Assembly (NCBI GenBank): GCA_003282485.1
Contig: QBZD01000003.1
Span: forward strand, 1 to 64,000
DNA length: 64,000 nt
Direction: 5' to 3'
Origin: Pelagibacteraceae bacterium AG-333-C14
Lineage (GTDB): Bacteria; Pseudomonadota; Alphaproteobacteria; Pelagibacterales; AG-422-B15
Shown here: piece after piece, positions 1 to 64,000 of the stretch
Position numbering within the stretch: the first letter of the stretch is position 1
Layout of the letters: each line of letters opens with the position of its first letter
Notes under the pieces: generated by a model
What the model was told of the DNA's origin: nothing
The model's input: only the letters and a program-made list of their open reading frames with translations
Databases searched by the model: none
Translations under genes and position numbers: made by a program

Positions 1-1171
1 TAATATCAGTTTCAGAGTGAATATCTAAATCTTCCCCATCCATGAACATATATGGATCAGAATTTTCAGTTACTTCTTCATTCATCTCTTCATTGCTTAG
101 CGAAGCTTGTACTGAGTTTGAATTTGCTGCTGGTGTAGCAGCCATTGATGATACTGCAGAATTTCTTGTGATTTGTAAATCTACAATTGATTTAGTTGGC
201 TTAGGATGTGAGTCTAATCCTGTGGCTACAACAGAAACTCTTGCCTTGCCCTCAAGTTTGTCGTCAAAAATTGATCCCACAATTACATCTGCATCAGGAT
301 GAACCTGTTCTCGGATCTCATTTGTGATTTTATCGACTTCATGAAGAGTAAGATCAGTCCCACCAGTTATATTAATGAGAAGTCCTTTAGCTCCATCAAG
401 TGAATAGTCATCAAGTAATGGGTTTGTTACGGCATTATGGGCACATTCAATGGCTCTATTTTCACCAGAAGCTTCTCCTGTTCCCATCATGGCGCGACCC
501 ATGTTATTCATGATTGTTTTTACATCTGCAAAATCTAAATTTATAAGTCCAGGAACAACCATTAAATCTGTAATACTTCTTACCCCTGCATGTAAAACAT
601 CATCCGCCATAGAAAAAGCATCTGCAAAAGTTGTTTTTTCATCAGCAACTTTAAATAAGTTTTGGTTCGGTATTACAATTGTTGTATCAACTAAATGTTC
701 TAATTCTTTGAGACCTTGCTCAGCAATACGCATTCTTCCAGCTCCTTCGAATTGAAATGGTTTTGTAACAACTGCAACAGTGAGGATGCCCAATTCTTTT
801 GCTACTCTTGCAATTACTGGTGCTGCACCTGTACCAGTACCGCCACCCATGCCAGCCGTAATGAAAAGCATATTTGTTCCCTCTAAACGTTCCATGATTT
901 CATGCTTAGTTTCATCTGCTGAAGATTTTCCAATATCAGGATGTGATCCTGCGCCCAGACCTTTTGTTACCTGGACTCCTAGTTGCATCTTAGAGTCACT
1001 TAATGATTTAGAAAGGGCCTGTGCATCTGTGTTAGCCGCAACAAACTCAACACCTGACAAACCTGCTTCAATCATGTTGTTGATTGCGTTGCCTCCTGCG
1101 CCTCCGACTCCAAACACGGTTATCTTAGGTTTAAGTTCTTTTAGTTCTGGAACGCTTAAATTTAAAACCAT
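1..1171 (-). CDS. ftsZ: Cell division protein FtsZ (C-terminal end truncated by window edge)
   Basis: Reverse-strand reading from ATG at 1171 gives [53 protein letters not shown]...[15 protein letters not shown]; tubulin-like GTPase signature GGGTGTGA; AGGAGG Shine-Dalgarno upstream. Open to position 2, so absent from the ORF track; the + strand ORFs listed here are antisense shadows. Confidence 0.97.
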
Positions 1172-1196
1172 GAAATTATCCTCCTGTTTTCATTAG

Positions 1197-1649
1197 TTAT
1201 TGATTACTCCATTTGAGATTTGCTAAATTATTCTTCGCACTATTTGCTTTATCTTTTTTATAGTCTTCATACGAAGTCGGGTTCCACATTTGAAATGTTT
1301 CTCCCATGCCCACAAATGAAACTTGATCAATAATTCCTGCTGATGCAATTAATTCACCAGGTATTATTACCCTACCTTCTTGATCAAAATGAATTTGATG
1401 ACTGTCTGCAAATATAGAAGATGAAAAAGTATTTCTTTCTTCACTAAAAGGTCCAGCAGACTCAATCGCATCACTTATTTTTTGCATTCGATTAATTGCA
1501 CAGCCTTCAATTGATTGAAGAGTTGGTGAAGGGTAACAAATCATTCCCTTAAGGCCATTTTGTTCAAGTACACTTCTGAATGATGAAGGCACTGAAACAC
1601 GACCCTTCTTGTCTATGCGATTAATATAAGTAGATAGAAACAATGCCAT
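1197..1649 (-). CDS. mraZ: Transcriptional regulator MraZ
   Basis: MALFLSTYINRIDKKGRVSVPSSFR... with second DQEGRVIIPGELI SpoVT/AbrB-like repeat; start likely at 1649 rather than 1685. Confidence 0.92.
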   Translation of the reverse strand: MALFLSTYINRIDKKGRVSVPSSFRSVLEQNGLKGMICYPSPTLQSIEGCAINRMQKISDAIESAGPFSEERNTFSSSIFADSHQIHFDQEGRVIIPGELIASAGIIDQVSFVGMGETFQMWNPTSYEDYKKDKANSAKNNLANLKWSNQ

Positions 1650-1707
1650 TTTATAAAAAAAATTAGTTATTAAAATAATCAACAAATTACCTCGTTTTGG
1701 TTAAATT

Positions 1708-1741
1708 GGGATTACATGGGATAGTATGGGATCAAATGGGT
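1708..1741. promoter_or_regulatory. Putative MraZ box: four TGGG repeats at 10-bp period
   Basis: TGGGATTACA TGGGATAGTA TGGGATCAAA TGGG at 1708, 1718, 1728 and 1738, upstream of mraZ; matches TGGG repeats with ~10-bp period known for MraZ operators. Confidence 0.75.
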
Positions 1742-1847
1742 AATGTCCATAGCTTTTTTTTGAATTAGTTATATTTTTCAGCGGCTTATGTGATTTTTCA
1801 CTTTAAGAAAATTTTATAAGTTATTGAAAATAAATAGATATAAAATT

Positions 1848-2200
1848 GCCAGATAATCTATAAGCCGGGTTCTGTGATTTAATAAAAAATCTATGACTAT
1901 TCATCTAGTTCGAGTGTTACCACGCGAATCATGCGATCAACCCAGTTGCAGTCAAGACTAACTATTGCAACTCTATTTGATCTTGCTCCTGGCGGGGTTT
2001 ACCATGCCTTTTTTGTTACCAAAAAAGCGGTGAGCTCTTACCCCACCTTTTCACCCTTACCTTATAAATTTCAATTAAGGCGGTTTATTTTCTGCGGCAC
2101 TTTCCCTGGGGTCGCCCCCGCCGGGCATTACCCGGCACCATTGTCTTGTGGAGCCCGGACTTTCCTCTTTACAAGTAAAGCAGTCATCCAATTATCTGGC
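1848..2200 (-). ncRNA. rnpB: RNase P RNA (bacterial type A)
   Basis: Reverse strand has GAGGAAAGTCCGGGCTCC near the 5' end and ACAGAACCCGGCTTAT near the 3' end; terminal stem GCCAGATAAT/ATTATCTGGC closes the molecule. Confidence 0.95.
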
Positions 2201-2217
2201 ACATATCATTTACAGTC

Positions 2218-2949
2218 TTAGAGTTTTTTGGTCAAGCTTCTGTGTTGAGATTTTATTAAATTTCGCAGATATCCTATCAATTTATGTTTAACAGAAAATT
2301 CTTTTAATTCTTCAGGACAATAATGGCTCTCAAAGGCATAAATAACTTGAAGGGTCTCCTTATCCATTAATCCATTAATTGAAATTTTATAACCAAAGTC
2401 ACTCAATAAGATTTGCAAGTTTTTTATATTTGATGGGTTTAATTCTTTATTAGAATTATTCTTTTTTGGAAGTAATCCTATCCCTTTTTTATTTAATACT
2501 TGCCACGGAAACAAATATCCGGGGTCTAGTTTTCTTAAAGGAGCAATATCAGAGTGTCCTAATATGAATGCATCATTAATTTGATATTTATTTTTTAAAT
2601 ATAATATTAACTTTGCTATAGCATTCACCTGTGTCTTGTTGAATTCATGATAGCCAAATTCTTGACCTTTATTCTGAATCTCTATTCCAATTGATTTTGA
2701 ATTGAGATTTTTGTCTGATCCCCAGAATGAGATACCTGCATGCCAAGCAATGTCATGATCTTTTACAAGTTGAATAATTTTTCCGTATTCATTTATAAAA
2801 TAATGTGAACTGACTTTAGCTTTTTTTGATTGCAGTCTTTTTAAGGACTCAGCTGATGAAAGCATGCCCGTATAATGAATTATAAGATATTTTATTTTTC
2901 TATATTTTCTTTTATCAAAATTGGGAGAGTTTAAGAATTGAAATTTCAT
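2218..2949 (-). CDS. ampD: N-acetylmuramoyl-L-alanine amidase (AmpD-like, with C-terminal peptidoglycan-binding-like region)
   Basis: KYLIIHYTGMLSSAESLKRL...HDIAWHAGISFWG...SIGIEIQN...ILGHSDIAPLRKLDPG: amidase_2 motifs. Confidence 0.85.
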   Translation of the reverse strand: MKFQFLNSPNFDKRKYRKIKYLIIHYTGMLSSAESLKRLQSKKAKVSSHYFINEYGKIIQLVKDHDIAWHAGISFWGSDKNLNSKSIGIEIQNKGQEFGYHEFNKTQVNAIAKLILYLKNKYQINDAFILGHSDIAPLRKLDPGYLFPWQVLNKKGIGLLPKKNNSNKELNPSNIKNLQILLSDFGYKISINGLMDKETLQVIYAFESHYCPEELKEFSVKHKLIGYLRNLIKSQHRSLTKKL

Positions 2950-3890
2950 GGCGAATTTGGAACCTTTTTCTCTTCTGGTTCGCGGATCATCACTATTGCA
3001 ACTCCTACTAAAGTAATTAGAGCTCCAAAAACAATTTTCACTGTAATGACTTCATTAAAACCTTCATATAGTGAAAATAAAGAGATTATAAATGCGTTAA
3101 CTATAGCTAGTACAGGAGCCATTAGAGTTAAAGGTGTTACTTTGGAAAGTTCATACTTTGTAATTAAATAATAAAATCCTGCATGACCTATTAATGTTGC
3201 TGCAAAAGCTGTAAATAAAACTGCATACCAACCAGCTACATTTGCGTTTGCTATTACTTCAGCATGATTATCTTCAAAAATTAGTGAGACCGTTGCTAAA
3301 AAAATAAAGCTAATAAATGCTATCCAAGCCTGTAGATCAAATACCTTTATATTCTCTAATTTTTTCATAAATAATAGACTTACAGCTATAGAAAAAGCAG
3401 CAAGAAGAGCAAAATATACGCCTCCTAAATCAGAAAAAATTGTTGGCTCGAAGACTAATATAATTACGCCTCCAAAAGATAGGGTGATACCCAATATTCT
3501 TCTCCATCTGATCACTTCTTTAAGAAATATCACTGACAATATAGTTGCAAATGGTACTCCAAGTTGAAGAACGATTGCTACGGATGAAATATACTGAGAG
3601 TTATCGAGTGCTAAATAAAAGAATGCAAAATGTATGCCCCCACCAAGGATGGAAACAATCAAAATATTAGTCATCTGACCTTTGTGAAACTTAAGAAATG
3701 GGATTAGAATGAGAGCTATAAGAAAAAAACGCATTGTTGTGAAGAGAAATGGGGGAAATTCTGTTACGCCAATCTTTGCTGAAATAAATGCTAAACTAAA
3801 AGCAAAATTTATCATTAATACTAAAATGATATCTTTGGTTCTCAAAATAGTTCCATTTACTGTATAAAATGCCTCATAATTTAAACTCAA
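2946..3890 (-). CDS. DMT superfamily (EamA) transporter
   Basis: Multi-TM protein with duplicated EamA-like domains (LAFISAKIGVTEFPPFLFTTMRFF...). Confidence 0.85.
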   Translation of the reverse strand: MSLNYEAFYTVNGTILRTKDIILVLMINFAFSLAFISAKIGVTEFPPFLFTTMRFFLIALILIPFLKFHKGQMTNILIVSILGGGIHFAFFYLALDNSQYISSVAIVLQLGVPFATILSVIFLKEVIRWRRILGITLSFGGVIILVFEPTIFSDLGGVYFALLAAFSIAVSLLFMKKLENIKVFDLQAWIAFISFIFLATVSLIFEDNHAEVIANANVAGWYAVLFTAFAATLIGHAGFYYLITKYELSKVTPLTLMAPVLAIVNAFIISLFSLYEGFNEVITVKIVFGALITLVGVAIVMIREPEEKKVPNSP

Positions 3891-3939
3891 TTAAAGTATT
3901 AATTTGATTACAAAATTTGTATAGAATAGCATTAAACTA

Positions 3940-4761
3940 ATGAATTTGAGAATACTATTAGTGGTAATTATTGGATCAACCCTTATCTTTCAGGGTTGCA
4001 CTTCGAAAGGCACTGAGTTGAGTAGCTCTTTATCACAACAAGAGGTCCCAACGGTTAATGATCCATTTGAAAAAGTAAATAGAGTTGTTTTCTCATTTAA
4101 TATTATCTTTGATAAAATTATTTTAAGACCAATTGCTGTGACTTATAAAGCGGTAATTCCAGGCTTTGTTAGAAATAGAATTACTTATTCTCTAAATAAT
4201 TTAAGCATGCCCATTACTGCCGTTAACAACCTTCTTCAAGGAGAACTCAGAAAAGCTGGAGTATCAACATCAAGATTCATCATTAATTCAACTGTTGGAT
4301 TAATGGGCTTCTTTGATCCAGCATCTAGCATAGGATTAATGACTGAAACAGAAGATTTTGGACAAACACTATCGGTTTGGGGCGTTTCCTCGGGACCATA
4401 CGTGGTATTGCCTTTCTTGGGTCCATCTAATCCTCGAGATTTTGCAGGCCTTCTGTCCACATCTCTTTTAGACCCAATGTATCAAATTGGAGGGGGCAGT
4501 GCTTCTGACTCACTACGAACATATCGATTAGGAACTGGAGCTGTTGATTTTAGATCTCAAAATGTTGAAATTCTTGATGACCTTCAAAATAATTCAATTG
4601 ATTATTATGCTGCAGTCAGAAGTTTTTATTCACAAGGAAGGGAGAGTCAGGCATCTAGCAATCTAGAAATCGATTCTTCTGAGCAAGAAAATGATATATT
4701 TGATGACTTTGAGATGGATGAGAGCTATGTAGGTCCAGATATTGAGATAACATATGACTAA
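3940..4761 (+). CDS. mlaA: MlaA/VacJ family phospholipid-transport lipoprotein
   Basis: Lipobox LIFQGC; DPFEKVNRVVFSFN; FFDPASSIGL...EDFGQTLSVWGVSSGPYVVLPFLGPSNPRD. Confidence 0.92.
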   Translation: MNLRILLVVIIGSTLIFQGCTSKGTELSSSLSQQEVPTVNDPFEKVNRVVFSFNIIFDKIILRPIAVTYKAVIPGFVRNRITYSLNNLSMPITAVNNLLQGELRKAGVSTSRFIINSTVGLMGFFDPASSIGLMTETEDFGQTLSVWGVSSGPYVVLPFLGPSNPRDFAGLLSTSLLDPMYQIGGGSASDSLRTYRLGTGAVDFRSQNVEILDDLQNNSIDYYAAVRSFYSQGRESQASSNLEIDSSEQENDIFDDFEMDESYVGPDIEITYD

Positions 4762-5353
4762 AATTAGATTTCATATTTATATACTTTTACTTTTCTGCAG
4801 TGTTAACTTTTCAGCTCATTCGTCTAATTTTTTAGAGGAAGAAAATTTTGTAACTTCATTTGCTGAATCAGCTATCTCAATCTTAAGCAATGACTCATTT
4901 TCTGAGGCAGAAAGAACTTCAAGTTTTACTGAATTAGTAATGTCATCAATTGATCTTAATCTAATTTCAAAATTTGTTTTATCGAAAGCATGGAAAAATG
5001 CTTCTGATGAACAAAAGGAAAAATATTTAATTGCGTTTAAAGATTACTTTGTAAGCTCCTATGCTAACAAACTTGATCAGTATACTGGCGAAAAAGTTGA
5101 CGTTATTGGATCTCAAGAGGCTGGCAAATATGTGATTGTTGAAAGTAATATTATTAGAGAAGGAACTGACACACTCAAAATTAATCTTAAGTGGAGACTT
5201 CTAAATAAGGACAATCAGATAAAAATTATTGATTTAAACATCGAAGGCATCAGTCTTGTTATTGCGCAACGAGAAGAATTTCAGTCATTCCTGGCTAACA
5301 ACGATTATGATTTGGACAAACTGATTGAAAAAATTGTTTCAGTTTCAGACTAA
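4754..5353 (+). CDS. mlaC: MlaC family ABC transporter substrate-binding protein
   Basis: Signal peptide; LISKFVLSKAWKNASDEQKEKYLIAFKDYFVSSYANKL typical of Tol_Tol_Ttg2/MlaC; follows mlaA with overlap. Confidence 0.85.
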   Translation: MTKIRFHIYILLLFCSVNFSAHSSNFLEEENFVTSFAESAISILSNDSFSEAERTSSFTELVMSSIDLNLISKFVLSKAWKNASDEQKEKYLIAFKDYFVSSYANKLDQYTGEKVDVIGSQEAGKYVIVESNIIREGTDTLKINLKWRLLNKDNQIKIIDLNIEGISLVIAQREEFQSFLANNDYDLDKLIEKIVSVSD

Positions 5354-5727
5354 TATTCTGCTGAAGGAAGACCTTTAGGTTTCCAGCCAAGAGTAAAACC
5401 GTCTTCAACATTAAACAGGCTTTTATAACCTTCATTCTCAATCATGTTGGCAGCAAGATTAGAACGTGCCCCTGATTTGCAAATAAAATAAATATTTGAG
5501 TCCTTTGGTATTTCAAGAGAATTAAATTCCTCAATAAAATTAGAGTTTTGGATTCCTTCCTCATTTCTTATGGCTAATTTAAAAAGGATGCCCTCAAAAG
5601 AATCTTCATCCGGAATGCCATCAATATTCCACTCAGTTGGACTTCTTACATCAATTAGGTAAGAATTTTGATCTTCATTTAATTTTTTAAAGCAGTCTTC
5701 AGATGAAATAGTTTGTACTGAACTCAT
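5350..5727 (-). CDS. Rhodanese-like domain protein
   Basis: YLIDVRSPTEWNIDGIPD...YFICKSGARSNLAAN; active-site Cys in CKSGARS. Confidence 0.88.
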   Translation of the reverse strand: MSSVQTISSEDCFKKLNEDQNSYLIDVRSPTEWNIDGIPDEDSFEGILFKLAIRNEEGIQNSNFIEEFNSLEIPKDSNIYFICKSGARSNLAANMIENEGYKSLFNVEDGFTLGWKPKGLPSAEY

Positions 5728-5731
5728 GTTG

Positions 5732-5968
5732 TTATGTCTTTTGATTAGATGATTTAAAACGATCTGATATTGAACTTATTTTTGTTTTTCGTCCCCTCAC
5801 TCTTTGTCTCCATTTCAGAAAAGAATTACGTTTAAGGTTATCTTTCATAATCTTTATCACTTCTTTTTCTTTAAGTCCAAATTGATTATTTATGTCGGTA
5901 AAAGTTGTTCGATCCTCCCACGCCATTTCAATGATACGATCAGTATCTTTTTGAGAGATTTTTTCCAT
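5732..5968 (-). CDS. TIGR03643/DUF2805 family small protein
   Basis: DTDRIIEMAWEDRTTFTDINNQFGLKEKEVIKIMKDNLKRNSFLKWRQRVRGRKTK matches the family as I recall it. Confidence 0.75.
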   Translation of the reverse strand: MEKISQKDTDRIIEMAWEDRTTFTDINNQFGLKEKEVIKIMKDNLKRNSFLKWRQRVRGRKTKISSISDRFKSSNQKT

Positions 5969-6229
5969 AAACTATCAATGAGGGGAAGCTGAAGTTGCCA
6001 CAGCCATTTTAAGGTCAATGTAGCTAAGACGTTGTTGCCCCTTAATTATAAGCTTAATGACTGGGGGACGCAGATTTTTAAATCTAACCCTTCTGACTAA
6101 AATATCTTGCTGCTTCATCATACGAACTGTTTGCATAAAATTTAGATATACTCAAAAGTGCTATATGCAAAGGTACACCAATAAAAAGTTCAGCAAATTC
6201 TATATTCATTACCTATATCTTAATCAGAT

Positions 6230-6526
6230 TTAGGCATCATAATCAAGAACTACTGTTCCAGATACTGGATCAGTTACGCCTAATTCAGGTGATAATTCCT
6301 CTAGTACGTGTCTCATCTTATCCAGATTTGCAATCATTGCATCTCTCTGAGCAGCAATTGCTTCTTCTGACTCCCAAATGCCAATATAGCAATACGTCCG
6401 GTCTCCTGTTTTAAAAAGACGACTCATCTTTTGACCAGGCAAATTTTCAAAGCCTTTATTAATTTCTAAATATTCTTCTTCACAGCCTTCTTTAACTTTA
6501 GCCCTCACAGCATTACAAAATTCCAT
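6230..6526 (-). CDS. Antibiotic biosynthesis monooxygenase (ABM)-like domain protein
   Basis: ~98 aa single-domain protein; MEFCNAVRAKVKEGCEEEYLEINKGF...YCYIGIWESEEAIAAQR. Confidence 0.65.
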   Translation of the reverse strand: MEFCNAVRAKVKEGCEEEYLEINKGFENLPGQKMSRLFKTGDRTYCYIGIWESEEAIAAQRDAMIANLDKMRHVLEELSPELGVTDPVSGTVVLDYDA

Positions 6527-6604
6527 ATTTTCTCCTTTATAGTTTAGAACAAGATATTAACTCAAAGATATACCAAATGAAAAGAGCTAATAATTAAATG
6601 TATG

Positions 6605-7921
6605 TTATGTCCATCTCACTCTGGCCACTGTTCTTGTCGAACAGTAAAAAATATCATTATTCAAACCAGGTGTTAAAAACATACCATTTGCTAACGGAGA
6701 CTTAAGAGAAACTTTACTTAAAATATTGCCATTAGTTAAATCAATCACTACTAATTTATCATCATTTTCTTCAAAACTATTAATAACTAATTCTTTGCTT
6801 TCAGGAAATACGACAGGTTGCATTGTTGGACGGATGTCATCAATTTTCCAAGATAGATCTAATTTTTTAGCTGTGGTATCAATGCCTGCTAGTCCTCCAT
6901 TTATACTATCCCAGCAAACACATATATTATGCTCTGGTATGTTTACGGGTGGGGCTATTATGCCTCCACCAGATTTTTCAAATGGCTCTATGAATTGGAA
7001 CTCATTAGAGTGAAGATCAAACTTATACAATCTCTGTTTACAACTCCATGGTGCATTTCTTCTCCAACTTAATTCCTTAGGTGCTTTAGTAAACCTACCA
7101 TTAGGATGCGTTGAATATATTGCTCTTAGTGAGTCTATATCACCATTGTTCATTAACCACATCGATCCATCTGAAATACACCCATCCCAAGATAGCCCCT
7201 GATCATCATCAGTTGAACGATAAGTTGGTGACCAGCTCTCATCCACTGAGAGCGTTTCTTCAACTTTGATTTTCCATATTTTTTCAATTCCAGGTATGTA
7301 GATAAATTCACCATCATCATTTTTATCTGAAGCTATTCTTCCCATGGAACCCTCAGGCAGTACAAACGGCTCATGCAGTAATTCTAGTTTATCGTTCAAA
7401 CGCGTGATGGTTGACCTGCCCTGCCCCTCTAGACGAAGGTCTTTAGTAACAATAGAACCATCAGATAAGACCAATAAGCCGTTATGTGCTTGGTCAACTG
7501 GAAGCTTTTTTTCAATTTCGACTTCACATTGATTAGATATACTATGCATAAAATTACCATTAACCTTGATAATATTTCCATTTTGATGAGCGGCAATAGC
7601 TCCACACCAAACATGGTCACCACAGGGTAGTTGAGGTGTCTCGTTAATAACTTCTAGAGTTTGAGGATCAATTTTTTGAATCCATCCAAAAGGTGCTGCG
7701 CCAGTAAAACTTGGCATCGTACCTCCAAGAAAAAGTTCAGCTCGCTCTCGGAAAATGGTCATTACATTCCATCTTTCATTACGAATACTTTTCACATTTG
7801 CTTGTTTATTTATTGCATCTAATCTTCCATTAGAAGCTTTTTGTCTTCGGTTACCTCCACATTCAACTGGCCAATGGGAATTGAAATATCCTTCAAGTTT
7901 AACGTCACGATCTTTGATCAT
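6605..7921 (-). CDS. Predicted beta-propeller protein of unknown function
   Basis: Long ORF with repeated beta-rich blades (NGLLVLSDGSIVTKDL..., DKLVVIDLTNGNILSKV...); no confident family. Confidence 0.55.
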   Translation of the reverse strand: MIKDRDVKLEGYFNSHWPVECGGNRRQKASNGRLDAINKQANVKSIRNERWNVMTIFRERAELFLGGTMPSFTGAAPFGWIQKIDPQTLEVINETPQLPCGDHVWCGAIAAHQNGNIIKVNGNFMHSISNQCEVEIEKKLPVDQAHNGLLVLSDGSIVTKDLRLEGQGRSTITRLNDKLELLHEPFVLPEGSMGRIASDKNDDGEFIYIPGIEKIWKIKVEETLSVDESWSPTYRSTDDDQGLSWDGCISDGSMWLMNNGDIDSLRAIYSTHPNGRFTKAPKELSWRRNAPWSCKQRLYKFDLHSNEFQFIEPFEKSGGGIIAPPVNIPEHNICVCWDSINGGLAGIDTTAKKLDLSWKIDDIRPTMQPVVFPESKELVINSFEENDDKLVVIDLTNGNILSKVSLKSPLANGMFLTPGLNNDIFYCSTRTVARVRWT

Positions 7922-8775
7922 TGCTTTGGCATTAATGCCTTTATTGATTTTCCACTGAGTGCTGTACTTATTTTTGCATATTGCCTAATTATTTTTAAAA
8001 TTAGAGGGTCATTTACTTCCTTATAAAATTCATTTCGTGAATAAAGATCTTCAAACCAAGTCAATACGTGTGGATATAATTTATGAAAAGGAAATCCAGA
8101 TATGTATAGTCGATAAGAGTAAATAAACCATGCCAGGTCGAGCATCGAAAGCTTGTCACCCATTAAATATTTCTGATTAGTTAGATGACCTTCAAATTTG
8201 TTATAACGTTCACAAAATCTAACCAAGGACAGCTTTACAGACTCATTTGTAATTCCTTCTTCACCGTAGGTCTCATAAAATGAGACCTCTTTCATCTTTA
8301 GTGTATCAAGTTCAGAATTAGATGATTTATAATTTTTAAATACTTCAAGTCCCTTGGAACTTTTCTTGCCTAAACCACCAAACATATAGCGATAAGCAAT
8401 GTTTCTAATATCTTCATGAAGATCATCTTCATCTTTAAGAAGATTGTTCATATTTTCTATTTCGGACTCGTCAACTAGGGGGTTTTGAGGATACTTTTTC
8501 TCAAGGTACATCAATATATCATTGCTCTCAATTTCAACATGCCCATCATCTACAAGCACTGGAATGAGCCCCTTAGGATTAATTCCTAAAAACCATTCTG
8601 TGTAATTTTTTCCTGCTGCAAGATTTACACTATGCGAAGTCCAGCTAATTTTTTTTAAATTAAGATATATTCGAAGTTTCTGTGAGCAAGAAGATGTTCT
8701 AAAATTGAGTAAGTGTAACCCCTTCCAATCTAATATCTCTTTTGTTTTAACCTGTTCACTTGGAATAGTTGTCAT
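7918..8775 (-). CDS. Glutathione S-transferase family protein
   Basis: LLNFRTSSCSQKLRIYLNLKKISWTSHSVNL...NPKGLIPVLVDDGHVEIESNDILMYLEKKYP; C-terminal helical domain with MGDKLSMLDLAWF. Confidence 0.88.
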   Translation of the reverse strand: MTTIPSEQVKTKEILDWKGLHLLNFRTSSCSQKLRIYLNLKKISWTSHSVNLAAGKNYTEWFLGINPKGLIPVLVDDGHVEIESNDILMYLEKKYPQNPLVDESEIENMNNLLKDEDDLHEDIRNIAYRYMFGGLGKKSSKGLEVFKNYKSSNSELDTLKMKEVSFYETYGEEGITNESVKLSLVRFCERYNKFEGHLTNQKYLMGDKLSMLDLAWFIYSYRLYISGFPFHKLYPHVLTWFEDLYSRNEFYKEVNDPLILKIIRQYAKISTALSGKSIKALMPKQ

Positions 8776-8942
8776 TTATTTTTTCCCTTATTATTTTGCT
8801 TTGTGACTAAATAAGCTAGCACCAATATCACAGCTGTACCTGCCATCATGGATATATCTATTGATAAACCAAAGCCCATTAGTATAAAGCCGGTTAATGC
8901 ACCAATAAAAAATACTCCTATTATTTGCAGCACATTCTTCAT
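8772..8942 (-). CDS. Small predicted membrane protein (56 aa), not in ORF track
   Basis: Reverse-strand ATG at 8942: MKNVLQIIGVFFIGALTGFILMGFGLSIDISMMAGTAVILVLAYLVTKQNNKGKNK*; ATGA overlap with the GST start. Confidence 0.6.
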   Translation of the reverse strand: MKNVLQIIGVFFIGALTGFILMGFGLSIDISMMAGTAVILVLAYLVTKQNNKGKNK

Positions 8943-8951
8943 AAATTAATA

Positions 8952-10556
8952 TTACTCATTTGTTTTCAACCTTGTTCTCTGAATAATTATAACAGAAAAT
9001 ATTGGGACCAAAAGAGTGAGAAGTGTTACAACAATTAGTAAAATGCCCAATTCAGAGTAATCTGCAACTGAAAGAATTTCATTTGTAATCTTGTCTTTTA
9101 CTTCCCTTGTGACCTCATAAATCTGGTTAAGGTATTTTGTAAACAATGAACTTGCGGATAGAGCAAGATTAGTAAAAGAGGCAAATACTGCGAAAAATGT
9201 CGCTTTAAGATGAGCGGGCGCATTTCTCGCAATCCAAGCAAGCAGTGGTATCATCGATACTTGCCCCAAAGGCGATTCAAGCGCAGTATTAAAAATAGCT
9301 ATGAAACGCGCATCAACTACATCATTTGTTAAGGAAGCTGTCCACTGATGAAATCCATAATACATACCAACGCTTGGTAAAAATAAAACTGCACCAGCAA
9401 TAGATAAAATAACAATTATTTTTGCAATCGAGTTATTTACCATAAACGGCCTTAAAACAATTATTCCCAGTAATGTTAGAAATGAAGCAAGAAAAGAAAG
9501 AACTGAAAAAAATTTTTCATCAAAACCTAAATTATCTATTTCAAACCAAGTCAAACCTGCACCAGGACCTGGCATTGCTCTAAAAATAAATATTATTATT
9601 GCAGTTCCTAAAATAGTTAGTCGCATTGATTCAGGTAACTCTCGCATTAACTTAGCCATCAAAAAGAAAATAATGCTTACTGATCCTACAAACACGATCT
9701 CTTGAGCATAAGGAAGATTAAAGCCACCTACAGTAAGAGTAAATATTACAAAAATTAGTGAGCCACCAAGTATCCACCAATCAACTTTTGTTTCCTCATT
9801 CTCTATCTTCTCTTCAACACCAGCATTTGATAATTTATTTCTTCTTTTGTTTTTAAGGTAAATTGAGAGAAATACACCTAGTACTGAAATTAAAGGGATG
9901 ATCAATGCAAAGAGATAAATATTTGCATATAGCATTATTTTTTCTTGCTCTGTTTCAGCTTCAACGCTACTAAAAATGATTATATTAATTAAAGAAACAA
10001 CAACAGTACCTCCAATGATTGCAAACCTTCCCAAAGTTTGCATTGTGGTATGCATATTTTTTATTAACTCAGGTGAATAAAGTTTGCCTTCTTCATCTAA
10101 ACTTGGAACAGCTTCAACAGTCATTGCATCAGCTACGACGTCTTGCACAACATATCCAATTGGTGCTAGCAATACACTGATCACATACCAGGTTTCAATA
10201 TTAAGGAATTGTGACATAAACCCTGTGTGGCCAATTAGCCCATACATAATGCCTAGGCTTATGGCGAGTAATGAAGCTCCTATATATACAAGATAATTTT
10301 TTCGCTCCCAAATCAAATCAACTAAATGACCTATTGGCATTTTTAAGGCCCACGGAATTCCAGCCCAAAAACCAAGGCCTGCAAGAAATGCAGCAGATAA
10401 GTTGAGATAGTCTTTGACAAAAAAAGTTCCAACTATTCCTGTTAGTCCAGCAACACCAGCAGCTAAGTAAATCATGAGTGGTGGCAAGTAACTTAGCTTA
10501 AACTGCCTTCCTAGGTCTATAAATGTGCTTTCGATGAAATGATATAACTTACTCAT
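8952..10556 (-). CDS. MFS-type transporter (folate/biopterin-transporter-like)
   Basis: 534 aa multi-TM protein; LPPLMIYLAAGVAGLTGIVGTFFVKDYLNLSAAFLAGLGFWAGIPWALKMPIGHLVD. Confidence 0.75.
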   Translation of the reverse strand: MSKLYHFIESTFIDLGRQFKLSYLPPLMIYLAAGVAGLTGIVGTFFVKDYLNLSAAFLAGLGFWAGIPWALKMPIGHLVDLIWERKNYLVYIGASLLAISLGIMYGLIGHTGFMSQFLNIETWYVISVLLAPIGYVVQDVVADAMTVEAVPSLDEEGKLYSPELIKNMHTTMQTLGRFAIIGGTVVVSLINIIIFSSVEAETEQEKIMLYANIYLFALIIPLISVLGVFLSIYLKNKRRNKLSNAGVEEKIENEETKVDWWILGGSLIFVIFTLTVGGFNLPYAQEIVFVGSVSIIFFLMAKLMRELPESMRLTILGTAIIIFIFRAMPGPGAGLTWFEIDNLGFDEKFFSVLSFLASFLTLLGIIVLRPFMVNNSIAKIIVILSIAGAVLFLPSVGMYYGFHQWTASLTNDVVDARFIAIFNTALESPLGQVSMIPLLAWIARNAPAHLKATFFAVFASFTNLALSASSLFTKYLNQIYEVTREVKDKITNEILSVADYSELGILLIVVTLLTLLVPIFSVIIIQRTRLKTNE

Positions 10557-10572
10557 GCACGAATTATATATT

Positions 10573-11133
10573 TTAAATTTGTTCTAACAACTGACTGTTA
10601 TTATTTTTTGGACTATTTATTTGTTTAGATATCTCATAAAAGTTAACTTGATCATCTTTTTTTCTTTCTATTTGATGCTTGCCCGATATCCATTCACCTA
10701 TCTGTTTTTCTTCTAACAACAATGGCTGACGATGATGAACTTGAGCAATATGTTGAGATGATTGACAAGTTACCACCGCGCATCCACTTGTTAAATTGTA
10801 AATTCCAGCAAAATAAATGAGTTCAGTCTTTATAGAATGAAAAAAAGGTTTTTTTTCGTTTTTTAATCTTTGCCATTCAATCCATCCATTTGCGACAAAA
10901 ACACATCGCATGGAACCTTTAAAAGACGGCTTCTCAAGCAACGTTTCGTGGCGGCAATTAATAAGTTTCATGTCCTCTTTCCATTTTGGAGAATAAGACC
11001 ACTTAATCATTTCAGGATTTGGTTTGAGTACTAGAACATCTTGTGATGGCGCAATATTAAATGATGCTGATACTTTAGTTTTAAATTTTTCTCTAACTGC
11101 TCCTGTATCTGAAAGTACGTAACGCCCACACAT
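10573..11133 (-). CDS. SOS response-associated peptidase (SRAP/YedK/HMCES family)
   Basis: MCGRYVLS N-terminus with catalytic Cys2; NCRHETLLEKPSFKGSMRCVFVANGWIEW; HHRQPLLL. Confidence 0.92.
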   Translation of the reverse strand: MCGRYVLSDTGAVREKFKTKVSASFNIAPSQDVLVLKPNPEMIKWSYSPKWKEDMKLINCRHETLLEKPSFKGSMRCVFVANGWIEWQRLKNEKKPFFHSIKTELIYFAGIYNLTSGCAVVTCQSSQHIAQVHHRQPLLLEEKQIGEWISGKHQIERKKDDQVNFYEISKQINSPKNNNSQLLEQI

Positions 11134-11675
11134 CAGACTAGTAAATCATTAATTAATTTTAATCTGTCTTGAGATTTCTTGCTTGAAGGAATAATTTCTA
11201 AAATTCGCCTATAAATTACTGCGGCACCTACGAGGTCATCTTGCATTAGGTAAATTTCGGCTAAACCGTCAAGTGCGCCAAAATGACGAGGCTCTAGATT
11301 TAACGTCTTTTCAATATCTGATATAGATTTGTTTAATTCACCTTTTAAAAAATAAACAGTAGCTCTTTTGTTCCACCCTTCAGCAAACTCTGGGCTTTGC
11401 TTGACAACTTTTGTGAATAATTCGATTGCATTATCTAGTTCTCCAACATCCATGGATTTATTGGCTTCATCAAATATAATTTGAGTTTCTTGGTTATCGG
11501 CTATAGACCATATATCCCAAATATTAAACAGAAGCTTACTAGCTTCCATATTATTTGTGCTTAAAAATAATTTATTAAAAAGTTCAATTAAGCGTTCATC
11601 TTTTTGATCCGCCTGAGCAAAATTAGAAAAAAGAATTATAAGGATAATTAACCTTTTCAATTTAAATCTCTCCAA
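11133..11675 (-). CDS. TPR-repeat protein with signal peptide
   Basis: ELDNAIELFTKVVKQSPEFAEGWNKRATVYFLKGELNKSISDIEKTLNLEP. Confidence 0.85.
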   Translation of the reverse strand: MERFKLKRLIILIILFSNFAQADQKDERLIELFNKLFLSTNNMEASKLLFNIWDIWSIADNQETQIIFDEANKSMDVGELDNAIELFTKVVKQSPEFAEGWNKRATVYFLKGELNKSISDIEKTLNLEPRHFGALDGLAEIYLMQDDLVGAAVIYRRILEIIPSSKKSQDRLKLINDLLV

Positions 11676-12973
11676 TATTTTTGGTATTTTTTACTGTTGG
11701 CGGAATCTTCTCTAAAATGATCAAATAAAGCTTTTGTAAGACTGAGTTTATTATTTACTTCTTCACCATTAGCCATTTTTAAAATTTGTCGATAGCACCA
11801 ATATACTTGAGCTGCTTTATTGTTAGACCTCATCAATGCAATCGGACTGTTTAGGCCGAATATCCAAGGTCCAAATTGAAGAATATTTTCATAAAGTGCA
11901 GCTGATTTTCTTTCACCACTTATCAATTCATTAACGATTTCAGGTTCGGAACATAAAGGTCTTCCAAGACCTATAACATCACAGGCCCCACTATTGAGTG
12001 CACTATTCATTCCATCGGCAGTGCGAAAACCTCCAGTTACAGCAAGAGGAATTGAGAGAAACTTCTTGATTTCCTCTGCATATTTCAAAAAATAAGCCTC
12101 TCGAACAAATGTGCTTCTTTGAGGTTTTATTGTTTTCATTTTTTTTAGGTTGAAAGAATCAATCTCTAAAGCTGCAAAATTTTCATATGTTCCGCCAGAA
12201 ATCTCAAGCAAGTCCAATGAAGTTGAATTTAGTAGTTTCGCAACTTCAATACTTTCTTCATGAGTAAAACCACCTTTTTGAAAATCTGATGAGTTTAATT
12301 TTATAGATATAGGGTAGTTATTTCCAACTTTTGCCCTTATCCCATCAATAATACACATCAACAATCTTGATCTATTTTCAATGCTGCCACCCCATTGATC
12401 AGTTCTATTATTAATATTTGGAGACAAAAATTCTGATAACAAATATCCATGCGCTGAGTGTAGTTGTACTCCAGTAAAACCAGTCTGTTTTGCAATTTCA
12501 GCAGCATTAATAAATCGATCAATGATATCTAGAATCTGAGAATGTGAGAGTTCCTCAGGAACTCCAAATTTCAAAACTCCACCTAACGTTGGCATAGGTT
12601 TAACTGAGGGAGCTACAGATTTTTTATTTATAGAATATGGGGTTTGACGCCCAGCATGACTTAGTTGCATCCATAATTGAGTATTATTTTGAGTCCCTGC
12701 TTTAGACCAATCTGCTAAAGATGCTAAACTTTCGTTACTTTGGTTACCCTCAATAATGACATTTCCAGCCCTTTCAATATAACGATGATCTACCTGTACA
12801 TTCCCAGTAATACAAATGCCTGTTCCACCTTTAGCCCATCTATCGTAGAGGTTGGCATGCTTCTTATTGGCGACTGCATCACTGTTAGCGAGGCCCTCAG
12901 TCATCGCTGATTTTAGAAACCTATTCTTTATCTCAACTCCACAAGGAAGCTCTAAATTCTCATTTATTTTCAT
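11657..12973 (-). CDS. NADH:flavin oxidoreductase (old yellow enzyme family)
   Basis: GVQLHSAHGYLLSEFLSPNINNRTDQWGGSIENRSRLL; CDVIGLGRPLCSEP. Confidence 0.92.
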   Translation of the reverse strand: MKINENLELPCGVEIKNRFLKSAMTEGLANSDAVANKKHANLYDRWAKGGTGICITGNVQVDHRYIERAGNVIIEGNQSNESLASLADWSKAGTQNNTQLWMQLSHAGRQTPYSINKKSVAPSVKPMPTLGGVLKFGVPEELSHSQILDIIDRFINAAEIAKQTGFTGVQLHSAHGYLLSEFLSPNINNRTDQWGGSIENRSRLLMCIIDGIRAKVGNNYPISIKLNSSDFQKGGFTHEESIEVAKLLNSTSLDLLEISGGTYENFAALEIDSFNLKKMKTIKPQRSTFVREAYFLKYAEEIKKFLSIPLAVTGGFRTADGMNSALNSGACDVIGLGRPLCSEPEIVNELISGERKSAALYENILQFGPWIFGLNSPIALMRSNNKAAQVYWCYRQILKMANGEEVNNKLSLTKALFDHFREDSANSKKYQKYWRDLN

Positions 12974-13141
12974 TTTTTTATCTTAGTAAATATAGAGTAA
13001 AAACAAATGACTTATAGAGTTTTATAGAAAAATGTTCTTTTAAACCCAGCCACGATGACAATATTTTTCAAACAACCCAGACTTAGTTGGATAAGTTACA
13101 TCCAATGCTGAGCTTGTTTGAGTATCGATTTATGATCCTTA

Positions 13142-13804
13142 TTACTTTGAAGGATCGGGCACCTTACGTAAATAAGGTTTTACAGTTTCCCACCCATCAG
13201 GATATATTTTTTCTGCATCCTCATTTTTAACTGCAGGAAGTATTACAACATCTTCTCCTTTTTGCCAATTAGCTGGAGTTGCAACTTTATGATTAGCTGT
13301 AAGTTGCATAGAATCAATTGCTCGTAATATTTCATGAAAATTCCTGCCAGTAGCCATCGGATATGTAAGATATAAACCAATTCTTTTATCTGGTCTTACA
13401 ACAAATATTGTACGAACAGTTTCATTGTCTACAGCAGTTCTACCCATTGATGATGTACCAGCATCACCTTCGAGCATATTAAAAAGTTTTGCAACTTTTA
13501 AATCTTCATCGGCAATGATTGGATAGGTTGGCCTGATACCTGAAACATCTTTAATATCGTCTAACCATTTTACATGATCTTCAACTCCATCAACACTCAG
13601 TCCAATTACTTTTACATTTCGTTTATCGAATTCATCTTTCATTCCAGCCAATACACCTAGTTCTGTCGTACAAACGGGTGTGAAATCCTTAGGGTGTGAA
13701 AACAACACCCCCCAACTATCTCCTAGCCATTCATGAAAAGATATGTCCCCTTCTGAAGTCTTAGCTTCAAAATCTGGACACATACTATTAATTTTTAAAG
13801 TCAT
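13142..13804 (-). CDS. 1-Cys-type peroxiredoxin (Prx6-like)
   Basis: WGVLFSHPKDFTPVCTTELG; GRNFHEILRAIDSMQLTANHKVATPANWQKGEDVVI. Confidence 0.93.
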   Translation of the reverse strand: MTLKINSMCPDFEAKTSEGDISFHEWLGDSWGVLFSHPKDFTPVCTTELGVLAGMKDEFDKRNVKVIGLSVDGVEDHVKWLDDIKDVSGIRPTYPIIADEDLKVAKLFNMLEGDAGTSSMGRTAVDNETVRTIFVVRPDKRIGLYLTYPMATGRNFHEILRAIDSMQLTANHKVATPANWQKGEDVVILPAVKNEDAEKIYPDGWETVKPYLRKVPDPSK

Positions 13805-13883
13805 TTAATTCCCCTTTATTAATTTAGAATTATTATAAACAAGATTGCTTTCTGTTCAATTTTTTATAAGATGTTGATTCAAA

Positions 13884-14576
13884 ATGATTTTTAAACAACT
13901 TTTTGACGAGAAATCATCTACTTACACGTATATCGTTGCAAGCGGTAAGGGTCGTGAAGCCTTAATAATTGATCCAGTAATAGAACATACATCAATTTAT
14001 ACTAATTTGCTAAATGACTTTGATTTAAGGTTGGTAAAAGTTATCGACACTCATATACACGCTGATCATATTTCTGCTATGGCAGAATTAAAAGAGAGAA
14101 CAAATTGTGAAACAGTTATGGGAGAGCACACGAAATCTGAAGTAGTTAGCTTGAAGGTAAAGGACAATGAAAAGATAAATATAGACGGAATTGTTTTACA
14201 AGCTCTTTATACTCCGGGACACACAGATGATTCATATTGTTTTACTATGAAAGATCGAATTTTCACTGGTGATACACTTTTGATTAATGGAACAGGAAGA
14301 ACCGATTTCCAAAATGGTAATTCCAAAGATGCTTATCATTCACTTTTCAAACGTTTATTGATACTTCCTGAAGAGACTTTAGTTTATCCAGCACATGACT
14401 ATAAAGGTAATAAGCACTCATCTATTGGCAATGAGAAGAAAAACAACCCGCGTCTTCAGGTAAACAGTGCTGAAGAGTATGCTGAGATAATGGATAATTT
14501 AAATTTGGCTAATCCTCAAATGATGGATATTGCCGTTCCTGCAAACTTAAATGGGCTGAAGTTGAGAAAAATTTAA
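13884..14576 (+). CDS. MBL-fold hydrolase, persulfide dioxygenase (ETHE1)-like
   Basis: DTHIHADHISAMAEL; LYTPGHTDDSYCF; GDTLLINGTGRTDFQNG; YPAHDYKG. Confidence 0.88.
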   Translation: MIFKQLFDEKSSTYTYIVASGKGREALIIDPVIEHTSIYTNLLNDFDLRLVKVIDTHIHADHISAMAELKERTNCETVMGEHTKSEVVSLKVKDNEKINIDGIVLQALYTPGHTDDSYCFTMKDRIFTGDTLLINGTGRTDFQNGNSKDAYHSLFKRLLILPEETLVYPAHDYKGNKHSSIGNEKKNNPRLQVNSAEEYAEIMDNLNLANPQMMDIAVPANLNGLKLRKI

Positions 14577-14590
14577 TACTTTAAATTAAA

Positions 14591-15577
14591 TTAGTTATTT
14601 TTTATAAAAACTTCAATATCATTTGCTAGCTGTTCAGGAATTTCCATGGGTGGCATATGTCCTACATTAGGATATGAAATTAATTCTACATTTGGAATTT
14701 GTTCTACAAAATGATCAATAAATTTTATATCAACAAGATTATCTTCTTCGCCATGAAGAATTAGTGATGGGACATTTATTTTTCTCAAATCTAATGGATT
14801 AGCGATGAAATTTGTTTCAAGATCTTCGGCAAGCATGCCAATAGCAACCCTGGTTCCTTCCATCAAAATTATATCATGAAATTGATCCACAAGTTCTTCT
14901 GTCACTATAGATTGATCATACACAGTCTGCGAGACTCCTTCTTTAACTAAAATTCTAGGTGTTAAAAATTCTAACAATCTAATAAATAATTTTGACTCAA
15001 TCAGCTCGAATGCTAAGGGAGGGGCATTAATCAATTGAAAATCGTTGAATTCTTGCTCATTAGCAAAAAATGCAGATCCAACAATAATTAATCCATTCAA
15101 TTGATCTATATTTCTTAATGCATACCTCCAAGCAATCATACCTCCCATGGAATGGCCAACTAAATAGAATTTATCAATTTCTAATATCTCAACGACCTCC
15201 TCTATCACTCTTTCATATGCCTCTTGATTATATAGATCTGAATTTACTGCTCCTGTTAAGCCATGAGCTGGAAGATCTAGAGAAATTATTCTGTATTCAT
15301 TACTTAAAAAGGGCACTAACGCCTCATAATTAAATAGTGATCCGTTAAATCCATGAACCATTACTAAGATCTTACCTTCTTTATTACCTTCATCTCTAAA
15401 ATGTATTTTAGAGCCATCAGCTAATTCAAGAAATTCAGATGCTCCAATGGCATGTTTTGAGATAATTTCACTTTTTGGAATATCAAAATAAAAAGAATTA
15501 TATAATCCAAATATCAATAAGATAAAAAAAATTATAGAAGTGATTTTGATCGTCTTAATAATATTTTTATATCTCAT
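14591..15577 (-). CDS. Alpha/beta hydrolase
   Basis: MVHGFNGSLFNYEALVPFL; LVGHSMGGMIAWRYAL; start likely at 15577 (MRYKN...) to limit overlap with the upstream gene. Confidence 0.88.
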   Translation of the reverse strand: MRYKNIIKTIKITSIIFFILLIFGLYNSFYFDIPKSEIISKHAIGASEFLELADGSKIHFRDEGNKEGKILVMVHGFNGSLFNYEALVPFLSNEYRIISLDLPAHGLTGAVNSDLYNQEAYERVIEEVVEILEIDKFYLVGHSMGGMIAWRYALRNIDQLNGLIIVGSAFFANEQEFNDFQLINAPPLAFELIESKLFIRLLEFLTPRILVKEGVSQTVYDQSIVTEELVDQFHDIILMEGTRVAIGMLAEDLETNFIANPLDLRKINVPSLILHGEEDNLVDIKFIDHFVEQIPNVELISYPNVGHMPPMEIPEQLANDIEVFIKNN

Positions 15578-16415
15578 AAGCTGCGATTGTTGTTCGATGT
15601 AAAAGTCTCTCTTGACCTTCATAGCCTCCTGTGGCCCTGTGCAAAACACTTCTGTTATCCCACATAATTAACATATCTTTTTTCCATTGGTGCTTATAAA
15701 TAAACTCTTCCTGACACTGCCAAGCACTTAATTCCATTAGTAGTTTCATCGCATCTTGGCTATTCATGCCATCAATACCAATGATGTAACCTATTGTACC
15801 ATAAATCCCCTCACGTTTTGTCTCAGGATGCTTCTTTATTATAGGATGTAATTGTTTTGAAAATGCTTCATCAGATGCACGTATATCCATACTTCGTCCC
15901 ATTTCTTTATCTTTGTCTCCATATCCTCCTCCTGGCGAATAAGGAACCAAAGCTGAATGAATTGCATTTTTACCCTCAAGTTTTTTTCTAAGCGAGGATG
16001 GTATTTTTTCTAATGCCATGTGTTGATTGGCAAATAAAGTATCGCCACCTTTAGTTGGAATAATTTTTCCATAAAGGCAGGTACCTGCTGGAGGGTTTTC
16101 TTGAAAACTCCAATCTGTATGCCAATTGTCCGCAAAAATTGGAACCTTCTCATCCGCTTCTCTTTTAACAGCAATAATATTTTTTCTACCTGGAATTGGC
16201 GCTATGAAAGGATCATTTCCAAATGAACCAAAGCAAAGAGTAAAGCGTTCAAGAGCATCATCATCTAAAGATTGATTTGGAAAGCTCAGCACGTGGTGCT
16301 CAAGCCACAAATCTCTTATATCTGAGATCTGACTCTCCAGGAGCTCTCTTGTCAAATCAATTCCTGAGATTTCAGCGCCACAAGCTTGATCAGAAATAGC
16401 CACATTAAAACTCAT
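15567..16415 (-). CDS. TauD/TfdA family Fe(II)/2-oxoglutarate dioxygenase
   Basis: NWHTDWSFQENPPAGTCLYG (HxD) and MLIMWDNRSVLHRATGGYEGQERLLHRTTI. Confidence 0.92.
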   Translation of the reverse strand: MSFNVAISDQACGAEISGIDLTRELLESQISDIRDLWLEHHVLSFPNQSLDDDALERFTLCFGSFGNDPFIAPIPGRKNIIAVKREADEKVPIFADNWHTDWSFQENPPAGTCLYGKIIPTKGGDTLFANQHMALEKIPSSLRKKLEGKNAIHSALVPYSPGGGYGDKDKEMGRSMDIRASDEAFSKQLHPIIKKHPETKREGIYGTIGYIIGIDGMNSQDAMKLLMELSAWQCQEEFIYKHQWKKDMLIMWDNRSVLHRATGGYEGQERLLHRTTIAAYEI

Positions 16416-16461
16416 AATTAATTAGGCTATTCAATAATCTTCATTTTGTAAATGTAGAGAT

Positions 16462-16510
16462 TTTGGTGGGCCCACTAGGACTCGAACCTAGGACAACTCC
16501 GTTATGAGCG
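16462..16510 (-). repeat. 49-bp direct repeat: duplicated 3' part of tRNA(CAT), putative att site
   Basis: tttggtgggcccactaggactcgaacctaggacaactccgttatgagcg identical to 17166-17214; lacks the 5' half of the tRNA. Confidence 0.92.
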
Positions 16511-16615
16511 TGGCGTATGAACAACTATCAAATGTTTCCCACTAATTCTACGCCCTGTCTTTCTGCCTTTCTTATGGGAGATTATAGCATTCACTGAACA
16601 CTAAGTGAATCAAAA

Positions 16616-16632
16616 TCCCGCACAGATCCCGC
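16616..16632. repeat. 17-bp direct repeat TCCCGCACAGATCCCGC (copy 1)
   Basis: Identical to 17093-17109, both inside the segment bracketed by the tRNA repeats. Confidence 0.85.
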
Positions 16633-16705
16633 TCTGTATAGGGAATGTTTTTAGATTAAAGATCTTAATTATAAATGATAATACTTTGGAACATATAGTC
16701 CGTAA

Positions 16706-17032
16706 TCACATAATTTTTCCAGCACATTCGATTATAACATTAGTTACTTCTTCATTCTCAAAAAGTAAATCTAGCATGGCCTCTTCGTCATCGCCAACAC
16801 GCTCAACATCCAGCCCAAGTCTCATTGCTTCTTCTAAAGATAGTATTTGTGAAAGACCGTTTACGTAACAACCACAATACTCATAATGAATGCCAAGCGG
16901 TAGCTCTTCTAATGTTTCTTCCATGCATCCATTAAAAATCTCATCAAGAAAAATCTTACTAGAGATTTCAGTGTGCGCATTTTGTGGCAGGAAAAATAAG
17001 TATAAAATAGATACAATATGTATAATTTTCAT
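16706..17032 (-). CDS. Small secreted protein of unknown function (108 aa)
   Basis: Signal peptide MKIIHIVSILYLFFLPQNAHTEI followed by FNGCMEETLEELPLGIHYEYCGCYVNGLS...IIECAGKIM; only substantial ORF between the tRNA repeats. Confidence 0.65.
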   Translation of the reverse strand: MKIIHIVSILYLFFLPQNAHTEISSKIFLDEIFNGCMEETLEELPLGIHYEYCGCYVNGLSQILSLEEAMRLGLDVERVGDDEEAMLDLLFENEEVTNVIIECAGKIM

Positions 17033-17092
17033 TTGAAAATCTTATATCAGCTCTTCAAAAAAACAATCTGTAAATATATTTTATACATTTAG

Positions 17093-17109
17093 TCCCGCAC
17101 AGATCCCGC
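17093..17109. repeat. 17-bp direct repeat TCCCGCACAGATCCCGC (copy 2; part of 11-bp tandem TCCCGCACAGA/TCCCGCACAGC)
   Basis: Identical to 16616-16632. Confidence 0.85.
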
Positions 17110-17167
17110 ACAGCTTGATTTCGAAAGGTAGAAATGGGAATTATGACTCGTAAGTCATTGATTTATT

Positions 17168-17244
17168 TGGTGGGCCCACTAGGACTCGAACCTAGGACAA
17201 CTCCGTTATGAGCGGAGGGCTCTAACCAACTGAGCTATGGGCCC
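17168..17244 (-). tRNA. tRNA with anticodon CAT (probably Ile2/k2C-type rather than Met)
   Basis: GGGCCCATAGCTCAGTTGGTTAGAGCCCTCCGCTCATAACGGAGTTGTCCTAGGTTCGAGTCCTAGTGGGCCCACCA folds as a cloverleaf; loop CTCATAA; CCA encoded. Confidence 0.93.
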
Positions 17245-17292
17245 CTTTTGATTTGTTATATACAAAAATAAACTTAATTACAGTTTAATAAA

Positions 17293-19308
17293 TTAGTTTT
17301 TATCTAAAAAGCTTTTAAGTAGTTTAGCTCTTGTAGGATGCTTTAATTTGCGTAAGGCTTTAGCTTCAATCTGTCTAATACGCTCTCTGGTAACAGAGAA
17401 CTGTTGACCCACTTCTTCTAAAGTATGATCTGAATTCATTCCAATCCCAAACCTCATTCTCAGTACGCGCTCCTCTCTTGGGGTAAGTGAAGAAAGTATC
17501 TTGGTAGTTGTTTGCCTTAAATTAGAATTTATCGCTGCATCTATTGGGATTACAGCATTATCATCTTGAATAAAATCGCCTAGGTGACTATCCTCTTCAT
17601 CTCCTACAGGGGTTTCAAGACTTACTGGTTCTTTTGCAATTTTTAATACTTTTCTTACTTTCTCAAGAGGCATATTTAATTTAATAGATATTTCTTCTGG
17701 AGTAGGTTCCCGACCAATTTCATTTAATAGAAGTCTCTGTGTTCTAACAATTTTATTAATCGTTTCAATCATATGGACAGGTATTCTAATAGTTCTAGCC
17801 TGATCCGCTATCGAGCGAGTAATAGCTTGCCTTATCCACCATGTGGCATAGGTTGAAAATTTATATCCTCTTCTGTACTCAAACTTATCAACAGCTTTCA
17901 TAAGTCCTATATTTCCCTCCTGAATAAGATCAAGAAACTGAAGGCCTCTATTTGTATATTTTTTGGCAATAGAAATTACTAATCTAAGATTGGCTTCAAT
18001 CATTTCCTTTTTTGCAATGCTTGATTCTCTCTCTCCTTTTTGAACATTACTAACAATTCTTTTAAATTCATTTAATGTTAAACCTATATTACTTGCTGAA
18101 GCCCTAACCTCGTTCATTATATTCTTGATACTATTTTTCTCTAACTTAACAAACTTTTCCCAACCCGACAGTCTAGTAATTTTTCTTAACCAGTATGGAT
18201 TATTCTCATTACCTACATATTTATCTAAGAACTCTTCGCGCGTGATCTTATGCTGCATTGCTAAGCGAAGTAATTTACCTTCTAGAGATACGACTTCTTT
18301 ATTAATTATGTAGAGTTTATTAATTAATTCCTCAATTTTATTTGTGTTAATTTGAAGACCCTTGATCAACTCAACAACAGCAATTTTTGATAATTGGTAA
18401 TTTTTTTCTGATCTTGCTGGAAATTCTCTCCCTTTTTCTTGAAAAGCGATTTTATCTTGTTGAAGCTTTTGTAACTTTTTGAAACTTTTATTTAATTTTT
18501 TAAATGTTTCTAGAATGATGGGTTTTAGCTCCTCTTCCATAATAGCAATAGAAACATTCAACTCATCATCGGAATCTTCATATTCTTCAACTGACTGATC
18601 CGCGGAGGTTTCTATCATAGGCTCAGTGTCATCTCCATAAGTTGCTGACTTCTTCTCAGCTTCTTTTCGCTTTCTAATTTCTTCTTTCTCCTCTTGTTCC
18701 TTTCTTTTTTTTGCTTCTTTAATTTTTTTACTAAGTTCTTTTTTATTTGGAGATTCTTCAAATAAAGATTCAAGATCTATAACTTCTCTTAGCGTAATTT
18801 TTTCATCAATGATATCATCTCTCCAATCAAGTATTGCTTTTAATGTTAATGGGCTTTCACATAAGCCAGAAATCATAGCTTCCTGTCCAGCCTCGATCCT
18901 TTTAGCAATTGCTATTTCTCCTTCACGTGAAAGAAGGTCAACTGTACCCATTTCCCTGAGATAGAGTTTTACAGGGTCATCTGTTTTTTCTGTTCCTGTT
19001 TTAGCTCCAGAAGAATCTTCATCTTTATCATCATCATTATCCGAGTCATCTGAATCGATAATATCAAATCCTGCCTGTGACAACTTAGTTGTATACTGTT
19101 CAATTTGTTCAGAAGTAAATTTATCATCTGGAAATGATTTTTTTATCAATTCATTTGTTAGATATCCGTCTTTCTTACCCTGCTTGATTAACTTCTTTAT
19201 AATAGATTTTTCTAAATCTAATACAGGTCCATCCTGATCGAGTGGTTGAGACGTATTAGTCTCTAATACTTGCTTTACTTGCTTTTTTTTTCTGCCGCGC
19301 TTTTTCAT
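17293..19308 (-). CDS. rpoD: RNA polymerase primary sigma factor RpoD
   Basis: [60 protein letters not shown]-terminal region 4 present. Confidence 0.98.
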
Positions 19309-19309
19309 A

Positions 19310-21121
19310 TCAATTTTTAGCTAAACTCTCTTTTTTAATTTTTAAAAAATTCTCATAGCTTTCCTGATCCATATTCTGCTCTAAATCTTTGAAAGCTTGT
19401 GACAGATCATTTTTCTCAAGTAGCTTATTATGCAAGTCAAGTAATCCTAAAAAGCTTTTTTCAACTGTTTCAAAATCACTTTTTATGACTGATCTGTAAG
19501 TTTTAATCAAATTAGACTTATATATAAGTGCAATCTCAACCGTGAGCCCCTTTTCTATTAAATATGACTTAAAGTCAAAATTTTCAAGATCTTTATCTGA
19601 ATTTATTGATCCAAATTCAATGATTTCTGACACTAAATTTGCTAATTTAAGGTCATTAAAGCTAATTCTTCCCAGTTCCTCAATATACTTAAATAAAAGT
19701 AACGGGTTCTCAATAACGTGCATTAAAATAATTTTTTCTCTGATGACTGAGTCGTGACTAGATTGATTAACCCTATCACTATTAGTAATCTCTTTTGAAA
19801 CTTTATTATCAATATAACGAGAGTATGATGCATTCTTCTGAAAATACGGTCTTTTGAGAACATTAAATTTATCATTAAATTCTTTAATATAATAATCTCT
19901 TACAGTTTGATTCTCAATTTTACTTATAATTGACTTAATTCTTTTTTCAAATCCAGCCTTTTTCTCAGGGGTTGAAATATCATTTTTTATTAATTCTACC
20001 TTCCAAATAAATTCTGATAAAGAATATGAATTGTTTATAACCTTCTTAAAATCATTTGGACCATTTTTTAATAAAAAATCATCGGGGTCATAATCATTTG
20101 GTAATATACAAAACCTCACTGAAAGGTCTGGTGATATATTGCTTAAAGCTAAAACTGCAGCTCGCTCTGCTGCTTTTTGACCAGCTTCATCCCCATCAAA
20201 CATGATAATTGGGCTACTGCATACTTTCCATGCTCTTTGTAATTGGTAACTGGTGAGTGCAGTACCTAAAGGAGCAACAGTGGTTTTAAAGTTATTCTGA
20301 AATAAGGATATCACATCCATATAACCTTCAACTACAATTAAATTTTCAACTTTTCTATTCTCTTCAATTGCTAAATTAAGATTAAATAAGTTTAAACTTT
20401 TTTTAAAAATTGGACTATCGGAAGAATTTATATATTTTATATTTGAGTTATCTATAGCTCTTCCACCAAATGCAATTAAGTTTGATTTATAATCTTTAAT
20501 CGGAAACATAAGTCTATTTCTGAAAAAATCGTAATATTCATTTTCTTTATGTTTTGATTTTTTTATAAGTCCTAATGACAAAGCATCTTCGATATTTACT
20601 CCAATTTTTTTTAAATGAAGATAAAGTTCATTGCTTTGAGATCCTGCAAATCCTAACTCAAATTTGTTCCACATATCAGGGTTGACTTGTCTTTTATCCA
20701 AATATTTCTTAATTCCCTCACTCTGTTTCAACTTTGACGTGTAAAATTTATTTGCCTCAATCATAATATTTCTCAGACTTGGATAATTATTTTCAACGTA
20801 ATTGGAGTCCTTTATAATTCCAGATTCAGGATTTAGACCTGCCTGCTTAGCAAGGTACTCAATTGAATCAGGATAAGACATATTTTTATGCTTCATAAGA
20901 AATGAAAATATATCTCCATGTTCTGCGCTACTGAAACAATGAAAAAACTCCTTATCATCATTGACTGTAAATGATGGCGTCTTCTCATTTTTGAATGGGC
21001 TTAATCCAACATATTCATTTCCACGTTGAGTTAATTTTACAAATTTACCGACAACCTCAGAAACTCTGAGTCTTGACTTGATTTCAGAAATAAATTCTTT
21101 TGAGTATCTGGGCATCAACAA
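19310..21121 (-). CDS. dnaG: DNA primase DnaG
   Basis: [71 protein letters not shown]. Confidence 0.97.
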
Positions 21122-21165
21122 AGTATAGTACCTAATTACAGTAAAAAATAGTTAGCAAATTACAA

Positions 21166-21621
21166 CTAATTTTGCAGCTTTTCCTTTATTAATTTACTCG
21201 CAAGCGACATGTCTAATGAAGAAGAGCTGTTATCTTTAAGATATTTAATAACTTTACCGATTTCTTTGAGGCTTGAAGCTTCTGTTACACTAATTGCTTT
21301 ATCACATATTGTGGCTGTTTCTTCTTCACTTAGCTGTTTTGGCAAAAATTCATTGATAATTGTGATTTCTAATTTCTCTTTTTTCGCTAACTCAGTTCGA
21401 CCTGCTTTTTCAAACATATCGATCGAATCATTTCGTTGCTTAACCATTTTTTTTAAAAGTTGTATGATTGTATCTTCTAGTATTTCTGAGTCTTCACCAG
21501 AAGAGCGGCTGGCAATTTCTTTATCTTTTATTGCGGCTATTATTAACCTTAATGTATGTAATCTCTCTTTATCACCATTTTTCAGTGCCTTTGACAATTC
21601 ATTTGTGATTATATCTTTCAT
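21166..21621 (-). CDS. GatB/YqeY domain protein
   Basis: LHTLRLIIAAIKDKEIASRS...QLLKKMVKQRNDSIDMFEKAGRTELAKKEKLEITIINEFLPKQLS. Confidence 0.93.
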   Translation of the reverse strand: MKDIITNELSKALKNGDKERLHTLRLIIAAIKDKEIASRSSGEDSEILEDTIIQLLKKMVKQRNDSIDMFEKAGRTELAKKEKLEITIINEFLPKQLSEEETATICDKAISVTEASSLKEIGKVIKYLKDNSSSSLDMSLASKLIKEKLQN

Positions 21622-21752
21622 ACGAGACGAATAAGGAAACTACATCAACTAATCTTAAGTATCAATAAAAGTTAAAATAATATTTTATTATCTTACTATT
21701 GCATCGAGCATTCATTTGCCTTAAATTCCAATAAATCTAGAATCATTTTTTT

Positions 21753-22904
21753 ATGTTAAAGACGAATAGGTTGAAAAAAGATCGCATAACCGCTCGATCT
21801 AAACCTATTTCAGGACAGCTCATTCTAGAAGATGGCACTTCCTTCGAGGGTTTAAAAATCGGATCAGATATCAATTCTATTGGCGAAGTTTGTTTCAATA
21901 CTTCAATGACCGGATATCAAGAAATTATTACTGATCCATCATACGCAGGTCAGATAATTAATTTTACATTTCCTCACATTGGAAATGTTGGAACAAACTT
22001 TGAAGATAATGAGTCATCAATTTCTTATGCAAAAGGTGTAATAATTAATTGTGATATTTCCGATCCATCTAATTTTAGATCTATACAGCATTTAGATAAA
22101 TGGCTTAAAAAAAAAGGTATTCCTGGATTATGCAATATAGATACAAGATCAATTACCAATAGAATAAGATCTAAAGGAGCTCCAAAAGGAGGAATTGTTA
22201 AAAAACTTATAAATAAACGTCATGAAAAAAAATTTCTCTCAGAAGTAAAAAAATGGCAGGGACTTAACAATCTTGATCTTGCAATCGAAGTAACACGCAA
22301 AAAAATTCAGAAATTTAAAAGTAAATCAAAGTCAAAATTAAACATAGTAGCAATCGATTATGGCATGAAGCAAAATATCTTAAATTGCCTGCTTGAATTA
22401 AATATAAATGTAATTGTTGTTCCTGCAAATACTACATCAGATGAAATATTAGAATATAATCCCAATGGAATTTTTTTATCAAATGGTCCCGGTGATCCAA
22501 AGGCTACGGGTAAATATGCTATACAAACCATAAAAGATTTAATTCATCAAAAGATTCCCATCTTTGGGATCTGTTTAGGGCATCAATTAATTTCTCTCGC
22601 ACTTGGCGCTAAAACAAAAAAAATGTTTCAAGGCCATCGAGGAGCTAATCACCCTGTTCAAAATTTAGAAAACAAAAAGGTAGAGATAACATCTCAAAAC
22701 CATGGTTTTGTAGTTACTGAAAAGTCTATCCCTAAAAATGTTAAGATTACCCATAAATCTCTATTTGATGGCAGTGTTGAGGGTATAGAACATAAAAATA
22801 AAAAGATTTTTGCAGTTCAATACCATCCAGAAGCAAGCCCTGGACCTCATGACAGCCAGTATCTTTTTCAAAAATTTAAAAGGATGATAAAAAGTAATGC
22901 CTAA
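21753..22904 (+). CDS. carA: Carbamoyl-phosphate synthase small subunit
   Basis: [53 protein letters not shown]. Confidence 0.97.
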
Positions 22905-25900
22905 AAGGAATGATATTAAATCAATATTGGTGGTAGGCGCTGGACCAATCATTATAGGCCAAGCATGTGAGTTTGATTATTCAGGTACTCAGGCGTGTAA
23001 AGCATTAAGAGAAGAAGGGTATAGAGTAATTTTAATTAACTCTAATCCTGCTACTATTATGACTGACCCAGATACAGCTGATGCAGTTTACATTGAACCA
23101 ATTACTCCTGAAATTGTAACTAAGATAATAGCCAAAGAAAAACCTGATGTAATGTTGCCCACTATGGGAGGACAGACGGCATTAAATATTGCTATTGCTC
23201 TTTCTAACAATGGTACCCTTAAAAAGTATAATGTTGAGCTCATTGGAGCAAATCTCAAAGCAATAAAAAAAGCTGAAGAAAGAGAGAGATTCTACAAAGC
23301 AATGATAAAAATTGGTCTTGAATGTCCTCGAGCAGAAATAGCTCGAAATTTTAAAGATGCAAAAAAAGCCTTAAAAAAAATTGGACTTCCAGTAATTATT
23401 AGGCCCTCTTTTACTCTGGGAGGTACAGGAGGAGGAATTGCAACAACAGAAAAGCAATTTGATGAAATAGCGAATTCAGGTCTTTACAGTTCTCCTATTA
23501 GTGAAATTTTAATTGAAGAGTCTGTTGCCGGTTGGAAAGAGTATGAAATGGAAGTTGTCAGAGATCGAAATGATAATTGTATTATTATTTGCTCAATTGA
23601 AAATATAGATCCAATGGGAATTCATACGGGCGACTCCATTACTATTGCGCCTGCGCTTACTTTAACTGATAAAGAATTTCAAATTATGAGGAATGCCTCC
23701 ATAGCTTGTTTGAGAGAAATTGGAGTTGAAACTGGTGGTTCAAATGTTCAATTTGCTGTAAATCCAAAAAATGGTCGTCTTGTTATCATTGAAATGAACC
23801 CTAGGGTGTCAAGATCATCAGCCTTAGCTTCAAAAGCTACGGGATTTCCAATTGCAAAAATTGCTGCCAAGCTTGCCGTAGGATATACTCTAGATGAGTT
23901 AAGAAATGAAATTACAAAAGTAACTCCAGCCTCCTTTGAGCCAACAATTGACTATGTAGTAACAAAGATTCCAAGATTTACATTTGAAAAATTTCAACTT
24001 ACACAACCGCTTCTTTCTAGTTCAATGAAATCTGTTGGTGAGGTTATGGCCATAGGTAGATCATTTCCTGAATCACTTCAAAAAGCGATGAGATCTCTTG
24101 AAATTGGATTAGATGGGCTTGATGAAGTTAAAAAAAATATAAATAATAAAAAACTAAATAAAAAAAATATAATTAGTGAACTAAAGAAACCTCTAGCGGA
24201 TCGTCTTTTACTTATTGCGCAGGCTTTGCGTCTCGGTAATTCAGTCAAAGAAATTTATAATGCTTCAAAAGTTGATAAATGGTTCATTGAACAAATTAAG
24301 CGAATTGTAGATAAAGAGATTGAACTTAAGTCAAAAGGGCTTCCAAAAAAACCTGAGGAGATTTTAAAAATTAAAGCATTAGGGTTTTCAGATAAAAAAA
24401 TATCTCAACTATGTGGGTTAAGCGAAGATAGAATATTTGACTTAAGGAAAAAAAATAAAATATGCCCTGATTTCAAGAGAATTGATACCTGTGCAGCTGA
24501 ATTTAAATCAATGACTCCTTACATGTATTCGACATATTCAAAAAATTATCTCAATGGAGATACATGCGAGTCAAATCCATCGAGTAAAAAGAAAGTAATC
24601 ATATTGGGAAGTGGTCCTAACAGAATTGGTCAAGGAGTTGAATTTGATTATTGTTGTTGTCATGCGTCATTTGCACTTAAAGAGCTTAAATATGAGACAA
24701 TTATGATAAATTGTAATCCAGAAACAGTATCAACAGATCCGGATACAAGCGATCGACTGTATTTTGAACCACTCGCTGAAGAGAATGTATACGACATAAT
24801 ATTAAAAGAAAAAACTAAAGGTAAATTGCTCGGTGTCATTGTACAGTTTGGAGGCCAGACCCCTCTTAAACTAGCGTCATTTTTAAATAAGATGAAAATT
24901 CCAATTCTTGGAACATCAAAAGACTCTATTGATGCCGCTGAAGATAGAGAGAAATTTAAAAAAATTTCAGAAAACTTAAATCTTTTACAGCCTGCAAATG
25001 GCATAGCCTTTTCAGAAAAGCAAGCTTTCGAAGTCATTAATAAGATTGGATTTCCTGCTGTCATACGACCGTCATATGTTTTAGGAGGCAGAGCAATGGA
25101 AATTGTTCATAATAAAGATGAGCTCAAGAAATATTTCAAAGAAGCAGTTATTGTTTCAGGAGATAGTCCAGTCTTGATAGATCATTATTTGAAAGACTCA
25201 ATTGAGGTTGATGTAGACGCCGTGTCTGATGGAAAAAAAGTAATTATTGCAGGTATTATGGAACATATTGAAGAAGCAGGAATACATTCAGGCGACTCAA
25301 CATGTACACTACCTCCATACTCGTTATCAGAAAAAATTATAAAAGATATTGAGAAACAAACAAAAAAACTTGCAATAGCACTTGATGTAAAAGGTCTTTT
25401 AAATATTCAATTTGCTATACAAAACAATAATATCTTCCTTTTAGAAGTTAATCCTAGAAGTAGTAGAACAGTTCCTTTTGTTGCAAAAGCAACAGGAAAC
25501 CCCATTGTTAAGATTGCATTAAATGTTGCAATGGGTAAGAAATTAAATAAGAGAGATTTCAAAGAAAGTAAAAAAGAATACATTTCAATTAAGGAACCAG
25601 TGTTTCCTTTCAAAAGATTTCCAAATGTTGACACAATATTAGGTCCTGAGATGAAATCGACTGGAGAAGTCATGGCGATAGATAAGTCATTTGAAGCGGC
25701 ATTTATTAAATGCCAATTAGCTTCATCAAACCCTCTTCCAAAGAAAGGTAATTTATTCGTATCCGTTAAGAATTCTGATAAACCAAAAATAGTACCTATT
25801 GTTCGGTCCTTTCAAAAACTCGGATTTAAAATTAAGGCTACACATGGCACGGCTTCATATTTAATGGATCAAGGAATTAATGTGAGTAAGATTAATAAAG

Positions 25901-26136
25901 TGTCTCAAGGTTCACCTCACATTGTGGAAGATTTATTAGATGAAAATATAGATATACTAATAAACACAACAGAGGGCAGAAAATCTATAAATGATTCCTT
26001 TAGTGTTAGAAGAACAGCATTAATGAAGAGTCTACCTTATTTTCTCACTATATCAGGGGCAAGAGCAGCCATAAATTCAATTAAGGAATTACGCAACAAC
26101 GATCTTGAAGTTAATCAAATTACTAACTTTCACTAG
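22897..26136 (+). CDS. carB: Carbamoyl-phosphate synthase large subunit
   Basis: [26 protein letters not shown]; duplicated ATP-grasp halves. Confidence 0.98.
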
Positions 26137-26603
26137 TCTAAAGGAACGTTACCTAGTTTTTTAGTATTTTTTATTACAAATGCAGTTTTAACACTTGAAA
26201 TATTTTCATTGGGTGTGATGTTTTGCGTTAAAAAATCATTAAATTCATTCATATTTTTAACAACACATTTCAATATAAAGTCAATTTCGCCATTAAGCAT
26301 AAAACACTCCCTTATCGCTACCCATCCCCATATCTGTTTTTCAAAAGCACTCAAGCTCTCCTCATTCTGGTTCTTAAGACTGATAAAAATCCATGCTGTT
26401 AAGTCATATCCTAATTTTGTTGGATCAAGGTTAGCTCTAAATCCATCAATATAGCCATTGTCTTCTAAGTCACGCACTCTTCTAAGGGTCGGAGGCGGTG
26501 ACATACTAATTTTTTTTGAAAGATCTAGATTGGATATTCTTCCCTCATCTTGGAGTATTCTTAGTATTTTTAAATCTACACTATCAAGCGTTTTTTTTAC
26601 CAT
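26133..26603 (-). CDS. Lrp/AsnC family transcriptional regulator
   Basis: [47 protein letters not shown]; start likely at 26603 (MVKKT). Confidence 0.93.
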
Positions 26604-27229
26604 CAATATACAGGCCACTCTGTTTCAAACGTTACATAATTTAATTGTAAGCATCGTCTTTCATTTTTGATATATTTTTTTTCTAATCCATGCCATGAAT
26701 CTTTTTCTGAAGTAAAAATATACCCAAAATTATTTCTATAAGGCAAGGTCTTTGCAACTTTAAGGTCAGGAGTATAAAAATCAGTTCCAAGATTTTCGTT
26801 TTCCCCATACCTATTAACAAATAAAATTGACGACATTAATTTCTCTTTTATGTCGCAGTGAGGCTCAAGCCAAAAACCATTTTTATCAGCAATTACTTCA
26901 ACTCTTACAAAGGAATTTGATAAATTTCTGTTAATCATTTTTGAAATTAAATCCGTACACTCCTTTGATTGCATTTCTTTTACAAGTTTATACAATTCAG
27001 GATGATCAGAAGAATTTTCCTTTGTAATGAAAACTCTTAATTTACTTAAAAGATTATTTCCTGTTTTGTCGCCTGCTCTAGTTCCATCAAATATCACATC
27101 GCCCTCTGGAAATTTGATATCATAAACCTCGTCTATTAAAGTTTCTGATAATGGATTTTCTAATGTCCAGTGATTGAAAGGTTCATTGAAATGATTTAAA
27201 TCGTTCTTTAGAGCATTAACTAATGACAT
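26603..27229 (-). CDS. Putative 2OG-Fe(II) oxygenase-like protein
   Basis: EVIADKNGFWLEPHCDIKEKLMSSILFVNR...SWHGLEKKYIKNERRCLQLNY: H-x-D and distal H/R pattern of a double-stranded beta-helix fold. Confidence 0.55.
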   Translation of the reverse strand: MSLVNALKNDLNHFNEPFNHWTLENPLSETLIDEVYDIKFPEGDVIFDGTRAGDKTGNNLLSKLRVFITKENSSDHPELYKLVKEMQSKECTDLISKMINRNLSNSFVRVEVIADKNGFWLEPHCDIKEKLMSSILFVNRYGENENLGTDFYTPDLKVAKTLPYRNNFGYIFTSEKDSWHGLEKKYIKNERRCLQLNYVTFETEWPVY

Positions 27230-28200
27230 TATTGATTACTATATCTTTCATTAATTGTTTTGGCTACTTCCGTTGTTTCATTCTCATAAGAATTAGAATA
27301 ATCATCTAATCTATCTGATAATATTTTTATATAATTTTTTTTGACCAAAGTTGATATAAAACTTTCAATTCGATTATTTCTTTTTGATGAAGGTAACTTA
27401 TATATAAAAACTGGTTTTTTTGCAGACACTGATTCAGATATGATTGAAACTGAGTCTGAAGTACAGATTAGGTATTTTGAGTAATGCATAAGAGCTAAGT
27501 AAGGATTCTCTTTTCCTTCCCAAACAATATTTTGTTTTGGGTATTTCTTTTTTAAATAATCTTTTATAAATTCGTCTGTCCTTCTTGAAAAAACAATAAA
27601 CATTTGGACATTGTTATTATTCATCACTTTGTCTAGAGTCTGTGCTAATTCGATAACATTAGATTGATCAAATTTGTAATTTCTGCTTTTACCACCAATA
27701 AAAACCGTACAAATTGGTTTTTGAATTGATCCAAAACTATCCTTCATTTCCTCTGCATGCTTTTCTAGTAGTTTTGGTGTGATGTGATTAATAGCAAGAT
27801 CAGTGGTGATGACATTATTTCCAACAACCTTGTCGTGAGAAGGGGCAACAACAATATCAAAATTATTTGTATTTATTTTTGGGTTTTGAATGTGAATAGA
27901 GAAAATTGGACTATTAGATTTTTTTTTAATAAATAGTGAGGCATAGATACTTCTTTTGCCACACGAAATCAATATATCAGGAACTTTTCCATCTAAACTA
28001 AACTCTCCCAAATTCTTGAACATCTTATTAGACAAAGGCACTAAATTAACTGGCAGCTTATTCCATGGGAAATTAAGTTTTACCTCTTTCAGTTCATAGC
28101 TTACATTAAGTGCTTCAGCAAGGCCTCTGACTTGACTAATCATGCCAGCTGAGCCATCGGTTAAACACCATGCTAACTTGTTAGTCTTGAAATTATTCAT
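27229..28200 (-). CDS. ELM1/DUF1022-like protein
   Basis: AWCLTDGSAGMISQVRGLAEALNV; CTVFIGGKSRNYKF; YLICTSDSVSIISESVSAKKPVFIYKLP. Confidence 0.8.
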   Translation of the reverse strand: MNNFKTNKLAWCLTDGSAGMISQVRGLAEALNVSYELKEVKLNFPWNKLPVNLVPLSNKMFKNLGEFSLDGKVPDILISCGKRSIYASLFIKKKSNSPIFSIHIQNPKINTNNFDIVVAPSHDKVVGNNVITTDLAINHITPKLLEKHAEEMKDSFGSIQKPICTVFIGGKSRNYKFDQSNVIELAQTLDKVMNNNNVQMFIVFSRRTDEFIKDYLKKKYPKQNIVWEGKENPYLALMHYSKYLICTSDSVSIISESVSAKKPVFIYKLPSSKRNNRIESFISTLVKKNYIKILSDRLDDYSNSYENETTEVAKTINERYSNQ

Positions 28201-28279
28201 TTAGATATTATCTAGAATCTTAGTATATATAAAATTCTTTAAATTAAATCGATAATATATAAATTATACTAAAAGCCAA

Positions 28280-29212
28280 ATGCATTCAAAAGTTCTCATA
28301 ATAGGTTCAGGGCCTGCCGGGTATACAGCTGCCATTTACGCTGCGCGAGCTATGTTGGAACCTACACTTGTACAGGGAATTCAGCCAGGAGGTCAATTAA
28401 CAATTACTACTGATGTAGAAAATTACCCCGGTTACGGGGATGTAATACAAGGTCCTTGGCTAATGGAGCAAATGGAGGCTCAAGCAAAAAATGTTGGGAC
28501 AAAAATAATTAGCGATATTATTGATAGTGTAGATTTTAAATCAACACCTTTTAAAGCTATGAGTGAGTCTGGCAAAACTTATACCGCCGACTCAGTAATC
28601 ATTTCGACGGGTGCTCAAGCAAGATGGTTAGGCCTAGACTCTGAAAAGAAATTTCAAGGTTACGGAGTTTCTGCGTGTGCTACATGTGATGGCTTTTTCT
28701 TTAAAGAAAAAAAAGTTGCTGTTATTGGTGGTGGCAATTCAGCTGTTGAAGAGGCTTTGTATTTAACTAATTTTGCATCAACAGTTTATTTAATACATAG
28801 AAGAAATGAGTTGAGAGCTGAAAAAATACTTCAAGATAGATTATTTAATAATGAAAAAGTTAAATGTATCTGGGACCATCAATTGCAAGATATTCTAGGA
28901 GACGAAGATCCTCTCAATGTGAAAGGTATCAAAGTCAAAAATGTTAAAACAAACGAGATACAAGATATAGAATTAGACGGAGTGTTTATTGCAATAGGAC
29001 ATGATCCTGCTACGCAGATTTTTAAAAATCAAGTTGAGATGGATAATGAAGGATATATTATCACGAAACCTGATTCAACCTTAACAAATGTTAATGGTGT
29101 TTATGCTGCTGGAGATGTAAAGGATAAAACATATCGTCAAGCTGTGACTGCAGCTGGCATGGGGTGCATGGCTGCGCTTGAAGCAGAAAAGTTTCTAGCT
29201 GAAAAATCCTAA
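28280..29212 (+). CDS. trxB: Thioredoxin reductase
   Basis: GSGPAGYTAAIYAARA; SACATCDGFFF redox motif; GVYAAGDVKD. Confidence 0.97.
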   Translation: MHSKVLIIGSGPAGYTAAIYAARAMLEPTLVQGIQPGGQLTITTDVENYPGYGDVIQGPWLMEQMEAQAKNVGTKIISDIIDSVDFKSTPFKAMSESGKTYTADSVIISTGAQARWLGLDSEKKFQGYGVSACATCDGFFFKEKKVAVIGGGNSAVEEALYLTNFASTVYLIHRRNELRAEKILQDRLFNNEKVKCIWDHQLQDILGDEDPLNVKGIKVKNVKTNEIQDIELDGVFIAIGHDPATQIFKNQVEMDNEGYIITKPDSTLTNVNGVYAAGDVKDKTYRQAVTAAGMGCMAALEAEKFLAEKS

Positions 29213-29213
29213 A

Positions 29214-30455
<1,242 letters not shown>

Positions 30456-30506
30456 TTATATTACAAATTAAGTATACTCAACTAAAATTGAAAAAATAGA
30501 AAATAA

Positions 30507-32561
30507 ATGCCTAATACTGAGCTACTAAAAGTCACATCTGAATATAGTCCTGCGGGGGACCAGCCTCAGGCCATTGAGGAAATTGTCAAAAGCATTAATG
30601 GCAATGAGATGGAGCAAGTTTTATTGGGAGTAACAGGATCAGGTAAAACATTCACCATGGCAAAAATTATAGAAAGAGTACAAAGACCAACATTGATTCT
30701 TGCCCCAAACAAAACGTTAGCTGCTCAACTGTATGGTGAGATGAAATCATTTTTTCCAAATAATGCTGTTGAATATTTTGTCTCGTATTATGATTATTAT
30801 ATACCCGAAGCTTACGTACCAAGATCAAATACTTATATTGAGAAGGAAGCGTCAATTAATGAGCAAATTGATCGCATGCGACACTCGGCTACACAGTCAT
30901 TACTTGAAAGAAAAGATGTCATTATTGTTGCAAGTGTATCGTGTATTTATGGAATTGGTTCAGTTGAAACATACCGGTCTATGACTATAAGGCTTGAAAA
31001 AAATCAAAAAATTGGACGCAATGAGATAATACAAAAACTTATCACTCTTCAATACACACGTAATGACACAGATTTCCATAGAGGTACTTTCAGGGTTAGA
31101 GGGGACCTTATAGAAATTTTTCCCTCTCATTATGAAGATAGGGCATGGAAATTATCACTTTTTGGTGATGAGCTTGAGACAATTAATGAATTTGATCCCT
31201 TAACTGGAAAGAAAACTGATGAACTAGAAACTATAAAAATATATGCAAATAGTCACTATGTTACTCCAAGGCCTACATTACAAACTGCAATTAAACAAAT
31301 CAGAAAAGATTTAGAGCTCAGAGTTCCAGAATTTAAAAAAGAAAATAAATTAATTGAAGCTCAACGGATAGAGGAAAGAACGCGGTTTGATTTAGAAATG
31401 ATTGAAGCGACGGGAAGTTGCCCAGGAATTGAAAATTACTCAAGATACCTGTCTGGCAGGAATCCAGGTGAAGCACCACCAACGCTATTTGAGTACTTGC
31501 CCGAAAATTCATTATTATTTGTAGACGAAAGTCATGTAACAATACCTCAGCTTGAAGGCATGTATAAAGGTGACAGAAGCAGAAAAACCACACTTTCTGA
31601 ATATGGCTTTAGACTTCCATCCTGCCTTGATAACAGGCCATTAAAATTTGAAGAATGGGAAATGATGAGACCTCAAAGTCTGTTTATTTCTGCTACGCCA
31701 GGACCATGGGAGATGCAGAAAACTCAAGGCGTATTCACTGAACAAATCATAAGACCGACTGGACTTATAGATCCAGATATTGAGATTCGACCTGCTAAAA
31801 CACAAGTTGAAGACCTTATTTCTGAATGTAAAAAAATCATTGATATGAAGTATAGAGTCTTAGTTACAACTTTGACCAAACGGATGGCTGAGGATTTATC
31901 AGAGTACATGCACGAAAATGGCATTAAAGTAAAGTATATGCACTCAGACATCGATACCTTAGAAAGAATTGAAATAATTAGAGATTTAAGAAAAGGAATG
32001 TTCGATGTTCTGGTTGGGATTAATTTACTTAGAGAAGGACTCGATATACCTGAGTGCGCATTAGTGGCTATTCTTGATGCTGATAAAGAAGGGTTCTTAA
32101 GGTCTGAAAGATCGCTTGTTCAAACCATTGGAAGAGCAGCTCGTAATGTCGATGGCAGGGTGATTCTTTATGCAGATAAAGAAACAGAAAGTATTAAAAA
32201 AGCAATAAAAGAGACTGATAGAAGAAGAGAGATTCAAAAAAGATTCAATCTTGAAAATAAGATCACTCCTGAGTCTATTAAAAGAGATATCAGTGATATT
32301 TTAGAGAGTATATATGAAAATGATAGGGTTAGCGTTGAATTACATGGTGAGAATAATAATCTTGTAGGAGATAATTTGCAAAAGCATATCAAAGGGCTTA
32401 AAAAGAACATGATTGATTTAGCTGATGACTTAAATTTCGAGGAAGCTGCAAAGTTAAGAGATGAAATAAAAAGACTTGAAAATAATCAATTAGAATTGCC
32501 ATCTAATAATCTTGGACAGTATAAAAAGAATAGAAGAAGCAAAAGGAAGTATTTCACATAA
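30507..32561 (+). CDS. uvrB: Excinuclease ABC subunit B
   Basis: [30 protein letters not shown]-terminal UVR motif. Confidence 0.98.
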
Positions 32562-33494
32562 ATGTTTGTCGATATTTTAATTTTATTGATTGGACTTGTA
32601 CTATTACTTTACAGCGCTGACATGATGATAGGTTCCTCTGATCTAATTGCAAAAAAATTTCAACTATCGCCTATTCTTATAGGTCTAACAATTGTTGCAT
32701 TCGGTACATCAGCTCCCGAACTAGTTATTACCTTATTCGCAGCTTCTAAAGAAATCCCAGCAACAGACGCTATAATTGGTAACATTATTGGCTCAAACAT
32801 TGCTAATATTTTACTTATTTTAGGCACTGCCTCACTTTTTTTTAAAATAGATTTAAGTAATATCGGACTTAAAGATAATAGTTTTTTGCTAATACTAACA
32901 TTTTATTTTGCAGCAATGTTCTATATTGCAAGCTCTCTTAATTTTACAATTATTATTGGATTAATAGTTTTTGTAATACTTTTTTTGAACATACTTAAAA
33001 ATTATGAGTCTAATAATGAAGAAGTAAAATTCAAAGAATTTAGTAAAAGAACCTACGTAATTCTCTTATTTTCATTTATTGGTATCTTTATTGGTGGAAA
33101 AATATTTTTAGACAGTTCACTTAGTATCTTTACAACTTTTGGATTAGAAGAGACAATAATAGGAATATCTATTTTAGCAATTGGCACCTCACTTCCTGAA
33201 CTAGCAACTGTAGTAATTTCTTACATAAGAAAAAAAGGTTCTATTGGCATTGGTAACATTATTGGAAGCAATATAATGAATATTCTTTTTGTTTTCTTGC
33301 CAGGTGCAATAATAATTAAATCAAGAAACTTAGATTTTTCATTAGAAAATATTGATTTAATGCATGTTAACGTGTTGGTATTAGTGACATTAATCATTGC
33401 AGCAATGTCATTATTAAAAATGAAATTGAATAAAATTTTTGCTTTGGGTTTTCTATTGTCATATGTGGTATATATAACTTATTCAGTATTATGA
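32562..33494 (+). CDS. CaCA-family calcium/sodium antiporter
   Basis: Duplicated GTSAPELVIT.../GTSLPELATV and GNIIGSNIANIL/GNIIGSNIMNIL motifs. Confidence 0.94.
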   Translation: MFVDILILLIGLVLLLYSADMMIGSSDLIAKKFQLSPILIGLTIVAFGTSAPELVITLFAASKEIPATDAIIGNIIGSNIANILLILGTASLFFKIDLSNIGLKDNSFLLILTFYFAAMFYIASSLNFTIIIGLIVFVILFLNILKNYESNNEEVKFKEFSKRTYVILLFSFIGIFIGGKIFLDSSLSIFTTFGLEETIIGISILAIGTSLPELATVVISYIRKKGSIGIGNIIGSNIMNILFVFLPGAIIIKSRNLDFSLENIDLMHVNVLVLVTLIIAAMSLLKMKLNKIFALGFLLSYVVYITYSVL

Positions 33495-34216
33495 AAAAAC
33501 AAACTATTTTAATTACTGGAGGCGCTCAAAGAATTGGCAAAGCTATTGCTTTAAGCTTGAAGAGTAATAACCTAAATTTTGTTATTCATTATAATAGCTC
33601 TATTAAAGAGGCTAAAGATTTAAAAAATAGTCTCATAAAATCTGGAAATCAATGTGAAATAATTAAGTGTGATTTAAACAAACCAGGTCAAGTTTCAAAG
33701 ATAATATTAAAATCAAAAAGAATTTTTGGATCAGTCGATTTTCTTGTTAATAATGCTTCTCTATTTTTAAATGACAATATTGAAACACTCAATGATGGCT
33801 TGTGGTATGATCATATGAATATAAATTTGTATGCACCTTTGATATTATCCAAAGAATTCAAAAAGCACTTACCAAAAAACTCCAACGGGCATATCATAAA
33901 TATTTTAGATCAAAATGTAGTCAACGCTGATACTTCATTTCTTTCTTACTCAATTTCAAAGGCTGCTCTTTATGCAGCTACACCAATATTAGCTAAATCT
34001 TTTGCTCCAAATATAAGAGTTAATTCGATTGGTCCCGGACCAACTTTAAAAAATATTCATCAATCAAAGAAACACTTTGATAAGTCATTGAAAAATACAA
34101 TTTTAAAGATTGGTTCACCTCCGGAAGAAATAGCAAAATCTGTTAAATTTCTGCTTGAATCAAAGTCAATAACAGGTCAATTTATAGCCGTTGACGGGGG
34201 GGAGCATTTATCATGA
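33491..34216 (+). CDS. SDR-family oxidoreductase, pteridine reductase/FolM-like
   Basis: ILITGGAQRIGKAIALSL; YSISKAAL; GQFIAVDGGEHLS; stop overlaps start of folB. Confidence 0.8.
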   Translation: MKKQTILITGGAQRIGKAIALSLKSNNLNFVIHYNSSIKEAKDLKNSLIKSGNQCEIIKCDLNKPGQVSKIILKSKRIFGSVDFLVNNASLFLNDNIETLNDGLWYDHMNINLYAPLILSKEFKKHLPKNSNGHIINILDQNVVNADTSFLSYSISKAALYAATPILAKSFAPNIRVNSIGPGPTLKNIHQSKKHFDKSLKNTILKIGSPPEEIAKSVKFLLESKSITGQFIAVDGGEHLS

Positions 34217-34638
34217 ATCATAAAAATGTACTAAAAATTAACGATTTAAAATCAAATACAGATTTAGTAGATCCATTGTCAGGGTATGATTTGATATTTT
34301 TAAATGATTTTATGATTGACGCAAACATTGGTGTCTACAAACATGAAAAGTTGAAGCGACAGCCACTTAGAATAAACGTTATTGCTAAAGTTAAAAACCC
34401 TAAAACAATTAATGACAGCAGATTACAAAGTGTTGTTTGCTATAATCAAATATCAAAAAAAATAAAAAAAATTATAGGTGCTGGTCATACAATTCTTCTT
34501 GAGAAGTTAGCTGAAAAGATATTTCAAGAATGTTTCAAAAATAAAAGAATTGAGACAATGAAAATTAGGCTAGAAAAATTAGACGCAATAAAAGAGGCTG
34601 CGAGTGCTGGTATTGAAATTGAGCGCTCACGCGCTTAA
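34213..34638 (+). CDS. folB: Dihydroneopterin aldolase
   Basis: LIFLNDFMIDANIGVYKHEKLKRQPLRINV; VCYNQISKKIKKII; LLEKLAEKIFQECF. Confidence 0.88.
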   Translation: MNHKNVLKINDLKSNTDLVDPLSGYDLIFLNDFMIDANIGVYKHEKLKRQPLRINVIAKVKNPKTINDSRLQSVVCYNQISKKIKKIIGAGHTILLEKLAEKIFQECFKNKRIETMKIRLEKLDAIKEAASAGIEIERSRA

Positions 34639-34640
34639 AA

Positions 34641-36473
34641 ATGAATAGTACAGAAAATCTAAAAGAAATTATAAATCAATCCCCTACTTCTGCAGGCATT
34701 TATAAAATGCTGAATGAAAAAGATGAAATACTTTACGTAGGGAAAGCAAAGAATATTCAAAATCGCCTTAAAAGTTACCTGAATGGTAATAATTTATCAA
34801 ACCGCATAAAAAGAATGGTCAGTAAAATCTCAACTATTGACGTTGTAATTACACAAACTGAAAAAGAAGCATTGCTTTTAGAGGCAAATTTAATCAAGAA
34901 ACTAAAGCCACCATTTAATATACTTCTTCGTGACGACAAATCATTTCCTTATATCTTTATTAACCATGAACAGGAATATCCACAAATTACAAAACATAGA
35001 GGTAAGCAAAGATTTAAAGGAAAGTATTTTGGGCCATTTGCAACAATTAACTCTCTTAATTATACATTAAAAATATTACAGAAAGTTTTCTTACTACGTT
35101 CATGTGATGACACAATATTTGAAAATAGATCGAAACCCTGCCTGCTTTATCAAATTGAAAGATGCAGCGGTCCTTGTGTAAATGATACAATTAATAAAAA
35201 AGACTACAATGCAACAGTAAAGAATGCTGAGAATTTTCTTTCAGGTCATCACAGTACTCTACAGGCAGAGCTTTCAAAGAAGATGGAAAGAGAAAGTGAA
35301 ATTTTGAATTATGAAAAGGCTGCAAGTTATAGAGATAAAATTGAAGCTTTAACTCAAATTCAAAGCCAGCAGAATATAAACTTGCACGACATTAAAAATA
35401 CTGACGTGATATCTATTTCAAGAAAAGGAAACAAATCTTGCGTGCAAGTATTCATATACAGATCAGGCCAGAATTGGGGAAATAGATCATACTTTCCAAA
35501 ACATGGGGAAGAAGTTGAAACTTATGAAATATTGGAGAGGTTTATAGTTGATTTTTACACAAAGTATTCACCTCCAAAAAACGTACTCATAAATACTTCC
35601 ATTAATAATTCTAAACTCATTAAAAATTCTCTAAAATCGATTTATTCTTATCAAACAAATTTTTCAATTCCGAAACAAGGTAAAAAATTAGAAATCATTA
35701 ATTATGCAATAAGGAATTCTGAATTATCATTAAAAAATCATATTACCCAGTCGTTCTCTGATAAAGAAAATTTAAAAGCCTTAAAAAAAGATTTAGGAAT
35801 TACCCATGATATTAATCGAATAGAAGCTTTTGATAATAGTCACTTATTTGGCAAAAATGCTGTTGGAGCCATGATTGTGTTTTCAAACGAAGGTTTTGAT
35901 AAAAAATCTTATAGAAAATTTAATATTGACTCAAACAAAGTTAAACCTGGGGACGACTATGGCATGATGCGGCATGTTCTAGAGAGAAGATTTTCTTCTG
36001 AAGCAATAAAAAATCAAAAAAAATATCAAAATTTACCTGAACTTCTCATAATAGATGGTGGCAAGGGCCATTATGATTTGGCTAAAAAAATATTAGATGA
36101 AAAAAATTTAAATAAAATTAAATTAGCGTCAATTTTTAAGGGCGAAGGAAGAAAGGAAAGCCTAGATCAGATTATTTTCAATGATAAGAAAAATTATATA
36201 AAGAAAGATACACCTTCATTTTTCTTTATGCAAAGGCTCAGAGATGAATCACATAGATATGCTATTGGAGCTCACAGAGACAAAAGAAAAAAAGAAATGC
36301 ACACATCAGAATTAGAGCCAATTGAAGGCCTGGGACGAGTAAGAAAAAAGCTACTACTGAATCATTTTGGATCAATTAAAAATATTAAAACTGCATCATC
36401 TCAAGATATTATGAAGGTTAAAGGAATAAGCAGGTTGCTATCAGAAAAAATATATGCTTACTTTAATGATTGA
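34641..36473 (+). CDS. uvrC: Excinuclease ABC subunit C
   Basis: GIYKMLNEKDEILYVGKAKNIQNRLKSYL GIY-YIG domain; UVR motif; C-terminal HhH. Confidence 0.97.
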   Translation: MNSTENLKEIINQSPTSAGIYKMLNEKDEILYVGKAKNIQNRLKSYLNGNNLSNRIKRMVSKISTIDVVITQTEKEALLLEANLIKKLKPPFNILLRDDKSFPYIFINHEQEYPQITKHRGKQRFKGKYFGPFATINSLNYTLKILQKVFLLRSCDDTIFENRSKPCLLYQIERCSGPCVNDTINKKDYNATVKNAENFLSGHHSTLQAELSKKMERESEILNYEKAASYRDKIEALTQIQSQQNINLHDIKNTDVISISRKGNKSCVQVFIYRSGQNWGNRSYFPKHGEEVETYEILERFIVDFYTKYSPPKNVLINTSINNSKLIKNSLKSIYSYQTNFSIPKQGKKLEIINYAIRNSELSLKNHITQSFSDKENLKALKKDLGITHDINRIEAFDNSHLFGKNAVGAMIVFSNEGFDKKSYRKFNIDSNKVKPGDDYGMMRHVLERRFSSEAIKNQKKYQNLPELLIIDGGKGHYDLAKKILDEKNLNKIKLASIFKGEGRKESLDQIIFNDKKNYIKKDTPSFFFMQRLRDESHRYAIGAHRDKRKKEMHTSELEPIEGLGRVRKKLLLNHFGSIKNIKTASSQDIMKVKGISRLLSEKIYAYFND

Positions 36474-37015
36474 TGTCAAAGTTACCAAACATATTAACAA
36501 TTTCAAGAATAGTACTGCTTCCAGTCCTAATAATATTAATTCTTTCTGATTCAAATTTAATAAATTTCTTATCAATAGTTTTATTTATTGTGATGTCGAT
36601 TACCGATTATCTTGATGGATTAATTGCCAGAAAGACAAAAAATACATCAAACTTTGGAAAAATGCTTGATCCCATCGCTGATAAACTCTTTGTAGTTCTT
36701 ATCTTGATTACTTTTATTTCAGATAGCATGTTGTTAGGAATACATCTCATACCTGCATATCTAATTATAGCTAGAGAAATATTTATTTCTGGCTTGAGAG
36801 AATATGCATCAAGTGATGATAACAAAAAAGAAATACCTGTATCAAATTTAGGTAAATATAAAACTGCAGCTCAAATGAGCGGCTTATTTTTGATACTCTT
36901 GGCCGATGTGTACAGTAGTTTATTATTAATTAACGATTTTGGCATAGCGCTTTTGTGGATTGCTATGATAGCGTCGCTATATAGTGGTTATCAATACTAT
37001 AGAAAGATTTTTTAA
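36470..37015 (+). CDS. pgsA: CDP-diacylglycerol-glycerol-3-phosphate 3-phosphatidyltransferase
   Basis: TDYLDGLIARKTKNTSNFGKMLDPIADK CDP-alcohol phosphotransferase motif. Confidence 0.95.
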   Translation: MMSKLPNILTISRIVLLPVLIILILSDSNLINFLSIVLFIVMSITDYLDGLIARKTKNTSNFGKMLDPIADKLFVVLILITFISDSMLLGIHLIPAYLIIAREIFISGLREYASSDDNKKEIPVSNLGKYKTAAQMSGLFLILLADVYSSLLLINDFGIALLWIAMIASLYSGYQYYRKIF

Positions 37016-37897
37016 CTAAGATCTTACTAGATCGTGATAATCTTGCATGAACTGAAAATTTTGGCTTTCATCGCCAGTCTTAAATTGAATACTATCAATT
37101 GATTGTATTGGAGTAATTTCAGCGGCTGTCCCAGTTAAAAAAGCCTCTTCATAGTTGGCCATTTCATCTGGCATTATATGTTTTTCCTCAACTGAAAATC
37201 CTTTTTTTGTCACCATCTCAATAACTGTTTGCCTAGTTATGCCATTTAGGAAACAATCTGGTATAGGTGTATGTATTGTTTTATTTTTTATAAAAAATAT
37301 ATTCGCCCCTGTTCCTTCCGCTACATAGCCTCTGTAATCCAGCATTAAAGCATCATTGTAGCCTTTACTCTCCGCATATTCCTTTGACATTGTACAAATA
37401 ACATAAGGTCCTGATGCTTTAGCCTCACATGGAGCAGTATCAGGTGCTGGTCGTTTCCAGGGTGATGTAATCAACCTTAGGCCTGCTTTTCTATCTTCAA
37501 TTTTGAAATATGATGCCCAATCATCCCAGACGGCAATGGCAACATTTATATCAGCATTAGATGTCGATAATCCCATCTGCTGACTTCCACGCCAGGCAAT
37601 TGGACGAACATAACAATCTTGATAACCCATCTTACTGATTAAATCATCTTTAGCCTTGTTAATTTCTTTCTGAGTATAGGGAATTTTTATGCCAACTGTT
37701 TCAGCTGACTTAAATAGTCTTTTCGTATGTTCATCAGATTTAAATATTTTTCCTTTATAGGCCCTCTCACCTTCAAAAACAGAACTTGCATAATGAAGTC
37801 CCTGGGTGATGACATGACATTTAGCATCATTCCATGGAATAAATTTGCCATTCATCCATATAAAGCCATCTCTGTTATCAAATGGTGGTATTTCCAT
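37016..37897 (-). CDS. ilvE: Branched-chain amino acid aminotransferase
   Basis: FIWMNGKFIPWNDAKCHVITQGLHYASSVFEGERAY; EAFLTGTAAEITPI. Confidence 0.95.
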   Translation of the reverse strand: MEIPPFDNRDGFIWMNGKFIPWNDAKCHVITQGLHYASSVFEGERAYKGKIFKSDEHTKRLFKSAETVGIKIPYTQKEINKAKDDLISKMGYQDCYVRPIAWRGSQQMGLSTSNADINVAIAVWDDWASYFKIEDRKAGLRLITSPWKRPAPDTAPCEAKASGPYVICTMSKEYAESKGYNDALMLDYRGYVAEGTGANIFFIKNKTIHTPIPDCFLNGITRQTVIEMVTKKGFSVEEKHIMPDEMANYEEAFLTGTAAEITPIQSIDSIQFKTGDESQNFQFMQDYHDLVRS

Positions 37898-37944
37898 ATA
37901 TTTTTTATTTAATTTAAGAATAGATTACATAACAGAAAAACTCC

Positions 37945-38457
37945 TTGATTAATATATATTTTTATCGTAACTATGTCATAGTGGCTGACTTAAATACATC
38001 CAATAACAAAGCATCTTCTCTGCTCTATCTTCGTGAAGACCGTATCAAAATTTCATTAAATAATTTTTTTGAAGCTAATAGAATATTTGAAAAAGAAATT
38101 TTTAATAATTTAGATGATGAACAGCTTGGCATGGCTGATATTAGATGTCTTTTAGTAATAAATTTAAATCCTGGGATAATATTTAATGAACTGTTAAATA
38201 TTCTTGATATCAGAAAACAAAGTTTGAATAGAGTTTTAAGAGGTTTATTAAAGGAAAAATTTATTATTCAAAAAATTAATTCTGATGATGGCAGAAAAAA
38301 GAATTTATATCTCACCGATACTGCTACAGACAAATTAAATAATGTTATTAAACCTTTAATAGATAGACTCTCAAAATCTTATGTTAAATCTGGGGCTAAC
38401 GCTGTTCAGGGATTTAATATGGTCGTAAACAGTTTAATAGAAAAAAATAATGAATAA
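37945..38457 (+). CDS. MarR-family transcriptional regulator
   Basis: wHTH region LLNILDIRKQSLNRVLRGLLKEKFIIQKINSDDGRKKNLYLTD. Confidence 0.88.
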   Translation: MINIYFYRNYVIVADLNTSNNKASSLLYLREDRIKISLNNFFEANRIFEKEIFNNLDDEQLGMADIRCLLVINLNPGIIFNELLNILDIRKQSLNRVLRGLLKEKFIIQKINSDDGRKKNLYLTDTATDKLNNVIKPLIDRLSKSYVKSGANAVQGFNMVVNSLIEKNNE

Positions 38458-39127
38458 TAATCTACAACACTTACTTATTGTTGACGATGATGACAAAATT
38501 AGAAACCTTTTAAAATCATATTTAATAGAACATAGCTTTCTTATTTCTACTGCTGCTAATGCAGAAGAGGCCAAAGAGTTACTTAAGTATATAGTTTTTG
38601 ATCTACTAATCGTAGATATCATGATGCCAGGACAAGATGGCTACGAGCTCACAAAGGATATAAGGCAGTCATCTCTCACGCCTATAATCCATCTAACGGC
38701 CATGAATGAGTCGGAGAATAGAGTTCATGGACTCGAAATTGGTGCTGATGATTATTTAAGTAAACCTTTTGAACCAAAGGAATTACTACTAAGAATAAGA
38801 AATATAATAAATAAAACATCGACTAAAAATATTAAAAGTAAGATCCAACTAGATAATATAGTAATAGATTTATCAAGTGGGTCCATAAAAGGAAGAACAG
38901 CAGACTTATCGCTTAATCAAAATGAGTTAAAAATTTTGCAACTCCTCTCCGCTAACCCAGGCAAGTCATTTTCTAGAGATCAATTAATAACAGAGTTAAA
39001 TTTTTCGCAGGAACGTACATTAGATGTATGTATTAATAGGTTAAGAAAGAAAATTGAAAAGAATCCGAAAATACCTAGATTTTTGCGAACAAAAAGAGGT
39101 TCAGGATATGAACTGTGGATTGATTAG
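38450..39127 (+). CDS. OmpR-family response regulator
   Basis: LLIVDDDDKIRNLLKSYL; DLLIVDIMMPGQDGYEL; C-terminal wHTH. Confidence 0.95.
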   Translation: MNNNLQHLLIVDDDDKIRNLLKSYLIEHSFLISTAANAEEAKELLKYIVFDLLIVDIMMPGQDGYELTKDIRQSSLTPIIHLTAMNESENRVHGLEIGADDYLSKPFEPKELLLRIRNIINKTSTKNIKSKIQLDNIVIDLSSGSIKGRTADLSLNQNELKILQLLSANPGKSFSRDQLITELNFSQERTLDVCINRLRKKIEKNPKIPRFLRTKRGSGYELWID

Positions 39128-39130
39128 ATA

Positions 39131-40423
39131 ATGTTTAGAAATTTACTTCCTACAAGCTTACTAGGCCGAACAATTTTAATAGTTTTGTTTCCTATAGTTA
39201 TGTTTCAATTAATTATTTTATCCTACTACTATAATAGTTTGTGGGAGCGTACCCTCAATAGGCTTTCAAGGTCAGTTGCAATGGAAATACAAATGGTTGC
39301 CAGACAATATGATGAAGGCCAAGGTTCTTTAATTAATATAAAAAATGTACAAGAAATATTTTTATTTGACGTAAATACTTATGACCAGGTAGAATTTTTT
39401 TATGAGACAGAAAATTATAATACGCAAATTCTTAATAGTTTTAGTCAAGAACTAGCCACAAGAATTGAAAATCCTTTTTCAATCAAAGAGACACTTAATG
39501 ATACAATTGAAGTGATTATACAATTTGATTCCTCATTTATAATGCTTACTTTTCCAAAAGATAGGATAACTACCGCTCGAAATCATATTTTTCTCGGTTG
39601 GCAGATTATATCCGCACTTATATTGGTTCTCATTTCTTATTTATTTCTTAAAAATCAAGTAAAACCAATTAGTAATTTGGCAAAGGCAGCAGAGCAATTT
39701 GGTAAAGGACAAGAGTTGGATAATTTTAAAATTTCAGGAGCTCTTGAAGTTAGACAGGCTGGTAAAGAATTTATAAAAATGAAGAATCGAATATTAAAAC
39801 AAATTGATCAACGCTCTCTAATGCTTGCTGGGGTAAGTCATGATTTAAAAACACCATTGACCAGAATGAAACTAATAATAGAAACACTAGATAATAAGGG
39901 TATAAAAAAAGATATTAATGATGAAATTAATCATATGAATGAAATGCTAATTGAATACCTTGATTTCGCAGCCTCTGATGATTCAAAAGATAGGTCTGTG
40001 ATTAACCCCATAGAAGCTATCATTAAAATTAAAAATGATGTTCATTTTAGGAGCCACAAAATTGAACTAGAGGTACTCAACGATCAGGCTGCAACGGTAA
40101 ATGAAAATGTGTTTGTACGGTCAATTACAAATATTTTGAATAATGCCATTGATAAAGCAGGCAAAATTATCATCAAAGCTGAGGTGAATAGCAGAATGAT
40201 TAAAATCAATATTCACGACAATGGCCCAGGTATTGATGATGAAGAAAAAGCAAATGTATTCAAGCCCTTCTATAGGATTGACAAAAGTAGGAATCAAAAC
40301 AAGACAAACTCAGGTTTAGGTCTGGCAACTACTAAATCACTACTTGGCTCAATAAACGGAAAAATAAGTTTGCATGATAGTTATTTAGGCGGCTTGGAAG
40401 TAGCTATAGTAATACAAAATTAA
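39131..40423 (+). CDS. Sensor histidine kinase (EnvZ-like)
   Basis: LAGVSHDLKTPLTRMKL H-box; HDNGPGIDDEEK; SGLGLATTKSLL. Confidence 0.95.
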   Translation: MFRNLLPTSLLGRTILIVLFPIVMFQLIILSYYYNSLWERTLNRLSRSVAMEIQMVARQYDEGQGSLINIKNVQEIFLFDVNTYDQVEFFYETENYNTQILNSFSQELATRIENPFSIKETLNDTIEVIIQFDSSFIMLTFPKDRITTARNHIFLGWQIISALILVLISYLFLKNQVKPISNLAKAAEQFGKGQELDNFKISGALEVRQAGKEFIKMKNRILKQIDQRSLMLAGVSHDLKTPLTRMKLIIETLDNKGIKKDINDEINHMNEMLIEYLDFAASDDSKDRSVINPIEAIIKIKNDVHFRSHKIELEVLNDQAATVNENVFVRSITNILNNAIDKAGKIIIKAEVNSRMIKINIHDNGPGIDDEEKANVFKPFYRIDKSRNQNKTNSGLGLATTKSLLGSINGKISLHDSYLGGLEVAIVIQN

Positions 40424-41250
40424 TTAGCCTTACTAAGCTCCCTTGACCGTTTCTTTGCTTTATCAATGGCTTTAGAAATTAGAGTACTAAGGCCATTTTT
40501 GTTTTCTAATATTTTAAGCGCAGCTTCAGTTGTTCCTCCCTTACTAGTAACACTCTTTTTTAAATGGATTGGACCATCTTTTTCATTTAAAAGAAGCAAA
40601 AGGGACCCAAGAAAAGTTTGAAGAACCATATTTTTTGAATTTTTGAACCCAGACTTATCAGCTATTTTAATAAGCGTTTCAATAAAAAGAAATATATAGG
40701 CAGGGCCACTTCCAAAGATTGCTGTGAAATCATCAATAATTTTTTCATTTTTAGTTTCATTTATTTGCCCTAGTAATGATAGGAAATTCCTAACTATTTT
40801 CTTTTGATCACTTTTAATTGTTTTATCAAAACAAATGAGAGTTGTACCCATATTGACTGATGCCGGGGTATTTGTCATAGCTCTCACAATACCTTTATTT
40901 AGAGTAAATATTTTTTTTAAATCAGAAATCTTCTTTCCTGCTACGATCGACACAATAAGAGAATTAGACAAAAATTTTTCTAAAGAACTGTCAACTGCAG
41001 CATTTAATTGATTTGGCTTTACAGAAATTAATGAAATAGATGGTACAAATTTATATTTTAGCAACCGAACATTTTTGATAATTTTAAGATTGTGTTTTGA
41101 CTTTAACTTTTTTAGTTTTGGTGTAATTTTTTTTTCAATAATTAAGATATTTTTTGATGATATCTTATTTTCAATCAATGAATTGAGTACTGCGTAGCCC
41201 ATATTTCCAGCGCCAATAATAAGAAATTTTTGTTTTTTAAGATTTATCAT
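40420..41250 (-). CDS. proC: Pyrroline-5-carboxylate reductase
   Basis: FLIIGAGNMGYAVLNSLIE; VRAMTNTPASVNMGTTLI; VTSKGGTTEAALKILE. Confidence 0.94.
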   Translation of the reverse strand: MINLKKQKFLIIGAGNMGYAVLNSLIENKISSKNILIIEKKITPKLKKLKSKHNLKIIKNVRLLKYKFVPSISLISVKPNQLNAAVDSSLEKFLSNSLIVSIVAGKKISDLKKIFTLNKGIVRAMTNTPASVNMGTTLICFDKTIKSDQKKIVRNFLSLLGQINETKNEKIIDDFTAIFGSGPAYIFLFIETLIKIADKSGFKNSKNMVLQTFLGSLLLLLNEKDGPIHLKKSVTSKGGTTEAALKILENKNGLSTLISKAIDKAKKRSRELSKAN

Positions 41251-41392
41251 TTGACTTTTGAGCTGATGTATTTTTTCTATCTTCTTTAAATTTATTCATT
41301 GTTTTGATTTCATCTTTAAAAGATAAAGAGATTTCATATAAACTTATACAGATGTCTGTAACTTTATTTAATATTTTATTTCTACTATACAT
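41237..41392 (-). CDS. Small protein, possible short UbiK/BMFP-family accessory factor (51 aa)
   Basis: MYSRNKILNKVTDICISLYEISLSFKDEIKTMNKFKEDRKNTSAQKSNDKS*; overlaps proC start, divergent from lgt; placement recalls the alphaproteobacterial ubiK-like gene. Not in ORF track. Confidence 0.4.
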   Translation of the reverse strand: MYSRNKILNKVTDICISLYEISLSFKDEIKTMNKFKEDRKNTSAQKSNDKS

Positions 41393-41432
41393 AAATGGTG
41401 CTAGGTTATTCTTATATCAAATTTAAAATAGC

Positions 41433-42236
41433 GTGATTTATCTTAGTTTTCCATCTATTAGTCCAATTTTTTTCTCAATAGGTCCACTTGAAATTAGATG
41501 GTACTCATTAGCGTACATCGTAGGCTTTATATTTGCTTGGCGATACATCAAATACTTGTCTTCTAACAAAAAAATATATGACGTTAAAGCAAATATAAAT
41601 GAAAAATTAGTTGATGACTTAGTATTCTATTCAATCTTAGGTCTTATAATTGGAGCTAGAGTTGGATACATATTATTTTATAATTTTGCATACTATAGCG
41701 ATAACTTTGTAGAAATATTCTACCTATGGCAAGGAGGACTGTCATTTCATGGTGGATTGATAGGCATCATAATTGCAGCTTTACTTGTTTCAAGAAACTT
41801 TAAGTGCTCTTTTTTTGAAGTTAGTGACTTAATATGTGTTTCTGCTCCTGTTGGCATATTCTTTGGGCGAATAGCAAATTTTATTAATGGTGAACTTTAT
41901 GGACGGCCAGCAAATTTCTTGTTTGGCATGATCTTTCCAAATGCAGATGACCAATTTAGACATCCCAGTCAGCTCTATGAAGCATTCTTGGAAGGCCTAT
42001 TGCTGTTCATCATCTTAAATATTCTAATTTTTAGATATTATAAACTCAAGTCTCCAGGGTTTATTTCTGGAGCCTTTCTCTTGTTATATGGAGTATTTAG
42101 ATATTCTGTAGAGTTTACCCGTGAGCCCGATGTACAAGTTGGGTATATTGCAAACTTTTTTACCATGGGAATGTTGCTTTCAATACCAATGATTATAGCT
42201 GGATTGACCATCTTACTTTTAGCAAATAAAAAATGA
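41433..42236 (+). CDS. lgt: Prolipoprotein diacylglyceryl transferase
   Basis: GPLEIRWYSLAYIVGF; WQGGLSFHGGLIG; GRIANFINGELYGRP; GTG start. Confidence 0.96.
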   Translation: MIYLSFPSISPIFFSIGPLEIRWYSLAYIVGFIFAWRYIKYLSSNKKIYDVKANINEKLVDDLVFYSILGLIIGARVGYILFYNFAYYSDNFVEIFYLWQGGLSFHGGLIGIIIAALLVSRNFKCSFFEVSDLICVSAPVGIFFGRIANFINGELYGRPANFLFGMIFPNADDQFRHPSQLYEAFLEGLLLFIILNILIFRYYKLKSPGFISGAFLLLYGVFRYSVEFTREPDVQVGYIANFFTMGMLLSIPMIIAGLTILLLANKK

Positions 42237-43261
42237 TTAAAGAAAAGTTGCTAAAATATCTTAACGAAAACCCATACATATATTTAGATGAGTTTATTAA
42301 ACTAGTGCATGGTGATAAAGATTATGGATATTATGTCTCTGAAAAGATTATTGGTAAAAAAGGTGATTTTATAACTGCTCCTGAGATATCGCAAATGTTT
42401 GGCGAAGCAATAGCAATCAAGATTCTTCAGGTTATAAATAAAAATAATATCAAACACTTTAATTTAATAGAATTAGGCCCTGGAAGGGGAACTCTCATTA
42501 ATGATATTTTAAGGGTATTAAATAAACATTTATCTCTTGAAATAAATATTTCACTTCACTTCAATGAAATTAATAAAAATTTTATCGAAAATCTAAAATT
42601 ACAATTTCCAAAATGTAAAATTCATTCAGTAATTGGTGATTATCCTGATCAATATTCTTTTTTTATCGCAAATGAATTTGTAGATGCGCTGCCCTTAAGA
42701 CAGTTAAAAAAAAGAGACAACACATATTACGAGACAGTCGTAAAAAAATCATTAGATGGAGGCTTTGAATTTGATATTGAAATTGCAAGAAGTGAAAGTG
42801 AAATATATGTAAAATCTAGATTTGATTTAAAAAATAATCAAATCTTTGAATACTCCCCACAAACAATTGAAGTATTTAATCAAATCATCAACTTTTTAGA
42901 AAAAAATAAAGGACATCTTCTATTAATTGACTACGGCTACGTAAAACATCCTTTAAAAAGCACTATCCAGTCAATTAAAAATCATAAAAAAACTGATGTA
43001 TTAAATGATATTGGAAAACAAGACATTACTTACCTTGTGAATTTTGATTGCTTGATAAGTATCTTAAAAAATAAAAAGATTTTAGAGTATAAATTTGTCA
43101 CTCAATCAGCTTTTTTGAAATTGAACGGCATTGAGGAAAGAGCAAATCAATTGTGTGAACAAAACCCAGCTAAAGCTGAGGAAATAAAAATACAGTTAAA
43201 TCGATTAATTAATGATGAACATATGGGAAGCCTTTTCAAAGTATTGGAAGTGGAAATTTAA
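42233..43261 (+). CDS. Class I SAM-dependent methyltransferase (MidA/NDUFAF7 family)
   Basis: DYGYYVSEKIIGKKGDFITAPEISQMFGEAIAI; LIELGPGRGTLINDILR. Confidence 0.93.
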   Translation: MIKEKLLKYLNENPYIYLDEFIKLVHGDKDYGYYVSEKIIGKKGDFITAPEISQMFGEAIAIKILQVINKNNIKHFNLIELGPGRGTLINDILRVLNKHLSLEINISLHFNEINKNFIENLKLQFPKCKIHSVIGDYPDQYSFFIANEFVDALPLRQLKKRDNTYYETVVKKSLDGGFEFDIEIARSESEIYVKSRFDLKNNQIFEYSPQTIEVFNQIINFLEKNKGHLLLIDYGYVKHPLKSTIQSIKNHKKTDVLNDIGKQDITYLVNFDCLISILKNKKILEYKFVTQSAFLKLNGIEERANQLCEQNPAKAEEIKIQLNRLINDEHMGSLFKVLEVEI

Positions 43262-44023
43262 ATGTTTTTTTCAAAAAATTTAAGCGACGTTGATCACTGT
43301 TTTTTTTCAAGAATTGGTGGCTTTAGTAAAAAAAAATATTCATCACTAAATTGTGGTAAAGGATCAAATGATAATCCTCTATTGGTAGAAGATAATTTAA
43401 AGATAATTCATAAGTATTTCAATCTTCCAAGGTCTAAGTTGATTACAATGCACCAAACACATTCAAACATATGCAAAATAGTTGAGCCTAAATTACAGCA
43501 AACAGAATATAAGTGTGACGGTATAGTAACAAAACATCAGAATATAATATTGTCAGTTCTGACAGCCGATTGTGCCCCAATCTTATTTTTTGACCAAAAA
43601 AAATCAATTATTGGAGCTTGTCATGCAGGTTGGAAAGGAGCCCTGAACGGTATTATTGAAAATACTCTATCAAGTATGAAGCTCCTTGGTGCAAACATTA
43701 ACAATATAAATTGTTCAATTGGGCCATGTATTGGACAAAGCTCATATGACGTGAAATCAGACTTTTTCAAAAAATTTGTAGACAAGTCGAAAAGAAATAG
43801 AAAATTTTTTATCGAAATCAATAAGGATAAATATCAGTTTTCCCTAAAAAAATTCATTACATTTAGGCTTGGAGAGCAAGGCGTTGGAAACATAGACACT
43901 GTCAACATTGATACTTACAAAGACGAACACCTTTGTTTCAGCTACAGGCGGGCGCTTCATAAAAAAGAGGATGATTATGGTAGAATGATTTCAACAATTA
44001 CTATAAAAGGAGATCATTCATGA
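43262..44023 (+). CDS. pgeF: PgeF/YfiH family (purine nucleoside phosphorylase/laccase-domain)
   Basis: [56 protein letters not shown]. Confidence 0.94.
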
Positions 44024-44955
44024 GAATTATTGCGGGAAATAGTAATTTACCTCTTTCTAAAAGTGTTTCTGATTATCTTGGTGAGAACTTAACGAACGCT
44101 TCCATACAAAGGTTTGCCGACGATGAAGTTTACGTTGAAATTAAAGAAAACATACGAGGTGAAGATGTTTTTGTTATAGAATCTCTATCCCACCCTGCTA
44201 ACGATAATCTTATGGAGCTTCTAGTAATTATGGATGCTCTAAAAAGAGCTTCTGCAAAAAGAATTACTGCTGTGATTCCTTATTATGGTTATGCACGACA
44301 AGATAGAAAGCCCGGCCCTAGAACACCAATATCTGCAAAATTAGTTGCTAACTTAATAACAACTGCTGGAGCTGACAGAGTTTTAACATTAGATTTACAT
44401 GCTGAACAGATACAAGGTTTCTTTGATATTCCTACTGATAATCTTTTTGCAGGACCAGTTTTTTCAAAAGATATAAAAGAAAAATATGATATTGGAAACT
44501 TAGTTGCGGTTTCACCTGATATTGGTGGTGTAGTAAGAGCTAGAGCAATTGCTAACAAAATTGGTGCTTCAATAGCTATTGTTGATAAAAGGCGATCTAA
44601 ACCCGGTGAGAGTGAAGTTATGAATATCATTGGAGATGTAAAAGGAAAAGACTGTATTATTTTAGACGATATAATCGACTCTGCTGGAACGATTTCTAAT
44701 GCAGCTAATAGGATAATGGATCTTGGAGCTAAAAGTATAACATCCTACGTAACACATGGCGTACTTACTGGAAAAGCACTCGAGAGAATAAATAATTCAA
44801 AATTAACTGAATTGGTAATTACCAATTCTATTAATAATCAAGATATATTAAGTAATGGCAATAAAATACGCTCTATTGATGTATCCACTCTATTGGGTGA
44901 AGCGATAAAAAGAATTTCTGAAGAAAGCTCGGTATCCAGCCTGTTTGATTTTTGA
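44020..44955 (+). CDS. prs: Ribose-phosphate pyrophosphokinase
   Basis: [63 protein letters not shown]. Confidence 0.97.
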
Positions 44956-45006
44956 TTAATATGCTTGCCATATAAGTAAATTTAATCTAATTACCACAAC
45001 ACAATT

Positions 45007-45693
45007 ATGTCAAAAGAAACAAATTTAGATGCTGAGATAAGAGCTGAATCTGGAAAATCTGCAGTAAAAAAGGTCCTTGCTGCTGGTAAAATTCCATCAG
45101 TAATCTATGGGTTAGGTGAAGATTCTCTTAATATTGCCCTTGATAAAATATCTGTTCAAAAGGAAATTAATTCTGGAGGATTTCTTACAAGAATCATTTC
45201 TTTAAATATCGCAGGTAAGAAAAGTCTCGCAATCCCGAGAGATGTACAATTTGATCCTCTTTCAGATCAACCAATTCATGTAGACTTTTTGAGATTGGCA
45301 GAAGACTCAAAAATCACCCTGGATATACCAACTAGATTTATCAATGAAGAGTCATCTCCCGGCCTTAAACGTGGTGGAGTACTTAACGTTAACAGAAGAA
45401 CTGTGCAACTTAGTTGCCCAGCAAATAATATTCCTGAAGAAATTGTATTTGATTTAGATGGTCTAGAAATTGGTGATACCATCAGGATATCTGCCGCCAA
45501 TCTATCAAGCGACATTACTCCTACAATTAGTGATCGTGACTTTACTGTAGCATCAGTTGCCGCGCCAACTGTTGTCAAAGAACCTGAAGCTCCTGTAGAA
45601 GGTGAAGAAGCAGCAGCAGAGGGAGCAGAGACTTCGGATGATGCTAAAGAAGCATCAACAGATGATGCTAAAAAAGAAGAAAATAAAGATTAA
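45007..45693 (+). CDS. rplY: 50S ribosomal protein L25/CTC family
   Basis: AGKIPSVIYGLGEDSLNIAL; DQPIHVDFLRLAEDSKI; acidic low-complexity tail. Confidence 0.95.
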   Translation: MSKETNLDAEIRAESGKSAVKKVLAAGKIPSVIYGLGEDSLNIALDKISVQKEINSGGFLTRIISLNIAGKKSLAIPRDVQFDPLSDQPIHVDFLRLAEDSKITLDIPTRFINEESSPGLKRGGVLNVNRRTVQLSCPANNIPEEIVFDLDGLEIGDTIRISAANLSSDITPTISDRDFTVASVAAPTVVKEPEAPVEGEEAAAEGAETSDDAKEASTDDAKKEENKD

Positions 45694-45738
45694 TACTTTA
45701 CCTTTCAACTAATACATAATTTCTATATTCTTAAACGT

Positions 45739-46296
45739 ATGATTGCTCTTATTGGTTTAGGAAACCCCGGTGAAAAACATTCCTTAAATAGACATAATAT
45801 AGGATTTATAATTATTGATGAACTCATTGATAATAATGAAATTATTAAGAATGAAAAAAAATTCAACGGTAATTTAACAACGTTTTCAATCGGAAGAAAA
45901 AAAATAGTCACGTTTAAGTCATGCGATTACATGAATGAATGTGGTAGCAGTATTGCAAAACTCATTAATTTTTACAAACTTGGTCTAGATTCAGTTTATG
46001 TCTTTCATGATGACCTTGATATTTCCCTTGGAAAAGTAAAAATAAAAAATGGTGGCTCACCAGCTGGTCATAATGGATTAAAATCAATAGACTCATGTAT
46101 AGGCAAAAATTATAACAGAGTAAGGGTTGGAATTGATCACCCAGGGAGCCGTGAATTGGTTAACAGGCATGTACTAGGTAACTTTAAAAAAAAGGAGTTG
46201 GAAATTGTTGACCAATTAAAGATCAGTATTTCATCGCACTTAAAATTACTGATATCAGAGAATAAACCTCAATTCTTAAATAACATTAAATTATAA
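45739..46296 (+). CDS. pth: Peptidyl-tRNA hydrolase
   Basis: IALIGLGNPGEKHSLNRHNIGF; VFHDDLDISLGKVKIKNGGSPAGHNGLKSI. Confidence 0.96.
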   Translation: MIALIGLGNPGEKHSLNRHNIGFIIIDELIDNNEIIKNEKKFNGNLTTFSIGRKKIVTFKSCDYMNECGSSIAKLINFYKLGLDSVYVFHDDLDISLGKVKIKNGGSPAGHNGLKSIDSCIGKNYNRVRVGIDHPGSRELVNRHVLGNFKKKELEIVDQLKISISSHLKLLISENKPQFLNNIKL

Positions 46297-46297
46297 T

Positions 46298-47386
46298 ATG
46301 GGATTTAAATGTGGAATTGTTGGGCTACCTAATGTTGGAAAATCAACTTTATTTAATGCTCTTACCAAGAAAATTTCGGCTGAAGCCGCCAACTATCCTT
46401 TTTGTACAATAGAACCAAATGAAGGAACCGTAATCGTTCCTGATGAGAGAGTTAATACTTTGACAGAAATAGCAAAATCTAAAAAAACTATACCTACCTC
46501 ACTGACATTTTTTGATATAGCTGGACTAGTTAAAGGTGCATCAAAGGGAGAAGGATTAGGAAATAAGTTCTTATCACATATAAGGGAAGTTGATGCAATC
46601 ATACACGTGGTTAGGTGCTTTGAAGATGACAATATAACTCACGTAAGCAATAAAATTGATCCCTTGGACGATATTGAGACAATTAATACTGAATTAGTTT
46701 TATCTGATATTGAACTACTAGAAAAATTAAAATCTGGTCTCGAAAAACAAGCTAAAAAAGGTGATAAAGATGCAAAAATAAAAATCACAGCAGCTGAAAA
46801 GTTACTAAACCATCTTGGGAAAGGTGAGCCAGCAATTACAATTGAAAATTTAGCTGAGATAAAATCAAATTCGTCGGAATTTAATTTAATTACGTTTAAA
46901 CCAACAATCTATGTCTGTAATGTCAATGAAGAGTCAATTATTGGTGGGAATCAATTCACAGAAAAAATTAAAAATAGTTTTAACAATGAAATTATTCTTA
47001 TCTCTGCAGAAATAGAGTCTCAGATCTCTTCATTAAGTGATGAGGATCAAAAAGAGTATGTACAGAGCTTAGGCTTAGAAGAATCGGGTTTGAATAAAAT
47101 TATCCGTAGCGGCTACAAAACGCTTAACTTGATTACTTATTTTACAGCAGGTGAACAAGAAACAAGAGCATGGACCATAGAATTGGGGACAACAGCACCG
47201 CAGGCTGCAGGAAAGATTCATACTGATTTTGAAAAAGGCTTTATACGAGCTGAAACTATTGCGTATAATGATTACATTGCCTGTGTGGGTGAAATAAAAG
47301 CGAAGGAACAAGGAAAGATGCGTAGCGAAGGTAAAGAATATACTGTACAAGATGGTGACGTAATGCATTTTTTATTTAATAATTAG
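46298..47386 (+). CDS. ychF: Redox-regulated ATPase YchF
   Basis: GIVGLPNVGKSTLFNALTKK; YPFCTIEPNEG; C-terminal TGS domain. Confidence 0.97.
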   Translation: MGFKCGIVGLPNVGKSTLFNALTKKISAEAANYPFCTIEPNEGTVIVPDERVNTLTEIAKSKKTIPTSLTFFDIAGLVKGASKGEGLGNKFLSHIREVDAIIHVVRCFEDDNITHVSNKIDPLDDIETINTELVLSDIELLEKLKSGLEKQAKKGDKDAKIKITAAEKLLNHLGKGEPAITIENLAEIKSNSSEFNLITFKPTIYVCNVNEESIIGGNQFTEKIKNSFNNEIILISAEIESQISSLSDEDQKEYVQSLGLEESGLNKIIRSGYKTLNLITYFTAGEQETRAWTIELGTTAPQAAGKIHTDFEKGFIRAETIAYNDYIACVGEIKAKEQGKMRSEGKEYTVQDGDVMHFLFNN

Positions 47387-47388
47387 AT

Positions 47389-47835
47389 ATGGAACATAAA
47401 TTAGTATTCCCGACTTATGAGGAAATGCATGAAAAAGCCGTAAAGCTTGGACACTTAATCAAAAGTAAAAATATAGATTTTGATAAAATGGTTGTTGTCT
47501 CAAGGGGAGGTTTTGTGCCTGCTGCTGTTGTTGCTTACACTTTAGGAATACAAGACGTAGATATCGTATCCATACAAAGCTATATTCATCGGGAGGCTGG
47601 GAAGGCCATTGTTCACCGCGCTCCAAAAACCGACGAAATAGTCCTCGTGATTGACGATATTGTAGATAAAGGTGGAACAGCAAAAGCTCTTAAAGAATAT
47701 ATGCCTAATATGCATTTAGCTGTGATTTATGCTAAACCGAGAGGGTTGCCTTTGGCTAGTACGTATGTTGAAGAAATAACCCAAGATACCTGGCCTGTCT
47801 TCCCCTGGGATGAGGAAGACAAAGCCAATCATTAG
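47389..47835 (+). CDS. Phosphoribosyltransferase (xanthine/hypoxanthine-type)
   Basis: MVVVSRGGFVPAAVVAYTLGI; IVLVIDDIVDKGGTAKAL. Confidence 0.88.
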   Translation: MEHKLVFPTYEEMHEKAVKLGHLIKSKNIDFDKMVVVSRGGFVPAAVVAYTLGIQDVDIVSIQSYIHREAGKAIVHRAPKTDEIVLVIDDIVDKGGTAKALKEYMPNMHLAVIYAKPRGLPLASTYVEEITQDTWPVFPWDEEDKANH

Positions 47836-47838
47836 TTT

Positions 47839-49212
47839 CTAAAATAAAGTTACAGAATAAAAATAAGGGACTGATATCAAACCTATAAATATAGTACCAG
47901 AATTTAAGTCACTTAATTTACCACTTAAGACTTTAATTACCAAATAAGCAAGAAATCCAATTGCAATTCCATTGGCAATACTAAAAGTAAAAGGCATTAC
48001 TACAGCGGCTAACACAGCAGGTGCATACTCAGAGACATCATCCCAATCAATATCAATGATATTCCTCATAAAGTAAGTTGCAATAAAGACCAGCGCAGGT
48101 GCAGATGCATAATAAGGAACACTTTTAGCTAGTGGCGCTAAAAAAATGCATAATAAAAATAATACGCCGACTGTTACAGCCGTAAGCCCTGTTCTTCCAC
48201 CCTCTTTAATTCCAGCGCCAGACTCGATATAAGATGTTGTATTAGTTGTTCCAGCTAAAGCACCAACAGCAGTAGCAACTGAATCAGCAAGAACTGCTTT
48301 TTCAATACCGTCTACTTTACCATCCTGATCCACTCTGCCACTAAGATTCGCAACAGAGGTTAGCGTTCCAGCTGTATCCATGAAGTCAACAAATAGCAAA
48401 GTAAGAACAGTTGAAACCATTCCAATTGTTAAAGCACTAGAAATATCAAGTTGCATAAATATAGTATCTGCAAATGATGGGACACTAAAAATTTGTGATG
48501 GAAATTCAGTAACATGAACAAATCCTGGTACACTCTGACTTACAACAGCTGTTGTAAAAATATCTTCTACACCGAAGATCATTCCTATTACTGTTACAAG
48601 TATAATACTTATAATAATGCCACCACGAATTCCTCTTTTATCAAATACAGCCATTAGTGCAAAAGCAAGACAGCCTAATAAAACACTTGCAGATAAAATG
48701 TTTCCTGCATTAAGAGTTACATAGGTCGCAGGATGAGCAACAACTATTCCCATCTCTTCTAGTCCTATAATAGCTAAAAATAATCCAATCCCAGCACCAA
48801 TACCAAATTTCATGCTTCGTGGAATACTATTGATAATCCATTGTCTTAGAGGTGTTAAACTTATAACTATAAACAATATGCCAGAAATAAATACTGCACC
48901 TAAAGCTGTTTGCCATGAAATATCACCACTGCCACCGAAACCAACTAATGTGTAAGCAACAAAAGCGTTTAGTCCCATTCCAGGAGCAAGACCTATTGGC
49001 CAATTTGCATATAACCCCATTATTAAACAAGCAACTACAGCAGCAAGGATTGTGGCTATAAATACTCCCTCATAAGGAAACCCAGCATCTGCTAAAATAC
49101 TTGGATTAACAATAAGTATATATGCCATTGTTAAGAATGTAGCGAGCCCAGCAAGAATTTCTGTTCTTACGGTCGTACCATTTTCTTTTAATTTAAAAAT
49201 ACTTTCTAACAT
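47839..49212 (-). CDS. NCS2-family purine permease
   Basis: GLATFLTMAYILIVNPSIL; GLAPGMGLNAFVAY; TNTTSYIESGAGIKEGGRTGLTAV. Confidence 0.93.
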   Translation of the reverse strand: MLESIFKLKENGTTVRTEILAGLATFLTMAYILIVNPSILADAGFPYEGVFIATILAAVVACLIMGLYANWPIGLAPGMGLNAFVAYTLVGFGGSGDISWQTALGAVFISGILFIVISLTPLRQWIINSIPRSMKFGIGAGIGLFLAIIGLEEMGIVVAHPATYVTLNAGNILSASVLLGCLAFALMAVFDKRGIRGGIIISIILVTVIGMIFGVEDIFTTAVVSQSVPGFVHVTEFPSQIFSVPSFADTIFMQLDISSALTIGMVSTVLTLLFVDFMDTAGTLTSVANLSGRVDQDGKVDGIEKAVLADSVATAVGALAGTTNTTSYIESGAGIKEGGRTGLTAVTVGVLFLLCIFLAPLAKSVPYYASAPALVFIATYFMRNIIDIDWDDVSEYAPAVLAAVVMPFTFSIANGIAIGFLAYLVIKVLSGKLSDLNSGTIFIGLISVPYFYSVTLF

Positions 49213-49361
49213 TTAGTTCCTCCATCTAGTTAACTTCAAAGCTTATATTAATCAAAAATGGTTTTCGAGACAGATTTAATCTGCTTGTGGATAACGATGC
49301 TTATAATTTACTGTAAAGAAAAAAATTAAATTATTGAAATAATGAGTATATTTTAATTGTA

Positions 49362-50135
49362 CTAGTGTGACTCTTTCCAAATTTGCTTATTCGTAAAGTA
49401 AAGCAAGAATGAAAGTATCAATAAGTACGTTATGACTTTAAAACCGATTCTCTTACGTGCCTCCAATTTAGGTTCTGCTGTCCATGTCAAAAACATAGTA
49501 ACGTCTCTAGCCATTTGCTCCGGTGTTGCTTCCGTGCCATCGCTATACTCAACAGCATCAGCTGAGAGTAATTGCGGCATTGCAATCTTTTGACCCTTTG
49601 CATAAATATTGTAGTAGACACCATCGTCAAGTACCATGCCCTCAGGAGTATCTTCATATCCAAGCAGCAATGAATAAACATAATCTGCTCCACCATGTCT
49701 TGCTTTAACCATTACAGATAGATCTGGAGGATATGCTCCACCATTAGCCGCTCTTCCTTGTTGTTCATTTTCATAGGGACTAACAAATTTATCTGACAAG
49801 ATAGCTGGTCGCATGACTACGTCTCCATACTCGTCTGGAGCACCTTTTACCTCGAATGCAGCTGCCATAGCTTTCACTTGTGCTTCAGAGAACTCAGGGC
49901 CACCATCTTCCATTAAGTTTCTATAACTCAATAATTCCATTGAATGGCAACCAGAACATACTTCAGTATAAACCTGGTAACCTCTTTGTAATGATGCTCG
50001 CTCAAATTTACCCAATGGTCCTTGAAATGACCATTTTGGATGCAACGGCTCTTTCATTTCTGCTGCCTGTATAGTTATTTGAGAGAGTCCAAAATATACG
50101 AGAGTTAAAATTAATATTTTTGATAAATATTGCAT
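49362..50135 (-). CDS. petC: Cytochrome c1
   Basis: CSGCHSMELLSYRNL; C-terminal TM anchor VITYLLILSFLLYFTNKQIW. Confidence 0.95.
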   Translation of the reverse strand: MQYLSKILILTLVYFGLSQITIQAAEMKEPLHPKWSFQGPLGKFERASLQRGYQVYTEVCSGCHSMELLSYRNLMEDGGPEFSEAQVKAMAAAFEVKGAPDEYGDVVMRPAILSDKFVSPYENEQQGRAANGGAYPPDLSVMVKARHGGADYVYSLLLGYEDTPEGMVLDDGVYYNIYAKGQKIAMPQLLSADAVEYSDGTEATPEQMARDVTMFLTWTAEPKLEARKRIGFKVITYLLILSFLLYFTNKQIWKESH

Positions 50136-50140
50136 TTAAC

Positions 50141-51394
50141 TTAAGTAGTTGCTCCTGAGGCTAACATTTCTTTTTCCTCTTTGGTCAAGACAGGTTCACT
50201 TAAGCTTTTTGGAAGCGGTTTGGTCTTCTCTATGTAACCCAGCAATGGCAAAATTACTATAAAGTGAGCAAAGTAGTATACAGTGGCAATTCTTCCCATG
50301 ATTAAAAATAAGCCATCTGCTACTTGCGCTCCCAAGTAACCAAGAAAAATAGTGTTTGCAAAGAAGAGCCATACAAATTGTTTGTAAAGAGGTCTATATT
50401 TTGCTGATCTAACTTTTGATGTATCTAACCATGGCAAGAAAGCAAGAATAGCTATCGCCGATACCATCAGAATTACCCCACCAAGTTTGTCTGGGACAGC
50501 CCTTAGGATTGCATAGAAAGGTAAAAAATACCACTCTGGAACAATATGTTCAGGTGTTTGAAGTGGGTTGGCTTGGATGTAATTATCGGTATGTCCTAGA
50601 AGGTTTGGTACAAAAAATACGAACCCTGCAAAAATGATTAAAAATACAACAAGTGCAAATAAATCTTTTACTACGTAGTGTGGATGAAATGGAACTGTAT
50701 CCTGAGATCCTTTAACAACATCGATTCCCTCAGGGTTATTGTTTCCAGGTACGTGAAGAGCCCAAACATGAAGAATTACCAATGCAAAGATAAGAAAAGG
50801 CATTAAGTAATGTAATGTAAAGAACCTTGTCAGTAATGGACTGCCTACAGCATAGCCTCCCCATAACCAGTTAGTCACAGACTCTCCAACAATCGGTATT
50901 GCACTAAATAAATTAGTTATCACGGTGGCTCCCCAAAAGCTCATTTGACCCCAAGGTAAAACGTATCCCATAAATGCAGTAGCGATCATTAATAAGAAGA
51001 TAAATACACCTATAATCCAAATAAGTTCTCGTGGCTCTTTATAAGAACCATAAAACATAGATCTAGCCATGTGGATATAGACAGCCATGAAAAATAGAGA
51101 TGCGCCATTTGCATGGATATATCTTAGCAACCATCCATAGTTTACATCGCGCATTATGTGCTCAACACTTGCAAAAGCTAAATCAGCATCTGCAACATAA
51201 TGCATAGCAAGCACTAGCCCAGTTATAATCTGCGTAACTAAGCAAAACGTTAATATTCCACCGAACGTCCAGAAATAATTTAAATTTTTTGGAGTTGGGT
51301 ACGGCATTAAGTGTCCATAGATTAGGTCAAGTAAAGGCAGCCTTTCATTAAACCATTTTCCAACTGCTGACTTTGGTACGTAGTTATCGCTCAT
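50141..51394 (-). CDS. petB: Cytochrome b (bc1 complex)
   Basis: [59 protein letters not shown]. Confidence 0.97.
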
Positions 51395-51399
51395 GTTAT

Positions 51400-51909
51400 T
51401 TATCCAATTTTAATAGTGTTATCATTAAGGAATACATAGTCGGGAATTTCCAAATTGGTAGGGGCTGGACCCTTTCTTATTCTCCCTGATGTGTCATAGT
51501 GTGAACCATGACATGGGCAGAACCAACCATTATATTCGCCCTTTTGACCAAGTGGAATGCAACCTAAGTGTGTACATATTCCTACCATTACCAACCACTC
51601 TGGATTTTTAGCTCTAGCAGCATCATCTTGAGGATCCGGTAATTCATCGAGAGATACAGCTTTAGCTTCTGAAATCTCTTCAGGTGTCCTTCTTCTAATA
51701 AAAACAGGCTTACCTCTCCACAAAACTGTAATGCTTTGGCCTGGAGCAATGGGTCTTAAGTCAACTTCCGTTGAAGCCAGTGCTTTTACTGATGCATCTG
51801 GATTCATTTGGTCTACAAAAGGCCATACCAATGAAGCAGCTCCAGCAGCAGTAAATGTTCCGGTTGTGATGTACAAAAAGTTTCTTCTTGTAACAGGTTT
51901 GTCTGACAA
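51400..51909 (-). CDS. petA: Ubiquinol-cytochrome c reductase Rieske iron-sulfur subunit
   Basis: [12 protein letters not shown] and [21 protein letters not shown]. Confidence 0.97.
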
Positions 51910-52044
51910 ATTTTCTTCCCAATATTTAATTGCTAATATACTCTAAAATAAGCATTTTTATGCGAAATAAAATAAGCAATTGAAGGATAAATTGGGTCAA
52001 GATGACGCATATTTCTCTAAAAATCTAGAAGGGTAAATTTAAAA

Positions 52045-52488
52045 TTGAATTTAGCGATATTTGAACCTGATATTCCTCAAAATACTGGTGCTATGATTCG
52101 TATTTGCTCATGTTTTGATGTGGATATCGATATTATTCATCCTGCATCATTTGTTTTATCTGAAAAATCACTAAATCGTGTTGCAATGGACTATATAAAA
52201 AATGTGAAGATAAGCGAGTTTGATGATTGGAAAGATTACATGACAAAAAGAAATGGAAGAAAAATATTACTTTCAACGAGAGGAAGTAAATCTCATTATG
52301 ATTATAGCTTTAATCAATCAGACAATCTAATCGTAGGAAGAGAAAGTGCGGGTGTGCCAGAATACGTTCATCAAGATTCAGATGAAGTTCTTAAGATAAA
52401 TATGAAAGCTGGAGCGAGATCACTCAATGTAGCCACATCATCTGCGATAGTAATCTCGGAAGCCATAAGGCAGTTAAAATTAATATAG
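52045..52488 (+). CDS. trmL: tRNA (cytidine/uridine-2'-O-)-methyltransferase TrmL
   Basis: LAIFEPDIPQNTGAMIRICSCFDVDIDIIHP; VGRESAGVPEYVHQ; SPOUT knot ending RSLNVATSSAIVISEAIRQ. Confidence 0.94.
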   Translation: MNLAIFEPDIPQNTGAMIRICSCFDVDIDIIHPASFVLSEKSLNRVAMDYIKNVKISEFDDWKDYMTKRNGRKILLSTRGSKSHYDYSFNQSDNLIVGRESAGVPEYVHQDSDEVLKINMKAGARSLNVATSSAIVISEAIRQLKLI

Positions 52489-52489
52489 T

Positions 52490-53296
52490 ATGAAAAATAA
52501 TAATAAAAAGATTTGTAAAGACTGGTTTATAGAACTTCAAAATTTAATCTGTAAGGCAGTTCTTGAGCTTGAAAAAGAATATGGATCAACCGCTAAGTTT
52601 AAGGAGAATAAATGGTCAAAGGGAGAGTATAGAATTATTGAAGGTGATGTAATTGAAAAAGGTGGCGTTGCATTTTCAAACGTAGTTGGGAAATTTCCAA
52701 AAGACTTTGCAAAGCAAATACCTGGCACTGAAAAAAATAATAATTTCTGGTCATCAGGTGTTTCAGTGGTGCTTCATCCAGTAAATCCTAAAGTACCAGC
52801 ACTGCACTTTAATACGCGTCATATTATTACTAGCAAAAGTTGGTTTGGAGGAGGAATTGACGCTACTCCATGCTTAGAAGATAAAATATTAAAAAAGAAC
52901 TTTCACTCTAAACTTAAAAATACCTGTGATATGCACAGCAAGAGTTATTATCCTAAATATAAAAAATGGTGCGATGAGTACTTTTATTTGCCGCACAGAA
53001 AAGAAATAAGAGGCATCGGCGGTATTTTCTTCGATTACAAAATGGATAATTGGGATAATGATTTTGAATTTGTAAAAGACGTAGGATTAACCTTTGTAGA
53101 AATTATTAAAGATGTTGTTCGCAGAAAAATGTTTGAAAAATTCACAAAAAAACAGAAAGAAATTCAGTTGTTGAAACGAGGCCGTTACGTAGAATATAAT
53201 CTTTTGTACGACCGAGGAACTAAATTTGGACTAAATAGTGGCGGCAATATAGATGCGATTTTAATGTCAATGCCGCCTAATGCAAAATGGAAGTAA
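52490..53296 (+). CDS. hemF: Oxygen-dependent coproporphyrinogen-III oxidase
   Basis: EKGGVAFSNVVGKFP; SGVSVVLHPVNPKVPALHFNTRHI; WFGGGIDATPCLE; GGIFFDY. Confidence 0.96.
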   Translation: MKNNNKKICKDWFIELQNLICKAVLELEKEYGSTAKFKENKWSKGEYRIIEGDVIEKGGVAFSNVVGKFPKDFAKQIPGTEKNNNFWSSGVSVVLHPVNPKVPALHFNTRHIITSKSWFGGGIDATPCLEDKILKKNFHSKLKNTCDMHSKSYYPKYKKWCDEYFYLPHRKEIRGIGGIFFDYKMDNWDNDFEFVKDVGLTFVEIIKDVVRRKMFEKFTKKQKEIQLLKRGRYVEYNLLYDRGTKFGLNSGGNIDAILMSMPPNAKWK

Positions 53297-53302
53297 ATAG
53301 AA

Positions 53303-53782
53303 ATGGATACAGAGCCAATTACAGTAGCAGGAGCAAAAAAACTTCAAGACGAATTGAATGATCTTATTAACAATAAGCGTCAAAAGGTAATACAAGCCAT
53401 AGCTGAAGCAAGGGAGCATGGTGACTTAAAAGAAAACGCTGAATATCATGCCGCCAAAGAAGAGCAAGGTCACATTGAAGGACGCATTCAAGAAATTCAA
53501 CTTATGCTCTCTAATGCAGAAATAATAGATCTTGATAATATTCCAAAAACTCAGAAGACAGTTGTTTTTGGAGCAACTGTTGAGTTGTCAGATTTAGATG
53601 ATGAATCTAAAACAAAATTTCAAATTGTTGGTGATGATGAAGCAGATATTGAATCAGGCTTATTGTCCTATAAGTCACCTGTTGCGAGAGCACTTATTGG
53701 AAAAGAAAAAGGTGATTTTGTTACTGTGACAACACCAAAAGGTGAAAAGAATTACGATATTAAAAAAATTGAATTTAAATAA
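53303..53782 (+). CDS. greA: Transcription elongation factor GreA
   Basis: EAREHGDLKENAEYHAAKEEQGHIEGRIQEI; C-terminal SPVARALIGKEKGDFVTV. Confidence 0.97.
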   Translation: MDTEPITVAGAKKLQDELNDLINNKRQKVIQAIAEAREHGDLKENAEYHAAKEEQGHIEGRIQEIQLMLSNAEIIDLDNIPKTQKTVVFGATVELSDLDDESKTKFQIVGDDEADIESGLLSYKSPVARALIGKEKGDFVTVTTPKGEKNYDIKKIEFK

Positions 53783-53790
53783 AAGAATTT

Positions 53791-55023
53791 TTACTTTTGA
53801 GCCTGAACAATCGCTTTCAAGCGCTCTATAAGAGAAAACTTATCATCGATAAAGTCATTTTCGGCCCACCAATCTTCAACTTCAGACATTATTCTTCCAA
53901 CCATTGGTCCCTGCTCTATCCCCATGTTTATAATGTCTTTGGGTGAAATTCCAAAATCAGGTTTGGTCCAGTTATCCGCAACTTCATACAACGATCTCCA
54001 GTTAACTTCGTTCTTATTTTGAGTATCTCGAGACCAATTTATTATAATCTGATTTTGAAATTCAGTTTTACCAAGCTTATACAATAAGTAGCGAACTTCT
54101 TTCATTGAAAGGTATGAAACAATTTTTTTATTGAGACTTGATAATTTCAGTAACTCTGTTGAATCTGTCTTGGATAATGGAAAGCTATTAATAAAATGGT
54201 TTGTTTTTTCAAGTGAGCTTCCTATAAGTGTGCTTAGCCTAATTATAGGATTGGGTACTGCGCCAATTCTTGATTCAATTTCAATTAAGTTTTTAAAGTT
54301 TTCATCCAGTAAAGCTCCTTCGAAATGAGTTTTTAATATTCCCGCACTCTCCATCATATGAAGTGAATTATGAGGTGTTTTTAATTTTAAAATTTCTTTA
54401 AATTCATGCCATTTCCGTTCATTGGAGATATTCGATAAATGAGCATGATTGACCGTAAATACTTTTTGTAAATCAGGATCAATATCGCTATTTTCAAAAA
54501 GTGCAAAGAAGCGAAAGTATCGAAGAATCCTAAGGTAATCTTCTTTAATTCTTTCATTTGGATCTCCAATAAAAATAACATTGCCATTCTTCAAATCCTC
54601 TTGGCCATTATAGAAATCGAATATTTTTCCGTTACTGTCGACATATAGAGCATTAAAGGTGAAATCTCTTCTTTGAGCATCTTCCTTCATATCCTTGGTA
54701 AATATAACCGTTGCATGTCTGCCATCAGTTGAAATATCTTTTCTAAAAGATGTGATCTCATATTTTTTCTGATTTATAATTGCAGTAACAGTGCCATATT
54801 TCTTACCTACATCCACAGACTGAATATTATTTTGATCAAGCAGGTTAGTTGTTTCATCGGGAGTCAACGATGTTGCAAAATCAATGTCAGTAACATCTTT
54901 TTGCAAAATTGCATCTCTGATACAACCACCAACAAGAAAAATGCTTTTCTTTTTAAAAGTTTCGAAAATTCTGAATATTTGACTAACTTCTTCAGATGAG
55001 ATTAGGGAAGAATAATTGCTCAT
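53791..55023 (-). CDS. cca: CCA tRNA nucleotidyltransferase/poly(A) polymerase family
   Basis: IFLVGGCIRDAILQKDVTDIDFATSLTPDE; DAQRRDFTFNALYVDSNGKIFDF; EDYLRILRYFRF. Confidence 0.92.
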   Translation of the reverse strand: MSNYSSLISSEEVSQIFRIFETFKKKSIFLVGGCIRDAILQKDVTDIDFATSLTPDETTNLLDQNNIQSVDVGKKYGTVTAIINQKKYEITSFRKDISTDGRHATVIFTKDMKEDAQRRDFTFNALYVDSNGKIFDFYNGQEDLKNGNVIFIGDPNERIKEDYLRILRYFRFFALFENSDIDPDLQKVFTVNHAHLSNISNERKWHEFKEILKLKTPHNSLHMMESAGILKTHFEGALLDENFKNLIEIESRIGAVPNPIIRLSTLIGSSLEKTNHFINSFPLSKTDSTELLKLSSLNKKIVSYLSMKEVRYLLYKLGKTEFQNQIIINWSRDTQNKNEVNWRSLYEVADNWTKPDFGISPKDIINMGIEQGPMVGRIMSEVEDWWAENDFIDDKFSLIERLKAIVQAQK

Positions 55024-55041
55024 AGCAAGAGCATATTTATA

Positions 55042-55680
55042 TTATTTTAAAATTTGATAAAGATTTATTAACATTCCTGCTGTTGCCCCCCAAATTCTAT
55101 AGTTTTCGTAAGGTAAAACACTATAAACATAATCATATTTTTCATTACCATGACTGTAAGTAGCACTTTCCTCCTGATGGTTATTTTTATTCATAAGAAA
55201 TTCTAAAGGTAGATAAAAGACCTCATCTACTTCACTTTTATTAATTTTTAGTGACGAATAATCTTTAATTACAGAAACAATTGGTAATATTCTGAAGCCA
55301 GTTCCTGTTACGTAAACATCAAGGTTTCCCAACACTTCAACTTGTTCTCTGGAAAGCCCAACTTCCTCTGATGCTTCCCTTAGAGAGGTTTCTATAGGCG
55401 TTAAATCGCCTGTCTCAATTTTACCTCCTGGAAAACTTATTTGACCTGCATGATCTTTAAGATTTGTAGGTCTTTTTGTAAGCAATATCTTTACATTGTC
55501 TTCTTCATAAATAATTGGCACTAAAACTGCGGACGGTATCAAATTGTAACTTTCTTTTTTAAGTTTTGCCAACGGATGATGCGCTCTTGTAATCAAATCA
55601 TCAGTTAATTGGTCAAAATATTTGTGTGATATTATTTTAGGCCCTTTAAAAAGCTTTCTCAATTGAGAAATTTCGATCAT
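55042..55680 (-). CDS. NUDIX hydrolase (CoA pyrophosphatase-like)
   Basis: KDHAGQISFPGGKIETGDLTPIETSLREASEEVGL Nudix box. Confidence 0.92.
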   Translation of the reverse strand: MIEISQLRKLFKGPKIISHKYFDQLTDDLITRAHHPLAKLKKESYNLIPSAVLVPIIYEEDNVKILLTKRPTNLKDHAGQISFPGGKIETGDLTPIETSLREASEEVGLSREQVEVLGNLDVYVTGTGFRILPIVSVIKDYSSLKINKSEVDEVFYLPLEFLMNKNNHQEESATYSHGNEKYDYVYSVLPYENYRIWGATAGMLINLYQILK

Positions 55681-56258
55681 AAATCTTCTACTTTATGAAT
55701 TTTAAAAATTTCCCCCTGGCTTTTTATCGCTAAGTACGGCACGCCATCAATTGGCATAGTCTCAGCTAAGTCTACTAATTCATAAAAAACTGATCGAGAA
55801 ATAAGCGCTCTTAAATTATTACGAACTGTTATGTATGGAGAGGGTTCATCATTTTTCTTTATTTCAATTGATAATGGATTCTCTTTTGAAAGAACAATTT
55901 TATCATTAAGATTGGTTCGAAAAGTTACTGTATTTATTCCTTCACTTTGCTCTTTTGTTATAGCTACCGCTACAAAAGGCGCGTCTTCAACTTGAATTCT
56001 TACTTTTTCAACTGGAGTAACCAAATAGTATGAATTGTCAGACTCTAATCTAAGAATACCTGAAAATAATTTGACCATGGCAGGTCTTTTAATTTCTGAT
56101 CCCATGTAATACCATTTTCCAGATTTAGAAATCGTCATATCAATATCTCCACAAAACGGAGGGTTCCATTTTTCAATTGGAGGAAGAGATTTCTTATTTG
56201 ATTTACTGAAACTATAGATTGTTTCTATACCCTTCAAGTTTACTGGATCATCACTCAT
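55677..56258 (-). CDS. DUF1285 family protein
   Basis: PPIEKWNPPFCGDIDMTISKSGKWYYMGSEIKRPAMVKLFSGIL; placed next to NUDIX and CCA genes as in other alphaproteobacteria. Confidence 0.88.
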   Translation of the reverse strand: MSDDPVNLKGIETIYSFSKSNKKSLPPIEKWNPPFCGDIDMTISKSGKWYYMGSEIKRPAMVKLFSGILRLESDNSYYLVTPVEKVRIQVEDAPFVAVAITKEQSEGINTVTFRTNLNDKIVLSKENPLSIEIKKNDEPSPYITVRNNLRALISRSVFYELVDLAETMPIDGVPYLAIKSQGEIFKIHKVEDL

Positions 56259-56267
56259 TATTTTTTT

Positions 56268-56756
56268 CTAAGTAAATTTATACTGCTCAATATCATTTAT
56301 ATTTATTTTTGTACCAATCAATTTTATCAAAACTTTATCCTTATCTACAGGACCATAAAATTCTAAGTTCTTCTCAACTTTATTGAATTCAAATTTTGAA
56401 TAATAATCTAAGTCACCGACGACAATTATAAAGTCATAAATATTGCTCAATTCTATTTTATTAATTGTGTATTTTACTAATTCTTTACCATGACCCTTGC
56501 CTTTTAAGGCAGGACTGACTGCTAGAGGGCCTAGTAAAAGTCCTTTAAATAAGTTGTTTATATACGTTTCACTGTAACTAATGCTTGCCGCAATTTTTGA
56601 GTCATTTAAGTAGACGTATGAAAATTCATCAATGAAAGGTCTTATTTCTCTCAAACGATATACAGATCTTGCTAATCTTCCTGGTCCAAATGCTTCATCC
56701 AGCAAACTAGATATATTTATTTCATCATCAGGTTTAGTTCGTCGAATATTTTCCAT
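56268..56756 (-). CDS. GNAT-family N-acetyltransferase
   Basis: LLLGPLAVSPALKGKGHGKELVKYTINK acetyl-CoA binding motif. Confidence 0.88.
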   Translation of the reverse strand: MENIRRTKPDDEINISSLLDEAFGPGRLARSVYRLREIRPFIDEFSYVYLNDSKIAASISYSETYINNLFKGLLLGPLAVSPALKGKGHGKELVKYTINKIELSNIYDFIIVVGDLDYYSKFEFNKVEKNLEFYGPVDKDKVLIKLIGTKININDIEQYKFT

Positions 56757-56828
56757 TATAAAACTTCTATTATTAGCTTATTTTCGTTATGATTTTACAA
56801 TTAAAAATTACGAATTGGGAGATATATT

Positions 56829-57284
56829 ATGCTGACAGTTGATGTTAATGAAATTGAGTCATACAAAGGCAAAGAAATGGGCCATTCAGAGTGGATGACT
56901 ATAGATCAAGAAAGAATAAATCAGTTTGCTGAAGCAACTAGTGATCATCAATGGATACATGTTGACGAAGAAAAAGCTCAAAAAGAATTGCCAACTAAAA
57001 GTACAATTGCTCATGGATTTTTAAGCCTTTCTCTTTCAGTGCCTTTGAGCGCTCAAGTATGGATTATCTCAGGCGCTAAAATGGTAATAAATTATGGCTT
57101 AAACAAAGTTAGATTCATTAACATGGTGCCCGTAAATTCTAAAGTAAGGATGTCAGCTAAAATAAACGAAGTTAACAAATTAGATAACGGTGGCACGCAA
57201 GTAATCAGCGAAGTATCCCTCGAAATTGAAGGTCAAGATAAGCCTGCTTATGTAGCTGAAACGATTATGGTTGCCTTTCCGTAA
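56829..57284 (+). CDS. MaoC-like (R)-hydratase
   Basis: INQFAEATSDHQWIHVDEEKAQKELPTKSTIAHGFLSLSL. Confidence 0.93.
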   Translation: MLTVDVNEIESYKGKEMGHSEWMTIDQERINQFAEATSDHQWIHVDEEKAQKELPTKSTIAHGFLSLSLSVPLSAQVWIISGAKMVINYGLNKVRFINMVPVNSKVRMSAKINEVNKLDNGGTQVISEVSLEIEGQDKPAYVAETIMVAFP

Positions 57285-57288
57285 CTGA

Positions 57289-58137
57289 ATGAGTGATAAA
57301 TCTTTTCCTGATCCTGATGCAATAATAATTGAAGAGAGCGGTGAGACAATTAAGCTCGTGACCTGGAACTTATGGTGGAAGTTTGAATCTTATAAGGAAA
57401 GAGAAAATTTAATTCTATCAGAGCTTCAAGAAACAGCCGCTGATATAATGTGCTTACAGGAAGTATGGGAAGAGGAAGATGAAAGCCAAGCAAAAATAAT
57501 AGCAGACAAACTAGGCTACCAATATATTTATGGAAAATCTTTTGAGTTTGACGGTGTTGCGTTTGGAAATGCTATAATCTCAAAATATCCAATACAGAAT
57601 CATCAAATAATGATGTTTAAAGCAGACCCTAAGAAAGATGAGAAGAAATTATTTATACATGCTGAGTTACTCTATAAAAACAGTATTACAATTAATGTCA
57701 TATGTACGCACCTTAACTACAAATACGAGCATCAACCAGTAAGAGAAAGCCAAGTTACAGAATTAATGGAGTATATAAGCCATCTGCAAAAATCTAAATT
57801 TCCAGTTTTATTGTGCGGTGACTTTAATGCAGATCCTGAAAGTGATGAAATAAAAATGATCACTGGGCACAAAAAGCCCATCAATGAAACAGTTCTCAGA
57901 GACGTTTGGAACCTCACAAATATAGGTGAACCAGGTTATACATGGTCCAATGAAAATAAATGGGCAATGAAAACTCTAGAGTATGACCGAAGAATTGATT
58001 ATATTTTTTCTTCAAAAGCAGGACCAAAAGGTTTGGGTCAACCTGTAAAAAGCTGCCTTATAGGAAATAAATCAAATGATATTTATCCCAGTGATCACTT
58101 TGGAATTTTAACTCATCTGGTAGGCATAAAAGATTAA
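57289..58137 (+). CDS. Endonuclease/exonuclease/phosphatase family protein
   Basis: LVTWNLWWKF; IMCLQEVWEEED; VLLCGDFNADPESDEI; SDHFGILTHL. Confidence 0.9.
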   Translation: MSDKSFPDPDAIIIEESGETIKLVTWNLWWKFESYKERENLILSELQETAADIMCLQEVWEEEDESQAKIIADKLGYQYIYGKSFEFDGVAFGNAIISKYPIQNHQIMMFKADPKKDEKKLFIHAELLYKNSITINVICTHLNYKYEHQPVRESQVTELMEYISHLQKSKFPVLLCGDFNADPESDEIKMITGHKKPINETVLRDVWNLTNIGEPGYTWSNENKWAMKTLEYDRRIDYIFSSKAGPKGLGQPVKSCLIGNKSNDIYPSDHFGILTHLVGIKD

Positions 58138-58511
58138 TGAGTTTATTTATTTCAATATTTATTGGTGGTGGTATAGGGGCGCTTACTAGATATATTCTTA
58201 TAGAACAAATTAATAAATCGTTTGTAAGTTCTTTTCCTTATGGAACTCTCACAGTGAATGTTATAGGTGCATTTCTTATTGGTTTAGCATGGAGCTACTT
58301 CGCAGCTAAAATTAATATTTCTGATAATCTTAAAATGTTCATCACTATTGGATTCTTGGGGGGCTTTACTACTTTCTCTTCTTTTAATGTGGATATTTTT
58401 GAGCTAATTCAGAATGGTAGTATTTTTATTTCAATTTTATATATAATTGGAACGTTCGCTCTAACAGTTGGAGCTTTTTTCTTAGGAATGAGTTTATTAC
58501 GAGTAGCCTGA
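58137..58511 (+). CDS. crcB: Fluoride exporter CrcB/Fluc
   Basis: GGGIGALTRYILI; FPYGTLTVNVIGAFLIG; GFLGGFTTFSSFNVDIFEL. Confidence 0.96.
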   Translation: MSLFISIFIGGGIGALTRYILIEQINKSFVSSFPYGTLTVNVIGAFLIGLAWSYFAAKINISDNLKMFITIGFLGGFTTFSSFNVDIFELIQNGSIFISILYIIGTFALTVGAFFLGMSLLRVA

Positions 58512-59063
58512 TTATTTATTTCTTTTTGAGATCATATATTCAGCGAGTCCATCATAACCTTTTTCTATCATCATCTTTGCGGATCCGATATTTTGAATGT
58601 CGTCGAGAGGTTTTATCTGATGAGCTACCACTACCGTATTCATAAATTGTGCGGCACCGCATATTGAAATAATTTCTGAAATTACTCGTTCGTCGAAGCC
58701 GTATTGAAGTATTTGATCTACATCCTCATCAACTATTGATTTTATATCCACATTGACTTTATGAGCCAGCTTCATAATTGGTTTGTACTTTTCTTCTATG
58801 CCAGCATTTTCAATATCTAGAAGTGGCTGTTCATCATTTGCGTCTCTTAATAATTTCTTAGATATTTCAGCGTGAATATTTTTACAATATTGGCATCCAT
58901 TGAGGCCAGATATGTAGGCAAAGATCATTTCTTTAATATAATTAGGCAGTAATGTTTGTTGGCGCATTAAAGCCTCAAGGTATAAGACATAATGTGATTG
59001 ATAACTCCAGTTATCTAAAAACACATCATATACAGATTTATATTTGTTTAAAAAGTTGCTCAT
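58512..59063 (-). CDS. Carboxymuconolactone decarboxylase/AhpD-like protein
   Basis: MIFAYISGLNGCQYCKNIHAEISKKL CxxC-xxxH motif. Confidence 0.88.
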   Translation of the reverse strand: MSNFLNKYKSVYDVFLDNWSYQSHYVLYLEALMRQQTLLPNYIKEMIFAYISGLNGCQYCKNIHAEISKKLLRDANDEQPLLDIENAGIEEKYKPIMKLAHKVNVDIKSIVDEDVDQILQYGFDERVISEIISICGAAQFMNTVVVAHQIKPLDDIQNIGSAKMMIEKGYDGLAEYMISKRNK

Positions 59064-59075
59064 ATTTTTTTTCCT

Positions 59076-59150
59076 TGGCTGGGGCGGGAGGATTCGAACC
59101 TCCGAATGCCGCTACCAAAAAGCGGTGCCTTACCGCTTGGCCACGCCCCA
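59076..59150 (-). tRNA. tRNA-Gln(TTG)
   Basis: TGGGGCGTGGCCAAGCGGTAAGGCACCGCTTTTTGGTAGCGGCATTCGGAGGTTCGAATCCTCCCGCCCCAGCCA; loop TTTTGGT; CCA encoded. Confidence 0.95.
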
Positions 59151-59193
59151 ACACTCATACATTATTTAGTTTAACAAATAGATTTTGCAATGA

Positions 59194-60030
59194 TTATATT
59201 ATCCTAGCAAGACAAGTCCACCATTTAGGATGGAGTTTTTTGATTTTAGAGACAGCCTCATTTGAAGTAGCTTCATCATTGTAACATCCAAAAAAAGCTG
59301 ATCCGCTTCCTGTCATTCTAGTAAAATTACAACGTTCATCGCTTTCGAGAAACTGCTTTACCATTCTTATTTCTTGATTAAGAGTTATAGCTGTCTCCTC
59401 GAGATCATTTGAGGTTTCTTGCAATATATCACTAATTTGTTTTTGGCCCTCGTAAAGGAAATTACTCTTACTCAATATTTGATGCTGCTCAAAAATTATT
59501 TTCGTACTACTTAAAATTTGTGGGTAAATTAGGAGAAAAATTTTATCTGAAAATAATTTTATTCTTTTTTTAACAGAACCTGTGCCAGTAATTAAAGCTG
59601 AACCTTCTTCTAAAAAAAATTCAATATCAGAACCGAGTTCTTTTGCAACTAATAAACATTGTGATTTTGATAAAGCACCCTCGCTCATTAAGTACTTTAG
59701 AATTTCGGCAACATTTGAGGATCCGCCTCCCAATCCAGAACCAACTGGTATTTGTTTATCAATAAGAATTGTGTAATTACTATGGTTGATAAAATTATTA
59801 TCTAATAGGAATTGAAACAAAGTATGAATATTGCTTTCTTGACTTACTTGCGAGCAAAAGGGTCCTATAAATTTCACAGAAAAATCAGCTGCTGTATCAA
59901 TTTTAATTTTATCGGAAATACTTATTCTTGTGATAATAGAAGATAAATCGTGATAACCATTTTTAAGTTTTTTAATTACTTCAAGAAATAAATTAATTTT
60001 TGCGTATGATTGTAATGTATGCTTGTGCAA
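59194..60030 (-). CDS. ispE: 4-diphosphocytidyl-2-C-methyl-D-erythritol kinase
   Basis: SYAKINLFLEVIKKLKNGYHDLSSII; PVGSGLGGGSSNVAEIL; RMTGSGSAFFG. Confidence 0.95.
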   Translation of the reverse strand: MHKHTLQSYAKINLFLEVIKKLKNGYHDLSSIITRISISDKIKIDTAADFSVKFIGPFCSQVSQESNIHTLFQFLLDNNFINHSNYTILIDKQIPVGSGLGGGSSNVAEILKYLMSEGALSKSQCLLVAKELGSDIEFFLEEGSALITGTGSVKKRIKLFSDKIFLLIYPQILSSTKIIFEQHQILSKSNFLYEGQKQISDILQETSNDLEETAITLNQEIRMVKQFLESDERCNFTRMTGSGSAFFGCYNDEATSNEAVSKIKKLHPKWWTCLARII

Positions 60031-60035
60031 TGATA

Positions 60036-61697
60036 TCAGATTCCTTTAAGTAGTTTTCTATGAATCTTTTCTTGAAGAGACTCATCAATATCCAGTTCTA
60101 TTGCTTTTTTCCAATAATATCTCGCTTGTATTTCATTTCCAAGCATCCAAAGAACGTCTCCATAATGATCATTAACTGTGGGATCATAAGGCATCATATC
60201 AATTGAAAATTCAAGCAATGAAAGCGCATCTTCATATTGCCCAACCTTATAATAATACCAAGCCAGACTATCAATAATGTAAGGATCGTTGGGCTTTAAA
60301 GAAATTGCCTTTTCAATCATTTCCTTAGCTGTAGATAAATTTTGATCCATATCAATATAAGAATAACCTAAATAATTTAATACATCTGGCTGTTCTTCAT
60401 AAAGTTCTAACGCATTGATAAAGTTTTGTTCAGCTAATTTCCAATTTTTTGTTCTTTCGTGAACTATCCCAATATTAAAAAAAACTTCCCACAAGTTATC
60501 TTTATCTAATGCTTCTCCTAAATCGAGTGCCGCTCGATACGACTTAATTGCGTTGTCCCAATCTTTTTCATATCGATAAAAATTTCCTAGTGATAAAAAT
60601 ACTTCAAAATTTTCTTCACTTTCTGAAAAAGTTCTTAAGTTATTGATAGCTTTTGCGCTTTCATCTTCATTACGATATGTTTCCGATATTTGAATTGCTG
60701 CAAAATGCCCTAGATAATGAGTTTTGGGTATTAAGCTTAAGATATTTCGAGCTTTATCTTGATCTTGCGTTTCGCTCAAGAATGTAGCAAATATATATTT
60801 TATCTCATGCATATGAGGGGATGTCTCTAAGGCCAATTGAAACAACATGTGGGACAATTCTTGATTAACATTTTTGATTAATGATTGTGCGTTGAACAAA
60901 ACAATACCAATTCCCTGTAATGGATTCTGAATAATTCGATTATTATTGGATTTAGTAAACTTCTCTATAAAAGCATCATCATAATCAGACAAATATTCAC
61001 TTACAAAATTATTTTTTTCTTCTAAAAGATTATTTCTATTCAAAAAATTTAAATATAACTGCATTACATAAAGATCGTTTTGCATAGACAGTGATTGCTC
61101 ATAAAAAATTTCTGCTAGTTCAATCTCATCTGCAAAGTCATATATGAGAGCCTTATGAACCAAGGTAAGATATTGATGATCATCAGATGATATCAGGTCG
61201 ATCAGTGCCATGCTCTTATCAAGAGAGGGGCTATCAGCCCAAACCCAGGCCCTTAAAAGCCTAACAAAAGTGCTGTCTGATATTTCTCCTCTCCAGATAC
61301 TGGCAAAGCTCTGATCAGCAAAACCTTTCTTGTAAGAGTTTAAATATGAAATGCCATTTACGAGATGACCCTGAGGTGACTGATTGCTCATACAGCATGA
61401 GTTTACTTTTTTATCACAGCCTGCCTGAGCTAATTTAAATGAATAGTTATTAGCGCTGTACAAGTCACCATCTAAGATACTAAGTAGCAGTAATCGATCT
61501 AAAGCTAATAGATCATTTGGGTTGGATCTGTGTAATTTTTGATAATACCTTTTAGTTATTTTATAATCATTTGAATTACTTGATATATTTGCAACTAAAT
61601 AATCACCGATTTTTGGTAAATTTGTTTTAGCGGCAGTCGCTGAGCTGAAAGATAGAATAAATATAAAGATGAAAGAGAGTAATCTTATAATACTCAT
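60036..61697 (-). CDS. TPR-repeat protein
   Basis: Signal peptide and multiple TPRs (WDNAIKSYRAALDLGEALDKDNLWEVFFNIGIVHERTKNWKLAEQNFINALELY...). Confidence 0.9.
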   Translation of the reverse strand: MSIIRLLSFIFIFILSFSSATAAKTNLPKIGDYLVANISSNSNDYKITKRYYQKLHRSNPNDLLALDRLLLLSILDGDLYSANNYSFKLAQAGCDKKVNSCCMSNQSPQGHLVNGISYLNSYKKGFADQSFASIWRGEISDSTFVRLLRAWVWADSPSLDKSMALIDLISSDDHQYLTLVHKALIYDFADEIELAEIFYEQSLSMQNDLYVMQLYLNFLNRNNLLEEKNNFVSEYLSDYDDAFIEKFTKSNNNRIIQNPLQGIGIVLFNAQSLIKNVNQELSHMLFQLALETSPHMHEIKYIFATFLSETQDQDKARNILSLIPKTHYLGHFAAIQISETYRNEDESAKAINNLRTFSESEENFEVFLSLGNFYRYEKDWDNAIKSYRAALDLGEALDKDNLWEVFFNIGIVHERTKNWKLAEQNFINALELYEEQPDVLNYLGYSYIDMDQNLSTAKEMIEKAISLKPNDPYIIDSLAWYYYKVGQYEDALSLLEFSIDMMPYDPTVNDHYGDVLWMLGNEIQARYYWKKAIELDIDESLQEKIHRKLLKGI

Positions 61698-61709
61698 GCT
61701 CGTCTAATT

Positions 61710-63356
61710 TTACATGTTTGCATACTTTGGCCCACCTCCACCTTCAGGTGTCACCCAATTAATATTTTGCGACGGCTCTTTGATATCGCACGTTTTACAG
61801 TGAATACAATTTTGACTATTGATCACAAATCTAGGTGTTTGATTTTCATTATCTTGATGAACTTCGTAAACTCCTACAGGACAATATCTTTGTGAAGGTT
61901 CGTCGTATTCGTTCAGTGTATAACTTATCGGTAATTCACTATCTTTTAGTTGAAGGTGAACAGGTTGATTTTCTGTATGGTATGTGCCCGTCAAATAAAC
62001 CGAGCTTGACCTATCAAAGGTTAGTACCCCGTCAGGCTTAGGATATTCAATTTTTTTTGCGTCTTTAGCTTTGATAAGTGTTTCATGGTCAGCGTGCTTG
62101 TGGGATAAAGTGAATGGCATTTTTCCCCAAAATAGCCATTGATCAATTCCTGCTAATATAACGCCTAACATTGTTCCAAATCTAGTAAAGAAAGGCTTCA
62201 CGTTGCGTGCTGCATGAAGTTCTTTATAAAGCCAGCTACTATTAAATTTCTCCTCGTAAACTGATAAATCAGACACTCTTTCGGAAATAAATTCATTGAT
62301 AGACTCTGCGGCTAGAATTCCACTTTTCATAGCAGTATGCGATCCTTTAATCTTAGGCATGTTCAAAGTGCCGGCATCACATCCAATAAGTAACGCACCT
62401 GGCATATACATTTTTGGTAAGCTTTGAAGTCCACCTTCAATTAATGCTCTTGCCCCATATGAAATTCTTTTGCCACCAGATAATATTTTTTTAATGGCTG
62501 GATGTGTTTTAAATCTTTGAAATTCTTCAAAAGGTGAGAGATATGGGTTTGAGTAATCTAAGCCAATAACATACCCTAAATAAATTTGTTTATTTTCTGC
62601 ATGGTAAACAAAGCTGCCACCATAAGTATCATTTTCTAAAGGCCATCCAACTGAATGCAAAACCATTCCCTCGTCATGATTTTCTTCTGGAACTTCCCAT
62701 ATTTCTTTTAAACCAATTCCATATTGCTGAGGATCAGAGTTCTCTGATAAATTAAATTTATTAATTAATTGTTTACCTAGATGGCCTCTGCATCCTTCTG
62801 CAAACACAGTAACTTTGGCATGCAGTTCTATACCTGGTTCATATGAGTCTTTTTTTTCATTATTTATATCAAGACCCATATCATTTGTCGCAACTCCTCT
62901 TACTTTCCCTTGCTCATCATAAAGAATTTCTGAAGCTGCAAATCCAGGATATATCTCAACACCCATACCTTCAGCAACTTGCCCAAGCCATCTACATAAA
63001 TTAGCAAGGCTAGTTATATAATTGCCTTTATTATGTTGAACGGGAGGCAATAAAAATGATGGAACAGAGAAATAACTTTTTTCGGATAGAACTAAAAATT
63101 TCTCTTTTGATACTTTAGTTTTTAGAGGGCAGCCTTCCATAGACTGCCAGTCAGGTAATAGTTCATCTAGTGCTTTTGTTTCAAATACATTTCCACTCAA
63201 AATATGGGCTCCAACCTCTGAGGCCTTCTCAACTATGCACACGTTTGCATCAGCATTAATTTGCTTTAATTTGATAGCAGTTGCTAAACCCGAGGGTCCC
63301 GCTCCGACGACAACTACGTCGTACTCCATCGCTTCTCTTTGAGTATCAGTCTCCAT
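61710..63356 (-). CDS. Electron transfer flavoprotein-ubiquinone oxidoreductase
   Basis: DVVVVGAGPSGLATAIKLKQ; GCDAGTLNMPKIKGSHTAMKSG; C-terminal 4Fe-4S NCIHCKTCDIKEPSQNINWVTPEGGGGPKY. Confidence 0.97.
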   Translation of the reverse strand: METDTQREAMEYDVVVVGAGPSGLATAIKLKQINADANVCIVEKASEVGAHILSGNVFETKALDELLPDWQSMEGCPLKTKVSKEKFLVLSEKSYFSVPSFLLPPVQHNKGNYITSLANLCRWLGQVAEGMGVEIYPGFAASEILYDEQGKVRGVATNDMGLDINNEKKDSYEPGIELHAKVTVFAEGCRGHLGKQLINKFNLSENSDPQQYGIGLKEIWEVPEENHDEGMVLHSVGWPLENDTYGGSFVYHAENKQIYLGYVIGLDYSNPYLSPFEEFQRFKTHPAIKKILSGGKRISYGARALIEGGLQSLPKMYMPGALLIGCDAGTLNMPKIKGSHTAMKSGILAAESINEFISERVSDLSVYEEKFNSSWLYKELHAARNVKPFFTRFGTMLGVILAGIDQWLFWGKMPFTLSHKHADHETLIKAKDAKKIEYPKPDGVLTFDRSSSVYLTGTYHTENQPVHLQLKDSELPISYTLNEYDEPSQRYCPVGVYEVHQDNENQTPRFVINSQNCIHCKTCDIKEPSQNINWVTPEGGGGPKYANM

Positions 63357-63402
63357 TATTAACTATATATTTAGTTTATAAGCATTATAATTCAATTTGT
63401 TT

Positions 63403-64000
63403 ATGACGAAGTTAGATATTCAAAATACTATAAAACTACTAAATCAATATAAATTAAGCGGGGTTGATGAAAATATAGGAAATATGGCAAAAAATAGGTA
63501 TGGAAAAGGAACAATAAAATCGCCCGATAAGTTTCAGTCAAAAGAAAAAACAGACTTTCCTCAGCATGAAATCGAAAAAGATATTCTCAATATTGATAGT
63601 CTAGAATCATTAAAAGAATACATGTCAAATTTTAAAGGCTGTGAACTTCATAAAAGCGCAACAAATATGGTCTTTTCAGATGGAAACCCAAGTGCAAAAA
63701 TCATGCTTATAGGTGAGGCTCCAGGTCATGATGAGGATATTCAAGGTAAACCCTTTGTTGGAAGAAGTGGCAAGCTGTTGGATAAAATGCTAGAGGCCAT
63801 CGATCTAAATCGAGAAAAAGTTTACATTGCAAATATTGTTCCGTGGAGACCACCAAATAACAGAAGGCCAACAGACGAAGAGATTGAGATATGTTTACCA
63901 ATGATAAAAAAGCATATTGAAATAGTAAATCCAAAAGCAATTTTGTTATTAGGAAGCACTGCTACTTATGCATTAATTAAAAATAATGAAGGGATTACCA
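63403..64000 (+). CDS. Uracil-DNA glycosylase family 4-like (truncated by window edge)
   Basis: Forward reading from ATG 63403: MTKLDIQNTIKLLNQYKL...MLIGEAPGHDEDIQGKPFVGRSGKLLDKMLEAI...IVPWRPPNNRRPTDEEI; GEAPGxxED motif. Open at the right edge, so absent from the ORF track. Confidence 0.92.
   Translation, partial: MTKLDIQNTIKLLNQYKLSGVDENIGNMAKNRYGKGTIKSPDKFQSKEKTDFPQHEIEKDILNIDSLESLKEYMSNFKGCELHKSATNMVFSDGNPSAKIMLIGEAPGHDEDIQGKPFVGRSGKLLDKMLEAIDLNREKVYIANIVPWRPPNNRRPTDEEIEICLPMIKKHIEIVNPKAILLLGSTATYALIKNNEGIT

Follow-up and report, generated by a model that had tools for sequence, protein, structure and literature searches.

Integrase-less gene cassettes at tRNA genes of SAR11 bacteria, probably moved in trans by helper integrases

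Introduction

SAR11 bacteria (Pelagibacterales) are among the most abundant bacteria of the sea and possess a streamlined genome, and the route by which they gain genes is an open question. This question is raised by a single tRNA gene of the SAR11 genome studied here: within the window (i.e., the whole stretch of 64,000 nucleotides that was analysed) a short segment is enclosed by two copies of a tRNA 3' part, which an earlier note on the same DNA had attributed either to a minimal element mobilised in trans or to a decayed remnant. How did this segment enter the tRNA gene, and how may elements of its kind move when no integrase is encoded within them?

The element in the window

Repeat search of the window identified a 49-nt exact direct repeat (16462-16510 and 17166-17214, offset 704), as the earlier note had reported, and an exact 49-mer is not expected to occur twice by chance in 64 kb. 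An intact minus-strand tRNA(CAT) is called by both ARAGORN and Rfam (17168-17244), which bears out the claim that the repeat is the tRNA's 3' segment; it begins two bases before the 7-nt anticodon loop (CTCATAA), on its 5' side, and ends with two A beyond the encoded CCA. The tRNA is neighboured by rpoD (17293-19308) on one side and by a TauD-like gene (15567-16415) on the other, both names being read from the sequence and not from a database match. ARAGORN assigned the tRNA as tRNA-Met; it may instead be a lysidine tRNA-Ile(CAU), because the genus possesses another tRNA-Met(CAT), adjoining an mnmA-like gene. The features of the locus are as follows.

17168..17244, minus strand: target tRNA(CAT), intact, its 3' half being element-side sequence after the proposed insertion (ARAGORN, Rfam)
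17166..17214, minus strand: proximal 49-bp repeat, putative att site on the tRNA side, anticodon loop through CCA (exact direct repeat)
17112..17167, minus strand: left-end spacer, conserved and common to other cassettes, containing the ATGACTCGTAAGTCAT palindrome and TTTCGAAA (alignment; profile)
17093..17111, minus strand: tRNA-proximal arm-type repeat pair GTGCGGGATCTGTGCGGGA, two units, period 11 (left-end geometry conserved in 18 elements)
16706..17032, minus strand: cargo gene, encoding a protein of 108 aa that is predicted to be secreted and has no relative elsewhere in the genus
16616..16634, minus strand: distal arm-type repeat pair GAGCGGGATCTGTGCGGGA, unit as in the proximal pair
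16511..17167, no strand assigned: inserted cassette, 657 bp (interval separating the two tRNA 3' copies)
16462..16510, minus strand: distal 49-bp repeat, putative far-side att site, i.e., the displaced original tRNA 3' part (exact direct repeat)

The 657-bp interior (16511-17167) holds one ORF of 108 aa and no integrase, and the window ORFs agree with the earlier note also in that the encoded protein starts with an apparent signal peptide. Neither Pfam nor PHROG gave a match for this protein, and a search of 44 other genomes of the genus revealed no relative. As its cargo hence has no second copy in the genus, the mobility of the window element itself is inferred from its relatives. The insertion looks recent, since all 49 bases of the distal copy agree with the tRNA. 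The duplicated GC-rich repeats mentioned in the earlier note are present (a 17-bp repeat, TCCCGCACAGATCCCGC, was found by repeat search at 16616 and 17093), but they are not incidental, being the halves of a paired end structure with 2x11 bp per end. The palindrome ATGACTCGTAAGTCAT (17143-17158) lies ten bases from the CCA, and a similar one is found in most left ends at tRNA-CAT.

Occupancy of the tRNA sites

The comparison of the tRNA junction in relatives, as proposed in the earlier note, was carried out with orthologous sites from the genus, and those with intact tRNA and downstream sequence (34) were counted. Twelve of these 34 sites hold 15 complete elements of 146-1301 bp; displaced tRNA copies were furthermore found at two broken-contig sites (G009 and G064) beyond the 34. 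In four relatives (G036, G026, G024 and G065) the site is empty at the CCA, which is directly adjoined by the sequence lying beyond the window's distal repeat, i.e., the window's right flank (89.2% identity over 888 bp in G036). The closest relative (G033, rpoD 91.1%) carries a different, 542-bp element at the orthologous site. The segment is therefore not an identical possession of all relatives, and with the tRNA restored, a far end comprising the 3' part only and unoccupied sites in relatives, the att geometry of a tyrosine recombinase suggested earlier was substantiated. Occupancy also differs between close relatives, as G001 possesses two tandem elements and G060 none, though their rpoD genes are 97.1% identical. 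Tandem arrays end in tRNA 3' copies whose identity begins at the anticodon loop, and successive insertions at one site, marked by repeated tRNA ends, were found at five loci (L022, L023, L040, L047 and L090).

A second hotspot is tRNA-Lys(TTT), which is occupied in G032 (two elements in tandem), G061 and G029, and the window's own genome carries a degraded tRNA-Lys element (contig C38). A profile of the left end identified 15 places in 44 genomes at E < 0.002, all of them at tRNA(CAT) or tRNA-Lys(TTT), the next match being weak (G021:C4, E=0.007); in the ten remaining genomes of the family it gave no match at E < 0.001. That many genomes share the structure, and that the elements differ among genomes, speaks against an artefact of binning or assembly.

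Across all sites, the complete elements are between 146 bp (no ORF) and 1542 bp long, most of them with a single gene. Their cargo includes a TylF-like methyltransferase, an FkbM methyltransferase and a 4HBT thioesterase, next to several predicted lipoproteins or secreted proteins. One cassette-borne family of secreted proteins combines a variable N-terminal with a conserved C-terminal part and occurs in 5 of 44 genomes, every match residing inside cassette arrays. Profile searches of this family returned no informative fold or phage relative, and its structure model (mean pLDDT 44.7) was too poor for use. With regard to a possible benefit for the host, it may be speculated that the cassettes vary the cell surface, as predicted secreted proteins and lipoproteins make up a large share of the cargo; to connect secreted cargo with phage resistance would likewise be speculation.

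Paired repeats at the element ends

The ends of 15 elements were analysed for a 9-mer that recurs at period 11 within the first 110 bp, one mismatch being tolerated. Such a repeat is present at 11 of 15 left ends, as compared to a mean of 0.18 in shuffles and to 1 of 85 interior windows that served as control. The left-end repeat unit recurs near the other end of the same element: none of 200,000 permutations matched left to right repeats as well as the real pairing did, and P=6e-4 was obtained for a subset of eight elements selected so as to reduce common ancestry, values which are indicative only, as element lists and anchors were set after the sequences had been inspected. Measured from the CCA, the left anchor is found at 27, 49-50 or 60-61 bp, corresponding to steps of 11 or 22 bp; measured from the distal tRNA copy, the right anchor is mostly found at 85-87 bp. 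The repeat types include GTGCGGGATCT, GCAGTCATTGT, GCAGGCCATCT and TCGTCATCTGG; right arms are weak or mismatched in L090K_e1, L024_e1 and L031_e1. Judged by sequence, the paired 2x11-bp repeats look like integrase arm sites, to which an integrase would bind.

In line with this, of 398 Pelagibacterales genomes 6 contain the strict motif GTGCGGGATNTGTGCGGGA, in each case at left ends of these cassettes; it also occurs in five IMG/VR contigs, in at least two of which it lies beside integrase genes. In one of these contigs (L131) the motif precedes, by ~45 bp, an integrase gene that matches Arm-DNA-bind_4 weakly; in another (L134) it lies ~100 bp past the 3' end of an integrase gene, and in L133 and L135 inspection of the sequence revealed integrase-like ORFs, too.

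Further loci may be mentioned with regard to such repeats. In the near-identical thioesterase cassettes L046 and L085 most differences fall into the spacer of 45-56 bp that separates the CCA from the arm repeats; this spacer was exchanged, with an 11-bp change in length. In L136 (G033:C1:100500-120000, 8681-16341) period-11 repeats GGTGTAAATATGGTGTAAAG adjoin an Arm-DNA-bind_3 integrase and a primase-like protein (AEP-TOTE, DUF5906); no tRNA was found nearby.

Apparent absence of a resident integrase at the focal tRNAs

Neither the window element nor any of 20 other complete elements contains an integrase. Within the genus, PF00589 detects essentially XerC and XerD; used alone it is an incomplete test which misses divergent SAR11 integrases, and PHROG 1 (phrog_1) was used in addition. 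The latter adds a few more integrases, none of which resides at tRNA(CAT) or tRNA-Lys, so that the search for integrases in relatives at the same tRNA, as the earlier note had advised, came back empty for both focal tRNAs with both profiles. The evidence against a resident integrase at these two tRNAs is strong but not exhaustive, given the gaps of PF00589 and the incompleteness of the genomes, owing to which one could be missed. XerC and XerD do not possess arm-binding domains and act at dif sites, and for these reasons they are unlikely to be the mover.

Divergent integrases were observed elsewhere in the genus. A 401-aa integrase gene lies directly upstream of tRNA-Leu(CAA) (L243, G065:C5, 8016-9419), and an element beside tRNA-Gly(GCC) (L138, G008:C14, 3195-8965) encodes two integrases, one of 193 aa that PF00589 detects and a divergent one of 439 aa that it misses, together with a Rep-like protein matching REP_ORF2-G2P weakly.

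The search for a helper was extended to phages. Pattern scans of IMG/VR found no helper combining GTGCGGGAT-type arms with the window's tRNA core, no match to the TCGTCATCTGRTCGTCATT arm and none to the tRNA-CAT 3' part (two patterns) or the tRNA-Lys 3' part (one pattern). Near the integrases of the pelagiphages HTVC011P and HTVC019P no matching arm unit was seen by eye. When element DNA was compared with phage records, tRNA genes were what matched among the matches listed, and the left end of the cassettes alone gave marginal matches only.

Movement between species and loss of the integrase

Two integrase-less families have spread between species. G019 and G005, the rpoD genes of which are 79.8% identical, share a 739-bp FkbM cassette at 98.4% identity; for the thioesterase cassette common to G004 and G066 (rpoD 81.8%) the identity is 97.7% over 708 bp. 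The FkbM cassette moved despite having no recognisable arms, which the helper model leaves unexplained. Shared cassettes sit beside unrelated neighbours.

Movement after integrase loss is clearest, on the sequences compared, at a third tRNA, i.e., the tRNA-Met(CAT) near the mnmA-like gene. Here, G065 carries a parent-type island with integrase (L244) of 5.6 kb, which is bounded by tRNA 3' copies and has 2x11-bp repeats at both ends. Its integrase (459 aa) matches Arm-DNA-bind_3 (E 5.5e-8) and, below threshold, PF00589, and its cargo consists of small secreted proteins, one of which is 47% identical over 74 aa to the cargo of a micro-cassette at a focal site. G028 and G035 possess a 1,212-bp form that retains a 95-aa integrase stub (84% identical to the integrase N-terminus over 82 aa), and in G004 there is a 1,183-bp form in which another internal stretch is deleted. 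The repeat positions of these derivatives equal those of the G065 island within one base. By sequence comparison the two integrase deletions are independent, as neither is derivable from the other. The three forms are 98.4-99.4% identical, as against 87.5-92.1% for both flanks; for the deletion form shared by G028 and G035 the values are 99.0% and 91-92%, from which it follows that this form moved after the integrase had been lost.

These data bear directly on the view that the elements are immobile, decayed remnants of larger integrase-bearing islands which inserted once and then eroded in place. The integrase stubs document that deletion from larger islands does occur, the element in G028 and the tRNA-Lys element of the window's own genome have no distal fragment, and the distal copy in G033 differs at 7 of 34 bases, all of which would fit erosion. 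Yet the G028/G035 form was displaced after integrase loss, the FkbM and thioesterase cassettes moved as well, and the 11-bp-step arm spacing was kept in integrase-less elements. Decay in place is thus already disfavoured and considered unlikely, and of the two origins proposed in the earlier note mobilisation in trans is the better supported one, since integrase-less elements of this kind have moved between species.

Movement could also have been achieved in cis by accretion, whereby a complete island integrates beside a cassette at their common tRNA target and both leave and are transferred as one unit. Elements in tandem that share att sites are indeed present, and accretion of cis-mobilisable elements (CIMEs) with ICEs or IMEs has been described (PMC5704250). 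As neither focal tRNA showed a composite of which one member carries an integrase, and shared cassettes have unrelated neighbours, this route is judged quite improbable. Still less credit is given to ordinary homologous recombination of imported DNA, with tRNA and displaced copies serving as short homology and no site-specific recombinase involved. Each cassette is indeed flanked by 47-77 nt of identity, and the armless FkbM cassette would be accommodated. Directly outside both ends, however, identity is at most 92% in every shared case examined except the G004/G025 flank (a close pair), and neither the paired, quantised end repeats nor the entry into empty sites with one tRNA copy is explained, which renders this account highly improbable.

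Proposed mechanism

The reading preferred here, which we regard as probable, is that of att-bearing mini-cassettes at tRNA(CAT) and tRNA-Lys which are moved by helper integrases in trans. The 657-bp cassette would have been inserted into the 3' part of tRNA(CAT) by a tyrosine-recombinase-type reaction, the crossover most likely occurring in the 7-nt anticodon loop, as suggested by the point where identity starts. Thereby the tRNA would have received a new 3' half from the cassette, and its former 3' half would now mark the far end. The layout appears to be that of a complete attP, with a core and paired 2x11-bp putative arm sites on both sides, one secreted-protein gene taking the place of an integrase. 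The window cassette would belong to a genus-wide set at tRNA(CAT) and tRNA-Lys, some of whose members are in tandem, on which helper integrases would act in trans. As the family at the third tRNA suggests, islands with an integrase may give rise to such cassettes when the integrase is deleted. Site-specific geometry, empty and alternately occupied sites, pairing of the arms and absence of an integrase from the cassettes are observed, and so are the spread of two integrase-less families and the two integrase deletions in a third; trans action and the identity of the helpers, i.e., the step from moved to helper-moved, we infer.

Relation to known systems

Gene cassettes with tRNA direct repeats, termed additive flexible genomic islands, have been reported for Ca. 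Actinomarinales (PMC7771536) and Methylophilaceae (PMC10872708), in the latter from 330 bp upward. According to the accessible portions of these papers, such islands likewise represent small additions at tRNA genes of streamlined aquatic hosts, with partial-tRNA repeats marking the insertions, and this hallmark of successive insertions marked by repeated tRNA ends is present in SAR11. The class of cassette is hence not new. Single-gene units, however, are the rule in SAR11 as opposed to those islands, and the same portions of both papers describe neither paired, quantised end repeats (i.e., paired arm sites) nor measured integrase loss followed by spread, nor an origin from integrase-bearing islands.

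CIMEs, i.e., decayed ICEs or IMEs moved in cis (PMC5704250), resemble the SAR11 cassettes in having lost integration and transfer genes, in retaining both att sites and in forming tandem arrays, but at the SAR11 focal sites neither a conjugative parent nor an integrase-bearing neighbour was seen. Tycheposons and marine phage satellites are marine, tRNA-targeted and cargo-carrying as well and, as is proposed for the SAR11 cassettes, helper-dependent. Tycheposons, though, comprise 4-200 kb (as quoted in PMC10872708), whereas the SAR11 cassettes comprise 0.15-1.6 kb and are devoid of a recombinase, and phage satellites of the PICI or PICMI type bring their own integrase, replication or packaging genes, while the window element holds a single short ORF. 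Integron cassettes and CALIN arrays, the latter recombinase-free and movable in trans (PMC11389934), share with the SAR11 cassettes a mostly single-gene, recombinase-free, tandem and putatively trans-movable organisation, but the proposed SAR11 recombination sites are tRNA 3' halves with putative arm sites instead of attC, and no integron integrase is present. MITE-type elements, too, are non-autonomous internal-deletion derivatives which keep only the helper-recognised ends; the SAR11 cassettes differ from them in their proposed site-specific tyrosine recombination into tRNA genes and in the retention of a cargo gene.

Implications for SAR11

A wider reading is possible, albeit held tentatively: SAR11 may maintain an integron-like cassette economy without a resident integrase, in which tRNA 3' halves would serve as recombination sites for mostly single-gene, tandemly arranged surface-protein cassettes, and several helper integrases of phages or rare islands, differing in arm specificity, would act in trans. 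If the helper model is true, accessory genes would reach these tRNA sites as minimal, recombinase-free cassettes using the integrases of other elements, and each arm-repeat type would be a searchable tag for its helper integrase, whereby a hidden route of gene transfer would become directly testable.
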